A stretch of 64,000 bases of DNA, taken from Dolichospermum sp. DET69. Lineage in GTDB: Bacteria > Cyanobacteriota > Cyanobacteriia > Cyanobacteriales > Nostocaceae. Both the position numbers and the translations under genes were made by a program. The stretch covers positions 1,218,501-1,282,500 of the forward strand of contig CP070233.1 of NCBI GenBank assembly GCA_017355425.1. The letters are read 5' to 3'. How positions within the stretch are numbered: position 1 is the stretch's first letter; each line of letters opens with the position of its first letter. Below, piece after piece: positions 1 through 64,000 of this stretch. A model generated the notes under the pieces. That model saw only the letters and a program-made list of their open reading frames with translations, did not search any database and was not told where the DNA came from.

Positions 1-2478
1 GCGATTTTTACTAAAGCTGGGGCAAATCTCCAAAAAGTCCGAGACCGCACCGAGCAGTTCATTCAACGTCAACCCAAGGTATCTGGTAATAGCACTTCCG
101 TTTATTTAGGACGGAGTTTAGATACACTATTAGATCGGGCAGAAAAATATCGTCAGGAATTTAAAGACGAATATATTTCTATTGAACATTTACTGCTGGG
201 TTACGCCAAAGATGACCGTTTTGGAAAGGGTTTATGCCAAGAATTTGGTTTAGACGAAAACAAACTCAAAAATATTATTAAAGAAATTCGGGGGAAGCAA
301 AAAGTGACAGACCAAAATCCAGAAGGTAAATATCAATCACTGGAGAAGTACGGCCGCGATCTCACAGAAGCCGCCCGCAAAGGTCAATTAGACCCCGTAA
401 TCGGTCGTGATGATGAAATCCGGCGCACGGTACAAATTCTCTCCCGGAGAACTAAAAATAACCCGGTTTTAATTGGTGAACCGGGCGTGGGTAAAACTGC
501 GATCGCCGAAGGTTTAGCACAGCGTATAGTAGCGGGTGATGTTCCCCAATCTCTCAAAGACCGCAAACTGATCAGTTTAGATATGGGGGCTTTAATTGCG
601 GGGGCAAAATTCCGAGGTGAATTTGAAGAACGTCTCAAAGCCGTATTAAAAGAAGTCACAGAATCAGACGGAAATATTGTTTTATTTATTGATGAAATTC
701 ATACTGTTGTCGGTGCAGGTGCAACCCAAGGATCTATGGATGCTGGAAACTTATTAAAACCGATGTTAGCGCGAGGTGAGTTACGCTGTATTGGGGCGAC
801 AACTTTAGACGAATACCGCAAATATTTGGAAAAAGATGCCGCTTTAGAAAGACGCTTTCAACAAGTTTATGTAGATCAGCCCAATGTTGTTGATACAATT
901 TCGATCTTACGCGGTTTGAAAGAACGTTATGAAGTTCATCACGGGGTGAGAATTTCTGATAGTGCTTTAGTTGCTGCGGCTACGTTATCTAATCGTTATA
1001 TTAGCGATCGCTTTCTTCCGGATAAAGCCATTGATTTAGTTGATGAAGCCGCTGCTAGACTGAAAATGGAGATTACATCCAAACCCGAAGAACTAGACGA
1101 AATTGATCGGAAAATTCTCCAATTGGAAATGGAAAAACTCTCTTTACAAAAAGAAAGTGATCCTGCTTCCCGTGAACGGTTAGAAAGATTAGAAAAAGAA
1201 CTCGCAGACCTGAAAGAAGAACAAAGAACTCTCAGCACACAATGGCAATCTGAAAAAGGTATTATCACCAGAATTCAGTCAATTAAAGAAGAAATTGACC
1301 GTGTGAATTTAGAAATTCAACAAGCCCGAAGTGAGAGAAACCAGGATCTCATGAAGGCTTCGGAATTACAGTATGGCAAATTACCAGATTTACAAAACCA
1401 ATTACAAGCCGTAGAAACTGAACTTTCCCACACCCAAGGAACCGGAAAATCTTTACTCAGAGAAGAAGTTACAGAAGCCGATATTGCGGAAATTATTTCT
1501 AAATGGACAGGCATTCCCCTAAATAAATTAGTGGAATCAGAAAAAGAAAAACTTCTACATTTAGAAGATGAATTACATCAGCGGGTTGTCGGTCAACATG
1601 AAGCCGTTACCGCTGTAGCTGATGCCATTCAGCGTTCTCGGGCTGGACTCTCTGACCCTAACCGTCCCATAGCTAGTTTTGTCTTCCTTGGTCCGACAGG
1701 TGTGGGGAAAACTGAACTGGCGAAAGCCTTAGCCTCCTATATGTTCGATACAGAGGAAGCTCTGGTGCGGATTGATATGTCAGAATACATGGAGAAGCAC
1801 GCCGTTTCTCGTTTAATCGGTGCGCCTCCAGGATATATTGGCTATGAAGAAGGAGGACAACTCACTGAAGCTATTCGTCGTCGTCCCTATGCGGTGATTT
1901 TATTCGACGAAATCGAAAAAGCCCACCCCGACGTTTTTAATATTTTCCTGCAAATTCTGGATGATGGCAGGGTAACAGATGCCCAAGGTCGAACGGTAGA
2001 CTTTAAAAATAGTATCATTATCATGACCAGTAATATCGGTTCTCAATACATCCTTGATCTAGCTGGAGATGATAACCGTTACGATGAAATGCGTAATCGA
2101 GTCATGGAAGCGATGCGAAGTAGTTTCCGTCCAGAGTTCTTAAACCGTCTTGATGAATTGATTATTTTCCACAGTTTACAAAAATCGGAATTGCGGCATA
2201 TTGTCCAGTTACAGGTAGATAGGTTAAAACAAAGATTAACCGACAGAAAAATATCCTTGAAATTATCTAGTTCTGCTCTTGACTTTTTAGCAGAAGTAGG
2301 GTATGATCCCGTTTTTGGTGCAAGACCATTAAAAAGAGCGATTCAGCGGGAATTAGAAACCCAAATAGCCAAAGCCATTTTACGCGGTGATTTTAGCGAT
2401 GGTGACACCATTTTTGTAGATATTCAAAATGAGCGTCTTTCCTTTAATCGCTTACCCGCAGAAGTATTTATGGGTTAG
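1..2478 (+). CDS. clpB: ATP-dependent disaggregase ClpB (5' end outside window)
   Basis: The reading frame is open from base 1, so the gene starts upstream; 825 codons are visible against about 870 for the family, so roughly 50 residues are missing. ClpB is a hexameric Hsp100 that pulls proteins out of aggregates together with DnaK. Visible are the end of the Clp N domain, a first AAA+ domain with Walker [14 protein letters not shown] and Walker B LFIDEIHT, a long charged coiled-coil M domain (about positions 1090-1460), and a second AAA+ domain with [13 protein letters not shown] and [13 protein letters not shown]. The M domain separates ClpB from ClpC/ClpA. The GTG at 304 lies inside the frame and is not the true start. 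Confidence 0.97.
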
Positions 2479-2640
2479 GTCATTAGTCATTGGTCATTGG
2501 TCATTGGTCATTGGTCATTGGTCATTGGTCAAATTCCTATCCATGACTAATAACTAATGACTAATAACTAATGACTAATGACTAATAACTAATGACTAAT
2601 AACTAATGACTAATGACTAATAACTAATGACTAATAACTA
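2479..2640. repeat. Heptanucleotide tandem repeats in two opposing blocks
   Basis: Directly after the clpB stop, units of the type GTCATTG/GTCATTA run to about 2530. After an 18-base spacer, units ATGACTA/ATAACTA run to 2640. The second block is the reverse complement of the first, so the pair could fold into a long hairpin. This is the short tandemly repeated repeat type known from Nostocales. The stop codon of the convergent DUF924 gene (2638-2640) lies in the last unit. Confidence 0.9.
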
Positions 2641-3213
2641 AAAAGAAGAATTAGGTCCTGCCAAAAATTCCTCTTCCTCTGGGGTAGATATGCGTCCTAA
2701 AATGGCGTTACGATGGGGAAAGCGACCAAATCGGGAAATTATTTCTTTGTGTCGAAAAGCTGATTCAATCGCTCTTACACTATTGGGATCATGACTAAGT
2801 TGTTGAAATAGCTTAATGCAATTGCGCTGATCAACTGGGTCTTCACTATGTTCAAAGGGTAAATATATAAACCAGCGTTGCACAGACAATAGTTTACGGT
2901 CATAACCCTGACTCGTCGCGTGTTGGGCTAATGACAGTGCTTCCCAGTCAGTTGCAAAGGCTTCTGGAGTATCACGAAACATATTGCGGGGAAATTGATC
3001 TAGTAGTAAAATTAAAGCTAAACAGGTTTCTGGTGAGTTCATCCAATCATGTAAATATCCTGCTACCGCTTTTTGGTAATCTTCCAAAAAAAGGTCGCGG
3101 ACTTTAGCATCGAAATCTGGTGATTTTTCAAACCAAAATGGTTGAATTTTCCCATAATTTGGGTCATTTAGATGACCAAACCAAAAATCTAAAATAGTAG
3201 TTGCCTGTGACAT
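2638..3213 (-). CDS. DUF924 family protein
   Basis: 191 aa. The N-terminus DFWFGHLNDPNYGKIQPFWF and the segments LILLLDQFPRNMFRDTPEAF and RWFIYLPFEHSED are typical of the DUF924 family, a TPR-like all-helical protein of unknown function. Length is normal for the family. The start ATG lies 5 bases after the stop of the START-like gene upstream, so the two are probably co-transcribed. No signal peptide or membrane segment is visible. The biochemical role is unknown. Confidence 0.88.
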   Translation of the reverse strand: MSQATTILDFWFGHLNDPNYGKIQPFWFEKSPDFDAKVRDLFLEDYQKAVAGYLHDWMNSPETCLALILLLDQFPRNMFRDTPEAFATDWEALSLAQHATSQGYDRKLLSVQRWFIYLPFEHSEDPVDQRNCIKLFQQLSHDPNSVRAIESAFRHKEIISRFGRFPHRNAILGRISTPEEEEFLAGPNSSF

Positions 3214-3218
3214 TGCTA

Positions 3219-3785
3219 TTATTGATGATTACAAAGCACCTGTCGCATTTTACATAGATTTGCTGGTAATTCCAAATTCATTGCTTGTTCAATAAAAATT
3301 GAGGGAATGGGAATATTAGGGGTTGCTTGGACTGTATAGGCTAATAAAGTGCCATTACCCATGTCTTTGAGTTCTAAACTGGCCTGAAAATCGTTAAATG
3401 AGCCTTTTTCCATGCGAAACTGGACCTGCTGACCTACGACTTCCACCACACGCACATAAATTTCTACTTGGGCTGTGAAAAATAAAAAGGCTTTTTGTGC
3501 GGCTTGATACAGACGTTTAACATCTCCTTTGGAGATGATTTCGCTTTTAGTGATATCGGGAAAATATTGTACCCAGCGGGGGTAATCTGTAATTTGTTGC
3601 CAGACATGAGATCTGATCAGGGGAACATACATCCAAGCGGTAACAGCGCCACCCCAGCTAGTATGAGATCGTGTTTTTAGTAATATTTCCCCCTGCATGA
3701 GTAATCTTTGCTGATCTTGATTCCAAAAGGGATCTGATAGCAATAACGTGGGGTAGTCGGGATTTTTAAGATTTGAATTTGGCAT
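3219..3785 (-). CDS. SRPBCC/START-like cyclase-dehydrase family protein
   Basis: 188 aa, soluble. The middle (WMYVPLIRSHVWQQITDYPRW to the PNIPIPSIFIEQ region) matches the helix-grip SRPBCC fold used by polyketide cyclase and coenzyme Q-binding proteins: a WVQYFPDI segment, alternating strands, then a long C-terminal helix (FIEQAMNLELPANL). A hydrophobic ligand is likely but cannot be named. It is the first gene of a two-gene unit with the DUF924 gene. Family assignment is fairly firm, function is not. Confidence 0.75.
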   Translation of the reverse strand: MPNSNLKNPDYPTLLLSDPFWNQDQQRLLMQGEILLKTRSHTSWGGAVTAWMYVPLIRSHVWQQITDYPRWVQYFPDITKSEIISKGDVKRLYQAAQKAFLFFTAQVEIYVRVVEVVGQQVQFRMEKGSFNDFQASLELKDMGNGTLLAYTVQATPNIPIPSIFIEQAMNLELPANLCKMRQVLCNHQ

Positions 3786-4152
3786 AATATAATGTAGATA
3801 TAGTGATTTTGGTAACTTTTTAACTAATTAATTGTGGTCAATTAATTGAGTTTAACTCACTTAATTTTAATTACAGTTCAATTTATCAAGTTTTCGGAGA
3901 TAATTAGTCTCAAATTCATCTTAACAATGATGGAATCATTATTTTCACCAAATAGAACGAAAGGCACGGAAGCCACTTGGCAATAGATGGGTGGAGGAAG
4001 TGCCAACTTAGAATTTATTCGCCGTGACATGATAGAATTAATTAGCAAGTAGGAATAACCATCAACGCTCATAAGTGTTTTATTAAGGAGAAACCCCTGA
4101 TTTATCTCGTCTCGGCATAGCCGTAGCCTGGGTAAACAAGCAATGGTAAATC
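3786..4152. other. AT-rich intergenic stretch, no convincing gene
   Basis: About 370 bases between the START-like gene and the small plus-strand ORF at 4153. A 64-codon minus-strand frame (3878-4072) has no ribosome site or recognisable motif and is not accepted. Nothing else is identified. Confidence 0.6.
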
Positions 4153-4260
4153 ATGGAGCGTTTAACATTAAAAATTGATGGACTCACAAAAGCAGCAAAA
4201 AAATCAAAAGTAAGCGCAATTGCAATACCTGTCGTACTGGTAGTTGCCTTGAGCGTCTAG
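4153..4260 (+). CDS. Possible 35-aa small protein with hydrophobic tail
   Basis: An ATG-started frame encodes 35 aa: a basic N-terminal half (MERLTLKIDGLTKAAKKSK) followed by a hydrophobic segment (VSAIAIPVVLVVALSV). It ends directly at a factor-independent terminator, which shows that transcription runs along this strand. There is no strong Shine-Dalgarno sequence, and the frame could instead lie within a small RNA. I do not recognise the protein. The charge pattern would suit a small membrane-associated peptide. Confidence 0.3.
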   Translation: MERLTLKIDGLTKAAKKSKVSAIAIPVVLVVALSV

Positions 4261-4292
4261 GAGGATAATTGACTATCCTTTTTCTTTTTAAG
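4261..4292 (+). terminator. Rho-independent terminator
   Basis: AGGATA, a six-base loop, TATCCT, then the T-rich tract TTTTTCTTTTT. It sits immediately after the stop of the 35-aa frame and 78 bases before the next gene. Confidence 0.7.
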
Positions 4293-4369
4293 CAGGTCTT
4301 AAAGAATCTGCGTGTCTTTAGACCGCAGAGTGTCAAATCCAGCGTAAATTAGAGTTAACAGGAGAAACA

Positions 4370-4564
4370 GTGAGTCAATCTTCTTTAAATGGCAAATTTA
4401 TCCAGGGTTTTGGCATTCTTTTGGGTATGAGTGTATCCTTGTTTATACTAAGAGGGTTGGGTATTATTACTTTCCTGCCTGGGGGAGTAATTGTGTTACT
4501 GTTCTTGGGAGCGATTTCTTTGGCAATTTTCAGTTACTTACAACGAAAGTGGTGGCGTTTTTAA
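4370..4564 (+). CDS. Small two-span membrane protein, unknown function
   Basis: 64 aa beginning with GTG (MSQSSLNGKF), preceded by the ribosome site AGGAGAAAC. Two hydrophobic segments are visible: GFGILLGMSVSLFILRGLGI, and a second from about residue 36 (FLPGGVIVLLFLGAISLAIF), followed by a basic end (YLQRKWWRF). This is consistent with a small inner-membrane protein. It appears monocistronic between a terminator and a convergent gene. No function can be assigned. Confidence 0.7.
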   Translation: MSQSSLNGKFIQGFGILLGMSVSLFILRGLGIITFLPGGVIVLLFLGAISLAIFSYLQRKWWRF

Positions 4565-4622
4565 CTAGGACTAGCCCTTTCAAGGTGACTCCCTGCTTTT
4601 TTAAGCGAGGAGTCAGTATTAA

Positions 4623-5228
4623 TTACCGACACTGACGATATTTCACGTGGTAAACTAAACCACGATGGGCCAGATCAAAAGAGTCAAGAGTCGCCATCCC
4701 TTGACCACTAGCGATCATTGCAGCATTCACCCGCATATTTACACTATCACCACAGGCTGACCAGACATCACCTATAGTCATTAATTTATCTTGAACGTTG
4801 TAGTCAGTTTCTCCTCTGAATGTTCTAGAAAAGACGGGGCCACGCTGACCAGCAAAAAAGTATTCTGCTCTTAGTTTCCCCGTTGTCCCGGGAGCAACAT
4901 AGCCCCGATAATCAGCATCGTAGAGGGAAATTTGAAACCCTTGGGGTACTTGAATAGGAATGCTCAAATTACAGCTTTTGCGTGCTTCTGATGATTTATT
5001 GCCCAGAGCGATAAATTTATCAAATAGAATACTTAGCTCTTGACCATCGGGACTAACGTTTACACTAGCAGATCCTTCAGGGCAACCACTACCACCATAT
5101 CCTGCACCTACGATTTTAACTTTGCTCTCAGCAAAGGCAGGCCCCACAGAAGCTATCATCAGTGCAGCAGCAGCCAGAGAAGCTTGTACAAACTTGATAG
5201 ATTTATTCTGGAAATTTTGATGATTCAT
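4623..5228 (-). CDS. DUF4360 family secreted protein
   Basis: 201 aa with a clear signal peptide: a basic start, hydrophobic VQASLAAAALMIASVGPAFA, and likely cleavage after AFA near residue 33. The mature part starts KVKIVGAGYGGSGCPEGSAS and keeps the DUF4360 pattern of paired cysteines (GCPEGS, KSCNLSIP, SACGDS, YRQC). Function in the family is unknown; it is probably exported to the periplasm or outside. It appears monocistronic. Confidence 0.85.
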   Translation of the reverse strand: MNHQNFQNKSIKFVQASLAAAALMIASVGPAFAESKVKIVGAGYGGSGCPEGSASVNVSPDGQELSILFDKFIALGNKSSEARKSCNLSIPIQVPQGFQISLYDADYRGYVAPGTTGKLRAEYFFAGQRGPVFSRTFRGETDYNVQDKLMTIGDVWSACGDSVNMRVNAAMIASGQGMATLDSFDLAHRGLVYHVKYRQCR

Positions 5229-5528
5229 AACTTATGTGTTTTGAATATTTTCAGATCTGTGATCAAAACAGTCAAACAAAAGTTGTTGTTACACAACTTT
5301 ATGGACATAAGGATGAGGACGAAGATTCAGGTGAATTTGATTCATTCAAAACCAAATTAGTCAATAAACTTAACTTTTTTTAATAATTTCCATTCTGCAC
5401 TCTCAACTGCCATACCATAAATAAAAAAAATCTTCTTTATGAAATCAACAAGTTTTCATGTTTTAATCAAGATCAGAAAAAGCTCTAATAATACAACGTT
5501 TTTGAATTAACTCTTAAGATGTACAAAA
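5229..5528. other. AT-rich divergent intergenic region
   Basis: 300 bases between the divergent DUF4360 and rubredoxin genes, so it should hold both promoters. No clear operator or palindrome was recognised. Confidence 0.6.
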
Positions 5529-5693
5529 ATGAAAAAATATATATGTACGGTATGTGGCTATGTATATGACCCCGAAGTAGGCGATTCTGATAGTGGCATA
5601 GAACCAGGAACAGCCTTTGAAGATATTCCAGATGATTGGGTTTGTCCAGTTTGTGGTGTAGCCAAAGAAGACTTTGAGTTATATGAAGAGTAA
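5529..5693 (+). CDS. Rubredoxin
   Basis: 54 aa. The two metal-binding knuckles [10 protein letters not shown] and [11 protein letters not shown] hold the four cysteines of a single Fe(Cys)4 site; the [20 protein letters not shown] segment between them is typical. It is a small soluble electron carrier. It lacks the C-terminal membrane helix of the photosystem assembly rubredoxin RubA, so it is the free form. It lies 66 bases upstream of the flavoprotein gene, from which a perfect palindrome separates it. Confidence 0.96.
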
Positions 5694-5703
5694 TATGGAA
5701 ATA

Positions 5704-5734
5704 GATCCCCGACTTCTTTGAGAAGTCGGGGATC
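5704..5734 (+). terminator. Perfect 14-bp-arm hairpin after rubredoxin
   Basis: GATCCCCGACTTCT, loop TTG, then the exact reverse complement. There is no T-tract, so it may be an interspersed palindrome or a processing hairpin rather than a true terminator. A degenerate relative (CCCGACTTCTTTAAGAAGTTAGGG) lies after the MmeI-like gene at about 13411. Confidence 0.5.
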
Positions 5735-5759
5735 TGGATATTGGATATTACGAAAATTT

Positions 5760-7007
5760 TTGAAGTTGTTACCCTTGCAAATTGTAGTTATCGGTGGTGG
5801 GGCAGCGGGATTTTTTGGCGCGATTGCTTGCGCTCAAGCTAATCCCCAAGCCAAAGTTACTTTAATCGAAGCTAGTCGTCAACCTTTGGCGAAAGTGCTG
5901 ATTTCCGGTGGGGGACGTTGTAACGTTACTCATGCTTGTTTTGAACCAAAAACTTTAGTCCAGAATTACCCTAGAGGTGGTAAAGCCTTGTTGGGTGCAT
6001 TTACTCGTTTTCAACCTTTAGACACCATAGCCTGGTTTGCAGCCCATGGTGTGAATGTGAAAACAGAAGCAGATGGCCGGATGTTCCCCATTACAGATCG
6101 GGCGGAAACTATTGCAGAATGTTTGATTAAGGCGGCTTTTGCTGGGAAAATAGAAGTCCGTATTGGTACACCTGTAACTGCTGTCAGCCACAAAAATGCT
6201 GGTTTTGAAATTCTCCTCAAATCGGGAGAAACCAAAGAATGTGATAGACTACTTTTAGCTACAGGTAGCAGTTTAGCGGGTTATAAGATCGCTAGAGAAT
6301 TAGGTCATGACATCCAACCACCTGTACCTTCTTTGTTTACCTTTAATATTGCTGACCCTCAACTGCGGGAATTAGCAGGAATTAGTGTTAATTCCGTAAA
6401 TCTTCGGTTATCAAATTCAGGTAAGACCCCATTACAACAAACTGGACCGTTATTAATTACCCATTGGGGTGTGAGTGGTCCAGCAGTGTTAAAACTTTCG
6501 GCTTGGGGGGCAAGAATTCTCCATGACAACCGCTATCAATCCAAATTATTGATTAATTGGTTGCCAGATTTATCACAAGAGGAAATTAGACAAAAGCTTT
6601 TAACTGTAAAAGCCGAATGGGGACAAAAAGCGATCGCCTTACATCGTGGTGTAGACTTACCTCATCGTCTGTGGCAATACATTATTACCCGTGCGAACAT
6701 TACCACAGAAGACCGTTGGGCAACCATCACTAACAAAACCTTAAATCAATTAGTCCTAGAAATCTCTCAAGGAGAATACGCAATTACAGGTAAAGGTGCG
6801 TTTAAAGAAGAATTTGTCACCTGCGGTGGTGTCAACCTCAAAGAAGTTAACTTTAAAACAATGGAAAGTAAATTAGTCCCCGGCTTGCATTTTGCTGGTG
6901 AAATACTAGATATTGATGGTGTCACCGGTGGCTTTAACTTCCAAAGTGCTTGGACAACAGCCTATTTAGCAGGTCAGTCCATGATAGAAAAAATAGGAAA
7001 CAATTAA
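5760..7007 (+). CDS. BaiN/HI0933-type FAD-dependent oxidoreductase
   Basis: About 415 aa. The N-terminal dinucleotide fold IVVIGGGAAGFFGAIACA with the following acidic strand end VTLIEAS binds FAD; ISGGGRCNVTH and the C-terminal LHFAGEILDIDGVTGGFNFQ are hallmarks of the HI0933/YhiN family. The frame is open from TTG at 5718, but that lies in the loop of the upstream palindrome, so I chose TTG 5760 (KLLPLQIVVIGGG); TTG 5766 is also possible. The physiological substrate of the family is mostly unknown. It follows rubredoxin, a possible redox partner (inference). Confidence 0.88.
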   Translation: MKLLPLQIVVIGGGAAGFFGAIACAQANPQAKVTLIEASRQPLAKVLISGGGRCNVTHACFEPKTLVQNYPRGGKALLGAFTRFQPLDTIAWFAAHGVNVKTEADGRMFPITDRAETIAECLIKAAFAGKIEVRIGTPVTAVSHKNAGFEILLKSGETKECDRLLLATGSSLAGYKIARELGHDIQPPVPSLFTFNIADPQLRELAGISVNSVNLRLSNSGKTPLQQTGPLLITHWGVSGPAVLKLSAWGARILHDNRYQSKLLINWLPDLSQEEIRQKLLTVKAEWGQKAIALHRGVDLPHRLWQYIITRANITTEDRWATITNKTLNQLVLEISQGEYAITGKGAFKEEFVTCGGVNLKEVNFKTMESKLVPGLHFAGEILDIDGVTGGFNFQSAWTTAYLAGQSMIEKIGNN

Positions 7008-7070
7008 TTTCTTTCTTCCTTCGCGCCTCTGCGGGAGACAAAAAGATATAACTTTTTTTAGTAAATTACT

Positions 7071-8141
7071 ATGAAATTCAGTAAAATCCTCCACTTGCTT
7101 GGTGATTCCGTCACTAAAAATAGCCTAAAACCAGACCAAGATTTAGAAATTACCGGAGTCGCAGCCATAGACGAAGCACCATCTGGAACTCTCAGCTATA
7201 TAGAAAGTTCTAAATTTGCTGTATTGCTAAATTCTACGGGTGCGAGCGCTGTAATTTTACCTCCAGATGAAAAGTTACAGAGTCAAGCTACAGAAAAGGG
7301 GATTGCTTGGTTAACAACAAATGAACCAAAACTGTTGTTTGCAAAAGCGGTAAGTCTTTTTTATCAACCCTACCGTCCTAGCCCCGAAATTCACCCTAGC
7401 GCAGTTATTCACCCCACCGCTAACATCGGTAATGATGTCTATATTGGCGCTCATGTTGTAATTTCTCCAGATGTGGAAATTGGCAATCATGCGGTTATTC
7501 ATCCCAATGTCGTCATTTATCCAGCCGCCAAAATAGGCGATCGCACTACCCTACACGCTAACTGTACGATTCACGAACGGACTCAAATCGGTGCAGATTG
7601 TGTTATTCATAGTGGGGCTGTGATTGGTGCAGAAGGCTTTGGCTTTGTGCCAACTCGCACAGGTTGGTTGAAAATGGAACAATCGGGTTACACGGTTTTA
7701 GAAGATGGGGTGGAAGTAGGTTGTAATACAGCTATAGACCGTCCCGCTGTGGGAGAAACTAGAGTTGGCAAAAATACGAAAATTGATAATTTAGTCCAGA
7801 TAGGACATGGTAGTCAAATTGGTTCTGGTTGCGCCATAGCAGGTCAAGCAGGGATGGCTGGCGGTGTAAAATTAGGAAATCGGGTAATTTTAGCGGGACA
7901 AGTGGGAATTGCCAATCAAGTTAAAATCGGAGATGGGGCGATCGCTTCGGCTCAATCTGGTGTTCACAGCGACATCGCACCTGGAGAGATTGTCTCCGGT
8001 AGTCCAGCTATACCCCACAAACTATACCTTAAGGTAGCGGCTATTTATCGCCGCTTGCCAGAAATATATCAAAATCTCAAACAATTACAAAAGAAGGGAA
8101 CGGGGAACAGGGAACAGGGAACAGGAAAAACTCATGTTTAA
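7071..8141 (+). CDS. lpxD: UDP-3-O-acylglucosamine N-acyltransferase LpxD
   Basis: 356 aa. It transfers the second hydroxyacyl chain to UDP-glucosamine in lipid A synthesis. An N-terminal uridine-binding domain (about 1-100) is followed by a left-handed beta-helix of hexapeptide repeats (IHPSAVIHPTANIG, VYIGAHVVISPDVEIG, KIDNLVQIGHGSQIG). The catalytic-region histidine in NLVQIGHGSQ is present. The last about 15 residues (KKGTGNREQGTGKTHV) are encoded by a GGGAACA interspersed repeat and are not part of the family fold. It stands alone here, away from lpxC/fabZ/lpxA. Confidence 0.95.
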   Translation: MKFSKILHLLGDSVTKNSLKPDQDLEITGVAAIDEAPSGTLSYIESSKFAVLLNSTGASAVILPPDEKLQSQATEKGIAWLTTNEPKLLFAKAVSLFYQPYRPSPEIHPSAVIHPTANIGNDVYIGAHVVISPDVEIGNHAVIHPNVVIYPAAKIGDRTTLHANCTIHERTQIGADCVIHSGAVIGAEGFGFVPTRTGWLKMEQSGYTVLEDGVEVGCNTAIDRPAVGETRVGKNTKIDNLVQIGHGSQIGSGCAIAGQAGMAGGVKLGNRVILAGQVGIANQVKIGDGAIASAQSGVHSDIAPGEIVSGSPAIPHKLYLKVAAIYRRLPEIYQNLKQLQKKGTGNREQGTGKTHV

Positions 8142-8150
8142 AAACATGAG
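8094..8150. repeat. GGGAACA repeat and hairpin overlapping the lpxD 3' end
   Basis: Tandem GGGAACA-type units (8098-8125) supply the final lpxD codons and are followed by the hairpin CTCATGTT-TAAA-AACATGAG, which contains the TAA stop. It is an interspersed repeat captured as coding sequence. Confidence 0.75.
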
Positions 8151-8375
8151 ATTGAAATAATGACACTGTTTTTTTCGGGCTACGCATCTTGTAAAAACAT
8201 CTTTTTTTTAACTGAAGCTCTAAACTGGTGCAAATGAGTGTTTCTTATCTGTTCCCTTCTTTTGTAAACCTTTATCTATCAATAGTTTTACTTTCTTTCA
8301 ATAAGCCCTAATTAGTAAATATCAATCCAAGATTAGATTGAGTAGTGACTACCCTGATAACCGACAATTAACTTG

Positions 8376-8780
8376 TTAAGGTGTTTGAGTAGCGATCGCT
8401 AATTTTGCTCCTTTTACCTGACGCACCCGATCCATAACTCCCACTACTTGATCAAGAGTAACGGTTTTATCGGCATTCATAATCACTACCACATCCGTAT
8501 TTTTCCCCATTAATTTCTTTACTGACATAGGTAAAGTATCTAGTGTTACTGGCTGACGGTTTAAACTTAGATTGCCTACTGCGTCTATAGTGACAGTGAT
8601 CGGTGCGGCTGATGATTGAGTTTTTGCTGTCCCAGCTTTAGGTAAATTAACTGGTAATCCTTCAGAACGATGTAAAAATAAGGTAGACATGATGAAAAAT
8701 GTCAAAATTGCAAAGATGACATCAATCATGGGGACAATATTAATCTGGGCTGGTACATCTGGTTCATCTGGTAGACGCAT
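8376..8780 (-). CDS. ExbD/TolR family biopolymer transport protein
   Basis: 134 aa. One N-terminal membrane span (INIVPMIDVIFAILTFFIMS) carries the conserved Asp of the proton path, followed by a periplasmic domain (LPKAGTAKTQ ... VVVIMNADKTVTLDQVV). With ExbB it forms a proton-driven inner-membrane motor that energises TonB-type import or TolA. Its ATG overlaps the exbB-like stop by one base (TAATG), so translation is coupled. No TonB gene is adjacent, so ExbD and TolR cannot be told apart. Confidence 0.93.
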   Translation of the reverse strand: MRLPDEPDVPAQINIVPMIDVIFAILTFFIMSTLFLHRSEGLPVNLPKAGTAKTQSSAAPITVTIDAVGNLSLNRQPVTLDTLPMSVKKLMGKNTDVVVIMNADKTVTLDQVVGVMDRVRQVKGAKLAIATQTP

Positions 8781-9418
8781 TATGATCTATTTCCTCTTTC
8801 ATACTGACGACGATAAAGTAATTCTAACTGACCACCATATTCTTGAATCCAAGCAATTTGTCGCAAATACATTCCCCTAAAGCTATTAGCAAAAAATAGG
8901 GTAATAATAGCTACAATTAATCCTGCTGCGGTGGATACTAAGGCTTCACTAATCCCAGCGGTGACACCGGCGGTTTTCGTGCCACCGACATCACCGATAT
9001 TTAATGATGCAAATGAGCCAATTAAACCTAAAACTGTACCTAGCAGTCCTAACAAGGGTGCTAAACCGATAATTGTATCAAAAATGTTTTGAAATCTTTT
9101 TAATAAGGGGATTTCTGCCTGTGCTTCACTTTCTAAAGCCAAGCGGAATTCTTCTGGGTTGGCTTCTTCTAATTCTAAGGCGGCTAAAAAAATTCGCGCT
9201 ATTGGTAAATCAGCATTTTTATGTAGTATGTCCAAAGACGTGACTACATTACCTTGACGATAAAAACTTAATACCTGCTTGACTACGCGATTTTGACGGC
9301 CACTAATTCCTATCCAAAAGGTAATCCGTTCAATAATCAGAGCGATTCCCACAACGGAAAAAAATAGCAGTGGCCACATGACCACACCACCAGCTTTAAA
9401 TACATTGCTAATTTCCAT
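8780..9418 (-). CDS. ExbB/TolQ/MotA family proton channel protein
   Basis: 212 aa. Three membrane spans are visible: near residue 15 (WPLLFFSVVGIALIIERITF), around 115-135 (IIGLAPLLGLLGTVLGLIGS), and 150-175 (EALVSTAAGLIVAIITLFFA). The LGLLGTVLGLI and ALVSTAAGLIVAI blocks are the family signature of the channel-forming subunit. It is the first gene of an operon with the ExbD-like gene. The likely role is energising outer-membrane import, for instance of siderophores (inference). Confidence 0.94.
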   Translation of the reverse strand: MEISNVFKAGGVVMWPLLFFSVVGIALIIERITFWIGISGRQNRVVKQVLSFYRQGNVVTSLDILHKNADLPIARIFLAALELEEANPEEFRLALESEAQAEIPLLKRFQNIFDTIIGLAPLLGLLGTVLGLIGSFASLNIGDVGGTKTAGVTAGISEALVSTAAGLIVAIITLFFANSFRGMYLRQIAWIQEYGGQLELLYRRQYERGNRS

Positions 9419-9902
9419 TGACTACTTTCTAATTCTGGACACAGCTAGATTAACAGATTTTTGTTGAGAGTAAGTCATAAATAGGCGATCGCTATGGTAG
9501 AGTATATTTATATAGAAATGAGTTACGCCGTTCAAAAAAATTTAAAAATTTAAAAAAAAAGGAAAATTTTTTTTCGAGGTGAAAATTCATTGACTTTTTT
9601 GGACAAATGTGATATCTTGATAATGGAAGTGTGTGCCTAGATAATAATTTTGTTTACATCCAATTATACTAATACGACTATATTACCACATCCAGCCCGG
9701 TCTGAACCTGAAAATAAAAATTTTTCTTCAAAAAAACTTATTTAAAATAGTCTAATAGATAATTAAAACTTATTAATTAGAGAACTGAATCTAGTTTTCT
9801 AATAAATCCGGCAAATCCTTTAATCGGTGTAAATCCTGATTCAGACGATAATTAAACTCAGTCCACAGAAACCATCTTGAAATTTATAATTGCCACGTTA
9901 CC
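9419..9902. other. AT-rich intergenic region with promoter candidate and a repeat copy
   Basis: 484 bases without a gene. It contains a poly-A/T tract (9540-9575), a promoter-like pair (9590-9618) and, at 9806-9846, a diverged copy of the AATCCTTTAATC/AAATCCTGATTCAGAC repeat found in 18660-19100. Confidence 0.65.
9590..9618 (+). promoter_or_regulatory. Candidate sigma-70 promoter upstream of the MmeI-like gene
   Basis: TTGACT, 17-base spacer, TATCTT on the plus strand, about 285 bases before the start codon. It would leave a long 5' leader, so it is a sequence-only suggestion. Confidence 0.3.
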
Positions 9903-12900
9903 ATGAAAAGTGAAGATAGTCAACGAGTACAAATATTCCTAGACAAGTGGAAAGGTTCTCAGGGAAATGAAAGAGCAAATTATCAGGGTTTCTTCTTAGA
10001 ACTTTGTGATGCGTTGGCTGTAGATCGTCCAGCACCTAAAGGAAGTATAACAGGCGATCGCTATTGTTTTGATAAAGACATCAAAATATTTAACAAAGAT
10101 GGTGTCACCACAAACTTTGCAGACTTCTACAAAGAAGGACATTTTTTAATTGAAGCCAAACAAGGGGGAAATGCAGCTAAACGCGGTACAGCCAAACGGG
10201 GAACAAAAACCTATGATATCGCCATGGAAAAGGCTTTTTATCAAGCTCAAAGCTATACGCCTTTTGTACCAAGTAAACCGCCTTTTTTGATTACTTGTGA
10301 TATTGGTTCGCATTTTGAAATCTGGGTAAGTTTTAGTGGTAATTATGGCGGTTATGGAGCGCGGGAAAAAATTGATTTAGAACGGCTTTTAGATGAAAAA
10401 GTATTTAATCGTTTCGTTGCTATATTTAATGATCCTCAAAGTCTCAACCCAGAAAAATATCGAGCGCGGGTAACAAGAGAAGTTGCTGATACTTTAGCTA
10501 AGTTAGCGCGGTGGTTGGAAGAACAAGGACACGAACCCCAAGAAGTCGCCAATTTCCTCATGCGCTGTATTTTTACAATGTTTGCGGAAGATGTAAAATT
10601 ATTGAAAGAAAATGTTTTTACTAAAGCCTTAAAAGAGCGTTGGCTTGTTGAACCGAAGACATTTAAACCCCAGATTGAAAAACTTTGGAAGGTGATGAAT
10701 ATTGGCGGAGAATTTAACTTTGATGAAATTCCCCAATTTAATGGCAGCTTTTTTGCCAATGCGACAGCTTTTGATTTACCGAAAGCACAGTTAGAAATCT
10801 TGTATGAAGCCGCAAATAAAGATTGGACTGAAGTAGAACCGGCAATTTTTGGAACATTATTAGAACGGGCTTTAGATAAAAAGGAACGCAAAAGTTTAGG
10901 AGCGCATTACACACCCAGATCCTATGTAGAGCGTTTGGTGCGGCCTGTTGTTATAGAACCTTTGCGAGAAGAATGGTTATTAGTTGAATCGGAAGTTGAT
11001 CGGTTTTTAACTCTCAAGGAAAAACAGCAAAAACCCACAAAAGCACAAACAGAAAAAGCTGAAAATGAGATTAGGGAATTTTTAGTCAAATTACAACAAA
11101 TTCGCATTCTTGATCCGGCTTGTGGTTCGGGAAACTTTTTGTATGTGACCTTAGATTTGATGAAAACATTGGAACAGGAAGTACAAATGCGCTTGCTGGA
11201 TGTTTTAGGTAAGGTAACAACGAATTTATTAGAGGAATTTGATCCGCGTTTGGCTGGGAGAAAACAAATCAATCCAGCGCAATTTTTAGGAATTGAAATT
11301 AATCCTAGAGCGGCTGCTATTGCAGAATTAGTAATTTGGATTGGTTATTTGCAATGGCATTTTAAACGCTATGGAAGTACACCACCACCAGAACCGATTT
11401 TACAGGATTTTCATAATATTGAATTTCGTGATGCGGTGTTAGATTATGATGGCAAGGAGTTAGATATTGATCCCAAAACTGGTAAGGTAAGAACTCGTTG
11501 GGGTGGAAAAATGATCAAGCATCCTGTGACGGGTGAAGATGTTCCAGATTCGAGTGATCAAATTCCTATTTTTCGTTACATTAATCCTCGTCCTGCTAAA
11601 TGGCCAGATGCAGATTATATTGTTTCTAATCCGCCATTTATTGGTAATGCACGAATGAGAGATAGATTAGGAGATGGCTATACAGAAACCTTACGTGAAG
11701 CTTATCTAGATGTACCTGATACTGTAGATTTTGTCATGTATTGGTGGCATAAAGCAGCACAGTTAGCGCAAGATGATAAAGTTGATAAGTTTGCTTTTAT
11801 CTCAACTAATACAATTCAACAAGTTCGACAAAGAAAGATAATTGATTTTTATCTAAATCACAAAAATCCTATTCGGTTAATTTTAGCAATTCCTGATCAT
11901 CCTTGGACTGATGGAGATGCAGGAGTTACTGCTGCTATGACTGGTGCTGAATCAATTAATTCTAAAAGACTTTTAAATATTCCTAAAATTGGTACTTTAG
12001 TCTCACATGAAGAAGGAATAACCCCGGAACATTCGGCAGATAAAATTAATATTCAGTGGAAAAATGTAGAGAAAATTTTCAGTAATCTCCAATCTGGAGC
12101 AGATGTCGCAGGTACTAACAAGCTAAAAGCAAATTCAAAACTTGCTTGTAGAGGAATGGAAATGAGAGGAGCAGGTTTTCTTCTCACACAAGAACAAGCC
12201 CAATTTTTAGGATACACCAAAGACAATGATAATCAGTTACCAGTAATTAAAAGATTTATCAGTGGCAAAGATATTACTGATAAGAATAGAGGTTTATTTA
12301 CAATTGATCTTTGGGGACTTTCTATTAAGCAAGTTCAAGATATTTATCCAGTTATTTATCAATGGATTTATGAAAGAGTTAAACCAGAAAGAGATGTAAA
12401 TAGACGAAAATCATCTCGTGATAGCTGGTGGATTTATGGGGAAGCTAGAGCTACTTTTAGACCAGCACTTAATAATCTAAATAAATATATTGCAACTCCA
12501 AGAACAGCAAAGCATAGATTTTTCATTTTTCTTCCAGCAGATTTCATAACTGAAAGTGAAGTGATTATGATCGCAATTGACGATTCTTACTTTCTCGGTG
12601 TTTTGTCTAGTTATATTCATATTGTTTGGTCATTAGCAGCAGGTGGAGACTTAGGAGGAAATACACCTCGCTATAATAACTCTGTTTGTTTTGATCCTTT
12701 TCCTTTCCCAAATCCCACCCCAGAACAAAAACAGAAAATCCGAGAATTAGGAGAAAGATTAGATTCCCACCGTAAACGAGTGCAAACACAATATCCCGAA
12801 ATCACAATTACCGGAATGTATAACCTGCTAGAAAAACTCCGCAAAGGTGAAACATTTACCGAAGCAGATAAAGCATATAACAATAAAGCCTTAGTTTCCA

Positions 12901-13391
12901 CCCTCAAACAAATTCATGATGAATTAGATAACGCCGTTTTTGATGCTTACCAATGGCAAGATTTAAAAGATAATCAAAAAACAAAAGCAGAAATAGAAGA
13001 AATAATTTTAGAACGATTAGTTAACCTCAACGCTGAACGAGCCGAAGAAGAACGTAACGGGATAATTCGCTGGTTGCGTCCCGAATATCAAGCACCAAAT
13101 GAAACTACCCAACAAGTGCTAACAGAAGTAATGGAAACAGAAGCAACCGTGATTATTCCCAGCGAACAAAAAACCTTTCCCAAAGAACCAAAAGACCAAC
13201 TTGCAACTATCCGCGACTTACTCCGCACAAATAACAATGAGTGGACAGTTGAACAAATTGCTGCTCAATTTAAAAATGGTGGTAGATACAAAAATGCCAT
13301 TGCAGACAACTTAGAACGATTAGAATGGTTTGGGATTTTAATCTGTAGAGAAACAGGAGAAACCAAACACTGGCAATATGTAGAAATATAG
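9903..13391 (+). CDS. MmeI-like type II restriction enzyme/DNA methyltransferase fusion
   Basis: 1162 aa. The N-terminus has a PD-(D/E)XK-type nuclease motif with MmeI-like spacing: Asp74, nine residues, Glu84-Ala-Lys86 (FLIEAKQGG). A helical spacer follows, then an amino-methyltransferase with SAM motif I ILDPACGSGNFLY (about residue 402) and motif IV IVSNPPFIG (about 576). A target recognition region lies downstream (about 750-950). The last 60 residues look like a winged helix (VEQIAAQFKNGGRYKNAIAD). The single-chain layout fits type IIL/IIG enzymes that cut and methylate, MmeI itself being about 920 aa. No separate specificity or helicase gene is adjacent. It seems intact. Confidence 0.88.
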   Translation: MKSEDSQRVQIFLDKWKGSQGNERANYQGFFLELCDALAVDRPAPKGSITGDRYCFDKDIKIFNKDGVTTNFADFYKEGHFLIEAKQGGNAAKRGTAKRGTKTYDIAMEKAFYQAQSYTPFVPSKPPFLITCDIGSHFEIWVSFSGNYGGYGAREKIDLERLLDEKVFNRFVAIFNDPQSLNPEKYRARVTREVADTLAKLARWLEEQGHEPQEVANFLMRCIFTMFAEDVKLLKENVFTKALKERWLVEPKTFKPQIEKLWKVMNIGGEFNFDEIPQFNGSFFANATAFDLPKAQLEILYEAANKDWTEVEPAIFGTLLERALDKKERKSLGAHYTPRSYVERLVRPVVIEPLREEWLLVESEVDRFLTLKEKQQKPTKAQTEKAENEIREFLVKLQQIRILDPACGSGNFLYVTLDLMKTLEQEVQMRLLDVLGKVTTNLLEEFDPRLAGRKQINPAQFLGIEINPRAAAIAELVIWIGYLQWHFKRYGSTPPPEPILQDFHNIEFRDAVLDYDGKELDIDPKTGKVRTRWGGKMIKHPVTGEDVPDSSDQIPIFRYINPRPAKWPDADYIVSNPPFIGNARMRDRLGDGYTETLREAYLDVPDTVDFVMYWWHKAAQLAQDDKVDKFAFISTNTIQQVRQRKIIDFYLNHKNPIRLILAIPDHPWTDGDAGVTAAMTGAESINSKRLLNIPKIGTLVSHEEGITPEHSADKINIQWKNVEKIFSNLQSGADVAGTNKLKANSKLACRGMEMRGAGFLLTQEQAQFLGYTKDNDNQLPVIKRFISGKDITDKNRGLFTIDLWGLSIKQVQDIYPVIYQWIYERVKPERDVNRRKSSRDSWWIYGEARATFRPALNNLNKYIATPRTAKHRFFIFLPADFITESEVIMIAIDDSYFLGVLSSYIHIVWSLAAGGDLGGNTPRYNNSVCFDPFPFPNPTPEQKQKIRELGERLDSHRKRVQTQYPEITITGMYNLLEKLRKGETFTEADKAYNNKALVSTLKQIHDELDNAVFDAYQWQDLKDNQKTKAEIEEIILERLVNLNAERAEEERNGIIRWLRPEYQAPNETTQQVLTEVMETEATVIIPSEQKTFPKEPKDQLATIRDLLRTNNNEWTVEQIAAQFKNGGRYKNAIADNLERLEWFGILICRETGETKHWQYVEI

Positions 13392-13410
13392 TGAGTATCA
13401 AGACAAGATA

Positions 13411-13434
13411 CCCGACTTCTTTAAGAAGTTAGGG
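13411..13434. repeat. Imperfect palindrome after the MmeI-like gene
   Basis: CCCGACTTCTTTAAGAAGTTAGGG, a degenerate relative of the palindrome at 5704-5734. It may act as a transcript end. Confidence 0.5.
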
Positions 13435-13460
13435 ATTTAATATTTGTCAGAATCAGGATT

Positions 13461-13565
13461 TTATCTTTTTCCAGTCATCATCATTTTGACTCCGCCTTGA
13501 GGAGCAAGAGTAAACCCGCGTCTTTGGAGTTTAATAGGTTTATTATCTACTAAGGCTAGTTGATG
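13461..13565 (-). pseudogene. Remnant of a cytochrome P450 C-terminus (CYP110-like)
   Basis: The minus strand reads HQLALVDNKPIK, LQRRGFTLAPQGG, VKMMMTGKR, stop. This resembles the last about 35 residues of cyanobacterial CYP110-type P450s, as I recall them. The haem-binding cysteine loop and everything upstream are missing, and there is no start codon. Upstream the frame runs into the GNAT gene with no P450 similarity. It is a degraded tail. The family assignment is from memory of the C-terminal pattern and is moderate. Confidence 0.45.
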
Positions 13566-13633
13566 ATTTAGTGCATGAGGATAGACAGTGCGTTTAATAG
13601 TTGTAAAAGTAACAAGAATTGGTTTCCTCTCTG

Positions 13634-14149
13634 TTAAAGCTCATAACCCATTATATAATCATCCAAAACAAAGCCACTACCAAAATCTATTACCTGATTA
13701 TCAATAATTCTAAAACCAAATCGAGCATAAGCTTTAATCCCTTTTTCATTCCTTTTATTGACATTGAGAATTATTTGTTTCAAATTCATTGCTTGCGCTT
13801 TTTGGTATACATGAAATAACATCTTTTGACCATAGCCAAAACCATGTAATGACGGCAACAAATAACATTTATGAAATTTTAAATAACTGATATTATCCAT
13901 TGTTTCTGAACTGTAAGATAAATAACCAACTAATTTAGAATTATGCAAAACTTGATCATAAAATATCCCTTTACTATAAATTTCATCTTCAATTACCCCT
14001 GTCCCATACATTTTAGTTAGCATATACTCAATTTGTTTAGTGCTGAGAATTGAAGAATAGTGGTTATACCAAATTTCTTGACTGATTTTTCTCAGTTCTT
14101 CCAAATCAGAATCTAATAACTTAGTAATGGTAATTGATGAATCATTCAT
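13634..14149 (-). CDS. GNAT family N-acetyltransferase
   Basis: 171 aa. The acetyl-CoA-binding motif is visible as YLLPSLHGFGYGQKML (the Q/RxxGxG/A-type loop), followed by IILNVNKRNEKGIKAYARFG, the usual strand and C-terminal Asn-Tyr region of GNAT enzymes. It would transfer an acetyl group to an amine; the substrate is not predictable. It appears monocistronic, convergent with the MmeI-like gene and flanked downstream by the P450 remnant. Confidence 0.87.
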   Translation of the reverse strand: MNDSSITITKLLDSDLEELRKISQEIWYNHYSSILSTKQIEYMLTKMYGTGVIEDEIYSKGIFYDQVLHNSKLVGYLSYSSETMDNISYLKFHKCYLLPSLHGFGYGQKMLFHVYQKAQAMNLKQIILNVNKRNEKGIKAYARFGFRIIDNQVIDFGSGFVLDDYIMGYEL

Positions 14150-14274
14150 GGTGAGAATTGTATTCTACTTAAAATTAAATGTCAGGATTGCCAAAATTAA
14201 TTTACCATTTAATTGAGATAACATAGGACTCATATTTGATTTCTGTATCTGGTAAACAATACAAAAAAGCAGCT

Positions 14275-15711
14275 ATGACAATGAATGATATATTTGACAC
14301 CCCAAATCAATCCTTATCTATCCCCAAGGTCAATATTTTGACCATGTTTCGGCTGGGATTGTTTCAAATGGGGTTAAGTATGATGGCTATCTTGACTCTG
14401 GGGGTACTTAACCGAGTCATGATTCAGGAAATTGCAATTCCGGCAACTATCGGCAGCTTAGTATTGGCAATCCCTTATTTTATCGCACCAACAAGAATTT
14501 TATTTGGGCAAATGTCCGATGCTAAACCATTATTAGGTTATCATCGCACCGCTTACGTTTGGATAGGAGCAGGAATATTTGCGATCGCAGCATTTTTAGC
14601 GGTACAAGTAATATGGCAGTTAAATGCCGCTAATATTGGTGATACGTGGGTATGGACTACCCAAACAATCGGTTGGACAGCAGTTCTCAGTTTAGTTTTC
14701 GCAGTTTATGGACTGGCCATTTGTGCTAGTGGTACAAATTTTGCCGCTTTATTAGTGGATATCTCTGAAGAAGACAACCGTTCCCAAGTTGTTGGCATTG
14801 TTTGGTCAATGTTAATGGTAGGAATTATAGTTGGAGCAATTATCAGTTCTAGCTTATTAAAACAATTAACCACAACCGCCCCCATAGAAACTTTACAATC
14901 GGCAATTAATCGTTTATTTGTGATTGTTCCCGGCATAGTTTTTTGTTTAGCAATTGTCGCAACTGTGGGTGTAGAAAAAAAATATTCCCGTTTCTTCAAC
15001 CGTTCTAATAAAAGCAACAGAGAAGACAGTATTACCCTACAAGGTGCTTGGAAAATCTTAACAGCTAGTCCGCAAACAGGATTGTTTTTCACATTTTTAT
15101 TAGTGATGACTATTAGCTTGTTTATGCAAGATCCCATTTTAGAACCTTATGCAGGGGAAGTATTTAAAATGCCCTTAGCAGAAAGTACCAAACTCAACGT
15201 TTTTTACGGAACAGGGATATTAATTTCCTATGGGATTACAGGTTTTTTCATTGTCCCCCGTTTAGGTAAAGCGCGAACTATAAAATTAGGTTGTATTTTA
15301 GTCGCATTTGCTGCTTTATTAATCGGGTTTTCCGGATTTTCTGCTAATCCATCTGTACTGAAATTAACTTTAGTTTTATTTGGTTTAGCGACTGGTTTTG
15401 TTACCACCGCAGCAGTTACTTTAATGTTAGACTTAACAATTGCTGAAGCCGCAGGAACATTTATTGGGGCTTGGGGACTTGCTCAGTCTCTCTCTAGAGG
15501 CTTTGCAACTGTAATTGGTGGTAGTGTTTTAGATTTGGGACGCAAGTTATTACCCGATAATTTAGTATTAGCTTATGGGTTAGTATTTGGATTAGAAGCG
15601 ATGGGAATGTTAGTATCAATTTGGTTTTTGAATCGTGTCAATGTCACAGAATTTAAAACTAATACCAAACAAGTTTTAGCCTCTATTCTCGAAAGTGATT
15701 TAGATAATTGA
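14275..15711 (+). CDS. BCH/PUCC family major facilitator transporter
   Basis: About 478 aa. The reading frame opens at TTG 14236, but ATG 14275 (MTMNDIF) or 14281 is the likely start. Twelve hydrophobic spans are visible. The N-terminal RLGLFQMGLSMMAILTLGVLNRVMI and the loop FGQMSDAKPLLGYHRTAYVWIG are characteristic of the BCH/PUCC family, which is linked to (bacterio)chlorophyll complex assembly in phototrophs. The cyanobacterial role is not established. It appears monocistronic. Confidence 0.9.
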   Translation: MTMNDIFDTPNQSLSIPKVNILTMFRLGLFQMGLSMMAILTLGVLNRVMIQEIAIPATIGSLVLAIPYFIAPTRILFGQMSDAKPLLGYHRTAYVWIGAGIFAIAAFLAVQVIWQLNAANIGDTWVWTTQTIGWTAVLSLVFAVYGLAICASGTNFAALLVDISEEDNRSQVVGIVWSMLMVGIIVGAIISSSLLKQLTTTAPIETLQSAINRLFVIVPGIVFCLAIVATVGVEKKYSRFFNRSNKSNREDSITLQGAWKILTASPQTGLFFTFLLVMTISLFMQDPILEPYAGEVFKMPLAESTKLNVFYGTGILISYGITGFFIVPRLGKARTIKLGCILVAFAALLIGFSGFSANPSVLKLTLVLFGLATGFVTTAAVTLMLDLTIAEAAGTFIGAWGLAQSLSRGFATVIGGSVLDLGRKLLPDNLVLAYGLVFGLEAMGMLVSIWFLNRVNVTEFKTNTKQVLASILESDLDN

Positions 15712-15755
15712 CAAATAAAAGATTAATTGACTAAGTAGGTATAATTAAATATAAT

Positions 15756-15824
15756 ATGGGCAGGCTAGAAGCCCACCCCACAAGAATATTATACTTATTG
15801 TGGGGTGGGCATCTTGCCCGCTTA
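15756..15824. repeat. Long imperfect inverted repeat
   Basis: Arms at 15759-15783 and 15799-15821, built on GCCCACCCCACAA / TTGTGGGGTGGGC, with a short AT-rich loop. It is a common Nostocales intergenic palindrome type and could also end transcription of the BCH/PUCC gene. Confidence 0.75.
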
Positions 15825-15922
15825 TATTAACAATATTATTTTGATATTATTTCAGCCTATCTACTTATCGTCACCAAAAAAACTTATGATAATCTAAATA
15901 AATCATAACCAGGGATTATTCT

Positions 15923-17146
15923 ATGAGTTACTATATTGCTCCTAGTTTTCTTGATAAACTTGCAGTTCATATTACCAAAAACTTCTTAAACATTCCTGGG
16001 ATTCGAGTTCCCCTGATTTTAGGAATTCATGGCCGCAAAGGAGAAGGAAAAACCTTTCAATGCGAGTTAGTTTTTGAGAAAATGGGTATTGAAGTAACTT
16101 TGATATCTGGAGGAGAACTAGAAAGTCCAGACGCGGGAGATCCTGCGCGGTTGATTCGGTTGCGTTATCGGGAAACAGCAGAATTAATCAAAGTGCGCGG
16201 TAAAATGTGCGTATTAATGATTAATGATTTAGATGCAGGTGCGGGACGTTTTGACGAAGGAACTCAATATACAGTAAATACCCAGTTGGTAAATGCCACA
16301 CTGATGAATATTGCTGATAATCCCACAGATGTGCAGTTGCCAGGAAGTTATGATTCTAATCCTTTATGTCGTGTGCCGATTATTGTCACCGGTAATGATT
16401 TTTCTACTCTCTATGCACCATTAATTCGTGATGGGAGAATGGACAAATTTTACTGGGAACCTAACCGCGATGATAAAGTGGGAATTGTGGGGGGAATTTT
16501 TGCAGAAGATGGACTTTCACAACGGGGAATTGAACAATTAGTTGATACTTTTCCTCATCAATCAATTGACTTTTTTAGTGCTTTGCGTTCCCGGATTTAT
16601 GATGAACAAATTCGGAGTTTTATCCATCAAGTTGGTTTTGAAAATGTTTCTTTGCGGGTTGTCAATAGTTTAGAGGGACCCCCAGCATTTAAAAAGCCAG
16701 ATTTCACCTTATCTCATTTAATTGAGTCGGGTAAATTTATGGTGGGTGAACAAAAACGGGTAGAAACTTCTCATTTAGTTGATGAATATAATCGCTTGAA
16801 TCGTGGTAAGGGTTATCAAGAAACCGCTCCTGTTGCGGAAGTTCCAGTTAATAAACCTGTGATTAATCAACCTACTCATTTAAGTTTAGAAACTCAAGCA
16901 CAAGTTAGACAAATTTTAGCTCAAGGTCACACAATTGGACTTGAACACGTTGATGAACGCCGTTTTCGGACAGGTTCTTGGCAAAGTTGTAGTGCTTTTA
17001 ATATTGATGCCCATTCCGATGCTATTTCTACTTTAGAATCTTGTTTATCTGAATATAGCGGTGAATATGTGCGTTTAGTAGGAATTGACCCACAAGCAAA
17101 AAGACGGGTAGTAGAAACAATTATTCAGCGTCCCAATGGCAAGTAA
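15923..17146 (+). CDS. rca: RuBisCO activase-like AAA+ protein with RbcS-like C-terminal domain
   Basis: 407 aa. It has an AAA+ module with Walker A GIHGRKGEGKTFQ, Walker B-like CVLMINDLDAG, and the activase segment RDGRMDKFYWEPNRDDKVGIV. A linker rich in Pro/Val (about 300-320) leads to a C-terminal domain (about 322-407: SLETQAQVRQILAQGHTIGL, RRFRTGSWQSC) that mimics the RuBisCO small subunit, like the SSUL domains of CcmM. In cyanobacteria this form remodels inhibited RuBisCO and is recruited to carboxysomes through the domain. RuBisCO genes are not in the window. Confidence 0.95.
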   Translation: MSYYIAPSFLDKLAVHITKNFLNIPGIRVPLILGIHGRKGEGKTFQCELVFEKMGIEVTLISGGELESPDAGDPARLIRLRYRETAELIKVRGKMCVLMINDLDAGAGRFDEGTQYTVNTQLVNATLMNIADNPTDVQLPGSYDSNPLCRVPIIVTGNDFSTLYAPLIRDGRMDKFYWEPNRDDKVGIVGGIFAEDGLSQRGIEQLVDTFPHQSIDFFSALRSRIYDEQIRSFIHQVGFENVSLRVVNSLEGPPAFKKPDFTLSHLIESGKFMVGEQKRVETSHLVDEYNRLNRGKGYQETAPVAEVPVNKPVINQPTHLSLETQAQVRQILAQGHTIGLEHVDERRFRTGSWQSCSAFNIDAHSDAISTLESCLSEYSGEYVRLVGIDPQAKRRVVETIIQRPNGK

Positions 17147-17167
17147 TCAGTATTTTTTGAATTAATC

Positions 17168-17193
17168 TAGAGACGTTCCATTGAACGTCTCTA
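17168..17193. repeat. TAGAGACGTTC palindrome
   Basis: TAGAGACGTTC, loop CATT, GAACGTCTCTA: a perfect interspersed palindrome without a T-tract, between rca and the broken lysozyme gene. Confidence 0.7.
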
Positions 17194-17211
17194 CATGGAA
17201 GTTTATATTAA

Positions 17212-18014
17212 CTAAACTGGAGTTAAAAATAGTTTAGCTTCTGCTTGTCTTCTCCGTTTTAACCCTACTTCCACATTGCTACCAGGATTTCTATATTTTA
17301 GAAAAGTTTCTTCAATCTCATCCCACTGCTTATCTCTCAAAACTCTAGTCATACTTTTGAAGTTGTCACTACCATAAAAGTTAGCACCTAAGTTATAACC
17401 AAAGCTTAATAAAGCTCCCTGTTGATTTGCATTTAATTCATTCCAAACAGGAATTTTTGCATAGGTGGTAGATAGCTATTCTCTAGCTGAGAAATCAACA
17501 GTTCCTCTGCTTGTGCTTTAGTAATTGTTTCACCCAATCTCCATTCACTACCATCTTTTTTGCGAGTAGTTCCCCAACCAATAGTGATAGGTTTACCTCC
17601 AGAAAGAGGATCAGGATAAGCCTTGAGAAATAACCCTTCAAATTCTTTAATTAGAGCAACTCCAGGAAGAGGTACTTTTCCAGATGAACCACCATAAAGA
17701 CCTTTTTGATCCGTATTCAAACTTTTTTCTGGAACCATGTCTAGTTCTGGGGTTTTGTTTGGTGTTGCTATTAGGTTCTCAAGAGATTTATTTAAAGCAT
17801 TCTGAGTTTTTTGTCCTACTATTCCATCTGAGGTTAAACCCTGTTGTTGTTGAAATTGTTGGACTGCTACGACAGTTTTATTTCCAAAATCACCATCTAT
17901 TGCACCAGGATTCAATTTAAGTTCTGTTAAGATTCGTTGCAACTGCTCAACTTTTGCACCTTCAGAACCCTTTTTGAGACTTTCATTACTATTGAGAATT
18001 AATTTACTGACCAT
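17212..18014 (-). pseudogene. Peptidoglycan-binding/GH24 lysozyme, broken by a one-base frameshift
   Basis: The first frame (to 17433) encodes a PG_binding_1 domain (KKGSEGAKVEQLQRILTELK ... GDFGNKTVVAVQQFQQQQ) and a phage-type lysozyme domain (IKEFEGLFLKAYPDP, Glu in EFEG; ITIGWGTT). It stops after QKFLFGMN. The next frame continues the same domain: KIPVWNELNANQQGALLSFG, YNLGANF, ending QAEAKLFLTPV at 17212. One extra A in the A5 run at 17454-17458 would restore a 267-aa protein. The true gene is therefore either recently mutated, slippage-controlled, or a sequencing error. The role would be peptidoglycan hydrolysis. Confidence 0.85.
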
Positions 18015-18099
18015 AAAATACTCTGATAAGTGGATATAAACTGATTATTATTTAATAATATACCATAACAATTAAGTAAGTTAGTATTAAAAGTTGTCG

Positions 18100-18639
18100 T
18101 TATGAAAAAGCAAATTCTGATTTGATCTTCCAGCAGTTACCATCATGAATAAGTAGAGTTAAATGAGTTGCTGTGTATTCACAATCAAACTGACGATTTA
18201 CAAATTCTGGCCAAGCAATGCGAAAATTCTGCTTTGTTAAATCCCGAAATGCTACTGTGAGATGAGGGACAAAGGGACGAGTTTTCTCAACTTGATCAAT
18301 AATTCCCAAGTTGGTTTCTAGATATGTGATTAAATTAGTTTGCAAACTTAAAAGTGCTTGATTTTTAACTACATTAATGTATATAACACGGGGCGGAAAG
18401 GCAGCAAACCCGTTAAATGTAATTGAAACTGACTGCTGTTGAATAGCGAATGCTTGTAGGGATGTTTCTAAACTTGATATAGAAGTATCTGCCCATTCAA
18501 AAGGTGGTTGCAAGGTAATATGGGGCGGTGATTTTTGGGCGCTGTCACTGGCATATTTATCTGCAAAATACTGTTTAATGTCGTTTGCATATTCTTGAAT
18601 ATCCTGTGGTGGTAATAGAGCAATAAAAAAGCGACTCAT
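18100..18639 (-). CDS. 2'-5' RNA ligase/LigT-like phosphoesterase
   Basis: 179 aa. The two HxTx motifs of the 2H phosphoesterase fold are present: PPHITLQPPF near residue 39 and FVPHLTVAF near 125. Such proteins hydrolyse or form 2',5' or cyclic phosphate bonds in RNA; the cellular substrate is usually unknown. Start MSRFFIALLPP is typical. It appears monocistronic, upstream of a repeat field. Confidence 0.9.
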   Translation of the reverse strand: MSRFFIALLPPQDIQEYANDIKQYFADKYASDSAQKSPPHITLQPPFEWADTSISSLETSLQAFAIQQQSVSITFNGFAAFPPRVIYINVVKNQALLSLQTNLITYLETNLGIIDQVEKTRPFVPHLTVAFRDLTKQNFRIAWPEFVNRQFDCEYTATHLTLLIHDGNCWKIKSEFAFS

Positions 18640-19101
18640 TTAATTTTAAACCTTTCATTGTCTGAATCAGGATGTCCAGGATTTGAGGATTTACAGGATG
18701 GTAATTTATCATTTTTTATGTGAATGTTTAGATTAGTTTTCTTATCATTGAAAATTCTTGTTATCTGAATCAGGATGTCCAGGATTTGAGGATGTACAGG
18801 ATGGTAGTTTATCATTTTTTATGTGAATGTTTAGATTAGCTTTTCTACTTCTTGTCTGAATCAGGATGTCCAGGATTTGAGGATGTACAGGATGGTAGTT
18901 TATTATTTTTTATGTGAATGTTTAGATTAATTTTCAGACCATTGAAAAATATTCACTACCCATCAACAATTATATCCTGTTAATCCTTTAATCCTGGAAA
19001 TCCTGATTCAGACAATTTCCCATCATAGAAAAAATCCCACATCCCATCAAAAATCAAATCCTGTTAATCCTTTAATCCTGAAAATCCTGATTCAGACAAT
19101 T
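18640..19101. repeat. Repeat field: three 76-bp direct copies and two inverted cores
   Basis: 462 bases without genes. Near-identical 76-bp units beginning TCTGAATCAGGATGTCCAGG and ending in TGTTTAGATTA lie at 18661-18736, 18764-18839 and 18855-18929. Their core appears inverted at 18974-19014 and 19058-19100 (AATCCTTTAATCCTG, AATCCTGATTCAGACAAT). A diverged copy sits at 9806-9846. It lies just downstream of the STAND/WD40 gene. Confidence 0.88.
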
Positions 19102-22100
19102 TCACACACCATCACACAACCGCTTATCCTCCTCACTCAAATCCACATTCGGATTGTGTAAATAATCCTTCAACCAAGCACAACCATCCTTAATTGCCCT
19201 ATCTAAATCCCGCACAGGCCACAACCGCGCTGTATTGTCCCAGGATGCCGTAGCAATGGTTTTACCGTCGGGGCTGAAACTCACACTCCTGACTGTACCC
19301 TGATGCCCTTTAAATTCCTGAATCAATTGCCCCTGCAAGTTCCACAACCGCGCTGTATTGTCCCAGGATGCCGTAGCAATGGTTTTACCGTCGGGGCTGA
19401 AACTCACACTTATGACCCGATCCTGATGCCCTTTAAATTCCTGAATCAATTGCCCCTGCAAGTTCCACAACCGCGCTGTTTTGTCATCGGATGCCGTAGC
19501 AATGGTTTTACCGTCGGGGCTGAAACTCACACTATTGACTGTACCCTGATGCCCTTTAAATTCCTGAATCAATTGCCCCTGCAAGTTCCACAACCGCGCT
19601 GTTTTGTCATCGGATGCCGTAGCAATGGTTTTACCGTCGGGGCTGAAACTCACACTTATGACTGTATCCTGATGCCCTTTAAATTCCTGAATCATTTGCC
19701 CCTGCAAGTTCCACAACCGCGCTGTTTTGTCATCGGATGCCGTAGCAATGGTTTTACCGTCGGGGCTGAAACTCACACTATTGACATCACCCTGATGCCC
19801 TTTAAATTCCTGAATCAATTGCCCCTGCAAGTTCCACAACCGCGCTGTATTGTCCCAGGATGCCGTAGCAATGGTTTTACCGTCGGGGCTGAAACTCACA
19901 CTATTGACATCACCCTGATGCCCTTTAAATTCCTGAATCAATTGCCCCTGCAAGTTCCACAACCGCGCTGTTTTGTCATCGGATGCCGTAGCAATGGTTT
20001 TACCGTCGGGGCTGAAACTCACACTATTGACATCACCCTGATGCCCTTTAAATTCCTGAATCAATTGCCCCTGCAAGTTCCACAACCGCGCTGTTTTGTC
20101 ATCGGATGCCGTAGCAATGGTTTTACCGTCGGGGCTGAAACTCACACTATTGACTGTACCCTGATGCCCTTTAAATTCCTGAATCATTTGCCCCTGCAAG
20201 TTCCACAACCGCGCTGTTTTGTCATCGGATGCCGTAGCAATGGTTTTACCGTCGGGGCTGAAACTCACACTATTGACTGTACCCTGATGCCCTTTAAATT
20301 CCTGAATCAATTGCCCCTGCAAGTTCCACAACCGCGCTGTATTGTCATCGGATGCCGTAGCAATGGTTTTACCGTCGGGGCTGAAACTCACACTTATGAC
20401 ATAACCCTGATGCCCTTTAAATTCCTGAATCAATTGCCCCTGCAAGTTCCACAACCGCGCTGTATTGTCCCAGGATGCCGTAGCAATGGTTTTACCGTCG
20501 GGGCTGAAACTCACACTTATGACCCGATCCTGATGCCCTTTAAATTCCTGAATCAATTGCCCCTGCAAGTTCCACAACCGCGCTGTTTTGTCTGAGGATG
20601 CCGTAGCAATGGTTTTACCGTCGGGGCTGAAACTCACACTTATGACATCACCCTGATGCCCTTTAAATTCCTGAATCAATTGCCCCTGCAAGTTCCACAA
20701 CCGCGCTGTTTTGTCTGAGGATGCCGTAGCAATGGTTTTACCGTCGGGGCTGAAACTCACACTTATGACATCACCCTGATGCCCTTTAAATTGGATACGT
20801 TCTTTTATGTTGTCGAGGATATTATTTAAGGCATAAATAGGGCTAATGGTGGGATATTTATCCAAAGCTTTATTTTTAACTATAGTTTTTAATGTCTTGC
20901 CATTCCGTACAGCAGACACTAAAGATGGTAATTCTTCAAATTGGAATTGTCTTAAAACATTCACTCCACCTTGTTCTAATTTGGTAACTATTAATGCTTC
21001 TTGTTGGGCTTTGAGTGCTGCTTGTTTAGCTGTCTCTGCTTTTTTTAATGCGGCATTTGCTGTTTTAAAGGTTTCTCGCGCTTCCTTAGCTTTATTTTCT
21101 GCTTGTTGTTGTTGTATCTTTGCTTGTTGTGATTTTGTTTCCGCAGTTTTTATATTATCATTAGCTGTTTTAACTTTTAATTCGGCTTCTGTATTTTTTT
21201 GTTTTAGTGTTTCAGCTTGTTTATTTACTGCTTCTAATTTGGTTTTAGCTGCTAATAGATTTTCTCGCGCTTTTTTAGTATTCTGTTCTGCTAACTTAAA
21301 GTTTTTTTCTGCTGTTTGTTTATTTTTCTCTGCTGCTTGAGACTTTTTTTCTGAATCTTGAGTTTGACTTGCTAATTTTTGCGTTTGTGCTCGTAATTCA
21401 GTTTGTTTTCGTTGAGCAACTTTAGTTTCTCTAAGTTGGTTCATACCATAAACAGAAGCCATAGCTGCAATTACTACGAAACTCATAGCTAAACCAGAAC
21501 TTAATTTTAATCTTTTTTGTCCTTCATGAATTTTTTTATCAGCTTGAATTTTAGCATCTGCTAATATTTGTTTTGCTGCTTCTGCTTCCTGTAACTGCTT
21601 TTGAGTTTCTACTAATTTTTGTAATAACTCATTATCCTTTTGACGAATAAACTCCACCAAATAATCATGGACTAATTGATATCTATTTTCTGGAGATTCC
21701 TGAATTAATAATACTAACCCAGATACTACCAATATTTTTAAAACCAAATCTAAATCTTCATTGGTATATGTAGGATTTTTGGGTAGGGGTAATTCATGAA
21801 TTACCCCTACAGCATTTTGCATAAATCCTGTTAAACTTAACTCTTCAGCTAATTCAGCCGAAGTTTTTAAAGGACGAGTGTTATTTTCATTGGTTAAGAG
21901 ATATAAAACCAATTCTGCTAATTTTTGATTTTTTTGTCCACATTCTTGAATAACATCTTGTAAAAAACCTTCAACTAATTTTTCTTTGTTATGAATTTTT
22001 TCTTGATATTTTTCTAAAGTTGTAATTCTTTGGTTTTCTAATTGCGTTCCCACAATTTGTAATTCTATGGGTCTAATTTCGCCGATATTTCCCGCTAGTT

Positions 22101-24348
22101 CTGCTACTAATTTATCTATTAAATCTTTTTGTAAGCTGTATTTGCTTCTTTTGGTTAAACTGGTAAATACTGTTGTCGCATCTGTGGGGGAAAAGTTACC
22201 CAAATAATAACGAATATCTTTACTCAAGATATCTGTATTATTGACAATATCTGTATTTTTTTCATTCGCAAATTTCCGTTCTAATTCTAATAAATAATGT
22301 AAATAATCTTCTCGCAAAGATAGTACAATTTTAACATCATTGGTTATTAAACACCTTCTAAGAAAATCATAAAATGCTTGTCTCTCGGTTTGTTCTTGAT
22401 TTACAAAGAAAAATTCTTCAAATTGGTCAAATATTAAAACCGTTAATAAATTATTGGTGCTATTTTCTACCAATTTTTTAATAATTGCATCTGTAGAACG
22501 TAGGGACAATTCATGAATTGTCCCTACATTTAAAGCCTTTGCTAATTCTCCCAACCAATTATTATAAGACCGTAACAATATGGGTAAAACTTGTTTAGCT
22601 TTAATTGTTTCTTGTTCCAGTGCGGGAATTAAACCAGCTTGTAAAATTGAACTTTTACCCACTCCAGACTGGCCATGAATAACAATTAATCTATATCTAT
22701 CTTCAGCAATTTTACTTCTTAACCGTTTTACATCTTCTTCTCTACCAGAAGCAACTATTTCCTGGGCTATTTCACCAGTATTTTCTTTATCAGAATTTAC
22801 AGATTGAATAATTTTCCGTTGGGGGTTTAAATAAGATGCACCAACAAACGCCCGAAAACTATATTGTTGTTCTATTTGTAATCTTTCTTGTTTGGTATAG
22901 AAAGCTGTTAAATATTCCTCTTGTTGAAAGTAGAGTAAATTTAATTGATTTAAGATATCAATATATAACTGGGGATTATATTCTATTTGGGTGTTGGTTT
23001 TTGCGGTTTCTAATATTTTGATACTGGTTGATATTTCACCCAAGCCATGATAGGATTTAGCCAAGAGAAATTGATAATATACTTGTTCATTTTTGGGAAT
23101 ATGTAAAAACCTCTCTCCAAACCTCTCTCCTACAAGGAGAGAGGCTTTATGATCATTATCTCCTGTTCCCTCTCCTACAAGGAAAGAGGCTTTATGATCA
23201 TTATTTCCTGTTCCCTCTCCTCTTAGGAGAGGGTTAGGGAGAGGTGATTGAATATCATGTAATATTTGTAATGCTGTTTCTGCATGGTTTTTAGCTTCCA
23301 TGAAATTATCTTTATATAAAGCCAGTTCTGCTAAAAAACCATAATCTTTAGCCAGATAATTATTTTGTTGTTGATGTATTATCAAAGATTCATTAACTAA
23401 TTGTTCTAAATCATCCCATGCTTGCAATTTAAGATATACTTCACATAACGAAGTAATGTATTGAAATAATGAATCTTGGTTTTTTGTTTGTTTAAAAATC
23501 TCTAAACTTTGCTGAAAATAATTCCTTGCTTGTTTCCATAAATTTTGATTATCTACCTGATTTATTGAGGCTTTACGGTAGTAGATTAAACCAAGATTAA
23601 CTAACAGTGTACCTTGTCTATCTAAATTGTTACTTTCTTGCCAAAAAATCAAACTCTGTTGATAATGTTCTAAAGCTAAATCTAATTTATCATCTAAATA
23701 ATCACCATAACCAAAAACATATTCTAAACTAGCATTAATAGAGGGGTTTAATAATTCTCCCTGTTGTTCTAAATCTTGTTTTGCAATTGCTAATTCCTGA
23801 CAAAGATGAGAAAAGAGTATATTGGTTATATCACCTGCAAATATTTTATCTGTTTCTTGTTGAATAAAATCAATTAATTGATGACTAGGAGGTTTAAATT
23901 CAATAGTAGTTGCCCAATTTTTAAAATCTGGCGCTAATCTAATTATTTTCTTCAAAACGGCATCATTTACCCAGAAAAATACAGGGAAATTAAAGTTATT
24001 TCTAAACTCTTCCCGCGCTTGGTTAGTTGCAGTTAACACTGCATCAATATTTTGCACTGATTCTAAACCAAAGACCATTAATGCTGATGGTGGTTCATAA
24101 TCTAATTGATATGTCAACTGATCAGCTATATTGGTATATATGGTTTTGATATTTGGTAACAGGTGAATTTTTTTTACTGTTTCTACCTCCTGTAATTTAC
24201 TAAATATTTGTTCTTGAAAAAAGGTGTAATTACAACGTAATAAAATCAGCGAAAATGCGCCATGAGAGAGGGTAATTACTCTGATTAATTTTCTGGAATT
24301 ACCCTCGTTTTCTAAATCTAAATTGTCTGGTTGCTGTTGATTATTCAT
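19102..24348 (-). CDS. Giant STAND-type NTPase with TPR, coiled coil and 13 WD40 repeats
   Basis: 1748 aa. In order: an N-terminal alpha/beta domain (about 20-175, with FFWVNDAVLKKIIRLAPDF) that looks like an inactive ATPase relative; TPR-like helices (about 205-510); a STAND NTPase (about 540-900) with Walker A VIHGQSGVGKSS (about 560) and Walker B VLIFDQFEEFFF (about 640); a helical stretch; one membrane-like span (SGLAMSFVVIAAMASVYGM, about 955-975); a long Ala/Lys/Glu coiled coil (about 980-1130); and 13 WD40 repeats of 41 residues (about 1186-1712), nearly identical except at a few positions. Its ATG overlaps the upstream ATPase stop by 4 bp. The layout fits ligand-sensing signalling or conflict NTPases. 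No known effector domain is visible. Confidence 0.85.
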   Translation of the reverse strand: MNNQQQPDNLDLENEGNSRKLIRVITLSHGAFSLILLRCNYTFFQEQIFSKLQEVETVKKIHLLPNIKTIYTNIADQLTYQLDYEPPSALMVFGLESVQNIDAVLTATNQAREEFRNNFNFPVFFWVNDAVLKKIIRLAPDFKNWATTIEFKPPSHQLIDFIQQETDKIFAGDITNILFSHLCQELAIAKQDLEQQGELLNPSINASLEYVFGYGDYLDDKLDLALEHYQQSLIFWQESNNLDRQGTLLVNLGLIYYRKASINQVDNQNLWKQARNYFQQSLEIFKQTKNQDSLFQYITSLCEVYLKLQAWDDLEQLVNESLIIHQQQNNYLAKDYGFLAELALYKDNFMEAKNHAETALQILHDIQSPLPNPLLRGEGTGNNDHKASFLVGEGTGDNDHKASLLVGERFGERFLHIPKNEQVYYQFLLAKSYHGLGEISTSIKILETAKTNTQIEYNPQLYIDILNQLNLLYFQQEEYLTAFYTKQERLQIEQQYSFRAFVGASYLNPQRKIIQSVNSDKENTGEIAQEIVASGREEDVKRLRSKIAEDRYRLIVIHGQSGVGKSSILQAGLIPALEQETIKAKQVLPILLRSYNNWLGELAKALNVGTIHELSLRSTDAIIKKLVENSTNNLLTVLIFDQFEEFFFVNQEQTERQAFYDFLRRCLITNDVKIVLSLREDYLHYLLELERKFANEKNTDIVNNTDILSKDIRYYLGNFSPTDATTVFTSLTKRSKYSLQKDLIDKLVAELAGNIGEIRPIELQIVGTQLENQRITTLEKYQEKIHNKEKLVEGFLQDVIQECGQKNQKLAELVLYLLTNENNTRPLKTSAELAEELSLTGFMQNAVGVIHELPLPKNPTYTNEDLDLVLKILVVSGLVLLIQESPENRYQLVHDYLVEFIRQKDNELLQKLVETQKQLQEAEAAKQILADAKIQADKKIHEGQKRLKLSSGLAMSFVVIAAMASVYGMNQLRETKVAQRKQTELRAQTQKLASQTQDSEKKSQAAEKNKQTAEKNFKLAEQNTKKARENLLAAKTKLEAVNKQAETLKQKNTEAELKVKTANDNIKTAETKSQQAKIQQQQAENKAKEARETFKTANAALKKAETAKQAALKAQQEALIVTKLEQGGVNVLRQFQFEELPSLVSAVRNGKTLKTIVKNKALDKYPTISPIYALNNILDNIKERIQFKGHQGDVISVSFSPDGKTIATASSDKTARLWNLQGQLIQEFKGHQGDVISVSFSPDGKTIATASSDKTARLWNLQGQLIQEFKGHQDRVISVSFSPDGKTIATASWDNTARLWNLQGQLIQEFKGHQGYVISVSFSPDGKTIATASDDNTARLWNLQGQLIQEFKGHQGTVNSVSFSPDGKTIATASDDKTARLWNLQGQMIQEFKGHQGTVNSVSFSPDGKTIATASDDKTARLWNLQGQLIQEFKGHQGDVNSVSFSPDGKTIATASDDKTARLWNLQGQLIQEFKGHQGDVNSVSFSPDGKTIATASWDNTARLWNLQGQLIQEFKGHQGDVNSVSFSPDGKTIATASDDKTARLWNLQGQMIQEFKGHQDTVISVSFSPDGKTIATASDDKTARLWNLQGQLIQEFKGHQGTVNSVSFSPDGKTIATASDDKTARLWNLQGQLIQEFKGHQDRVISVSFSPDGKTIATASWDNTARLWNLQGQLIQEFKGHQGTVRSVSFSPDGKTIATASWDNTARLWPVRDLDRAIKDGCAWLKDYLHNPNVDLSEEDKRLCDGV
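19194..20793. repeat. Thirteen 123-bp tandem repeats encoding WD40 blades
   Basis: The 123-bp unit is almost identical in every copy, at synonymous sites as well. Differences cluster in two spots: the GHQ-x-x-V-x segment (GDV, DRV, GYV, GTV, DTV with I, N or R after) and the S-x-D-x segment (SSDK, SWDN, SDDN, SDDK). The repetitive open frame on the opposite strand is only a shadow of this. Confidence 0.95.
21784..21809. repeat. 26-bp palindrome inserted in frame in the STAND gene
   Basis: A perfect palindrome built on TAGGGGTAATTCA. In the STAND frame it reads VGVIHELPLP (about residue 850). The type is common between genes in Nostocales. Confidence 0.85.
22501..22526. repeat. Second 26-bp in-frame palindrome in the STAND gene
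   Basis: A perfect palindrome built on TAGGGACAATTCA. It reads VGTIHELSL (about residue 611), inside the NTPase domain between Walker A and Walker B. Confidence 0.85.
23108..23250. repeat. In-frame CTCTCC-type repeat with 45-bp tandem duplication
   Basis: About 143 bases of interspersed repeat inside the TPR part of the STAND gene. Two 45-bp copies (23131-23175 and 23176-23220) encode EGTGDNDHKASLLVG-like units, and the outer part reads SPLPNPLLRGEGTG. Length keeps the frame open. Confidence 0.85.
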
Positions 24349-25664
24349 GACTTAAATTTTGGTGATTCTTGTAAAATTGGATTAATGTCAAACCAAGATA
24401 CATCATTTTCTATATATTCAAAAACAAACAAATCACGAATTAATATATTATATTCTTCATGACCTGCAATGCTTTTAGTTTGTGACACATCCTTTAATAA
24501 TTGCCATTCATCATTATCAATCCCCAGAGATAAGATATTACACTCTTTTCTAATCACTGTTTCTAAGCAGTCACTAGTAATTGGTAGATCATCATTTTGC
24601 AAACAAGTATATAATAAAGATAACAAACTGCGTAAATGACCGCCACTAACTTTACATAGTCTTTCTAAAGTATCCACACTATCAAAAACTTGGGTAATTA
24701 AATCCTGGTTATCTTCCCAGTCATCCCAATTGATCTGAGAATAAGGAAAAGCCCTCACCATGATCATTTTTTGTAAAAGTTTAATTCCTAAAGTAAAATC
24801 AGATTCATCTCTTTGTTTTGCTGCTACCATTGGTAAAACTTTGGGACTGGCATTAAAACGATCTCTCAATCTAGCTAAAGCATTAGAATAGACTAATACT
24901 AAAGGAATTGTATAAACAACATGACATTTTAAACCCTTTAATTTATCACCACGTTCAGCAAAAAGATATTCTGGTTGAAATTGATTATTTGGTTTGAGAG
25001 TATTATCTATTTTATCTAATCCATCAACAATAATTACTAAACCTTTTTTACCTTGCTGTTTGAGTTTTTCTTGGGCAGTTTGAATGATGTCTTGATTAAT
25101 AGAGTCTAAAATTCCATTAGTCCGTGGTTCTAAACATTGTTTTACTTGACTACGACTTTTATCATTCTCTCTGGTTTTCGCGGTAATTTTAGCAATGCCT
25201 AAAGATAATTCGGCTTCTAAATCTATATCAATGGGAGTTGTGAAAAGGTCAGATACTTCTTTAAACAAATTTTTAAAATATCCAGGTTTAACATTAATTT
25301 TAACTGCTGCTAAACTTTTGCTGACTTCTCCAGCTATAGCTAATAAAATATCTGTAATATCAACATCTGCCATGTCTAAACTTTGGCTAGACTCAAAATA
25401 GACTACATGAAAATCCTCCTGTTCTAATTCTGCTTTTAATCTCAGTAATTCTGTAGATTTACCGCAACCAATATGTCCTGTAAATAATTGACAGGTCGGA
25501 TCTTCAGGTGATATTCTAGCGATCGCCCGTCTTAATTGATCAATAACTTTTGCACCACGAACTTGAGAAAAATCAATATAATATTGTCTATCTTCAGCTT
25601 TCCCTATTACTAGCGTCTTAGAAGGGTTGCAAGCCTGAAAAAACCTTGTTATGCCCAGTTTCAT
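24345..25664 (-). CDS. P-loop ATPase partner of the STAND protein
   Basis: 439 aa from ATG 25664 (MKLGITRFFQACNPSK); an in-frame GTG at 25688 is less likely. Walker A is FTGHIGCGKSTEL (about residue 70) and Walker B is GLVIIVDGLDKI (about 215), with the arrangement of an AAA/KAP-like signalling ATPase. The C-terminal third is helical, with RLCKVSGGHLRSLLSLLYTC resembling a sensor/winged region. The stop overlaps the STAND start (ATGA), so the two proteins are made together. I know such ATPase-plus-TPR/STAND pairs from filamentous cyanobacteria, but not a proven function. Confidence 0.8.
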   Translation of the reverse strand: MKLGITRFFQACNPSKTLVIGKAEDRQYYIDFSQVRGAKVIDQLRRAIARISPEDPTCQLFTGHIGCGKSTELLRLKAELEQEDFHVVYFESSQSLDMADVDITDILLAIAGEVSKSLAAVKINVKPGYFKNLFKEVSDLFTTPIDIDLEAELSLGIAKITAKTRENDKSRSQVKQCLEPRTNGILDSINQDIIQTAQEKLKQQGKKGLVIIVDGLDKIDNTLKPNNQFQPEYLFAERGDKLKGLKCHVVYTIPLVLVYSNALARLRDRFNASPKVLPMVAAKQRDESDFTLGIKLLQKMIMVRAFPYSQINWDDWEDNQDLITQVFDSVDTLERLCKVSGGHLRSLLSLLYTCLQNDDLPITSDCLETVIRKECNILSLGIDNDEWQLLKDVSQTKSIAGHEEYNILIRDLFVFEYIENDVSWFDINPILQESPKFKS

Positions 25665-25764
25665 GGTAAATTGCCTGAAAATAATCACTATCTCAGTAAT
25701 TATACAGAAAATGATAGGATTAAGCTAGAAAACAAGAGATTAAAAATCTAGAATCCATTTGCGT

Positions 25765-26031
25765 ATGCCTTGGTTTGTTAAAATTGAATCTGGTAAGGTT
25801 GAGAAACCCATCTTTGACCAATATGTACCCGGTCACAGAGCTTATGTGCAAGAGTTGATTGCTAAAGGACATAAAGCTAAAACCGGTTATTGGGCGTGCA
25901 AGGGTGGTGGAATGATGTTATTTGAGGCGGCATCAATGGATGAAGCACAGGCAATAGTATTGGCTGATCCCTTGGTACAAAACGATTGTGTCAGCTACGA
26001 ACTATTTGAATGGCAAATTGTTGTGGAATAA
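25765..26031 (+). CDS. YciI-like protein
   Basis: 88 aa from ATG 25765 (MPWFVKIESGKVEK); TTG 25759 is in frame but weaker. The ferredoxin-like YciI fold is suggested by VPGHRAYVQELIAKGHKAKTG, which carries the His-centred motif, and by AASMDEAQAIVLADPLVQND, the usual C-terminal DP.v segment. Function in cyanobacteria is unknown. It lies directly upstream of the SRP RNA. Confidence 0.82.
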   Translation: MPWFVKIESGKVEKPIFDQYVPGHRAYVQELIAKGHKAKTGYWACKGGGMMLFEAASMDEAQAIVLADPLVQNDCVSYELFEWQIVVE

Positions 26032-26068
26032 TACACAAATTTTAAAATTTAGTGTTATAGTAATGGAA

Positions 26069-26163
26069 GACCTGGATCTATGCGATTTCAACGCCCAAAT
26101 CTTGTCAGGACCGGAAGGTAGCAGCAATACGGGATGCTTGAGGTAGGCGTAGTCTCCGGGTCG
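26069..26163 (+). ncRNA. ffs: Signal recognition particle RNA (4.5S, small bacterial type)
   Basis: The conserved domain IV tip is plain: TGTCAGGACCGGAAGGTAGCAGCA with the GGAA tetraloop (about 26104-26127). The outer arms GACCTGGA and TCCGGGTC pair to close a hairpin of about 95 bases. It scaffolds Ffh in co-translational targeting to the membrane. It lies 28 bases ahead of the phasin-like gene. The ends are set from the pairing. Confidence 0.93.
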
Positions 26164-26190
26164 CCTTATTTGTAGGAGCTTTCAGCAGCA

Positions 26191-26592
26191 ATGCCTGGTT
26201 TTGGAGATATTGTACAAAAAGCTTTTTATCTTGGTGTAGGCTTGGCCTCTTACGCTGGTGAAAAAGCTGGGGGGAAATTAGCCGAACTGCGATCGCAAGT
26301 CCAAAAATTAGCAGATGAAATGGTAGCCAAAGGCGAGATGAACACAGAGGAAGCTCGCCGCTTTGTCGAAGATATGATGAAGCAGGCTCAACAGCAACCA
26401 ACATCTGGACAAACGCCTGAAAAAGCATCCCCTTCCGAACCCCGACGGATAGATATCCTAGAGGATGACGAAGAACCAACTGTGAAAGCGGCGACAAAAG
26501 AAAACACAAAAAGTGTCGATAATGTAGATCGGCTAAGGGATCAAGTGCTAGAACTACAGGAAGAGCTAGAGCGGCTGCAACGCGAACCGTAG
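26191..26592 (+). CDS. Phasin-like coiled-coil protein
   Basis: 133 aa. The N-terminal part (QKAFYLGVGLASYAGEKAGG, then KLAELRSQVQKLADEMVAKG) is the amphipathic-helix pattern that is annotated as phasin-like in cyanobacteria. The middle is acidic and low complexity (ILEDDEEP). The C-terminus is a predicted coiled coil (RLRDQVLELQEELERLQ). Whether it binds polyhydroxyalkanoate granules cannot be judged; no pha genes are present. It begins just after the SRP RNA. Confidence 0.7.
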   Translation: MPGFGDIVQKAFYLGVGLASYAGEKAGGKLAELRSQVQKLADEMVAKGEMNTEEARRFVEDMMKQAQQQPTSGQTPEKASPSEPRRIDILEDDEEPTVKAATKENTKSVDNVDRLRDQVLELQEELERLQREP

Positions 26593-26749
26593 AAAGCCAT
26601 CCTTTGCTGTGGGGATCGGTAATATTCAATTCTAGAAAAATGACGCTATACCCAAAAAGTTTGTAAGTGCAATTACCCACTTTGTACTCTATAACTTCCA
26701 GTTCAACGGCGTGAAGCGTCATGTTTTTAGCCAGTAAGGGCATTAAGTT

Positions 26750-27151
26750 ATGGAACAGTGGCAAAAAGACTTAATAGGCATGATCGAAACTGTGGCTGAT
26801 GAAGTAGAGCAGTTTTTTGTGGAAATGAATGACATGATAGACGCTTTTTTTGAGATCACGGAAGAGATCACAGAAGAAGTACAAAGCACATTTGTAGCTG
26901 ATATTGACCTGTTTTTACAAGAATTAACTGAACCAATTTTAGAAATTTATTGGGAACTAGAAGACATCACAGAAGATGTAGATCCCGGTTTTCCTTATGC
27001 AGTAGAAGCTACACGAGAAAAAAATGCTGCTTGTATTGGTTGTAGCAACTATCACGGACAGGTTTATAGTGGTAATTTGTTAGTCTGCGGTATGCACCCT
27101 CATGGTTGGGATGATAAAAATTGTCCAGACTGGGAAAAAGAAGTTTGCTAA
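26750..27151 (+). CDS. Acidic helical protein with Cys-rich C-terminus
   Basis: 133 aa. Residues 1-85 are highly acidic and helical (MIETVADEVEQFFVEMNDMI, FFEITEEITEEVQ). The last about 40 residues hold a putative metal site: CIGCSNYHGQVY ... LVCGMHPHGW ... NCPDWE. I do not know a named family, but the pattern looks like a conserved cyanobacterial hypothetical protein. It follows the phasin-like gene by 157 bases and precedes queF; no functional link is evident. Confidence 0.7.
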   Translation: MEQWQKDLIGMIETVADEVEQFFVEMNDMIDAFFEITEEITEEVQSTFVADIDLFLQELTEPILEIYWELEDITEDVDPGFPYAVEATREKNAACIGCSNYHGQVYSGNLLVCGMHPHGWDDKNCPDWEKEVC

Positions 27152-27189
27152 ACCCTGTCTAAGATGAAAACCATAGTTATTGAAAGTAG

Positions 27190-27238
27190 TGGGAGCATCT
27201 TGCTCCCTGCTGTTAACTAGCGAGCAAGATGCTCGCAT
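27190..27238. repeat. Paired palindromes GGGAGCA/TGCTCCC and GCGAGCA/TGCTCGC
   Basis: Two small hairpins 12 bases apart that are also reverse complements of each other (GAGCATCTTGCTC and GAGCAAGATGCTC). It is an interspersed repeat after the acidic protein gene. Confidence 0.7.
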
Positions 27239-27416
27239 TACTTCAGGTTTCAACATGGATGAGGTTTAATAATATCAGGAGAGACCAGATGCCCATCCCA
27301 CAAGATTGGATTATATTCTTTGTCGAGTCCTCTAAGTAACTAATCAAGCTGGGAAGAAATGTTAAAAACTGTTAAGTTAATAATTGTGAATCTCTGCATT
27401 TCTTTTTACTAACATA

Positions 27417-27833
27417 ATGAGTAACTTTGCACCAGAAACGGTATCCCCAGCTAGTCAAGAAATAAAATATGGTGAACGCGAGATTGCGGAAGGGAAATTA
27501 ATTACATTTCCTAACCCCCGCATTGGGCGACGCTATGATATTAGTATTACTCTCCCGGAATTTACTTGTAAATGTCCTTTTTCCGGTTATCCCGACTTTG
27601 CGACTATTTATATTAGTTACATTCCCGATGAACGAGTGGTAGAGTTGAAAGCACTCAAGCTTTATATTAACAGTTACCGCGATCGCTATATTTCCCATGA
27701 AGAAACAGCAAATCAAATTTTAGATGATTTTGTTGCTGCTTGTGATCCTTTAGAAATTACTGTGAAAACAGATTTTACCCCTCGTGGGAATGTGCATACT
27801 GTAGTTGAAGTCAGACATCAAAAAGCTGTTTAA
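27417..27833 (+). CDS. queF: NADPH-dependent 7-cyano-7-deazaguanine reductase QueF
   Basis: 138 aa, the single-domain YkvM type. It reduces preQ0 to preQ1 in queuosine synthesis. The catalytic cysteine lies in FTCKCPFSGYPDFAT, and the family motif for NADPH is ELKALKLYINSYRDR. The His/Glu-containing ISHEETANQILDDF and TDFTPRGNVHT segments are present. The upstream 260 bases show no clear preQ1 riboswitch. It appears monocistronic. Confidence 0.96.
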   Translation: MSNFAPETVSPASQEIKYGEREIAEGKLITFPNPRIGRRYDISITLPEFTCKCPFSGYPDFATIYISYIPDERVVELKALKLYINSYRDRYISHEETANQILDDFVAACDPLEITVKTDFTPRGNVHTVVEVRHQKAV

Positions 27834-27838
27834 GCAAT

Positions 27839-28002
27839 CAATACCTTAGCCATTTTTGTGTAGGTTGGGTTGTTCGCGTTAGCGTTGCGAAGCAATGGGA
27901 CGAAACCCAACGCATTTGTGGGGTTTCTCTTCGTACCCTTCGGGAAGCAAGCTACAAGCCAACCTACGAATCAATGAATTTTTTAATTTGGCTAAGGTAT
28001 TG
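27839..28002. mobile_element. MITE-like element with 14-bp terminal inverted repeats
   Basis: Perfect termini CAATACCTTAGCCA (27839-27852) and its reverse complement (27989-28002) enclose a second nested inverted repeat GTAGGTTGG / CCAACCTAC and cyanobacterial heptamer-type sequences. It holds no open frame. No target duplication is obvious. Confidence 0.65.
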
Positions 28003-28038
28003 AAATTAGTTATCAGAGTTTTTTCACCCTGATACAGA

Positions 28039-29112
28039 TTAACTCACTAAAACACTGCGAGAATAACCATTTTTTTGAGCTAATTTTTCTCCAATTACCT
28101 TTTGATAAACGGCTTCATAACCATCAGTCATTTGTCGAACACTGAAATTTTCTTCCACATATTGACGACAAGCGTAACGATTTAAGCTATCTATTTTGTC
28201 AATAGAATTAATACATTCTTCGATATTATCACAGAGAAAACCCGTTTTCCCATTCCCAATCACTTCCTCTGCTGAACCCATTCGCATGGCAATTACAGGT
28301 GTACCTGATGCCATTGATTCTACCATGACTAAACCAAAAGGTTCTCGCCAAGTAATAGGGAATAAAGTTGCATAAGCACCTCCCATCAGGACATTTTTTT
28401 GCAAGTGATTGGCTTCACCTAAATATTCAATTTGCTTACCATCAATATAGGGTTTAATTTTTTGGTCGAAATATTCTAAATCTATTAAATCTACTTTACC
28501 TGCAAGTTTTAACTTCCGACCAGTTTTTTGAGCAATCTCAATTGCTAAATGGGGTCCTTTTTCTGGAGACATTCTCCCTAAAAAAGCTAAGTAAGATGGT
28601 TCTATTGGTTGAGGATAAAATTCATAACTACTGACATCAATGCCATTATAAACGGTGTCTACATAGTTTAGTTCTAATCTGGGTTCTCTTTGAGAATTAG
28701 AGATAGCAATATAAGGCTGTTTTCGGCAATGTTGAAAGATTTTTTCATTGTCTGGTGTGAAAATGCCATGTAAAGTATGCACTGTAGGAGTTGTTACCAG
28801 GTTTGCAGATGTTAATGTGGCGACTCCCATGTGAGAATGAATAATATCAAAATCTGCGGCTTTTTCATAGACTGATGCTAATTGTAGAAATTCATAAATA
28901 CTTGAATCTCTGATAGTCGGATCTAGCCTTAAAGCGCGGGGATGAACTGATATTAACTTTGCTAAAGTTAAAGAATCTCCTGATGCAAATAATGTCACTT
29001 CGTGTCCCCGACGAACTAATTCATCAGTTAATAACCCCACTACTAATTCTATTCCACCATAAGCTGGTGGTGGTACTCTCTCCCACAATGGAGCAATTTG
29101 AGCAATTTTCAT
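28039..29112 (-). CDS. Family 4 glycosyltransferase
   Basis: 357 aa. It has a GT-B fold with the N-terminal nucleotide of APLWERVPPPAYGGIELVVGLLT (here the GG loop is PAYGGIE), the linker LAFLGRMSPEKGPHLAIEIA that starts the donor domain, and the EX7E motif in PFGLVMVESMASGTPVIA. It likely transfers a sugar from an activated donor; acceptor unknown. It stands apart from the large glycan cluster and appears monocistronic, divergent from potC. Confidence 0.9.
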   Translation of the reverse strand: MKIAQIAPLWERVPPPAYGGIELVVGLLTDELVRRGHEVTLFASGDSLTLAKLISVHPRALRLDPTIRDSSIYEFLQLASVYEKAADFDIIHSHMGVATLTSANLVTTPTVHTLHGIFTPDNEKIFQHCRKQPYIAISNSQREPRLELNYVDTVYNGIDVSSYEFYPQPIEPSYLAFLGRMSPEKGPHLAIEIAQKTGRKLKLAGKVDLIDLEYFDQKIKPYIDGKQIEYLGEANHLQKNVLMGGAYATLFPITWREPFGLVMVESMASGTPVIAMRMGSAEEVIGNGKTGFLCDNIEECINSIDKIDSLNRYACRQYVEENFSVRQMTDGYEAVYQKVIGEKLAQKNGYSRSVLVS

Positions 29113-29409
29113 CTTTCATCTCCTAAAATATCAGATTTCTATTTCCAGTTATTTGAAAATAAATTGCATAACTAACAGGAAATAGCTAAAAGTTTCAAAA
29201 AAAAATCGCCCTTATCCATGATTGTACTCCCAAATCTTATGCTTTATATTTGATATCTTTTGTCTATCCTAGGTAATGCAATCATCTGATACTTAAGAAA
29301 TAAATTAGACAAAATATAATAGTTATATGTTTGATTTTGAGCTTGACTTGAAGGAAAAAAATAAGTATAATATATAACGATAAATAAATAGTTGCATATA
29401 TTAAGTAAA
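29113..29409. other. Divergent intergenic region
   Basis: About 300 AT-rich bases between the glycosyltransferase and potC. It should hold both promoters. Two short minus-strand frames here (29244-29474 and 29282-29467) run into potC antisense and are not accepted. Confidence 0.6.
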
Positions 29410-30213
29410 ATGAATATATACAAACAAATAAATAAACCGCGTGTCTCCTGGCAAGCGGTTTTCGCACTAGTCATATTTGTGTTTATGTACCTACCTATCC
29501 TGGTACTGGCTTTTTATAGCTTTAATAAGTCACCTTACAGTGCTAAATGGCAAGGATTCACCCTGGAATGGTATGGAAAACTATTTAGTGACGAACGGAT
29601 TTTATCGGGGTTATCTAATAGTTTGTTGGTGGCTTTTTGTGCAGTAGGAGTTTCCGCAGTTTTCGGAACATTAATGGCTGTGGGTTTGGCACGTTATGAC
29701 TTTCCTGGTAAGAAATTATATCAGGGAATTGCCTATTTACCCTTATTAATTCCTGATATTGCGATCGCTGTTTCGACACTAGTATGTTTAGCAGCTTTTG
29801 CTATTCCTTTGAGTATATGGACTATTATTGCTGCCCATATTGTTTTTTGTCTATCATACGTTGGGTTGGTGGTTTCTTCGCGGATGAATAATATCAATCC
29901 TCATTTAGAAGAAGCAGCATTAGATTTAGGTGCAACCCCAATCCAAGCCTTTATTTTGGTTTTATTACCGCAATTAATGCCAGGGATTATTTCTGGGTGT
30001 TTATTGGCTTTTGTATTGAGTTTAGATGATTTTTTAATTGCTAGTTTTACGGCTGGGAGTGGTGCTAATACCCTACCAATAGAAATTTTTAGCCGCATTA
30101 GAACGGGAGTCAAACCGGATATTAATGCTTTAAGTGTGATGTTAATTTCTATGACTGCGATTGTCGCTTTGATAGGGGAATTGATTAGAACAGCGGGGGA
30201 AAAGAGAGAATAG
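29410..30213 (+). CDS. potC: Spermidine/putrescine-type ABC transporter permease PotC
   Basis: 267 aa from ATG 29410 (MNIYKQINK); a TTG at 29392 is in frame. Six membrane spans are visible, and the EAA loop that contacts the ATPase reads EEAALDLGATPIQAFILVLLPQL. Similarity in the SFNKSPYSAKWQGFTLEWY and LSLDDFLIASFTAG segments matches PotC/YdcV. The partners PotA, PotB and PotD are not adjacent within the visible region, so either they are elsewhere or it works with another system. Confidence 0.9.
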   Translation: MNIYKQINKPRVSWQAVFALVIFVFMYLPILVLAFYSFNKSPYSAKWQGFTLEWYGKLFSDERILSGLSNSLLVAFCAVGVSAVFGTLMAVGLARYDFPGKKLYQGIAYLPLLIPDIAIAVSTLVCLAAFAIPLSIWTIIAAHIVFCLSYVGLVVSSRMNNINPHLEEAALDLGATPIQAFILVLLPQLMPGIISGCLLAFVLSLDDFLIASFTAGSGANTLPIEIFSRIRTGVKPDINALSVMLISMTAIVALIGELIRTAGEKRE

Positions 30214-30569
30214 GGAATGATTAAAAAAATACAGGAAATTCTTAAATTACTACTTTCTTTATCAAACAGAATTCAGGAGTCACAGAGTCAGAATTCAGTT
30301 GGGTATTCTGTGCGAGTGGCGGATGAATAACCGGCGTTTTTGCACCCCCACCAAATCGCAGATTTGGTGGTCTTTAATCAGTCGCAGGTCTGAATCCTCG
30401 ACTGATTGATTCTGACTCGGTGGCTACTGACTCGGTGACTCATAATATTTCAATTTTTCCAAATAATGATGATTAACTCGGTTATAATTTAACCAGTTGT
30501 GATGATTGATGCAAATTCTTCCAAAGCCTGAAAGCTGCTAATTAGTTGAACTGGGAGTAAATCTAAAAG
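30214..30569. other. Repeat-rich intergenic region
   Basis: 356 bases without a gene. It contains a hairpin CCACCAAATC-GCA-GATTTGGTGG (30348-30370) and facing repeats AGGAGTCACAGAGTCAGAAT (30275-30294) and CTGACTCGGTGACTC (30427-30441). The same GGAGTCACCGAGTCAGAAT motif recurs at 34571-34590. Confidence 0.7.
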
Positions 30570-31037
30570 ATGTCTAATACCCTATATGATAGCGATTTGC
30601 AATTATGGATTGAGCGAACAATTCAACAGTTACAAAATCATGAATTTGAATCGCTGGATATTGAGCATTTGATTGAGGAGTTAGTTGATTTGGGTAAATC
30701 AGAGAAGAATACGCTCAGAAGCAATCTCAAAATTTTATTAGCTCATTTACTCAAGTTAAAGATTCAGGATGATGCACCCGATTCAATGAAGGGAAGTTGG
30801 TACAGTTCAGTTGTGGAACATCGTCAGCGGGTTCTCGATAATTTAGCTGATACCCCCTCTCTCAAAAGTTTCCTAGTAGAAGCTGTAGAAAAAGCCTATC
30901 CTGATGCTCGTAAGGTAGCAATTAAGGAGGGTAAACTTGCTAAATTTGGGGTTCGTATACCGGAAGAAAGTGACTATCCTATCACCTTTCCTTTTTCGAT
31001 TGAGCAAATTTTAGATGAGGATTTCTACGGGTTATAG
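30570..31037 (+). CDS. DUF29 family protein
   Basis: 155 aa. The pattern LYDSDLQLWIERTIQQL, IEHLIEELVDLGKSEKNTL and LKILLAHLLKLKIQ, then HRQRVLDNL, is that of DUF29, a helical family abundant in cyanobacteria. Function is unknown. It appears monocistronic between two repeat-bearing regions. The C-terminus (FPFSIEQILDEDFYGL) is complete. Confidence 0.9.
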   Translation: MSNTLYDSDLQLWIERTIQQLQNHEFESLDIEHLIEELVDLGKSEKNTLRSNLKILLAHLLKLKIQDDAPDSMKGSWYSSVVEHRQRVLDNLADTPSLKSFLVEAVEKAYPDARKVAIKEGKLAKFGVRIPEESDYPITFPFSIEQILDEDFYGL

Positions 31038-31092
31038 ATGACTTGGGAAGTTTCACTTTACAAAAGTAGGGTGGGAATTACCCACCACCCAT

Positions 31093-31283
31093 TGGTGTCA
31101 ACTTAAGCTTAAATTCTTACCATATCTTGTTCCCATTCTCCGACTGGCAATGCCATCCCAGAGGCTGGTGCTTCTTTATTTATTGAAGGTAGAGCCTTCT
31201 AAAATTCATTCCCATACAGAGTATGGGAACGAGAAGAACTTATTTTCCTTGCAAGACAAAGGTTTTAGGTTAAGTTGACACCA
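31093..31283. mobile_element. MITE-like element with TGGTGTCAACTTAA termini
   Basis: Perfect 14-bp terminal inverted repeats at 31093-31106 and 31270-31283. The interior (TATCTTGTTCCCATTCTCCG, CAGAGGCTGGTGC) resembles a repeat at 39180-39260. CCCACCACC occurs on both sides (31081-31089 and 31287-31295), either a target duplication or halves of an older palindrome. Confidence 0.65.
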
Positions 31284-31300
31284 CTGCCCACCACCATATT

Positions 31301-32536
31301 CTACACCTTAAACTTAGAGGTAATCCGTTTCATGGCTTCTTCGACATTTGCCCGACTATTAAACGCAGAAATGCGGAAATAACCTTCACCAGCAGCCCCA
31401 AAACCAGAACCGGGAGTTCCCACTACATTCACGGTTTCTAATAATTTATCGAAAAATTCCCAACTGGATAAACCATGGGGAGTTTTCACCCATACATAAG
31501 GTGCATTTACGCCACCATAAACATTTAAACCAGCATTTATGAGTTCTTCTCTGATAATTTTAGCGTTTTCTAAATAGAAACTAACTAAAGCTTTGATTTG
31601 TGCTTGTCCTGCTTCGGAATAAACAGCTTCTGCACCGCGTTGGATAATATAAGAAACGCCGTTAAATTTGGTAGACTGACGACGATTCCATAGTTTCCAA
31701 AGTTCCACATCAGAACCATCAGCGGCTTTAGCTGTGAGGGTTTTAGGAACTACAGTTAAAGCGCAACGAGTTCCAGTAAACCCGGCATTTTTGGAGAAAG
31801 AACGGAATTCAATGGCACAATCTCTAGCGCCTTCTATTTCAAAAATAGAATGAGGTAAGGTAGGATCAGTAATAAATGCTTCGTAAGCGGCATCAAAAAA
31901 GATAATTGAACCGTTAGCTTTGGCATAATTTACCCATGCTTGCAAATGTTCTCTGGTTGCAGTTGCACCTGTGGGATTATTAGGAAAGCAAAGATAAATT
32001 AAATCAACTTTTTGGCTAGGAATTTCAGCGGTAAAGTTATTTTCAGCGGTGACAGGTAAATAAACTAAACCACCATATTCGCCTTTTTCGTTAGCATCTC
32101 CGGTGTTACCCGCCATAACGTTAGTATCTACGTAAACGGGGTATACTGGGTCTGTCACGGCAATGGTGTTATCATGACCGAAAATATCTAAAATATTGCC
32201 GCAGTCGCATTTAGAACCGTCGGAAATGAAGATCTCATCGGCTTCTATAGCTGCTCCTCTAGCTTGGAAGTCGTGGGTAGCGATTTTCTCCCTTAACCAA
32301 GCATAACCCTGTTCTGGGCCATATCCTTTAAAACTTGAGCGATCGCCCATTTCTTCTACAGCTTTAATCATGGCTGTACGACAAGCTTCTGGTAAGGGTT
32401 CGGTAACATCACCAATCCCCAACCGAATAATTTTAGCATCAGGGTTAGCTTGTGCAAAGGCGTTTACCCGACGCGCAATTTCTGGAAACAGATAACCAGC
32501 TTTGAGTTTCAGGTAGTTGTCGTTAATCGTAGCCAT
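31301..32536 (-). CDS. dapL: LL-diaminopimelate aminotransferase
   Basis: 411 aa from ATG 32536 ([20 protein letters not shown]); an upstream TTG gives 8 more residues. DapL converts tetrahydrodipicolinate directly to LL-diaminopimelate for lysine and peptidoglycan, the route used by cyanobacteria and plants. It is a PLP fold-type I enzyme: [25 protein letters not shown] and the PLP lysine in [14 protein letters not shown] are present, as is [16 protein letters not shown]. It appears monocistronic. Confidence 0.97.
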
Positions 32537-32655
32537 AGTAAATTTTGAGAAAAAAGACAATGATACACTATCTTCATGGGAGAAATGTCTGATAGAGAAA
32601 TTTTAAAGGGAGTCGAGTTATAATTAGTTTAGAAAATTCCCATATTCAAGAAAAT

Positions 32656-33033
32656 ATGAGTCTAATTAATGAAGCTACTAAACAACGAATTATCCAAGAG
32701 GTTTTAGAGGCTAGAAAAAATCGTCCTCAGTTTCTAGTTGCTATGAAAGAACGGCAAAAGCAAGGTTTAAAAATTGCTCAACAATGTACCAAAATTTTGA
32801 AAGAAAGATTTGGGGTCGAAAAAGTTGTTTTATTCGGTTCTTTATTGGATCATCAACAAATGAGTTGGCGTTCTGATATTGATTTAGCTGTTTGGGGTTT
32901 ACCAGAAAAAGATTATTTTAAAGCTGTCGGTGTTCTTTTGGATATTGCTGAAGATTTTTCTATTGATTTAATGGAAGCGCAACACGCTAAAACTTATATC
33001 TTACCTGCAATTTCTCAAGGGATAGAACTATGA
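32656..33033 (+). CDS. MNT-type nucleotidyltransferase (antitoxin-like)
   Basis: 125 aa. The minimal nucleotidyltransferase signature VVLFGSLLDHQQ ... WRSDIDLAVWG has the G-S and the D-x-D metal ligands; a third acidic residue is likely in DLMEA. It overlaps the HEPN gene by 4 bp (ATGA). In MNT/HEPN modules the nucleotidyltransferase modifies and silences the HEPN RNase toxin. Here the toxin gene is interrupted, so the antitoxin may be an orphan. Confidence 0.87.
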   Translation: MSLINEATKQRIIQEVLEARKNRPQFLVAMKERQKQGLKIAQQCTKILKERFGVEKVVLFGSLLDHQQMSWRSDIDLAVWGLPEKDYFKAVGVLLDIAEDFSIDLMEAQHAKTYILPAISQGIEL

Positions 33034-33500
33034 TTGTATTGAGGAGAAAAATTGCTGAAGAACTAATCAAGCTTGAAGAATTGGTGAATAGAGTTAATAG
33101 ATTATTATTATTAATTCAGCAAAATGATGATCCTATTTATCTTGATGGGTTGATGAGTGGTTTAGCATTATATGTACAAAATTTCTATACTGGTGTTGAA
33201 AGAGTTTTTGCTTTGATTGCTAAACAAATAGATGGTGTTACTCCATCAAGTGCAGATTGGCATATACAGTTATTAGGGCAGTTATTAGTCCCAGTTCCAA
33301 ATATTCGCCCCGCTGTTATTTCTCAAGATACTTATGAATAACTTAATGAGTTTCGCGGATTTCGTCATGTCAGCAGGAATTTGTATGCCTATGATTTAGA
33401 TCATCAAAGAATTATTGACTTAGCTAATAAACTTATAGGTTGTCATCAAATATTTATGGAAGATATAAATAAATTTGATGCTTTTTTAGCCAATAATTAA
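33030..33500 (+). pseudogene. HEPN-domain toxin interrupted by an in-frame stop
   Basis: The frame reads 103 codons (MIVLRRKIAEELIKLEELVN ... PAVISQDTYE), then TAA at 33339-33341. The same frame continues LNEFRGFRHVSRNLYAYDLD and on to a TAA at 33498 (DKFDAFLANN-like end). Removing the stop gives 156 aa, a normal HEPN length, and restores the conserved FRHVSRN region that carries the catalytic Arg/His. One base, TAT to TAA, explains it. The visible product would be a toxin without its active centre. Confidence 0.8.
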
Positions 33501-33535
33501 ACAACACAAATTCCTAATTCCTAATCCCCAATCAC

Positions 33536-34102
33536 CTAATTTACAACTTGGCTACCGTGACTACGAGGATCATCTTGATCACCATCTGTTGCAACTGGTG
33601 CAGAAAATTGGGAGGTTTTACCATTAGCTTGAGCGTGGGGAAGGGGAGAACCAGCAATTAAGGCTTCTAAGTTACTAGCCATAATGGTGCGCGGGATATC
33701 ACCAATGGTTTCAGCTATAGTTTCCCCTTGTTTACCCAAAAAGACAAAGTGGGGAATCCCGTCTACTCGATACTTGAGCATTTCTGGCAACCATTTGGTA
33801 TTATCAACATTCAACATCACAAAATTCAGGTTGTTGTCGTACTGTTGCCTGAGTTTAGCCATGTCGGGAGTCATTTTTTGACAAACTGTACACCAATCGG
33901 CGTAAAACTCGACGAGAGAAGGTTTACTGTTGCTGAGGGCTACTTCTAAGGGAATAGCAGTTTTACCCAATTCTGCGAGGGAAACTGAGGTAGAATCAGT
34001 TTTAAGTCCTAAGAAGAGGGCAACTCCCAAAGCGATCGCTACAATGGCAATTAAGAAGTTTTTGATGCGGTTACTGGAATTTACAGGGGCTTCGGTACTC
34101 AT
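33536..34102 (-). CDS. Membrane-anchored thioredoxin, TxlA/HCF164-like
   Basis: 188 aa from ATG 34102 (MSTEAP). One N-terminal membrane anchor (NFLIAIVAIALGVALFLGL, about 15-33) leads to a thioredoxin fold with the redox pair in FYADWCTVCQKM (about residue 73) and the cis-Pro loop VDGIPHFVF. The pattern matches cyanobacterial TxlA and plant HCF164, which pass reducing power across the thylakoid to cytochrome b6f assembly. The C-terminal tail is Gln/Asp-rich. It is divergent from the ferredoxin-like gene, with 60 bases between. Confidence 0.9.
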   Translation of the reverse strand: MSTEAPVNSSNRIKNFLIAIVAIALGVALFLGLKTDSTSVSLAELGKTAIPLEVALSNSKPSLVEFYADWCTVCQKMTPDMAKLRQQYDNNLNFVMLNVDNTKWLPEMLKYRVDGIPHFVFLGKQGETIAETIGDIPRTIMASNLEALIAGSPLPHAQANGKTSQFSAPVATDGDQDDPRSHGSQVVN

Positions 34103-34162
34103 AATCAATTTATTAAGACTTATTAACTTAGTTCATAATCTAGTTTACTGTTTTCCCACCTT

Positions 34163-34567
34163 ATGAAAAAAAGAGTTACCCTGACTTTTCCCAAACGTGC
34201 GATTCAAATGCCAGTTACCTACCGACTAGCAAAAGATTTTAATGTGGCTGCAAATATTATCCGCGCCCAAGTTGCCCCAAATCAAATTGGTAAACTGGTA
34301 GTAGAATTATTGGGAGATATTGATCAATTAGATGCAGCAATTGAATGGATGCGATCGCAACATATTCATGTTTCCCTGGGTTTAGGGGAAATTTTGATTG
34401 ATGAAGATGTATGCGTTGACTGTGGTTTATGCACGGGAGTTTGTCCCACGGAAGCTCTTGCTATTAATCCAGAGACGTATAAACTCACATTTGTGCGATC
34501 GCGCTGTATTGTCTGTGAACAATGTATTCCTACTTGTCCCGTTCAAGCTATTTCAACTAATCTTTAA
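34163..34567 (+). CDS. NIL domain 4Fe-4S ferredoxin-like protein
   Basis: 134 aa. An N-terminal NIL domain (about 1-75, VTLTFPKRAIQMPVTYRLAK) is followed by a bacterial 2[4Fe-4S] ferredoxin domain: CVDCGLCTGVCPTEAL and CIVCEQCIPTCPVQAI with eight cysteines. NIL regions also occur in methionine transporters and sense ligands. The role of the fused form in cyanobacteria is not established; electron transfer under a bound ligand is an inference. Confidence 0.92.
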   Translation: MKKRVTLTFPKRAIQMPVTYRLAKDFNVAANIIRAQVAPNQIGKLVVELLGDIDQLDAAIEWMRSQHIHVSLGLGEILIDEDVCVDCGLCTGVCPTEALAINPETYKLTFVRSRCIVCEQCIPTCPVQAISTNL

Positions 34568-34614
34568 GTCAGGAGTCACCGAGTCAGAATAAATGCAACC
34601 TGCAAGAACAATTT

Positions 34615-35598
34615 ATGAAAACTTCCCCAGAAACATTAATAAAAACCCTCGGTGAAACTGCACACCAAGCCATTGAAAAACACTTTACAAAAACTATAAA
34701 ATGGGAAAAAGTAGTTAAAAAAGACGAAGATCCAGAATCACTACATCAAATGCGAGTGGGAATGCGGCGATTACGAACTGCTGTTAGTAGATTTGAGAGA
34801 TATTTAAATTTACCAAAATCAGTTAGTGATCAAAATATTGGTAAATTTGCCCGGATTTTAGGTAGTCTCAGAGATTTAGATGTCCTTGAAGAAACTTTAA
34901 AAAAGAATTATAAACCGCATTTAGTTGAAAAAGAACAAGAATCTTTACAAACAGCTTTTAAAGAATTAGATAAGCAGCGAGAAATTGCATTTTCTCATGT
35001 GGAAAAAACATTTAAAGATGACCTTTATAAATCTTTCAAAAATGAATGTGAGGATTGGTTAAAAAATCCCAGTTATCGAAGTTTTTCATCCGTACCAATT
35101 CACCACGTATTACCAGATTTACTCTCACCAGAAGTTAGTGAATTTTGCTTACATCCAGGATGGTTAATTGGGACTAAAATTGTTAAATCGGAAATAGTAG
35201 TGCAAACAAAATGGACACCCAGCCAATTAGAAGAACATCTGAAAACAGAAGGTAAAACTCTGCATGATTTGCGAAAACAAGCCAAACGTCTCCGCTACCA
35301 AATGGAGTTATTTACTGAATTGTATGGTGAGTCTTTTGCCGCACATCTTCATGATGTCAAAACTATCCAAGAAATCTTGGGCATGATTCAAGATAATATG
35401 GTTTTACATGAGTGGTTAGAGCATATTTTTAAATCAGAACTTGAGATTCAATTATGTGGGCTAATGACGCTATTAGCCGCAAATCGTTATCAATTGTGGC
35501 AAAAATGGCAACCACTACAACAACGTTATTTGCAAGCAGATACTAGATATAGTTTACATTTGGTGGTATTACAACCTACTGGGGAAAATGTTAAATAA
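34615..35598 (+). CDS. CHAD domain protein
   Basis: 327 aa. CHAD is a helical domain with conserved His/Arg that binds polyphosphate. Visible are DPESLHQMRVGMRRLRTAVS, FARILGSLRDLDVLEE, LHDLRKQAKRLRYQMELF and HDVKTIQEILGMIQDN. It covers the whole protein. It lies 47 bases after the ferredoxin-like gene, past a GGAGTCACCGAGTCAGAAT repeat. A role near polyphosphate granules is known for the family, not shown here. Confidence 0.93.
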   Translation: MKTSPETLIKTLGETAHQAIEKHFTKTIKWEKVVKKDEDPESLHQMRVGMRRLRTAVSRFERYLNLPKSVSDQNIGKFARILGSLRDLDVLEETLKKNYKPHLVEKEQESLQTAFKELDKQREIAFSHVEKTFKDDLYKSFKNECEDWLKNPSYRSFSSVPIHHVLPDLLSPEVSEFCLHPGWLIGTKIVKSEIVVQTKWTPSQLEEHLKTEGKTLHDLRKQAKRLRYQMELFTELYGESFAAHLHDVKTIQEILGMIQDNMVLHEWLEHIFKSELEIQLCGLMTLLAANRYQLWQKWQPLQQRYLQADTRYSLHLVVLQPTGENVK

Positions 35599-35709
35599 GC
35601 TCTTGCAGATTCCTAGTAGTATTAATATTTAGGGAGAGAATTGAGGGTGAGTATAATTGAGATAGTGTGTTATCCTTGGGCAAAAGTTTTGGAATAAATA
35701 TAATCTAAT

Positions 35710-36483
35710 TTAATAACCGCTTGCTGTTACGATATTATCAACTACTAGTGGTTGATATTCTGGACTAGAAAAGGGGCGAAAGTCATCTTTACACAAAGTA
35801 GTTATATGACACAATAGGCGAAACTGAAGTGGTGTAGGTGGTAGATTTACACGCTCTACTTCCAGTCTGACTGAACTAGGGTCTTTCCAAATCAGATCAA
35901 AAACTTCACTTCGTAAGTAACGCGGACAATAACCTACAATATGATGATCTTCTGTGTTTAAAGTTAATGCTTTAGTATCATGAGGGTTTTGAAATTCATG
36001 AGCTAACCATAACTTTTCTGTTGACACAAAATGATTAATTCTTTCAATGGCACATTTAGGTAGGTGTCGTAGTCCGTGAGCAAAAAAGTGTAATTGATAT
36101 TCTCCTTTTTCATCTGCTTCTGGACATGGGAACACAGCAAGACTATCTGTTTCTCGTTGTCCACCACTTCTGGCTAAAATTGCGAAGGGATCTTCTTCTG
36201 CTTCTGAAATATTTAACCATTGTAGAAAATTAGCATAATCAGGACGGGAAGGAGACATCAAACGATTAGAGAAAACTGGAAATAAATGGATTGATGTATA
36301 TACTTTTTCTAAATCAGGAAATGAATATAAAGGTTCAAAACCACAAGTATTTTGTGCCTCTTTGACACTTTGGGTGTAAACAAATTTGTACTTTGTGCCA
36401 TCATAAGTTAATCTACCAATTGGAAACCAAGAGCGACTATGGGTATCTTGCCAAGCTAGAAATAGTGTTTGAGGTGTTTTCAC
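35710..36483 (-). CDS. HipA_N-like/HIRAN domain protein
   Basis: 257 aa. The N-terminal half (TLFLAWQDTHSRSWFPIGRL, YKFVYTQSVKEAQ, LFPVFSNRLMSPSRPDYANF) resembles the N-terminal HipA domain but there is no kinase domain. The C-terminal half has a HIRAN signature: LWLAHEFQNPHDTKALTL and HIVGYCPRYLRSEVF, a DNA-end or single-strand DNA binding fold. The start overlaps the upstream 86-aa gene by 4 bp (ATGA). The combination suggests a stress or toxin-antitoxin-like unit, unproven. Confidence 0.75.
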   Translation of the reverse strand: MKTPQTLFLAWQDTHSRSWFPIGRLTYDGTKYKFVYTQSVKEAQNTCGFEPLYSFPDLEKVYTSIHLFPVFSNRLMSPSRPDYANFLQWLNISEAEEDPFAILARSGGQRETDSLAVFPCPEADEKGEYQLHFFAHGLRHLPKCAIERINHFVSTEKLWLAHEFQNPHDTKALTLNTEDHHIVGYCPRYLRSEVFDLIWKDPSSVRLEVERVNLPPTPLQFRLLCHITTLCKDDFRPFSSPEYQPLVVDNIVTASGY

Positions 36484-36740
36484 TGTAATAATTCCTTTAA
36501 ATTAAGTAATTTATTTTGGTTCAATTCCAGAATCTTTTGTGTAAATTCGACTGCTATATGTGATATCCGCTTTTGTGGAATCCGGTTTAAAATTGAGAGA
36601 GTATCTGTTTTAGATATGCGTTCAAGATGCTCTATCCAAATCATAGCGGCTTGGGGATAACGAAGCGCAGCCTGGTAAAATACATCAAAAGTTTTCAGTG
36701 GCTTTTTATCTTCTATAGGAAATTCTGGCTTAAATTCCAT
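36480..36740 (-). CDS. Small protein coupled to the HIRAN gene
   Basis: 86 aa, no known domain. The chain MEFKPEFPIEDKKPLKTFDV ... AALRYPQAAMIWIEHLERI ends in a helix ISHIAVEFTQKILELNQNKL. Its stop overlaps the start of the HipA_N/HIRAN gene, so the two are translated together. It sits where an antitoxin would be, but it has no visible helix-turn-helix. Function not assigned. Confidence 0.7.
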   Translation of the reverse strand: MEFKPEFPIEDKKPLKTFDVFYQAALRYPQAAMIWIEHLERISKTDTLSILNRIPQKRISHIAVEFTQKILELNQNKLLNLKELLQ

Positions 36741-36887
36741 GAATTTATTAACAGTAGATATTATCTGGATTCAGTCTAGCCTGTTTACTATGTTACATAG
36801 TATTTTATTATTTCAAGAATAGTGATCGCATTCCCAATGTATCATTAATGTATTATTTTTCCATCTCTCGACGAGAAATAGATTCCC

Positions 36888-37019
36888 ATGAAAGACGGAT
36901 ACTCTCAAACTGATATCGACATTTTTCAGAGAATTTATCCACTATTCTTTCCCGAAGTTCTAAAATATCTAGACACAAGCCAAATTAATTTTCCACCAAT
37001 CCCCAATTCTTATGAGTGA
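36888..37019 (+). CDS. Possible 43-aa leader protein overlapping the subtilase start
   Basis: An ATG-started frame (MKDGYSQTDIDIFQRIYPLF, then FPEVLKYLDTSQ, ending PNSYE) ends 8 bases inside the subtilase gene (ATGAGTGA arrangement). That spacing is typical of translational coupling. No Shine-Dalgarno is obvious. The product is acidic and soluble-looking. It could be a small inhibitor or only a regulatory leader. A shorter open frame on the opposite strand here is less convincing. Confidence 0.42.
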   Translation: MKDGYSQTDIDIFQRIYPLFFPEVLKYLDTSQINFPPIPNSYE

Positions 37020-39120
37020 TAATATTAATCCTGCGGATTTTCGTGAATCAGATGTAGCAAATAACAGTCAGTCACTGACCTTACAACGCGGTGGTGAAGA
37101 GTTAATGCTAGAAAAGACGCTGTATCGTTTTACTATCCGTCCCAATGCAAATTTTCCCCGCGAAAAACTATCACAAATGCCTTGGGGTGTATGGCGGCAG
37201 AGTATTCCCCAAGCAAAGCTAGAACTATATACAGTTTTCCCTGATCAGCTAGATGCGGTAATGTTTCAACTCCGTGCTGATAAAAATATAGACTTTGTGA
37301 GTCACGTTTATACACTTCAAAATAATCCTGGGACTTTTGTTTATCTCAGTGACCAAATTACAATTCAATTTGCTACTTGGGTAGATAATACTAAAATTAA
37401 TACTATTGTCCGTACATTAAATTTAGTTCAAGATCAACCAGTTATTGGCATACCAAATACCTTTGTTTTTCTTGTTAGTAAACAAGCCACACAAAACCCC
37501 ATTAAAATTACCAATTATTTACAAACACTGCCAGAAGTTTTAGCGGCTGAACCGAATATTCTTATTCAACAAGAACCCCATTATAAACCCAAAGATACTC
37601 TTTATTCCCAGCAATGGTATCTCAACCATAATAGTACGAATCAGTTGGTAGCTGGTTCTCATATTTCTGTAGAACAAGCTTGGGATACTACTCGCGGTGT
37701 GCGTTCTATCGTGGTCGCTATGGTAGATGATTCCTTTGATTTAAAACATCCAGATTTTCAAGGTGCTGGTAAAGTTGTTGCTCCCAGAGATTTAAAAGAA
37801 AATGACTTTTTACCCTTACCTGGAGAAAAAGAAACCAGTCATGGTACTGCTTGCGCGGGACTAGCTGTAGCTGAAGAAAATGGTTCAGGAATTATTGGGG
37901 TGGCCCCTGGTTGTGCCATGATGCCAATTCGCACTACTGGTTTTTTAGATGATCAATCCATTGAAGATGCTTTTAATTGGGCAGTGGAAAAAGGCGCGAG
38001 TATAATTTCTTGTAGTTGGGGAGCTTCTGCTGTTTATTTTCCCCTTTCTATCCGGCAAAAAGCCGCTATTAATCGCGCTGCTACCAATGGACGCAAAGGT
38101 AAAGGATGTGTGATTGTGTTCGCGGCAGGAAATGCTAATCGTCCGATTAATGGCACTGTCAATGAACAGAATTGGCCGAAAAATATTGTCCAAGGTAAGA
38201 CAAATTGGTTAAGTGGTTTTGCAGTTCATCCTGATGTAATGACTGTATCTGCATCTACTAGTTTAAATAAAAAGGCTGCTTATAGTAATTGGGGAAGTAA
38301 TGTTTCTGTTTGCGCTCCTAGTAATAATGCACCCCCAGGAATGTGGTTTCAAGAAACGGGTTTTGTGTATACACAACCGGCTATTGTTTCTTCTCTTTTT
38401 GGCTTGGGAGTATTAACAACAGATCAAATAGGTGCGGCTGGTTATGATGCAGGTAACTTTACTAAAAACTTTGGTGGTACTTCCAGTTCTACTCCCCTAG
38501 TTGCAGGAGTAGCGGCTTTGGTATTATCAGCTAATCCTGATTTAACCGCTCAACAAGTAAAACGGGTTATTCAAGATACTGCTGATAAAATTGTTGATAA
38601 TAACCCTGATCTTCAGTTGGGTATTCGTGGGGGTACTTATGATAGTAACGGTCATAGTCAATGGTTTGGTTATGGTAAAGTCAATGCAGCCAAGGCAGTT
38701 AGATTAGCACAGCAAATGAGTGTAATCGCCAAAGTTAGTAATAAACAAATACAGGTGAAAAATACTCAAGTAGTGAATATTCCCGATAATAATAGACAGG
38801 GAATTAAAAGTGCGATCGCTATTAATGAATCTGTCAATATTACCGATATCCAAGTCACAGTGAACATCACCCATGATTTTTTAGGAGATTTAGAAGTTTA
38901 TTTAATTGCTCCTAATAATCAGCGAATTTTATTACAAAGTCGCACATTAGGCCGACGTAATCAATTACAAAATACTTACACAGTGCGATCGCATCCTGCC
39001 CTCAAACAATTACTTTCTTTATCTGCAAAAGGTAACTGGCAATTACAAGTTATTGACTATGCAGCCCTAGATGTGGGCAAACTGAATAACTGGGAATTGG
39101 TAATTGGAGATGGGAAATAA
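37012..39120 (+). CDS. Subtilisin-like (S8) protease with P domain, PrcA-like
   Basis: 702 aa. The catalytic Asp is in VVVAMVDDSFDLKHPDFQ, the His in SHGTACAGLAVAEE, and the Ser in FGGTSSSTPLVAGVAALVLS (about residue 495). About 200 N-terminal residues precede the peptidase. The C-terminus (about 590-702: ITDIQVTVNITHDFLGDLEV, KGNWQLQVIDYAA) is a proprotein convertase P domain, as in the calcium-dependent PrcA of Anabaena. No signal peptide is visible, so it is probably cytoplasmic. It overlaps the 43-aa frame. Confidence 0.92.
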   Translation: MSDNINPADFRESDVANNSQSLTLQRGGEELMLEKTLYRFTIRPNANFPREKLSQMPWGVWRQSIPQAKLELYTVFPDQLDAVMFQLRADKNIDFVSHVYTLQNNPGTFVYLSDQITIQFATWVDNTKINTIVRTLNLVQDQPVIGIPNTFVFLVSKQATQNPIKITNYLQTLPEVLAAEPNILIQQEPHYKPKDTLYSQQWYLNHNSTNQLVAGSHISVEQAWDTTRGVRSIVVAMVDDSFDLKHPDFQGAGKVVAPRDLKENDFLPLPGEKETSHGTACAGLAVAEENGSGIIGVAPGCAMMPIRTTGFLDDQSIEDAFNWAVEKGASIISCSWGASAVYFPLSIRQKAAINRAATNGRKGKGCVIVFAAGNANRPINGTVNEQNWPKNIVQGKTNWLSGFAVHPDVMTVSASTSLNKKAAYSNWGSNVSVCAPSNNAPPGMWFQETGFVYTQPAIVSSLFGLGVLTTDQIGAAGYDAGNFTKNFGGTSSSTPLVAGVAALVLSANPDLTAQQVKRVIQDTADKIVDNNPDLQLGIRGGTYDSNGHSQWFGYGKVNAAKAVRLAQQMSVIAKVSNKQIQVKNTQVVNIPDNNRQGIKSAIAINESVNITDIQVTVNITHDFLGDLEVYLIAPNNQRILLQSRTLGRRNQLQNTYTVRSHPALKQLLSLSAKGNWQLQVIDYAALDVGKLNNWELVIGDGK

Positions 39121-39326
39121 TGATGAAAATAGCGATTCCTAGGTCGCGCTTACGCTATCGCAAATCCTGACGATATCTCGTTTATCTTGTTCCCAGTCTT
39201 TGACTGGGAATGCTATCACAGAGGCTCTGCCTCCGATGTCATTGATAGCACAGCGTAGACTTCTACGTAGTCATTGATGAAGCCTAAATTGTGCATTTTT
39301 AATCTTCGTCTTGTTTATCCTGGACT
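39121..39326. repeat. Interspersed repeat sequence downstream of the subtilase
   Basis: It contains TCTTGTTCCCAGTCTTTGAC and CAGAGGCTCTGCCTC, shared in diverged form with the element at 31093-31283, and a cyanobacterial heptamer tract near 39140. It holds no gene. Confidence 0.6.
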
Positions 39327-40424
39327 CTAATTACCAAATATATATTTAGCAAAATGTTTATTTTTCATTAACAGTGATACAACTAACCAACTTATGAAAA
39401 AACTAGGGATAGAAAAACACAACATAGACATAACCGTTACTTGGGAAGTTACTTGAGGAACGGCAAAAGTCAAAATAATTCCCATTGTCTTTTTTATAAT
39501 TGGATGAATTAAGTAAATTCCAAAAGAACAGTTACCCAAATCTTTAATTATCTTACTTTCTTTTATCTGACTTGACAAACAGATACCAACAAACAACAAA
39601 GAGAAGGCTATAATAATATTACTGACTTCACTTGCTATAAATACTTTTCCTAAGGTATTGACAACAATAAAAATACATAAAAATAATAAAATTGTACTTC
39701 TGCTCTTAACTACAGATGAATTTACTTTTAAAAGCAGATGATTTAAAACTACTGCTAAACAAAAGTAAGGTAGGCAAATTAAAATCCATACAATCTGAAC
39801 AAGTAAGAATCTAGCTACCAGATATTCTATTGTATTAGGTTTCATCAAGCTTAATAAGCTTGTGAAAGCAGTATGAGAACCTAAGTTAAACGAATTACCC
39901 GACCATGCAATCAAATAGTTAACAATAATCCCCACAATAGATAAAAAAGCCATTATTTTAATTCTACTGCGGTGTTTTACTAGATTATCTAATAAAAAAA
40001 CTAATAAAGTTCCTGAAAATAAGAGTGGTAAAAAGTAGAGATGATAGGATGCACCACCAAAAAATATAATTGCAAATGGGTCTTGAAAAAGCTCATTTAT
40101 GCGATGACTTTGATGTATAAGTGGGAAAATAATTATTCCCAAAACTATATAAAATATACTCCAAACAGTGTAGGGTATAAAAATACGTTGAAATTTAGCT
40201 AATAAAAATTGTAAAGAAATATTCTCACCCAGCTTACGGGTTGTAAAAAAGAAAGATGTTGCTAAAAAAAATGGGACAGCAAAATAAAAGAATAACCTGA
40301 ACTGTAATGCCCAATAACTTACAGAAACCCCCCATGTTTCATCACCTGAATGAACAACAATTACCGCAAAAGCAGCAAGTCCCCGGAGCAAATCAATACC
40401 TAGTAGTCTTTGTTTATTAAACAT
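39327..40424 (-). CDS. Acyltransferase 3 family membrane protein
   Basis: 365 aa with about ten membrane spans. The start LGIDLLRGLAAFAVIVVHSG carries the family R and the catalytic-like His (VVHSG). Such enzymes O-acetylate surface sugars, as OafA and WecH do. Its position at the 3' end of the minus-strand glycan cluster suggests acetylation of the polysaccharide made here. The C-terminus (SNIIIAFSLLFVGICL, SFGIYLIHPIIKKTM) is complete. Confidence 0.92.
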   Translation of the reverse strand: MFNKQRLLGIDLLRGLAAFAVIVVHSGDETWGVSVSYWALQFRLFFYFAVPFFLATSFFFTTRKLGENISLQFLLAKFQRIFIPYTVWSIFYIVLGIIIFPLIHQSHRINELFQDPFAIIFFGGASYHLYFLPLLFSGTLLVFLLDNLVKHRSRIKIMAFLSIVGIIVNYLIAWSGNSFNLGSHTAFTSLLSLMKPNTIEYLVARFLLVQIVWILICLPYFCLAVVLNHLLLKVNSSVVKSRSTILLFLCIFIVVNTLGKVFIASEVSNIIIAFSLLFVGICLSSQIKESKIIKDLGNCSFGIYLIHPIIKKTMGIILTFAVPQVTSQVTVMSMLCFSIPSFFISWLVVSLLMKNKHFAKYIFGN

Positions 40425-40498
40425 CTTATATATACCTTCCTTTGAGATATAGATATCTTTGAATTTTAAGCTTTTGCTTTTAGAAACTTATTTTCCAT

Positions 40499-41620
40499 TT
40501 AAATACAGACAAATCTAGAATATAATTTTAGATATTGATATGCTATATCTAATTTAGAAAAGCGAAAATCATCAACAGTTTTATTTAAAGGCTGTTCTAA
40601 AGTAGAAATAATGGCTTGTGAGAGATTATTAACAGCATCACCTTCCAGATCAAAATAACAACAGTTAGAACCGCCAACTTCTCTAAGTATGGGAATATTA
40701 GAACAAACTATTTGACAAGAAAAATATAAAGCTTCTGCTAATGGAAGACAAAATCCTTCCTGAGATGAAGCTGCAATAAAAACCTGACATTTTTGGTACA
40801 GCCAACATAATTCATTATCTTTAATGGCATGAATTAATATCACTTGATCCTGAAGATGAAGAGTCTGAATTAGATTATGTAAACTTTCTGTTTCTGGTCC
40901 AGTATTGCCAACAATAATTAGCTTTGTGGCATCTTTTAGATAATTATGTTGCTTTAAAAAAGAAAATGATTGAATCAACAAATCTATATTTTTGTTTTTC
41001 CGATGTTGAGCAACGCATAACAAAAAAGAATTATGATCACTCATGTTTAAATTAGTATATTTTTTAGGAACAATATTACTAAAATCTACATAATTATAAA
41101 TAGCATTAATAGGTTTGAGTGATTGAATATTTGGGAAGTATGATTTCAAGCTACTTAATGTGGTCTTAGAAACACAGGTAAGACCATCACTATGTTCTAT
41201 ACATTGTTTTAAAAACAACTGATTAAATATAACGTTGGGATATCCAAATACTTCTGGTTTTTCATAAGGATATAAATCGTGAATTGTGGAAACAACAGGA
41301 ACAGAGAAAAGTGGCCGCAGGAAAGGCAAAGGAAAAGATAAATGAACAATGTCAGAATTAAGTCCTTTCACTATTTTTGGTAACCCAAATAAAAACCAGA
41401 TATTTCTAGACAACGAACTATTTTTGATATCTACACTGATTAATTCAATTTTGTGGGAATTAAAAAATGATTCAAAGTAATACTTCTGCCATGCTCCGAC
41501 AATTAAAGTTACCTTGCTAACCTCTTGAGTATCGGCCAAACATTGAGCCAGATTTGCAGCATATCTACAAACGCCAGTTGGATTTGTAGGTCTGTGTAAA
41601 GCAGCAATTAGTATGTGCAT
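40499..41620 (-). CDS. Family 4 glycosyltransferase (1)
   Basis: 373 aa from ATG 41620 (MHILIAALHRPTNPTGVCRY); an upstream ATG at 41659 adds 13 residues without family similarity. The GT-B N-terminal half has TNPTGVCRYAANL and VVSTIHDLYPYEKPEVF; the donor domain has LLCVAQHRKNKNIDLLI and ASSQEGFCLPLAEALYFS with the EX7E acidic motif in EGFCLPLAE. It is part of the polysaccharide cluster. Confidence 0.92.
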   Translation of the reverse strand: MHILIAALHRPTNPTGVCRYAANLAQCLADTQEVSKVTLIVGAWQKYYFESFFNSHKIELISVDIKNSSLSRNIWFLFGLPKIVKGLNSDIVHLSFPLPFLRPLFSVPVVSTIHDLYPYEKPEVFGYPNVIFNQLFLKQCIEHSDGLTCVSKTTLSSLKSYFPNIQSLKPINAIYNYVDFSNIVPKKYTNLNMSDHNSFLLCVAQHRKNKNIDLLIQSFSFLKQHNYLKDATKLIIVGNTGPETESLHNLIQTLHLQDQVILIHAIKDNELCWLYQKCQVFIAASSQEGFCLPLAEALYFSCQIVCSNIPILREVGGSNCCYFDLEGDAVNNLSQAIISTLEQPLNKTVDDFRFSKLDIAYQYLKLYSRFVCI

Positions 41621-41674
41621 ATTATGAATACGAAAATTATAAAAAATCACATCTTTCATAGGGATTTAGCATTG

Positions 41675-42913
41675 CTAAACCCCTACCTTTTTGTTAGCAA
41701 CCTCTAAATAAAGTTGATTTAAACGCTCTCCTACAACCTGCCAACTGTAGTTTTCATTTACTAATTTTCGGCCTGCTTGACCCATAGCAATTCTCAGTTG
41801 TGGATTTTGAACTAAATGAATCATGGCTGCTGCTAGGTCACGAACCGCCTGATATGGTTCGTCAGCAGGAATCTTAAAACCAGTTGCCTCTGTAACTTGA
41901 ACAGCCGGTCCCCCTAAATCTAAACAAATTACAGGACGACCTGCGGACATTGCTTCCATACATACCCAACCTCCAGAATCATGTAAGCTGGGATGAACTA
42001 GGACATGACAGTCCCTTAATAAATCTAAAGCCTTTTCACGAGGTAATTTGCCCCAAAATTTAACTTTTTTAGCAATTCCTAAGTCTGATGCTAAAGTTTG
42101 TAGTTGATCCCATTCTGGTCCATCTCCTACTATCCAATACTCTGTATTTGGTAAATTCGCTTGGGCAAAAGCACGCATTCCTAAATGAAACCCTTTCCAG
42201 TGCAAAAGTCTACCCATGCTGATAAATCGGACTATTGGCTCATTAGCTATTTCATATTGATTTAGATGTTTAATGTCTTCTGCTGATAACCCTGATTCCG
42301 GCAAAATATGCACATGATTCACACCCATTTTATAGAGACACTGGGCTGTATCTTTAGTTGTGGCTCGGACTACAGCACTTCTTTGAGCAGTCAGACGGAC
42401 AAACGGGTCTTTTTCTCCCAGCCAGCGAGCGCCGCTCCGAGCAATTTCGTAAATTTTGCCATTTAAGCTAAAATCCTGCCAAAAGCTTGCTGGTGCTGAT
42501 TCTCCACCACCTACAGGACCCCAAACAAGGGGAATCGGTAGGAGTGAGAGGAAGCAAGGACTGGAATACTTAACAAAGGTGACATGATGGCTCAAGTCAA
42601 AGCCAATTTTCTGATGTAAGTCACGGGCGACAAAATAGGCTTGAATTTGCCAGAGGTAATAGTGAAACTGCATTCCCCCAGACTGTCCCCAGCGTCGGCT
42701 ATCTTGCCAAAAGGGGAGGGTAAAGTAAACAAAGTGAAGATTGGGAATGGGGTGGCGTGCCAATTCTGCGTTAATAATATCCTGACTTTCATCGGGTCGG
42801 GTGAGTACCCAAACTTCATGGTATTTAGCAGCTTCGCGGGCAATATTCCAACCCACACCAGGTTCAGAACCCATACCTGGTTCACAGGAGTAAGCAGACA
42901 TTAAAATCTTCAT
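41675..42913 (-). CDS. Family 4 glycosyltransferase (2)
   Basis: 412 aa from ATG 42913 (MKILMSAYSCEPGMGSEPGV). The frame is open 30 codons further up, but those residues come from a TTGGTAA heptamer repeat shared with the end of the upstream gene. The SEPGVGW motif and the donor site RFISMGRLLHWKGFHLGMRA, plus HPSLHDSGGWVCMEAMSAGR with EX7E-like acids, fit GT4. The overlap with the polymerase gene implies translational coupling. Confidence 0.93.
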   Translation of the reverse strand: MKILMSAYSCEPGMGSEPGVGWNIAREAAKYHEVWVLTRPDESQDIINAELARHPIPNLHFVYFTLPFWQDSRRWGQSGGMQFHYYLWQIQAYFVARDLHQKIGFDLSHHVTFVKYSSPCFLSLLPIPLVWGPVGGGESAPASFWQDFSLNGKIYEIARSGARWLGEKDPFVRLTAQRSAVVRATTKDTAQCLYKMGVNHVHILPESGLSAEDIKHLNQYEIANEPIVRFISMGRLLHWKGFHLGMRAFAQANLPNTEYWIVGDGPEWDQLQTLASDLGIAKKVKFWGKLPREKALDLLRDCHVLVHPSLHDSGGWVCMEAMSAGRPVICLDLGGPAVQVTEATGFKIPADEPYQAVRDLAAAMIHLVQNPQLRIAMGQAGRKLVNENYSWQVVGERLNQLYLEVANKKVGV

Positions 42914-44319
42914 AGGGAATTGGTAATTGGTAATTGGTAATTGGGAAATTCTTTCTCTCTCTTGCCTCTGTGTATCTGTTTCTTCAGTTGTCGTTCTTGC
43001 CATGCTAGTCCTAGAATAAAGGCGATAGAAAGCATGAAGCCTGGTTCTTCCATTTGAGTAAAAATAAAACCCATGACGAGAACAGTTAGTAAAGTAACTT
43101 TTAAGGAATCATCTAGACCAAAGTATTGCCAAGCTAAATAGCCTAGAAATAAGTATGCTCCTACACCCAAAAGTCCCAAGTCTCCCCATATTCCAGCCCA
43201 GCCAAAAATTGGCATGAAAAAAGTAGAACCAGAACAAAGCCAAGAACTACCACAAAAATTCATTGCTTCTTGACTAATTGGATTGGTCGTAGCACCTAAT
43301 GGTCCGAGTATGGACCAATAATCTTTCAGAAACCATACTCCTAAACGGCTGACAGTATGTCCAGGACCTAGACCAAACAACCAATCCAGAGAGGATTGAT
43401 AATGAGATAAAATGGAACGCACTGAGTAAAATTTGGTATACCAAGCATAACCATCTGGTCCGTAAAGTTCCGGTCGCGCCCAAGCTGTAAATGCGAGAAA
43501 TGCTTCTACGTTCTGTATACACCACAGAAATCCGTATCCGAAGATAGCGATCGCACTCAGCAATTTTATACTTTTACCAAGATCATGGGAATGTGCTAAA
43601 ATTAAAAGACCCCAGGCGATTAGATAGGCAAGCACAATTTGTTTGGAATCAGAAAATAGAATCTGCCAGAAAGCAGCGAGAATTAGAGCGATTCTACTCC
43701 ATAGAGGAAAAGTTTTTTCATTAGTAAAGAAGTAGAGAGTAAAGGCAACTGATACCGAAGCTGATACATAACCTCCGGCTCCAGAAACGAAAAAGACTCC
43801 GCCACATCCGTCTGTTCCATCAAGTCCGTTAGCATAGAGTTTTCCGGCATCAATTAGAGGTTTCTGGACAGCAGCAAGGAAAAAGTTAATTACAGCAGAC
43901 CAAATGAGCCACTTTTTAATGCGTGTAATAGATTTAGCCGACATGGAAATAGAGATGATGGTCAGCAGAAACATAAAGGGTTCTGCAAGCATCATGAAAG
44001 AGACAATGGCGTTAATCAAGCCTGTGTTATTCCATAAAGCACTCGTTAATACTGCGACTAGAAAAATAAACAGTCCGAATAGGAAAGAATAGGCAATGGT
44101 AATCTGTTTATGATCTTTAGCTTTACTTGTGAATAATACAACTCCTAAAACAAATGGAACAATTCCAAAGTGAGCAAGGTTAAGAATTGAGGGAGCATGA
44201 GTAATTGAACAAAAAATTCGGGAGTAAAAAACTGTAGAAAAGGCAAAAATAACTAGGGTTATGTTATCAATTACTCCCTTTTTTATCATTTTGTTAGTTG
44301 TAGATGACTGCAAATACAT
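42910..44319 (-). CDS. O-antigen polymerase/ligase-like membrane protein
   Basis: 469 aa with about 11-12 membrane spans and a long soluble loop (about 290-370: AWARPELYGPDGYAWYTKFY ... WLFGLGPGHTVSR). This is the Wzy/WaaL-like layout, although no short motif is decisive. It would polymerise repeat units or attach glycan to a carrier. The C-terminal NYQLPITNSL comes from the heptamer repeat TTGGTAA (42919-42943), not the original protein end. Located centrally in the cluster. Confidence 0.75.
   Translation of the reverse strand: MYLQSSTTNKMIKKGVIDNITLVIFAFSTVFYSRIFCSITHAPSILNLAHFGIVPFVLGVVLFTSKAKDHKQITIAYSFLFGLFIFLVAVLTSALWNNTGLINAIVSFMMLAEPFMFLLTIISISMSAKSITRIKKWLIWSAVINFFLAAVQKPLIDAGKLYANGLDGTDGCGGVFFVSGAGGYVSASVSVAFTLYFFTNEKTFPLWSRIALILAAFWQILFSDSKQIVLAYLIAWGLLILAHSHDLGKSIKLLSAIAIFGYGFLWCIQNVEAFLAFTAWARPELYGPDGYAWYTKFYSVRSILSHYQSSLDWLFGLGPGHTVSRLGVWFLKDYWSILGPLGATTNPISQEAMNFCGSSWLCSGSTFFMPIFGWAGIWGDLGLLGVGAYLFLGYLAWQYFGLDDSLKVTLLTVLVMGFIFTQMEEPGFMLSIAFILGLAWQERQLKKQIHRGKREKEFPNYQLPITNSL
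42919..42943. repeat. TTGGTAA heptamer repeat in a gene overlap
   Basis: Three TTGGTAA units in the junction between the polymerase-like gene and the next glycosyltransferase. The repeat supplies the last codons of the first and would add a false N-terminus to the second. Confidence 0.75.
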
Positions 44320-44341
44320 AACTTGGATATTTCATTTTTTT

Positions 44342-44518
44342 GGCTCTTCGGTATTTGTTTGTTATGCCAAATATGAGTTTATTTACCCCAGAACCCTTAT
44401 AAATAAAGGACTTTATTGTTTTTGATGCCAAATTTATGTCCAATTAACCTATAATCCTTATATGGCAAGGATTTTAAGATTTTATTGGTTAATTTAGCAT
44501 AGTAAGTACCGAAGAGCC
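44342..44518. mobile_element. 177-bp MITE with 8-bp target duplication
   Basis: The termini GGCTCTTCGGTA and TACCGAAGAGCC are inverted repeats, extending imperfectly further in. Direct ATTTTTTT copies flank it at 44334-44341 and 44519-44526, an 8-bp target duplication. GGCTCTTC-type ends with 8-bp duplications resemble the ISL3 family, so it could be moved by such a transposase in trans. No coding capacity. Confidence 0.82.
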
Positions 44519-44574
44519 ATTTTTTTTATTCTTTCTAGTCCAAATTTGTCGTTAAATAGGAATTTGTACCAGCA

Positions 44575-45327
44575 TCATCGAGGCTTGAAGATAAAATTAC
44601 AGACGTATGTTTTACCTAAAGAATGTAATCCTTGGTAATTTTTAGTATCTTGATGTTTTTCTTGGGAAAATTCTGATAAACTTTTCAATTGATCATTAAT
44701 AAAAAAGTATCCTTCATAATCCAAAGCTAATATTTTTGCGAAGATTTTAGATATATCCTGATCAGGATGATGTTTTTGCTCAATTTCAATCAAGAGATTA
44801 GGGCGTTGGGTAATTAATAAATTATATGCTCCATCAATTACAGATTCTTCATGCCCTTCAACATCAATTTTTATGAAACCAATATTTGTGTGATTCTGAT
44901 CGTCAAGTCGTTTTAATGGAACTTGATAACTTCTACCATTTTCATCAGTAACCCCAGTTTCTAAAGTTCCTAGTTGGTCATATAGGAAGTTATTAACAAT
45001 TGGTATAGATAAAATTGCTTCTCCTTCTCTATCAGAAAGTGCTATAGAATAAAAAGTTACATTTGAGCCAACTGATTTAGTTACAAATTTTGCTAATTCT
45101 GGATTAGGTTCGTAAGCAAATACATGATGCGAGAGTCGAGAAAGAAAATAAGTATAGACACCTTTATTTGCACCGATGTCAATACTATTTTTTTGTGGAT
45201 CAACCAAAGATTTTAATAGTTTTAATTCAGGTTCACCACTTTGGTAGTTCATGGCAGCCATTAAATGAATAATAACTGAAGGAGGTAATACTTTTCTAAC
45301 TAATTCTTTTGTAGACATTGTAATCAT
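44575..45327 (-). CDS. FkbM family methyltransferase
   Basis: 250 aa. The SAM-binding start is IDIGANKGVYTYFLSRL, with FAYEPNPELAKFV, and the FkbM-specific IGFIKIDVEGHEESVIDGAY block is intact. These enzymes O-methylate sugars in polysaccharide clusters. The start is ATG 45327 (MITMSTKEL) or 45318. Part of the glycan cluster, upstream of the MITE. A broken relative is present at 47101-47346. Confidence 0.93.
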   Translation of the reverse strand: MITMSTKELVRKVLPPSVIIHLMAAMNYQSGEPELKLLKSLVDPQKNSIDIGANKGVYTYFLSRLSHHVFAYEPNPELAKFVTKSVGSNVTFYSIALSDREGEAILSIPIVNNFLYDQLGTLETGVTDENGRSYQVPLKRLDDQNHTNIGFIKIDVEGHEESVIDGAYNLLITQRPNLLIEIEQKHHPDQDISKIFAKILALDYEGYFFINDQLKSLSEFSQEKHQDTKNYQGLHSLGKTYVCNFIFKPR

Positions 45328-45384
45328 TGAATCACTTTCTCTGCGATTTATAATACGGCTTATTTCTTAGAACAGGAAGACTAT

Positions 45385-45681
45385 TATGATTGTGGAATCA
45401 TGGTTTTGTCAGCAACAACTAAATAACTTCCATATATTGCCAGAATAGGAATTTTTTCACCAAATAGACGAGTCATTTTGCCACTGCCAAAAATTTTTAC
45501 ATTAATAAAGTTTTCCACCCCTTCCTGTGTTACATCCAATATCTAGCACATTTTTAATATGGATAGGAATGTGATGAAAAAATTGCCTGTATCTATCACA
45601 AGTAAAAGTATCAGATTCACTACATTCTTGTGATGCGTTAAGCTCTTTGTAAATTTCTTTATTTTGATAACTCATTTTCAT
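45385..45681 (-). pseudogene. SAM methyltransferase with internal deletion
   Basis: A 59-codon ORF (45502-45681) with a strong AAGGAG site, coupled by ATGA to the upstream GT4 gene, encodes [20 protein letters not shown] and motif I NVLDIGCNTGRGGK, then stops. Just past it, another frame reads KIFGSGKMTRLFGEKI and PILAIYGSYLVVADKT, which looks like the end of the same kind of enzyme. The middle is missing. It is best read as a methyltransferase that suffered an internal deletion. Confidence 0.7.
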
Positions 45682-46793
45682 GTTCTCCTTTTCAGTAAAT
45701 GTTCATAAACTTCAGCAACATTATCTGCTGTTTTTTCCCAAGTAAATAATTTAGTTCTGGTCAAATTTTTTTGTTTTATTTCTTGGTAATAGCTAGGATT
45801 ATCATAAAGATTAATCACTGCATTTGCAATTTCCTTTGCATCTCTTGGGTTAACTAAAACTCCAGCATCTCCTACAACTTCAGGCATAGCAGAAACATTT
45901 GAGGTAATTACTGGAGTTCCACAAGCCATTGCTTCTAAAATAGTAATGCCAAAACCTTCATATAAGGAAGGAGCAACCAGAATATCAGCAGCATTATAAA
46001 TTTGCACCAGAGTTAATTTATCTGGGTTTCCTAAATATTTAACACAGGAAGAAATTCCTGAAGTATCGATAAAGTTTTTCTGATCATCGGTAAAATCTGC
46101 CCCAACTTTCCAAAACTGGATTGATAATCCTTTTCGCATTAAAATTTCTATTACTTGCAGAATAATCGAAATATTTTTACGAGGATGATTTGCTCCAACA
46201 TTGAGAAGACAAATTGTTGCTGGTGCAATTCCTTGTTGTTGACGAAAAGATGTAATTTGTTCTGGAGGCAAAGGTTTAAAGATTGATTCAACAGCATTAG
46301 GAATTACAGTTATCTGTGATGGATTAATCTTGAGAATTTCCGTTGTATCTTTTGCTGTAGCGGTAGAAACTGCAATAATGTGATCTGCATATTTCATCCC
46401 TTTAACAGAGTATAGCCAGGCATTTCTACTAATAAGCGGTAATTGTACAGAACCTTGAAGATTATTAGGATAGAAAAAGTTAATCAGATCATGACAAGTG
46501 ACAACAGTAGGTTTACCCGTTTTCTTCAACGAATAAATAAGATGAGCATCGCAGGGTTCAATGATATGGTAAATATCTGCTACTTTTTGTTGAACTGTAT
46601 GAGGATATTTCCAAAAGCGTTCATAATATTTTCGGACTCTGAGAGACCAAGAGGAACTACCTCTATTAAAAGAACGGGGTGCTAATTCTATAATCTCCCA
46701 ATTTGGACGAACAGCTTTTAGTCCAGAAATAAGACTATTGGTATAAATATCAATGCTGAATTCAGCCATTGTCCGTGCGATAGCTATCCGCAT
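45678..46793 (-). CDS. Family 4 glycosyltransferase (3)
   Basis: 371 aa. N-terminal [20 protein letters not shown], acceptor domain with [15 protein letters not shown], donor domain start [18 protein letters not shown], and the nucleotide-sugar region [20 protein letters not shown] with the EX7E acids. Mannosyl- or rhamnosyl-type transferases look like this, but the sugar is not predictable. Its stop overlaps the broken methyltransferase (ATGA). Confidence 0.95.
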
Positions 46794-46905
46794 CAGTTCA
46801 ATCCACTTTTTTTAGGTTAGCAAAATTTTGAAAAAAGTTCAGACGTTTTTTGAAAGTAGCAATATTTTATGGTGAGAACCGGAAGTGTTTAAATCTAAAA
46901 AAGTG

Positions 46906-47346
46906 TCATTCTATTTGACCAGAGCCACAGATCAGGATGCGGAAGTTGAAACCCTGTTCGCCCAACTGGTGAGCAGCAGCAAAAATCAAGTCAATGCCTT
47001 TACTGTTGGTTAACCGTCCCAAGAACCCAATGTGAAAGGGATGATCTGCTTTCTGTTGACGAGGGGCGAAAAATTCAGGATCAACACCCATCTGGGGCAT
47101 GACTTCTAATAAACCTGTATAACCTTCAACATCAATCTTTATAAAATCAATATCCGAAAAATTAAATTCATCAAGGGTGTAAAGGGTTACATCTTTCTCT
47201 ATTTCTCTATCTACCTTCTCTGTTGTTGCTGGATGATTACCAGAACTAAGACTTCCATAGCCGATAAGAGTGTAACCATCATCGCGGACAGGAATATAAA
47301 GAGTTGCATTAGCAGACTTAGAAGATAAACTAATTTGGTTTTAATT
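46906..47346 (-). pseudogene. In-frame chimera of FkbM methyltransferase and GT4 fragments
   Basis: One uninterrupted frame. The upstream part (47101-47346) reads NATLYIPVRDDGYTLIGYGS and FSDIDFIKIDVEGYTGLLEV, which is the middle of an FkbM methyltransferase. It then passes directly into MPQMGVDPEFFAPRQQKADH and FHIGFLGRLTNSKGIDLI, which is the middle of a family 4 glycosyltransferase, and ends at ICGSGQIE. There is no start at the top and neither domain is whole, so it is a remnant of a recombination. Confidence 0.8.
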
Positions 47347-47349
47347 AAA

Positions 47350-48459
47350 TTAAAGCTGTTTAGCAAAAATTTCAGCCTGTGTTGCTAAGTTGTGAGCTTG
47401 GTACCAAGCGTATGCCTGATTAGCGATTCTTTTTCCTACCTCTAAATTTAGGCTTTCAGTTGTGTGATTGATTGCCCAGTAATTCTCTCCGTTACGAAGA
47501 CCATCCATACCATCTACAAGTACAGCATTTGAAGAGACAACAATTGGAATTAGTCCATATGCACTGTAAGCAGCATAAACACCAGATTTGGCTAGAAACT
47601 CAGGAGGATAGTTTAAGATACCTGCTTTAGACTTGAGTAATATTTTGCCAATTTCTGAGGTACTCCTTACCCCCATAGAAATTACAGGAACATTACTAAA
47701 CTTATTGATATTAAATCCTATGGGAGGACCAATATCATATATCTTTTCAATCTTTAGTATTCGACAAGCATCTTGTAAAGCATGAGGAAACTGCTCATAA
47801 ATTCTTGCTCGACTATTACGACTACCAAAAACAACCAAAATTGGATGCCGATCTTCCAATGGATATAAATCCTGTGCTTCTTCAACATTTGAAAAGACTG
47901 GCATAACAGAAATTTGAGATTTTTGCCTACGAGTTAGGTGCTGTAATTGCTGTCTAAATTGTTCTCTGCTGGTAAGACAATGATTGCTTAAAAGAACTAG
48001 ACGACTGGCGATGTTTTTTTGCACTGGTGATAGCCAGAAAGCACTAATCCAAGGTGGATCTGCACCATAATAAGGCGCACCCGAACCATAAGTCTCATGA
48101 AACATTGTGACTAATTTTTTAGTAGGGTAAGCATTTTTGTAGTCTTCTAATCCTTTTACTAGCCACAATGGACAACCACGTCTGGCATAACCACAACCAA
48201 CATACTGTAATACTACTGAAGAGGCATTATTACCAATTTCATTTAGTAGTGATACTAGGTTTGTACTACTATGATTTGTAATTTGACTAATGTTAAATCC
48301 ATCAATTTCCTTCTTGCCTGACCAGCTTGGATCTCCAACAATAAAGTGTGTCTTGATGTTAAAGTCTCGATCCATCTGATGAGCTAAACTTAGTGCATAA
48401 TCACCAACACCATCAACTTCTGGAAAAAGTCTAGGAACAATTTGGATAATTGGCATCAT
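47350..48459 (-). CDS. Glycosyltransferase, GT-B fold (4)
   Basis: 369 aa. N-terminal IIQIVPRLFPEVDGVGDYAL is the typical acceptor loop of GT-B enzymes. The donor part is less conserved: ILVVFGSRNSRARIYEQFPH, KSKAGILNYPPEFLAKSGVY, with an acidic residue in the place of EX7E. It could be a diverged family 4 member. Preceded by 120 AT-rich bases from the next gene. Confidence 0.78.
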   Translation of the reverse strand: MMPIIQIVPRLFPEVDGVGDYALSLAHQMDRDFNIKTHFIVGDPSWSGKKEIDGFNISQITNHSSTNLVSLLNEIGNNASSVVLQYVGCGYARRGCPLWLVKGLEDYKNAYPTKKLVTMFHETYGSGAPYYGADPPWISAFWLSPVQKNIASRLVLLSNHCLTSREQFRQQLQHLTRRQKSQISVMPVFSNVEEAQDLYPLEDRHPILVVFGSRNSRARIYEQFPHALQDACRILKIEKIYDIGPPIGFNINKFSNVPVISMGVRSTSEIGKILLKSKAGILNYPPEFLAKSGVYAAYSAYGLIPIVVSSNAVLVDGMDGLRNGENYWAINHTTESLNLEVGKRIANQAYAWYQAHNLATQAEIFAKQL

Positions 48460-48576
48460 AACGATTACATTTTAATAAAAAAGTTATTCTTTAAAGTCAA
48501 ATTACGAATGAATGTAGATTGTAAGCTTCCATACAATGAGTCAGTGGCTAAATAAACTTTTCTATTTGTCGAATTA

Positions 48577-49731
48577 TTATGCTATCGTCACAAGTAAATC
48601 TCTTATTTTTTGACCAGCTACTCTCCAGTTGAGACGTGATTCATATTCATTAAAGGCAGAGAGAGCTAATTTTTTATATTGGGTATAGTTCGTAAATACA
48701 TTTTTAATGTATTCGCAGTATTCGCTAATATCACTATCAGTATTAAATAGTTTTCCATTCAAGTCATCTTTGATCATTGTCGGAATTCCACCAACTCTTC
48801 TAGAGAGACAAGGTACACCTAATGAATTGGCTTCACAAAAAACAATAGGTGTGCAATCAGCACGGGAAGGTAAAATCAAGAAATGTGAATTAGAAATTAG
48901 TTGATAAATTTTCTTTTTACCTTCTGGATTAGACTTGGAAATATAACCCAGAGGCTTAACGAAATCAGGGAGAGCTTCTTCCACACTAGGTTGGCTGCCA
49001 ACTATTGTTAATTCAGTTTTTAAACCTGAATAATTCAACTTTCTAGCTACTTTCAAAGCAACATCTCCTCCTTTACGAAACCAATCTACTCCTAGAAATA
49101 GTAATTTACATTGATTTGTAGGTCTAGATTCAATCAAGGTTTTAATTTCATCAAGACTTAGATTACTTTCAATATTTGCTCCAAAAGGGACAACTTTTAC
49201 TTTTTCAGGATCGGCTTGATAATAATCAATTGCTGTTTGGGCTGCCCACTCAGAAGAGTAAATTGCTAACTTAGATTTTTTGAGACTAATACCCTGAATT
49301 AAATGGGCATTCTGGACTGATTCTTCACAAAGATTACTATATACAGGATAAAAATCTATTAAATTAGCAAAAGTTGCATCTGCCCAAAAAACTATTGGTT
49401 GATGACATTCGAGATAAGCAATGGCATCACTTCCTGCACTAAAAGCTACATCAGTTTTAATACTGTTCAGCTTTTGAGAAATTTGTCTTCCATAGTCTCT
49501 TAAAATCAATGGTTCGATATATTTTATATAGTTTTTTCCCAAATATTTATGGTAACGACTTTTAAATTTACTCACAAATTGTAAAGCTAATTTTTCTTCT
49601 AAGGGTCCAATATATTCAATCGGTATAGATTGGTTTTTAAGACTCTGACCAATGTAATAATTAATTCCTGACCAGTTGTTATGATCACAAAGAGTCCTAG
49701 AATCAAAAGTAGTAACGTAAGCTATTTTCAT
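48577..49731 (-). CDS. Family 4 glycosyltransferase (5)
   Basis: 384 aa. KIAYVTTFDSRTLCDHNNWS, IYSSEWAAQTAIDYYQADPE, then CKLLFLGVDWFRKGGDVALK opens the donor domain and LPSRADCTPIVFCEANSLGV has the E..x7..E-type acids. Typical group 1 transferase of the polysaccharide cluster. No signal or membrane span. Confidence 0.93.
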   Translation of the reverse strand: MKIAYVTTFDSRTLCDHNNWSGINYYIGQSLKNQSIPIEYIGPLEEKLALQFVSKFKSRYHKYLGKNYIKYIEPLILRDYGRQISQKLNSIKTDVAFSAGSDAIAYLECHQPIVFWADATFANLIDFYPVYSNLCEESVQNAHLIQGISLKKSKLAIYSSEWAAQTAIDYYQADPEKVKVVPFGANIESNLSLDEIKTLIESRPTNQCKLLFLGVDWFRKGGDVALKVARKLNYSGLKTELTIVGSQPSVEEALPDFVKPLGYISKSNPEGKKKIYQLISNSHFLILPSRADCTPIVFCEANSLGVPCLSRRVGGIPTMIKDDLNGKLFNTDSDISEYCEYIKNVFTNYTQYKKLALSAFNEYESRLNWRVAGQKIRDLLVTIA

Positions 49732-49874
49732 TGACTGTTCAATCCTTTCTGAATAAATATCATATTGTGATAGAAATATGTAGCAACAATATGCATATCA
49801 AAATATGTTGGTTGATACCCTTCTATCTTATATTCAAGATAATTGCGTGCATTCACCAAATTACTACCCTGCCC

Positions 49875-50729
49875 TTATTTCAGGTAATTAAATTTCTCTC
49901 TTAAACTAGTAGCTTGCTTGTATAGTTCTGAATAAGTTGATAATAATTCTTTGAGTTTATTAATATTGACTGAGTATTTAGGAGTGCTAAGTAACCGATG
50001 AAGATAATAACTAAATGTTCGTGCAAGTATAAAAAAAGGTCGTCTTTTCGGAGATGGTATATCCTTGTACTTAGAGAGAAACTGGTCAGAAAGCCAATCA
50101 TCAACAAGCTTATATAGTATTTTATTATCTGACTCTGATTGAGGTCTGACATAGTTCTCCCCAGAGTAGTTAGATACACAAATGTTATTAAATTGAATTG
50201 CATCAGAATAATAAAATTGTTGAATAAGAGCCTCTTGAATTTTACAGGCAACCCACCAATATGTACTATCGAATTGATTTTGATAGGGTAACAGAATAAA
50301 GTCTTTAACTACATCTTGATGAAATGCCATTAGTTGTTCATCGTTCCTTAAAAAGGATTGATATTTCAGTCCTTTGAGGGGAGTCTGGATTATTTTGGGA
50401 TTTATCGGGATAGCGATCGCTGGTTTATATGTTAAAAGCTGGTTTTCAAAAATTTCCCAACTTCCTTTAATGAATTTTATATCGTCATCACAAAATATAT
50501 AGTAGAGATATTCTCCTTTAGTTAAAGCCATTTCCAGTAACTTGTTTCTTCCTTCTGCCCACGTAGATTTTGGGAAAAATATTGATTCTTCAACGGATTG
50601 GTTGATTACTGCTTCAATGGGCTGATCGTATGTTAAAAAGATAACGTCAGCGTTTGGGTTATCTGATAGATGTAAGTAATTTTTCATCAACTCAGCTTTA
50701 CCTTGGACAAGATACAGGAAATCTTTCAT
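49875..50729 (-). CDS. Glycosyltransferase-like protein, unassigned family
   Basis: 284 aa. YYIFCDDDIKFIKGSWEIFE carries a DDD (DxD-like) motif for metal and nucleotide sugar, and AEGRNKLLEMALTKGEYLY is the usual segment just before it in GT-A enzymes. The rest has no clear family pattern. It ends with a helical tail. The short frame before it (50731-50877) is one base away. A sugar transferase role is inferred from the DDD motif and the neighbourhood. Confidence 0.65.
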   Translation of the reverse strand: MKDFLYLVQGKAELMKNYLHLSDNPNADVIFLTYDQPIEAVINQSVEESIFFPKSTWAEGRNKLLEMALTKGEYLYYIFCDDDIKFIKGSWEIFENQLLTYKPAIAIPINPKIIQTPLKGLKYQSFLRNDEQLMAFHQDVVKDFILLPYQNQFDSTYWWVACKIQEALIQQFYYSDAIQFNNICVSNYSGENYVRPQSESDNKILYKLVDDWLSDQFLSKYKDIPSPKRRPFFILARTFSYYLHRLLSTPKYSVNINKLKELLSTYSELYKQATSLREKFNYLK

Positions 50730-50730
50730 T

Positions 50731-50877
50731 TTATGTTACTATTCTAACTAAGTTTGAACTACACTTTAAAAGTAATAAACGTTTTATGTCACGCATATTT
50801 AATTTCTGGAGATGTCTAATAACTACAAAAATTTCTTGTACATAATCTTCGATTAGTTTTTGATTGCTAAAATCCAT
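50731..50877 (-). CDS. Possible 48-aa small ORF in the glycan cluster
   Basis: MDFSNQKLIEDYVQEIFVVI, then RHLQKLNMRD and LLLLKCSSNLVRIVT. It has a good AAGGGG ribosome site and ends one base before the next gene. It may be a real short protein or the 5' end of a deleted gene. Not recognised. Confidence 0.35.
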   Translation of the reverse strand: MDFSNQKLIEDYVQEIFVVIRHLQKLNMRDIKRLLLLKCSSNLVRIVT

Positions 50878-50915
50878 TAAACCCCTTGCCATGATCAAGA
50901 ATAAAATAACCCTGT

Positions 50916-51875
50916 TTAATTGTTATAGCTATCAAGATTTTTGTTATTAGAAGTTAATATTTGTTGTTTGGCTAAAGTTTTTCCCCTTTTAGTCGCTTGA
51001 TAAAAATCGCGTTCTATCGGACTCATCTTCCACTGTCTCAAGTATTGAAGCAATTTTTCTTTGCAGCTTGTATTTTGTCTTTCTGGTAGTTTATCTCGAA
51101 AGGAATCTAATAAGGTATGGGAATAAACAATTCCTTCAACTAGCTTAACTAAATATTCTTTTTCTAAACGCCTAGCTGGCATAATATGTGTCATCTTTAG
51201 ATCTGTAAACTGTCCAGTTCCTAGGCCAATATCGCAGGCAGTAAAGGCTAAATCTGTATCTCCACAGGAAAGTAATATCTGAGCTTTATGATCTAGACCC
51301 TGACGATCTAAGTACAAACGACGAGAATCATTTTGAGTTAGATTTGCATATTTCTCTGCTACAATTTTTCTTACACACATTCCCGCACCGCAAGGAGTTG
51401 TATCATGCTGGTTCAATAAATTTGACCATTTATTCTGATCAAACTTACGAATAGCTAAGTACTTCCAATAAGGTTCTGTCCATTCGGGAGGAGTTACTTC
51501 AAACTCTCCCCTAATTTGCCCCCCCCAAGCACCAATAAATGAATAATCTTTACTAATTTGTAAAGTTACTTCAAGATAGTCTAAATCTAAAACATTATCA
51601 TCATCAACAAATACTAAAGTTTCTGCTCCTGCTTCCTGAATACCTCGTAAACGAGCAGAGGTTAAACCTAATTTTTCTTCTCTAATATGACGAGATTGAG
51701 GGTGCCAAGACAAATCAATTTCGGAAGATAGAATTTTGTCACTAGCATTGTCTATTAACAGCAGTTCCCATTTTTCTACTGGCAATGTCTGCGTTCGCAA
51801 AGAATCTAAAACTTTATCAAGATAATCATGACGAGGATTATGAGTACAAATAATGACACTTAAGAATGATTTCAT
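50916..51875 (-). CDS. Family 2 glycosyltransferase (6)
   Basis: 319 aa. A GT-A core: LSVIICTHNPRHDYLDKVLD, then ETLVFVDDDNVLDLDYLEV with the DDD metal site. The acceptor half has CGAGMCVRKIVAEKYANLTQ. Inverting transfer of one sugar in the repeat unit is the likely role. It is followed, 18 bases on, by the tandem GT2 pair. Confidence 0.93.
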   Translation of the reverse strand: MKSFLSVIICTHNPRHDYLDKVLDSLRTQTLPVEKWELLLIDNASDKILSSEIDLSWHPQSRHIREEKLGLTSARLRGIQEAGAETLVFVDDDNVLDLDYLEVTLQISKDYSFIGAWGGQIRGEFEVTPPEWTEPYWKYLAIRKFDQNKWSNLLNQHDTTPCGAGMCVRKIVAEKYANLTQNDSRRLYLDRQGLDHKAQILLSCGDTDLAFTACDIGLGTGQFTDLKMTHIMPARRLEKEYLVKLVEGIVYSHTLLDSFRDKLPERQNTSCKEKLLQYLRQWKMSPIERDFYQATKRGKTLAKQQILTSNNKNLDSYNN

Positions 51876-51893
51876 AGGAAAAGAATAAATATT

Positions 51894-52913
51894 TTATGAA
51901 TTTGCAGAATGTGTCCAACCTAGTCTCGACAGAATCATCAGGTGAATATTTTCGATAATTAACTTTATTGAAGATTTAACTGTTGCTATTGACAAGTGAC
52001 ACTTTAAAGCTTCTCGAAGTTGGTTGATTGCACCATAACTGTCACCTTTGCTAATAAATTCCCTTGCAGAATCGATCGCATAAAATGCGTAGTTTCTTAA
52101 TGCTGTTCTTGAAAGTTTACTGGCAGATTCGCTTGGCAAATATTCCCTCACAATGTCAACTGCTTGACGAAAGTCTTGAATATTCTTACCAGTCCGTACA
52201 GATTGTCCCGTTAAGGAAGTGGAACCTCTACGGTATAAAGCAAGTGCCTCAACTTCGTACCAAACTGGATAATGAACAGCAATACGAACCCACATTTCCC
52301 AGTCCTCACCCCAACAAGACATACGATTATCAAACAGGCCAAGTTGCTCGTAAACATCACGTCTTACTACAATGGATGGGGTTTGAATAAGCTGCATAAC
52401 AGCTATTCGCTCTAGCCAATTATCTAAAATGCCACTTTCAGACTGCTCAAGGCAGGAAGTCCAAATCCAGTTACCTTGTTCATCCATGTGGATATGACGA
52501 CAGAAAGCGGCTCCTATTTCGGGTTTTTCTTCAAAACCTCGTTGCAGCTTGCGATAAAAGCTCTGTTTGACACAATCATCACCGTGTAGAAGATGAATTA
52601 ATTGCCCACGAGATCGCTGTAAACAAGTCTCAAAATTTTTGATGTAACCTACGTTCTCTGGCTGTCGATAAAAACTAACGCGATCGCCCGCTAGTTCTCT
52701 CACAACAGCTTCAGGATCATCTTTTGTTGAATGGTCGTCAATTACCTCAATCTGCATTATCTCTGCGCCTAGATCTTGAGCTAACACACTAGCTAGGGTT
52801 TCTCGCAGATAGTTTGCACAGTTGTAGGTGGGAATCATGACAGACCAAAGGGGACGATGTGTTCCCTCTGGAACTGGTAGAATAGTTGCGCGGTAAGGAT
52901 GTTTTTGATTCAT
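51894..52913 (-). CDS. Family 2 glycosyltransferase, tandem copy A (7)
   Basis: 339 aa. GT-A signature WSVMIPTYNCANYLRETLAS and the DxD-type LLHGDDC at about 112. The first 115 residues are almost identical with the neighbouring copy B, while residues after 130 are clearly different (acceptor half). A 101-bp run, 52588-52688, is identical with 53705-53805 in copy B. It is a recent duplication or a gene-conversion product. Confidence 0.93.
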   Translation of the reverse strand: MNQKHPYRATILPVPEGTHRPLWSVMIPTYNCANYLRETLASVLAQDLGAEIMQIEVIDDHSTKDDPEAVVRELAGDRVSFYRQPENVGYIKNFETCLQRSRGQLIHLLHGDDCVKQSFYRKLQRGFEEKPEIGAAFCRHIHMDEQGNWIWTSCLEQSESGILDNWLERIAVMQLIQTPSIVVRRDVYEQLGLFDNRMSCWGEDWEMWVRIAVHYPVWYEVEALALYRRGSTSLTGQSVRTGKNIQDFRQAVDIVREYLPSESASKLSRTALRNYAFYAIDSAREFISKGDSYGAINQLREALKCHLSIATVKSSIKLIIENIHLMILSRLGWTHSANS

Positions 52914-52986
52914 AGACTATGTAAATATTTTGAGTATCTTTTAATTAGTAGGTTCTTTCAGCATCTAATACCTCATGAATTTTGCA

Positions 52987-54030
52987 TTACTGAATAACTT
53001 TTTTATGTTGATTTTTTATACCTAAAGTCCGCCATAAAAAACGCGCTCCCTCTTTTAAGAGAAGTTTAGATACTAAGTGAATAGTTTTGAGAGAGCGACT
53101 ACATTTGAGTGCTTCCTTCGCTTGAGTAATTACAGCAGGCATATCACCTAGATCACCAACCCGCCTAGCATCCCTAATAGCCCATCTAGCGTACTTTTCC
53201 CTAGCCTGATTTAATAACTTGCTTGTAACTACTGACGGTAAATACTCAGGTAGATAAGATCCGATAATTTCAGTTGCTAGGCGCATATCTCGAACAAGTT
53301 TGCCAGTGCGGGCAGTATTTTCGGTTAGCGCTCCCAAACGTTCTTGCCGATAAATTGCCAGAGGCTCTACTTCATATGCGACCAGGTACTGCGTGGCAAT
53401 TCTTACCCACATTTCCCAATCTTCACCGGCACAGGTGATGCGACAGTCAAACCCACCTAATTTTTCATAAACTTCTCGTCGTACTACGATTGAAGGAGTT
53501 GTCAAACGTTGGCAGGCCGCAATTTTCTCTAACCACTTATTCAAAATTCCGCTTTCTGTTTGCTCTAAGTCAGAGATACCCTTCCAGTGCCCTTCTTTAC
53601 TCATATATATATGACGACAAAAGGCAGCACCTATATCTGGATACTTTTCAAATATTTGCTGCATTTTGTAATAAAAAGTTTCTCTTAAACAATCATCACC
53701 ATGCAGAAGATGAATTAATTGCCCACGAGATCGCTGTAAACAAGTCTCAAAATTTTTGATGTAACCTACGTTCTCTGGCTGTCGATAAAAACTAACGCGA
53801 TCGCCTGCTAGTTCTCTAACAACAGCTTCAGGATCATCTTTAGTAGAGTGGTCGTCAACTACCTCTATTTGCATTACCTCTGAGCCTGGATCTTGCGCTA
53901 ATACACTAGCTAGTGTTTCACGCAGATAGTTTGCACAATTGTAAGTAGGAATCATAACTGACCACAAAGGTCGGGGTATTCCTTCTGGAACTGGTAAAAT
54001 GGTTGCTCTATCTGGATGTTGTTCACTCAT
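52987..54030 (-). CDS. Family 2 glycosyltransferase, tandem copy B (8)
   Basis: 347 aa, same N-terminal half as copy A (MIPTYNCANYLRETLASVLA, DHSTKDDPEAVVRELAGDRV, LLHGDDC) with a divergent second half (AGEDWEMWVRIATQYLVAYE, LAIYRQERLGAL). Both halves are intact, so both copies could work, probably with different acceptors. It follows the epimerase gene by 9 bases. Confidence 0.93.
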   Translation of the reverse strand: MSEQHPDRATILPVPEGIPRPLWSVMIPTYNCANYLRETLASVLAQDPGSEVMQIEVVDDHSTKDDPEAVVRELAGDRVSFYRQPENVGYIKNFETCLQRSRGQLIHLLHGDDCLRETFYYKMQQIFEKYPDIGAAFCRHIYMSKEGHWKGISDLEQTESGILNKWLEKIAACQRLTTPSIVVRREVYEKLGGFDCRITCAGEDWEMWVRIATQYLVAYEVEPLAIYRQERLGALTENTARTGKLVRDMRLATEIIGSYLPEYLPSVVTSKLLNQAREKYARWAIRDARRVGDLGDMPAVITQAKEALKCSRSLKTIHLVSKLLLKEGARFLWRTLGIKNQHKKVIQ

Positions 54031-54039
54031 GGGAATTTC

Positions 54040-54978
54040 CTATGAATATTCAAGAACTAATGATTCAACTAAAAGACGAATACCAGATGCAACAGACCAT
54101 TTAGGTTGAAAATCTAAAAGCGAGACTATTCTGGAGATATCAGCTTGAGAATCTTGAATATCTCCTGGTCGATTAGCGGTAAGGTGAATTTTTGAGTTCT
54201 GTTGACGACAACAGCTTTTCAGAATATCCACAAGCTCAAGCAAGGAAGTTTTTTGACTAGTCCCAACATTGCAACTAAGACAGAAACCTTTGGGTAAAGG
54301 AACCGTTAGAGCTTTGGTAAAAGCAACGGCTACATCCTTAACGAAAATGAAATCTCTGGTCTGAGATCCATCTCCATAAATTGTGATGGGCTGACCATTT
54401 TGACTGGCTTTACTAAAAATTGAAATGACACCAGAATAAGGAGAATTAGGATCTTGATGAGGGCCAAATACGTTAAATAGTCGCAGACCAATAAAGGAGA
54501 TACCTAACTTTTGAGCAAATAAATTTGCATATTGCTCGCTGACCAATTTTTGTAGTCCGTAAGGGGAAATTGGCATAGTTGGCTGGTCTTCGGAAATCGG
54601 TAAATGGGTTTTGTTTCCATAAACGGCGGCAGAACTGGCAAAGACAAGTCTGGGAATATCTAAAGATTGACAAAGTAGTAACACCGCAAGCACAGCAGAA
54701 AGATTGTTGTGATGAGACTCTAATGGTTCATCCCAGGATTGATTCACCGATGGAGTGGCCGCTAGATGAGCAATTCCATCAATAGGTTGAGAGAAATCTT
54801 CTGGTTGGCAATCTAATATATTTTTGTGTAAAAATTGCAGATGAGGATGATCGGGTAAATTTTCTATTTTCCCAGTAGAAAGGTTATCAACAACAGTAAT
54901 ATTATGACCTTCAAGTAAGAGTTGCTCTGTCAGATGAGAACCAATGAAACCTGCACCACCAGTTACGATAAAATGCAT
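54040..54978 (-). CDS. NAD-dependent nucleotide-sugar epimerase/dehydratase
   Basis: 312 aa, extended short-chain dehydrogenase. The NAD motif is VTGGAGFIGSHLTEQLL, the catalytic Ser in FASSAAVYG and the Tyr-x3-Lys in SPYGLQKLVSEQYA. The pattern resembles UDP-glucose 4-epimerase-type enzymes. It would make an activated sugar for the cluster; the exact substrate is not decided. Confidence 0.92.
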   Translation of the reverse strand: MHFIVTGGAGFIGSHLTEQLLLEGHNITVVDNLSTGKIENLPDHPHLQFLHKNILDCQPEDFSQPIDGIAHLAATPSVNQSWDEPLESHHNNLSAVLAVLLLCQSLDIPRLVFASSAAVYGNKTHLPISEDQPTMPISPYGLQKLVSEQYANLFAQKLGISFIGLRLFNVFGPHQDPNSPYSGVISIFSKASQNGQPITIYGDGSQTRDFIFVKDVAVAFTKALTVPLPKGFCLSCNVGTSQKTSLLELVDILKSCCRQQNSKIHLTANRPGDIQDSQADISRIVSLLDFQPKWSVASGIRLLVESLVLEYS

Positions 54979-55087
54979 AATTTTAAATTAAATTGATTAA
55001 AAAAGAAAGCTGTAAATTCAAAAAATATTTGCGACCAAAAAAAATAATAGTTATAGCGATAACTAATTGCTATTATTCTTGGTATTT

Positions 55088-56119
55088 TTAGTGATTTAAA
55101 TGACTAGGATTAGTTTTTGAGAATTTAGCCTTAAGTCTCCTAATAATCGGATCTGGTAAGGTGTAACGTGCAGTTAATTTGATGATTTTTTTTAGGTCAA
55201 TTATTCTCTTTTTAATGTCTAAAAGATAGTATAAATTAGGATGATGATAGGGAAATAGAGCTTTTTCAAGGGCTTTCCAAATGACTGGATCCTTGATTTC
55301 TTGTTCAGCAAGATACCTTTCTAGCCAAGTCAGGTATTTTATATGTCCGATACGGCGTATTTGTTCTCCTTTACCTGCCATGTCTGCACGTCGCCAGTAA
55401 CTATCTGGATGAATTCGATACTTGTCCCAACATTCACTAGATACATAGACAGGGGCTTTGAGAAAAAGCTTGGAGTGAAAAACCATGTCTTCATGGGCAT
55501 TGTGAAAATCTTCTTCAAATAGTCCAATCTCTTCAAAAATCTGACTACGGATGAGAATACTACAGGTGCAAGGGTAAATTTCTTTGTTTTGTAGAAATAG
55601 TAGAAGCTGTTTTGTTGGTTTAATCAATGTATCAAATTTCACACTGGTTATTGTCATAAAGTCATCCTGTGCATTGTCAGGATTCCACGAACTGACAGGA
55701 TTATTGTCCGTCCAACTGAACCAAAATTGAGTTCTTCCGTAAAGCATGGAAGCTTCAGGGTAGGATTCTAAGATAGGGACTTGTTGTTCTAGTTTGTGTG
55801 GTAACCAAATATCATCAGCGTCTAGAAAAGCAATATATTCTCCTCTAGCATGGCGAATGCCCAAATTGCGTGTTGCACTCATACCACGATTTTGATGCCC
55901 TTCATGTTCTAAATAGCGCACTTTTTCAGGATATTGCCCAGCATATCGTAAAGCAATATTAGTACTCTCATCGGTTGAACCATCGTCGACTAATAACAGT
56001 TCCCAATTATCATAGGTCTGGGCAAAAATGCTTTCTATTGCTTCTATAAAAAAGGTTTTACCCGCGTTAAAAAAGATGACAATACAAGAGACTAACGGTT
56101 TATTGATCTCTTCACTCAT
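55088..56119 (-). CDS. Family 2 glycosyltransferase (9)
   Basis: 343 aa. VSCIVIFFNAGKTFFIEAIE, LLVDDGSTDESTNIALRYAG and YIAFLDADDIWLPHKLEQQV (DxD) mark a GT-A enzyme. It overlaps the deacetylase gene upstream by 8 bases, so it belongs to the same transcript. It is close in sequence pattern to the GT2 at 57959-58882. Confidence 0.94.
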   Translation of the reverse strand: MSEEINKPLVSCIVIFFNAGKTFFIEAIESIFAQTYDNWELLLVDDGSTDESTNIALRYAGQYPEKVRYLEHEGHQNRGMSATRNLGIRHARGEYIAFLDADDIWLPHKLEQQVPILESYPEASMLYGRTQFWFSWTDNNPVSSWNPDNAQDDFMTITSVKFDTLIKPTKQLLLFLQNKEIYPCTCSILIRSQIFEEIGLFEEDFHNAHEDMVFHSKLFLKAPVYVSSECWDKYRIHPDSYWRRADMAGKGEQIRRIGHIKYLTWLERYLAEQEIKDPVIWKALEKALFPYHHPNLYYLLDIKKRIIDLKKIIKLTARYTLPDPIIRRLKAKFSKTNPSHLNH

Positions 56120-57149
56120 GAAACCACCTCAATAGTTGTTTAGTAAAGTCTTCTCCATTCCAGTTCTCGATCACAAACCGAGGTAAATCAAAACTATTGC
56201 TCTGTTGCCAAACAATATCAGCATTAGTAGAGCAGGCACAATTAAATCCAGAGGCTTTAGTCAGTTCAATCGTTTCTGGAGTGCGATCGCCAAAAGGATA
56301 GGAAAAACTCGTCACAGAACGATTAATAATTGCTTCCAAATCCAGTTTACTTTGTTGAATTTCATCCCTTTGTAATTCTACGGATTGTGCAGAAAGGAAG
56401 GGATGGGTGACGGTGTGGGCTCCAATTTCTACTAATTCTCCTTGAGCCAGAAGGGATAATTCATCAAGCAAAAGGGAACGGTAAGTCGAACGAGGTTTGG
56501 GATCAGCATTAGCCCATGTAAGAATTTGGTCTAAAACTTTGATTCTTTCTGCTTCTGGTAACGGGCGTAATACTTGCCAAATTGAGTAATAGAGAGACAT
56601 CCGAGAGCCTGGTTTTCCTTCCCAAGCGTTACAACGGCGATCGCGCTGATAGTCTTGCTCTGTATAATGAGTTGCTTGTTCTAACTCCCAGTGATGGATT
56701 TGATCCCGAATATTCAAAACAAGCTTCTTAGGCAAGATTCCTGGTTGTAAAAGGAGTCTTTCTAACTCATCCCACCAAAACTCACGCTCTTTTCCGAGAT
56801 AGCCTGTACTAACAAAAATAGTGGCTGGAATTTCGTAATGCTTTAGTAGTGGTTGAGCAGAATAGAGATTATCGGCATAACCATCATCAAAGGTTATCGC
56901 CACTGCTCTATGGGGAAACTTACCCTCCTGATGAACTTCAGTAAATTGTTGGAGACTCATCGGTTGAGTATATCTTTGCAAAACTTCCAACTGTTCAGCA
57001 AAATTTTGGGGGGTTACACATAAAGACCAAGGATCTAAATCTACTTCCGCCACGCGATGGTACATTAAAATTAGTCCTTTAGAAGCGGCTAATTGTTTCT
57101 GTAATCTCCGCATTACCTGTTGTAATTTATTGAATCCAAGAATACTCAT
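56112..57149 (-). CDS. Polysaccharide deacetylase family protein
   Basis: 345 aa. NodB-type carbohydrate esterase 4 fold: LILMYHRVAE, the metal site VAITFDDGYADNLYS (Asp-Asp), EIGAHTVTHPFLSAQ (His-x3-His), and FSYPFGDRTPETI near the C-terminal half. It removes N- or O-acetyl groups from sugars. It overlaps the methyltransferase gene by 4 bp upstream and the GT2 downstream by 8. Confidence 0.93.
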   Translation of the reverse strand: MSILGFNKLQQVMRRLQKQLAASKGLILMYHRVAEVDLDPWSLCVTPQNFAEQLEVLQRYTQPMSLQQFTEVHQEGKFPHRAVAITFDDGYADNLYSAQPLLKHYEIPATIFVSTGYLGKEREFWWDELERLLLQPGILPKKLVLNIRDQIHHWELEQATHYTEQDYQRDRRCNAWEGKPGSRMSLYYSIWQVLRPLPEAERIKVLDQILTWANADPKPRSTYRSLLLDELSLLAQGELVEIGAHTVTHPFLSAQSVELQRDEIQQSKLDLEAIINRSVTSFSYPFGDRTPETIELTKASGFNCACSTNADIVWQQSNSFDLPRFVIENWNGEDFTKQLLRWFHE

Positions 57150-57910
57150 GATGTTGGTTTAACTGCCCTGACGGTGATTGTCACTTCATAGTTGGAGTCT
57201 TGATAATCCAATTCTTCTGGCTTAAGTTCCTCAATTATCAAGCCGTGAAGAAAAGCCGTTGCTGCTAATACATTTCCATAGGTTTTGACCTGAATATTGG
57301 TAGAGGGAAAGACCTCTTCAAATATTCGCCGTGCAGATAAAGTTGTATAATTCCAATACCAGTGTTGTTTCCATTCTTTGTCGCAGAGGGAAGTAATTCC
57401 TGGAATTGTTACCAGCACTACTCCTCCTGGCTTTAGGATGCGATAAATGGTTTTTAACGCTAGTCTTACTTCGTAAATCATTTGGAGAGTTTCTGTCAAA
57501 ATAAGACAATCAAAGCTGTTCGATGGAATATGTTCTGCATCGGCTAAGTCACCTACAATAGTTGCAATTGGATTACCTTCTACCGCATGGAAAACATCAC
57601 TTTTTGTAACTCGTTCTCCTCCATATTGATAAGTATAGGAATTGTCTCCTATTTCCAAAACTCGTCCCTGAATATCACTAGAATACTGAGCAAGGAAGTT
57701 TTCGATATAGTAACGGTCTATCGGTTTTCCTCGATCAAAACCAAAACAACTACTAATAGGAGTTAAGCGTCGTAGATCACCCAAGCGAACTTTACCCAAT
57801 GGAGGAGATACTTTATAAGTTTGCCATTGAGTTTTTAGCCAATGTTGGACAGGAGATGGTAATGTGCGCTGTGCAATTAGTTTCAATTGTTTTTTATTCA
57901 TTAGAATCAA
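57146..57910 (-). CDS. Class I SAM-dependent methyltransferase
   Basis: 254 aa. A degenerate motif I (GRVLEIGDNSYTYQYGGERV), the acidic strand NSFDCLILTETLQMIYEVRL, and YRILKPGGVVLVTIPGITSL identify a Rossmann methyltransferase. The ILTETLQM and LKPGG blocks are common in sugar or glycan-associated types. First in a three-gene overlapping unit with the deacetylase and GT2. Confidence 0.88.
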   Translation of the reverse strand: MILMNKKQLKLIAQRTLPSPVQHWLKTQWQTYKVSPPLGKVRLGDLRRLTPISSCFGFDRGKPIDRYYIENFLAQYSSDIQGRVLEIGDNSYTYQYGGERVTKSDVFHAVEGNPIATIVGDLADAEHIPSNSFDCLILTETLQMIYEVRLALKTIYRILKPGGVVLVTIPGITSLCDKEWKQHWYWNYTTLSARRIFEEVFPSTNIQVKTYGNVLAATAFLHGLIIEELKPEELDYQDSNYEVTITVRAVKPTS

Positions 57911-57958
57911 GTTATTAAAATTAGAATTTTAAAAAAACATTTTGGCAGTCAATGCTCG

Positions 57959-58882
57959 TTACGCTATTGATTTTCCTAAACTTTTTATTCGCCACCTAAA
58001 ATGCTTCACTATTTTTTTGAGTTTGTACAGGTTTGGATAGCGGTAATTCCATAGTTTTTCTTGTAAAATTTGCCAAAGTTCAGTGTTCTTGAATCCCTGC
58101 TCGTCCCAATAACTTTCTAACCATTTGAAGAAAATTAAGCGTGCATGATAATCTTCCCCTGTGTCTATTGAAAGATGCCAACTAGAATCATTACGTTGGC
58201 GATATTTTTCCCAACACCCACTTTCAACAAATACAGGTGAATTAAGAAAAATTTTAGCTAAAAATACTTGATCTTCATAAAGTTGCTGTATGGTTTCTTC
58301 AAACCCACCAATATCTTCAACTACTTGACGTTTTACCAAAAAGCTACATATACAGGGTACAGTACCTGCGCCAACGCCAAGTAAAATTTTTAACAGTGAT
58401 GGTGGCTGAAATAGTTTATTGGTTGGAATACCCAATTCCCAAATGTAGTCTCGCTGGCTATCTTTAACATTACCTGTCCAACTGTGCCAAAATAGGGTCT
58501 TTCCATAGACCATAGCAGCATCAGGATGAGACTCCAGAATTGTTATTTGTTTTTCCAATTTAAATGGTAGAAAAACATCATCAGCATCTAGAAAAGCTAG
58601 ATATTCACCTTTAGCCTTGCTTATGCCAAGATTGCGTGAAGTACTTTTTCCCAGATTCTGGTGGTTATCATGTTCTAAATAATGCACTTTGTCTGAATAT
58701 TTATTAGCAAACTTTTGAGCAATTGCAGTACTACTATCGGTGGAGCCATCATCTACTAATAAAAGTTCCCAATTTTCATAAGTTTGAGAAATTACGCTTT
58801 CTATTGCTTCTTGAATAAATTTATCTGTATTCAAAAAAATGATAATGATAGACACTAATAAATTACCGTTCATTTCTTTCAT
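57959..58882 (-). CDS. Family 2 glycosyltransferase (10)
   Basis: 307 aa. VSIIIIFLNTDKFIQEAIES, WELLLVDDGSTDSSTAIAQK, and YLAFLDADDVFLPFKLEKQI. It is a paralogue of the 55088-56119 gene (same layout of motifs and the YGKTLFWHSWTGN block). It is separated from the next coding unit by a remnant of another glycosyltransferase. Confidence 0.93.
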   Translation of the reverse strand: MKEMNGNLLVSIIIIFLNTDKFIQEAIESVISQTYENWELLLVDDGSTDSSTAIAQKFANKYSDKVHYLEHDNHQNLGKSTSRNLGISKAKGEYLAFLDADDVFLPFKLEKQITILESHPDAAMVYGKTLFWHSWTGNVKDSQRDYIWELGIPTNKLFQPPSLLKILLGVGAGTVPCICSFLVKRQVVEDIGGFEETIQQLYEDQVFLAKIFLNSPVFVESGCWEKYRQRNDSSWHLSIDTGEDYHARLIFFKWLESYWDEQGFKNTELWQILQEKLWNYRYPNLYKLKKIVKHFRWRIKSLGKSIA

Positions 58883-58924
58883 TTATTTATTCTAAAGGTA
58901 TTGATCGATTGAATCTAATATTTT

Positions 58925-59059
58925 CTAATCATAACTTGCATCAAATTTTCGAGCATACAAACAAGATGATTGAGATAATTCATCGAAATGACTAGTATCA
59001 AATATTTCTGGATGATCTGAAGAATCTAGCCACAGTGTATAGGGCATATAATCAATCAT
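58925..59059 (-). pseudogene. C-terminal remnant of a Core-2/I-branching-type glycosyltransferase
   Basis: 44 codons: MIDYMPYTLWLDSSDHPEIF, DTSHFDELSQSSCLYARKFD, ASYD. The SSDHPEIF and CLYARKFD segments resemble the C-terminus of beta-1,6-N-acetylglucosaminyltransferase-like (GT14) proteins. The rest of the enzyme is absent here. Its initiating ATG may be accidental. Confidence 0.5.
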
Positions 59060-59156
59060 TTATTACTTTTTTCTTAAAGGGTAAATTCATAATAATAGTT
59101 TGAAAGAAAATTTCATGCTAACTTGTAGTAACGTAAGTTTTATCACAATCTCAGTT

Positions 59157-60272
59157 CTATTCCATTTTCAGTTTTTCTCTAGCCAGGGATCGAATCTCTC
59201 TGACTAGCCGTGAGCCTATAAGTAACTTCATAAATAAGGTTATAGTTTTTCTGGTTAGCAAAATGGAAAATTTTAGATGACAAGCTCTATTAAAAAGCCG
59301 CAAAGCAGTATATTTATCTTTTTCCAAGTAGTAGCCAGTTAGTCCTAATAACTGATTGCTAAGATGAATAGAAACCTTATTACGGTGTTTTTTACATTCT
59401 TCCTGGTCGAGATTGTAGTAATGGCAAAATGCATGATGTAACTTGAATATTTCTTGTATAGTTCTATTCAATTGTTGTAGATCCATCTCCTTTAGTTCAT
59501 TTGGATAACTGATCCATAACAAAGTCATTGCTCTAATGAGTGTTCCATCACTCCACCTCTTAACTTCATCACACCCAAGTAAATGTGATATATTAGTAAT
59601 CTTGATTTCCAGTGGCTCATCATCAACTATATTTCCATAAGTGGCTGTCATAGATGAAGGATTTATTCGCAGCCTCATTAGATATTCGTTTAGGTTTGCA
59701 ACTTGTAGGCGGCAGGAAATTCTCCACCATAAATCATAATCTTGAGCATATAAATAAGCTTCATCATAGAACCCAATCTGCTCCGCAATGGTGTATTTAC
59801 GAAACATCACCGCACTATGTACAAAAGGGCAGTAAAATAAAATATCCCAACGAATTTGTATGCAATCACCGGGTAACTGGGACTTGCAAATCAGATTTCC
59901 CTGAGCATCGATTTCCTTGTACCATGTACCTACTAATGCTACATCAGGATTGGATTCTAAAAAATTAACTTGCTTGGCTAATCGTTCTGGTGCTGAAATG
60001 TCATCAGCATCTTGGCGAGCTACAAATTGCCCTTGAGCTAATTTCAGTCCTTTGTTTAGACTTTTAGTTAAGCCAATATTGTGGTCATTATTAACTAAGC
60101 AGATACGTGGGTCATCGTAGGATAGGATTATTTCTTGCGTTCTATCAGTAGAACCATCATTAATAATAAGAAACTCAAAATATTGGAAGCTTTGAGTAAG
60201 GATACTATCTATTGTTTCTCGAAGATACGATTCGCCATTGTAGACTGCCATTAGGACTGTGACTTTAAACAT
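59157..60272 (-). CDS. Family 2 glycosyltransferase (11)
   Basis: 371 aa. VTVLMAVYNGESYLRETIDS, FLIINDGSTDRTQEIILSYD and FVARQDADDISAPERLAKQV (DxD) followed by the acceptor-side PFVHSAVMFRKYTIAEQ. It is the first transferase after the ABC exporter ATPase gene. Coding looks intact. Sugar specificity is unknown. Confidence 0.94.
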   Translation of the reverse strand: MFKVTVLMAVYNGESYLRETIDSILTQSFQYFEFLIINDGSTDRTQEIILSYDDPRICLVNNDHNIGLTKSLNKGLKLAQGQFVARQDADDISAPERLAKQVNFLESNPDVALVGTWYKEIDAQGNLICKSQLPGDCIQIRWDILFYCPFVHSAVMFRKYTIAEQIGFYDEAYLYAQDYDLWWRISCRLQVANLNEYLMRLRINPSSMTATYGNIVDDEPLEIKITNISHLLGCDEVKRWSDGTLIRAMTLLWISYPNELKEMDLQQLNRTIQEIFKLHHAFCHYYNLDQEECKKHRNKVSIHLSNQLLGLTGYYLEKDKYTALRLFNRACHLKFSILLTRKTITLFMKLLIGSRLVREIRSLAREKLKME

Positions 60273-60413
60273 TAAATCTACCTCTGTATCCCAATCTCAA
60301 TAGTGTAGAAAAAACCTAAAAATATTGCCAGTACTAAATTTTCAAGAAAAGAAAATATTTTCTTTTTAATCTTTGGTGTATAACTGTTTGGAAATTATTT
60401 CTATAGCACCTTT

Positions 60414-61697
60414 TCACTCACGCATCTGCACCATTTCAAAGACACATGGAACCAGACCATTGTGGTCTGGTGTGTTTCCAAATTCTTTCGCTTGAATATC
60501 TACCACTTCAATTTCAAATGCTGATTCAATAAAATCAAACACATTTTGAATTAATGGATCATAAAGCCACAATCCAATAACATAAATGCCAGGATTTAAG
60601 TATAGATTTTTAATTTGCAGTTTAACTATATTTTTTCCATTTTCCAAGGATATGCTTTTACCAATTGAAAGTGTATCCGCATTAACCAGCTTATTTCCAA
60701 GTTGGTCATAAATCACGATCGCAAGACTCCCCATATTCCTAAATGAGTCTGACTTAATTTCTAATAAAAATTCAAGTGTTCCACTTGAATAAGGTTGAAA
60801 TGCAGATTTCTTATTGAGGCTACTATATTTAACCCTTAAAAATCTCGCTTCCCCTGTACCTATTTGTCGAATAGTCTGTGAAACATCAATCCATATATTA
60901 GGTTCAGATTTTGTAACATTATTAGACAGATAGTCAGCAAAAATAATTTCTGAATTACCTTGAGCAGTGATTTGACCCTCCTCAAGCATCACACATTGAG
61001 AACATAAACGTTTAATTGCATCCATGTTATGACTAACAAACACAATTGTTCGACCTTCAACCTGAGATATATTCTGCATCTTACCCAGACATTTTTTCTG
61101 AAAATTCACATCCCCCACTGCCAACACTTCGTCCACAATTAAAATCTCCGGCTCCAAATGCGCCGCAACCGCAAACGCCAAACGTACATACATCCCTGAT
61201 GAATACCTTTTCACCGGCGTATCTAAAAACTTTTCTACTTCTGCAAAAGCCACAATCTCATCAAAGTTGCGTGTAATCTCGGCTTTGCTCATTCCCAGAA
61301 TTGCACCGTTGAGATAGATATTTTCTCTCCCTGTTAATTCTGGATGAAAGCCAGTGCCTACCTCTAATAAACTAGCGACTCGTCCTTTGATCGAAATTTT
61401 TCCTGATGTTGGTTCAGTGATGCGACTTAAAATTTTTAGCAGTGTTGATTTTCCTGACCCATTGCGTCCGATGATACCTATGCGATCGCCTTGTTTAATA
61501 TCAAATGAAACATCTTTTAAAGCCCAAAACTCTTCAAAAGTAGGATCTTCCTTTTTAGATCGATGATTAATTAAACTACCAATGGACTTAACTTTATTAG
61601 TAATCACATCCCGCAGTGCTGTATGGCGTTCCTGCTTTTGATGACCAATAATGTATTTTTTACCTAAATTTTCAACTCTAATAACTGTATCAGACAT
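60414..61697 (-). CDS. Polysaccharide ABC exporter ATPase (Wzt/TagH-like)
   Basis: 427 aa. An ABC domain (about 1-240) with Walker A GIIGRNGSGKSTLLKIL, signature YSSGMYVRLAFAVAAH and Walker B ILIVDEVLAVGD. It has an extra C-terminal beta-rich domain (about 260-427) like the Wzt domain that recognises the glycan end group. Its partner permease is encoded just upstream, but only as a fragment. It would export the polysaccharide of this cluster. Confidence 0.95.
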   Translation of the reverse strand: MSDTVIRVENLGKKYIIGHQKQERHTALRDVITNKVKSIGSLINHRSKKEDPTFEEFWALKDVSFDIKQGDRIGIIGRNGSGKSTLLKILSRITEPTSGKISIKGRVASLLEVGTGFHPELTGRENIYLNGAILGMSKAEITRNFDEIVAFAEVEKFLDTPVKRYSSGMYVRLAFAVAAHLEPEILIVDEVLAVGDVNFQKKCLGKMQNISQVEGRTIVFVSHNMDAIKRLCSQCVMLEEGQITAQGNSEIIFADYLSNNVTKSEPNIWIDVSQTIRQIGTGEARFLRVKYSSLNKKSAFQPYSSGTLEFLLEIKSDSFRNMGSLAIVIYDQLGNKLVNADTLSIGKSISLENGKNIVKLQIKNLYLNPGIYVIGLWLYDPLIQNVFDFIESAFEIEVVDIQAKEFGNTPDHNGLVPCVFEMVQMRE

Positions 61698-61767
61698 TTT
61701 TAAAAAATGAAAATTTCTACAAACGATAAGTTGTTTATTTCTAATTGATAGTTTGCTTTTCTATCAA

Positions 61768-62196
61768 CTAAATCACATCTGCAAATGTCCGTTCCATTTT
61801 GCGAAAATACCAAATTCCACTCACCCATAGTAAAACTACTAACACCATAGAGAGGATAAAACCTGGTAAATATAATTTAGATTCTCCTCCTAAAATTGCC
61901 CACCTAAATCCATCTATTACTCCTACCATGGGATTTAAAGAATATATGAATTTCCACTGTTCAGGAACAATATTGCTACTAAATCCTACGGGTGAAATGT
62001 ATAAACCAAACTGCACTATAAAAGGGACAATAAATCGAAAATCTCGGTATTGAACATTTAATGATGCTAACCATAAACCCGCACCGATAGAAGCAGCAAA
62101 GGCAACACCAATAAACAATGGTAAAGTCAAAATCCGCCAACTAGGAACAAAGTTATACCATGCCATTAATGCCAATAAAATTATCCCCGAAATCAT
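61768..62196 (-). pseudogene. ABC exporter permease (Wzm-like), N-terminal half lost
   Basis: 142 codons matching the C-terminal half of an ABC-2 type permease: ISGIILLALMAWYNFVPSW, the family segment SLNVQYRDFRFIVPFIVQFG, then LYISPVGFSS and LNPMVGVIDGFRWAILGG. A normal Wzm has about 260-280 aa. Upstream of MISG the frame (RKKLFGLLF) no longer looks like the permease. An ISH3-like element begins about 40 bases further on. The missing half may lie outside the window. Confidence 0.85.
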
Positions 62197-62239
62197 AAAC
62201 AGTAAACCAAAAAGTTTTTTCCTGAAGGGAGATCGCCAA

Positions 62240-63627
62240 ATACTGTGTAGTATAAAATACTTTTTTATTCCCGATACTCTAATCAGCAGACATAGTATAG
62301 ATAATAATTACTTATGATTAGCTGGTTAATAATTTCTTGACGCTAACCGGATGGAATATAAATGCTTTCAACGACTTGATATTTCTTCTGTAGGGCTTGA
62401 GATAAAAAGGCTAACATCTGTTTGAGTGTAAAAAGTGTGCGATAAATTAATCTACTACCTTTCCTTTTACGACTGATTTTGAGCCATAGTAGATTCACCC
62501 AGATGTTAATTAGAAGAAAGGATATTCCAATGAATAGTAATCTCAAGACTGGATTTTTGTTATTCGTCTTAATTCGACAAATATTTTTCAGACGATAACT
62601 GGTTTCAATGCCAAATCTTTTTCGATAATCTTGATAGATATAATTTAAATTTGTTTTGACCTTATAAGCAACATAAACAAAGTATTGAACCCCATGCTTT
62701 TTATGCTTTCCCTTTCTATATTTACAGACGATCCATAAATCAAATGTGACAAAATCATCTTTGTCTCTTGTAATAGTATAGGTAGTTTTATAACTTTTTT
62801 TACCCTTGAGGAATTGTTTGATTCCTCCTTTTTTTCCAGTCTTGATAGCAGGCATAAGAAAGGGAATATCTAATGCCTGTAACCATCTAATTACAGGAGT
62901 ATTAAAAAATCCCCTATCCAAATAGAGTTTTTTTACATTTATTTTTAGGGATTCAAGTTCTGCTAATAAATAAGTAATTAAAGCCACACTAGTATCTAAT
63001 TGGCGAACACCTCTTATTGCTAGAGTTACACGCTTATTATTACTAATAACATATAAAGTGGCATAGGCATAAAATGAATTAGTACCAGATTTAGCTTCAC
63101 TTCGATATATGTAGGGTAATTCTGACGATGTTGGTTGACCATAATAACAAATTAAATTTAAATCAATCGCTATTTTCAAACACCCTTTTTTTAATCCTAA
63201 AGGAATTCGACTTTTTAATGCTTGATTTATTTGCGCTTCTAATTCCTCAAAATTGTTAATTTTATTGAGATGATATCTAATATCATTAGCTGTCGGAATA
63301 TTTTTTAACAATTTAGCTGTGTTTTCAATACTGTCTCCAGTGCTGGCTGCTTTAACCAGAATCTCGAATAAAGTTTGTTGGTCACAGGCTCCTTGCGTTT
63401 CAATCGAAAAATTTTCTACTAAACACTGAATAACCTCATCAAGAGTTTCTGAGTCGGTTAAAACGAGTTCTTCTGTAGACTCGCCCCGCGTGGCTTTTGT
63501 TAGAGATGAAACAGTCAATTTTTTCAGCCAATATGCTACACACTACTTTCATCATTTCATATTTTGATCCAGTGCAAATTATGATAACTATTTCTTATAT
63601 ATTTGGTATTCTATAGTACATGAGTAT
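62240..63627 (-). mobile_element. ISH3-like insertion sequence
   Basis: It contains one transposase gene. The ends show an imperfect inverted repeat: left ATACTGTGTAGTATAAAATAC, right (reverse strand) ATACTCATGTACTATAGAAT. No clean target duplication is seen. It separates the cut permease gene from a truncated FinO-like gene. Exact ends are approximate. Confidence 0.65.
62343..63518 (-). CDS. ISH3 family-like transposase
   Basis: 391 aa, seemingly complete. DDE-type features are visible: KIAIDLNLICYYGQP near the first Asp, KLYLDRGFFNTPVIRWLQAL around the second, and YRKRFGIETSYRLKNICRIK with the Glu of the Y-x2-R-x3-I-E-x6-K pattern. The ISH3 assignment is from the overall layout. It runs antiparallel to nothing else and is the only whole transposase in the window. 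Confidence 0.85.
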   Translation of the reverse strand: MTVSSLTKATRGESTEELVLTDSETLDEVIQCLVENFSIETQGACDQQTLFEILVKAASTGDSIENTAKLLKNIPTANDIRYHLNKINNFEELEAQINQALKSRIPLGLKKGCLKIAIDLNLICYYGQPTSSELPYIYRSEAKSGTNSFYAYATLYVISNNKRVTLAIRGVRQLDTSVALITYLLAELESLKINVKKLYLDRGFFNTPVIRWLQALDIPFLMPAIKTGKKGGIKQFLKGKKSYKTTYTITRDKDDFVTFDLWIVCKYRKGKHKKHGVQYFVYVAYKVKTNLNYIYQDYRKRFGIETSYRLKNICRIKTNNKNPVLRLLFIGISFLLINIWVNLLWLKISRKRKGSRLIYRTLFTLKQMLAFLSQALQKKYQVVESIYIPSG

Positions 63628-63716
63628 CTGTCGTATTTTGTTAGTGATGCCTGCTGCGTCTGTAGCAATAGCGTCAGCACTCCGTAAAAATCACTCTTTG
63701 GGAAAAACTTTTTGGT

Positions 63717-63941
63717 TTACTGGTTATCAGTTGCCTCTCCCATTTTCCCAGCAATAGCACCTACCCACTGGGGATAATTGGCCTGTGCGTCGGTCAATTT
63801 CTTCCAAACTTTAGGTTTAACAGTGACGCTAATTATCCTTCCATCGCAGTCAATCTCAAATTGTTGCCAACCATTTTCTACAGTCTTAACTTCTGGCAGT
63901 TCGTTGATTTTGATAGTTAGTTCTAATTTTCCTTCAATCAT
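63717..63941 (-). CDS. FinO-like RNA chaperone-type protein, C-terminally truncated
   Basis: 74 aa. MIEGKLELTIKINELPEVKT, WQQFEIDCDGRIISVTVKPK and the end AQANYPQWVGAIAGKMGEAT match, as I remember, a small cyanobacterial protein annotated as FinO-like. Relatives run on for about 25 more residues. Here it stops at DNQ exactly where a 28-bp sequence shared (inverted) with the permease side of the IS begins. So the end has probably been replaced. Its start is intact. Confidence 0.6.
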   Translation of the reverse strand: MIEGKLELTIKINELPEVKTVENGWQQFEIDCDGRIISVTVKPKVWKKLTDAQANYPQWVGAIAGKMGEATDNQ

Positions 63942-64000
63942 AAATACATCCTTATAAATTAGCTGAATTCATTAATCCACACTTTTTACAAAAAAAGGGA

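What the first reader, a model, noticed from the sequence alone, without database searches (positions are those of the whole stretch)
19102..25664. Two-gene STAND ATPase/WD40 module with self-similar, hypervariable recognition repeats
Seen: an ATPase gene is translationally coupled (ATGA) to a 1748-aa protein with an inactive-looking N-terminal domain, TPRs, a STAND NTPase, a membrane-like span, a coiled coil and 13 nearly identical 41-aa WD40 repeats. The variable residues concentrate at repeat positions 4, 5, 7, 23 and 25. Known: fungal HET-E/HET-D NWD receptors and predicted NTP-dependent conflict systems of multicellular bacteria show the same mix of concerted evolution and surface hypervariability. 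Inference: a sensor of rapidly changing ligands, perhaps antiviral or allorecognition-like, with the paired ATPase or membrane span as output. No known effector domain is present, so the output is open.
Basis: partly seen in the sequence, partly recalled or inferred. Interest (0 to 1): 0.78.

Follow-up and report, generated by a model that had tools for sequence, protein, structure and literature searches.

The report
Bacterial NLR-like receptor with variable propeller
A filamentous cyanobacterium carries a two-gene receptor-like module whose sensor, a chain of 13 almost identical propeller blades, varies at the blade positions that are positively selected in fungal non-self recognition genes, and related species swap its whole sensor half, which suggests a bacterial receptor for fast-changing, possibly foreign, molecules.

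Summary
Gene 19102-24348(-) encodes 1748 aa with 13 WD40 repeats; gene 24345-25664(-) is an AAA+/KAP/STAND-type ATPase overlapping it by ATGA. All 225 differences between repeat pairs (core 32 columns) change the residue and lie at columns 6, 7, 9, 25, 27. Columns 7, 9, 25, 27 are the codons published as positively selected in the Podospora het-d/het-e family. In 15 highly repetitive family arrays pN is 0.450 at those four codons, 0.038 elsewhere, pS 0.152.
In 8 pairs of related modules (ATPase 95-98.6% identical) such arrays keep the frame (0.88-0.99 identity) but not the variable residues (0.13-0.48, like shuffled order); 6 pairs with ordinary arrays largely keep both. At a syntenic Nostoc locus about 850 N-terminal aa stay 80-95% identical while the C-terminal half is WD40 or CHASE2. 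Three of 16 genus genomes have the module at this site.
Best reading: a membrane-linked NLR-like receptor with a constant ATPase/N-domain core and a diversifying sensor. Highly repetitive cyanobacterial STAND-WD40 proteins are known (WRAP), so this is a new variant of a known kind. Ligand and output are unproven; no known effector domain was found.

The parts
24345..25664 (-). partner ATPase, 439 aa, Walker A-like GHIGCGKS, Walker B-like LVIIVDGLDK (motif names recalled); passes Pfam's cut-off for KAP_NTPase; AAA+/STAND-type fold in the model
19102..24348 (-). 1748-aa receptor-like protein
23815..24348 (-). N-terminal alpha/beta domain (aa 1-178), no Walker A-like motif seen, no Pfam family; relatives also occur as stand-alone genes
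22858..23814 (-). TPR-like superhelix (aa 179-497)
23098..23244 (-). in-frame insert from an interspersed repeat (aa 369-417), low model confidence (likely disordered)
21649..22821 (-). nSTAND1 NTPase and winged-helix-like end (aa 510-900)
21439..21504 (-). membrane-like segment (aa 949-970)
20944..21438 (-). coiled-coil-like K/Q/E/A-rich region (aa 970-1135)
   Evidence: read from sequence
19192..20790 (-). 13 WD40 repeats of 41 aa (aa 1187-1719); variable columns 6, 7, 9, 25, 27
19102..19191 (-). C-terminal tail (aa 1720-1748), similar in relatives
18668..25734 (.). about 7.07-kb segment absent at the empty site of a congeneric genome (L202), where about 115 bp lie instead

Best explanation
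A two-gene, NLR-like receptor with a constant core and a diversifying sensor. The 13 blades should fold as two adjoining propellers (for example 7+6). The four or five variable residues per blade line one face and form a combinatorial binding surface. Ligand binding would release the nSTAND1 switch, which oligomerises with ATP. The N-terminal domain and TPRs would then engage the partner ATPase, encoded just upstream and translationally coupled, which builds the output complex. Diversity has two sources: reassortment of near-identical repeats under selection at the face residues, and exchange of the C-terminal half (WD40, CHASE2, unnamed domains) shortly after the STAND part. Shown by sequence: architecture, variability pattern, turnover between relatives, exchange of C-terminal halves, presence/absence. 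Inferred: propeller geometry, switch mechanism, ATPase recruitment by the N-domain. Conjectural: that ligands are non-self (phage or foreign cells), and that the sensor lies outside the cytoplasm. The output is unknown.
For: nSTAND1 E 1.4e-30; the N-half model matches plant resistosome and NB-ARC structures, ranked below archaeal ATPases and LGN TPRs. ATPase model pLDDT 88.7 matches ORC/Cdc6, archaeal ATPases 2qen and 2fna, TnsC and CED-4 at E 1e-6 to 1e-3 with low TM-scores of 0.25-0.54. Pairing: 81 of 100 loci examined (73 after removing duplicates) have the big gene beside the ATPase, 78 of the 81 with the N-half aligned. A Calothrix plasmid has two tandem ATPases and a big gene with two N-domains, which fits an ATPase/N-domain partnership. 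pN 0.450 at codons 7, 9, 25, 27 versus 0.038 at the other 28 and pS 0.152 in 15 arrays; the window's four most variable columns are exactly those four. The same codons are published as positively selected in fungi. Turnover: 8 repetitive pairs have face identity 0.13-0.48, like shuffled order, versus 0.72-1.00 in 6 ordinary pairs. C-terminal exchange: CHASE2 (E 3.5e-66) versus WD40 after about 850 conserved aa at a syntenic locus. At this site in 3 of 16 genus genomes. Also on conjugative plasmids.
Against: No known effector domain; no functional test exists. Adjoining genes are housekeeping-like. 36 of 54 complete WD40 members are not scored as highly repetitive, so diversification is not universal in the family. 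Repeats of one array are not independent and gene conversion distorts pN/pS. Local pS is also raised at codons 7, 9 and 25 (0.30, 0.40, 0.22), probably from averaging over multi-step codon paths, since few same-residue pairs there differ in codon. 4 of 15 arrays share only two of their four most variable columns with the fungal set. 6 of 8 short stand-alone N-domain genes have no ATPase of this family nearby, and profiles show no kinship of N-domain and ATPase. Against an outside sensor: 19 of 56 WD40 modules have no segment at the chosen hydropathy threshold, including L086 with a highly repetitive array; the window's flanks hardly differ (5 versus 4 K+R).
Confidence: 0.6

Rival explanations
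1. Scaffold or housekeeping signalling protein whose propeller was amplified recently; the variable sites are simply the unconstrained loop positions, drifting neutrally.
For: Recent amplification or homogenisation is clear (no synonymous differences). Highly repetitive WD40 proteins with diverse hotspot sites are reported widely in prokaryotes (passages).
Against: Under neutrality pN at free sites should not exceed pS; it is about three times the overall pS over 15 arrays, though only about 1.4 to 2.6 times the local pS at those codons. Many alternatives in one codon are two or three bases apart (277 of 384 codon pairs). Frame and face behave oppositely between species.
Confidence: 0.2
2. Environmental or cell-envelope sensor (osmotic, polymer, light, symbiosis) rather than a defence or recognition receptor; CHASE2 and WD40 are alternative extracytoplasmic input domains.
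For: CHASE2 in 2 of 61 complete modules, described in print as an extracellular sensory domain (passage). K+R counts around the membrane segment are higher on the N side in 28 of 37 modules, on the C side in 1, equal in 8.
Against: Residue-level diversification with complete turnover between close species is not what I would expect of an environmental sensor (general knowledge).
Confidence: 0.22
3. Kin or allorecognition between filaments, directly comparable to heterokaryon incompatibility.
For: Same diversified codons as the het-d/het-e family; presence at this site and C-terminal type vary among congeneric genomes.
Against: No polymorphic partner ligand was looked for or found; no cell fusion is known in these organisms (recalled).
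Confidence: 0.15
4. Variation is made by a diversity-generating retroelement or another targeted mutator.
For: Differences are confined to a few codons.
Against: No template-like copy was found: outside this gene the best repeat match in the genome is 51% identical over about 80 aa, apart from a 27-residue piece at 67% in a tail remnant of a second module. Within an array identical residues at codons 9 and 25 always use one codon (551 of 551 pairs in 15 arrays), whereas random mutagenesis should give several.
Confidence: 0.03

Closest known systems
[quoted passage not shown]
   Same: STAND ATPase with 14 near-identical C-terminal WD40 blades without synonymous changes; neighbour gene is another STAND ATPase; immunity role proposed in print (passages). 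The best match in Nostoc CHAB 5824 also has a membrane-like and a coiled-coil-like part, read by eye
   Different: Partner carries TIR (sometimes caspase); N-half and partner show no BLAST relation to the window's, only a 52-aa pre-array stretch (E 2.6e-5) besides the propeller and tail
Podospora anserina NWD/HNWD genes (het-d, het-e, het-r)
   Same: STAND protein with near-identical WD40 repeats; codons 7, 9, 25, 27 diversified; reshuffling of repeats (passages)
   Different: NACHT rather than nSTAND1; HET effector absent here; exchange between family members in fungi, but no second similar full array in this genome
Highly-repetitive prokaryotic WD40 proteins (Hu et al. 2017, PMC5587647)
   Same: High internal identity with diverse interaction hotspots (passages)
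   Different: General survey; the passages seen do not describe this module, its exchange of C-terminal halves or turnover between orthologues
NTP-dependent conflict systems of multicellular bacteria (Kaur et al. 2020, PMC7159879; and PMC8195603)
   Same: STAND or inactive STAND modules, variable parts, frequent in multicellular cyanobacteria (passages)
   Different: No MoxR or vWA gene beside this module and no effector domain found
DGR-diversified STAND sensors (PMC10907252)
   Same: STAND NTPase with a targeted variable sensor in multicellular bacteria (passages)
   Different: C-type lectin sensor and reverse transcriptase; here tandem repeats and no template copy found

Membership tests
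STAND NTPase (nSTAND1, PF20703) | STAND NTPase domain above the family cut-off | tested here: met
   107.6 bits against cut-off 27.1; G559, G562, G564, K565, S566 invariant in 49 aligned rows
STAND NTPase (nSTAND1, PF20703) | STAND/NLR-like fold with winged helix | tested here: met
   AF2 model, Foldseek hits to ZAR1 and NRC4 resistosomes, NB-ARC; archaeal ORC and Walker-type ATPases rank higher, and TM-scores over the whole model are low
KAP NTPase (PF07693), for the partner ATPase | score above Pfam's cut-off | tested here: met
   28.4 bits against 20 over residues 47-228; ATPase_2, AAA_16 and AAA_22 are below their cut-offs. No solved KAP relative was identified
Bacterial antiphage NLR (Avs, bNACHT) | N-terminal effector enzyme | tested here: not met
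   No Pfam match for the window N-domain; PADLOC gives only repeat-region or weak matches
Bacterial antiphage NLR (Avs, bNACHT) | Protects against phage | not testable with these tools
   needs phage challenge
Fungal NWD/HNWD receptors | codons 7, 9, 25, 27 diversified in near-identical WD40 repeats | tested here: met
   published positions
Fungal NWD/HNWD receptors | NACHT plus HET domain | tested here: not met
   nSTAND1 is the best match, NACHT is below its cut-off, no HET domain listed for the array-free part
WRAP TIR-STAND / STAND-propeller operon | near-identical C-terminal WD40 array on a STAND protein | tested here: met
WRAP TIR-STAND / STAND-propeller operon | partner with TIR or caspase | tested here: not met
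   no TIR or caspase match in the partner; BLAST to the TIR-STAND protein best E 0.07
MoxR-vWA ternary conflict systems | MoxR and vWA genes beside it | tested here: not met
   the five flanking genes scanned are RuBisCO activase-like, lysozyme-like, LigT, YciI and glycosyltransferase
MoxR-vWA ternary conflict systems | inactive STAND domain | tested here: inconclusive
   N-domain is alpha/beta without a Walker A-like motif but has no family match and no profile match to the ATPase
Diversity-generating retroelement target | template copy of the variable region in the genome | tested here: not met
   no other repeat above 51% aa identity except a 27-residue piece at 67% in a module remnant; reverse transcriptase itself was not searched for

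The most novel reading that the evidence does not exclude
Filamentous cyanobacteria run a polymorphic receptor system with a fixed signalling core (ATPase, orphan N-domain, TPR, STAND) and two layers of sensor variation: exchange of the whole C-terminal half near one junction, and combinatorial reassortment of blade residues at the same positions that fungi use, with the sensor placed outside the cytoplasm. It would be a residue-level convergence with fungal allorecognition and a bacterial repertoire of non-self receptors.
Probability: 0.35. Interest if true: 0.9.

Novelty: new variant of a known kind. Interest (0 to 1): 0.72.

Why it matters
It ties a proposed but, as far as I saw, untested idea, that repetitive bacterial propellers are immune-type receptors, to a quantitative signature: the codons diversified in fungal non-self genes are diversified here, turn over between close species, and sit on exchangeable C-terminal halves. 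Ligand specificity becomes directly testable by blade and half swaps in laboratory cyanobacteria. The N-domain at the other end has no Pfam family and may link the receptor to its ATPase.

Tried and rejected
Diversity-generating retroelement: judged unlikely, no template-like copy found and one codon per residue at codons 9 and 25. I did not search for a reverse transcriptase.

N-domain as a relative of the partner ATPase: not supported; no Pfam match for the window's N-domain and only scattered weak ones among 18 members; no PDB sequence match (best E 0.26). The 50 listed rows of the PDB fold search of the N-half are TPR, ORC/ATPase and STAND/NLR-type structures, so the N-domain fold stays unassigned.

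Strain-level comparison of the window's own array: not possible in full. The nearest orthologue G002 (ATPase 98%) ends at its contig end inside the first repeat; its 28 visible residues differ from the window's first repeat at columns 7, 9 and 27 only. The other, G012 (96%), stops matching at aa 330, about 50 bp from its contig end. A tail in G002 that looked orthologous lies beside the genes of a second locus and was not used. I compared other orthologous pairs instead. I chose those 14 pairs by hand from the list; some share members, L092 contains unresolved bases, and both arrays of L044/L096 are open.

Exchange of repeats between genes of this genome: no evidence, no second similar full array.

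PADLOC matches of the ATPase (PDC-S20 in 28 of 29, mad8 in 25 of 29 members, best E 7.7e-7) are weak and read as generic P-loop similarity. Solved-structure sequence search of the ATPase gave nothing below E 0.1.

Not found in print: residue-level selection at codons 7, 9, 25, 27 in bacterial STAND-WD40 proteins, or WD40/CHASE2 exchange on one STAND core, in the searches. The library lacks most subscription papers, and Dunin-Horkawicz et al. 2014 was seen only as cited.

Full report
What is there. On the minus strand, gene 24345-25664 (ATPase, 439 aa from the ATG shared with most aligned homologues; the GTG version of 447 aa reaches 25688) overlaps gene 19102-24348 (1748 aa) by ATGA. The long protein has an alpha/beta N-terminal domain without a Walker A-like motif, TPR-like helices, nSTAND1 (E 1.4e-30), a membrane-like segment from aa 949, a coiled-coil-like region, 13 WD40 units of 41 aa and a tail. 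The organism is Dolichospermum-like (Nostocales): the nearest named loci are Dolichospermum sp. ST_sed8 and UHCC 0259.

Repeats. Between the 13 units, 225 codon-pair differences fall in the 32 core columns. All change the amino acid and all lie in columns 6, 7, 9, 25 and 27 (F of FKGHQ = 1); none is synonymous. Alternatives in one codon are often two or three bases apart, for example GAT, ACA, TAT and CGG at column 7. In the 6.04-Mb genome the best repeat match outside this gene is 51% identical over about 80 aa, apart from a 27-residue piece at 67% in a tail remnant of a second module. So homogenisation seems to be within the gene. The DNA array has period 123, 12.8 copies, score 2700.

Selection-like pattern. 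Published work on the Podospora NWD family, which includes het-d and het-e, reports codons 7, 9, 25 and 27, flanking conserved positions 8 and 26, as positively selected and located on top of the propeller in a homology model (PMC1805685 and PMC2873952, passages). The frame is the same here: V is 8 and D is 26. With those four codons taken from the papers, 15 family arrays with at least 80% internal identity (of 37 arrays with six or more detected units) give pN 0.450 at the four, 0.038 at the other 28, pS 0.152 overall. Local pS is higher at codons 7, 9 and 25 (0.30, 0.40, 0.22). The window's four most variable columns are exactly the four; 11 of 15 arrays share at least three, the other 4 share two. 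Arrays are related and repeats are not independent, so this is a pattern, not a formal test. Hu et al. 2017 already noted diverse hotspot sites in highly repetitive prokaryotic WD40 proteins (PMC5587647, passages).

Turnover. I compared 14 hand-picked pairs of related modules whose ATPases are 95-99% identical (face = columns 6, 7, 9, 25, 27). In the 8 pairs with highly repetitive arrays, non-face identity is 0.88-0.99 but face identity only 0.13-0.48, no better than with unit order shuffled (P 0.23-0.84). One of these pairs has unresolved bases (L092), and one has both arrays open at contig ends. In the 6 pairs with ordinary arrays, face identity is 0.72-1.00 (P 0.000-0.075). Detected repeat numbers differ in some repetitive pairs, for example 14 and 13, 9 and 7. 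For the window itself, the partial first repeat of G002 (28 residues, ATPase 98% identical) differs at columns 7, 9 and 27 and nowhere else; the residues just before the repeat differ too.

Exchange of C-terminal halves. The ATPase search found matches in 124 of 150 relatives. Of 100 loci examined (20; the best 80 of 530 confirmed), 81 hold ATPase plus big gene on one strand within about 1.2 kb, 73 after removing duplicates; 78 of the 81 align over the N-half. Of 61 complete ones, 54 have WD40, 2 CHASE2, 5 other C-termini (loose motif counting). In a group of mostly Nostoc loci sharing upstream neighbours (18 and 15 loci in two neighbour clusters), L088 (CHASE2, E 3.5e-66) and L086 (13 repeats) are 91.6% identical in DNA over the first 2544 bases, with no further match; L088 and L091 are 89.3% identical to base 2625. 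At protein level the first 800 aa are 80-95% identical per 100-aa block in these two comparisons, then fall to 11-28%. L098 and L106, in the same clusters, are an exception: L098 is only 41-81% identical to L088 already in the N-half. In Dolichospermum, L049 (unnamed C-terminus) and L115 (WD40) are 95.6-97% identical to base 2724 of L049 and then stop matching; their synteny was not shown. The junction is about 30-60 residues past the start of the YQLVHDYL motif in the Nostoc pairs, and further on, past the membrane segment, in L049/L115.

Insertion. In the genus, 3 of 16 genomes (own, G002, G012) have the ATPase next to YciI at this site. In L202 window positions 18667 and 25735 are about 115 bp apart; L205, L206 and L208 also keep LigT next to YciI; seven further loci have the lysozyme-like gene near YciI but no LigT or module; L203 and L215 show neither and were not resolved. 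On plasmids 9 records match the ATPase, 8 of them cyanobacterial, 7 at 46-60% identity. Of five opened, three (L228, L229, L232) have a big gene with N-domain and STAND homology downstream. L228 and L229 are on conjugative plasmids, L229 beside recombinases, HicAB and a NACHT protein. No phage record matched.

Core. Eight loci with short stand-alone N-domain genes (157-168 aa) were fetched: two have an ATPase of this family beside them (L216, L223), six do not (L217-L222). Four loci with N-domain proteins of 212-556 aa all have one (L224-L227). The Calothrix plasmid L232 has two tandem ATPases and a big gene with two N-domains. The N-domain profile matches 30 of 117 genomes of the phylum. The ATPase passes Pfam's cut-off for KAP_NTPase (28.4 against 20 bits); its AlphaFold2 model is nearest, with low TM-scores, to ORC/Cdc6, archaeal ATPases, TnsC and CED-4. 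I infer that ATPase plus N-domain is the output core to which the TPR-STAND-sensor part was added; the six unpaired N-domain genes speak against a strict pairing.

Topology. 37 of 56 WD40 modules have a membrane-like segment (hydropathy 1.6 or more) after the STAND part. Positive residues are more frequent on the N side in 28, on the C side in 1, equal in 8, which would put the array outside. CHASE2 is described as extracellular (passage). But 19 of 56 lack the segment, including L086, and the window's own flanks are nearly balanced (5 against 4).

Comparison with WRAP. The best WRAP match in Nostoc sp. CHAB 5824 (L174) lies in a 1229-aa STAND-membrane-coil-propeller protein, next to a TIR-like plus STAND protein of 511 aa (TIR, membrane and coil parts read by eye). 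BLAST finds no relation between N-halves or partners (best E 0.07), only a 52-aa pre-array stretch (E 2.6e-5) beyond the propeller and tail. So a similar sensor half sits on two different STAND cores.

Neighbourhood. Flanking genes are RuBisCO activase-like, lysozyme-like, LigT, YciI and a glycosyltransferase. A type IIG restriction-methylation gene lies at 9903-13391 and a PDC-M37B/DolB-like protein at 304-2478; 7 of the 10 window proteins scanned and 3 of 3 flanking ones have no match. This is a weak link to defence.

Verdict. An NLR-like receptor with a diversifying sensor is the best reading. The kind is known from WRAP; the core and the two-level variation are new here as far as my searches reach. 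Function, ligand and output remain to be shown.

Noticed in passing
window 23098-23244: An interspersed repeat found at many places in the genus genomes is inserted in frame in the TPR region (45-bp unit, 2.2 copies) and has low model confidence, likely a disordered loop.
   Followed up: partly
window 18757-18929: 91-bp unit repeated 1.9 times just downstream of the receptor gene; DNA related to this downstream stretch matches many places in the genus genomes.
   Followed up: no
G000 C1:262493-263830 and C1:1564643-1565488 (L038, L039): Two ATPase paralogues (48% and 32%) with N-domain/TPR partners of 542 and 522 aa without a STAND match by BLAST; L038's partner ends just where the STAND region would begin.
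   Followed up: partly
L081 4656-4850: A 64-aa remnant of the tail of a second module, beside genes of the sizes that flank that locus in a congener.
   Followed up: partly
L216, L223: ATPase followed by a stand-alone N-domain gene of about 160 aa, without any sensor half beside it.
   Followed up: partly
L232 8001-15091: Calothrix plasmid with two tandem ATPases (60% and 39%) and a big gene carrying two N-domains before one STAND.
   Followed up: partly
window 9903-13391: Type IIG restriction enzyme-methyltransferase (PADLOC 1364 bits).
   Followed up: no
window 304-2478: 724-aa protein similar to PDC-M37B and DolB defence candidates (E 4e-47).
   Followed up: no
window 2478-2531 and 2543-2641: Heptanucleotide tandem repeats.
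   Followed up: no
window 19303-20595 (+): A 430-aa open frame antisense to the WD40 array, explained by the array period being a multiple of three.
   Followed up: no
15 family arrays, columns 9 and 25: The same residue mostly uses the same codon across species (Leu at column 9 is TTA in 10 of 10 arrays that have it), which may point to a shared pool of codon alleles; codon bias not excluded.
   Followed up: partly
L230 4207-7131: A remote ATPase relative (24.7%, E 2e-6) lies within a SAV_2336-related protein next to a MoxR ATPase gene on a Nostoc plasmid.
   Followed up: no
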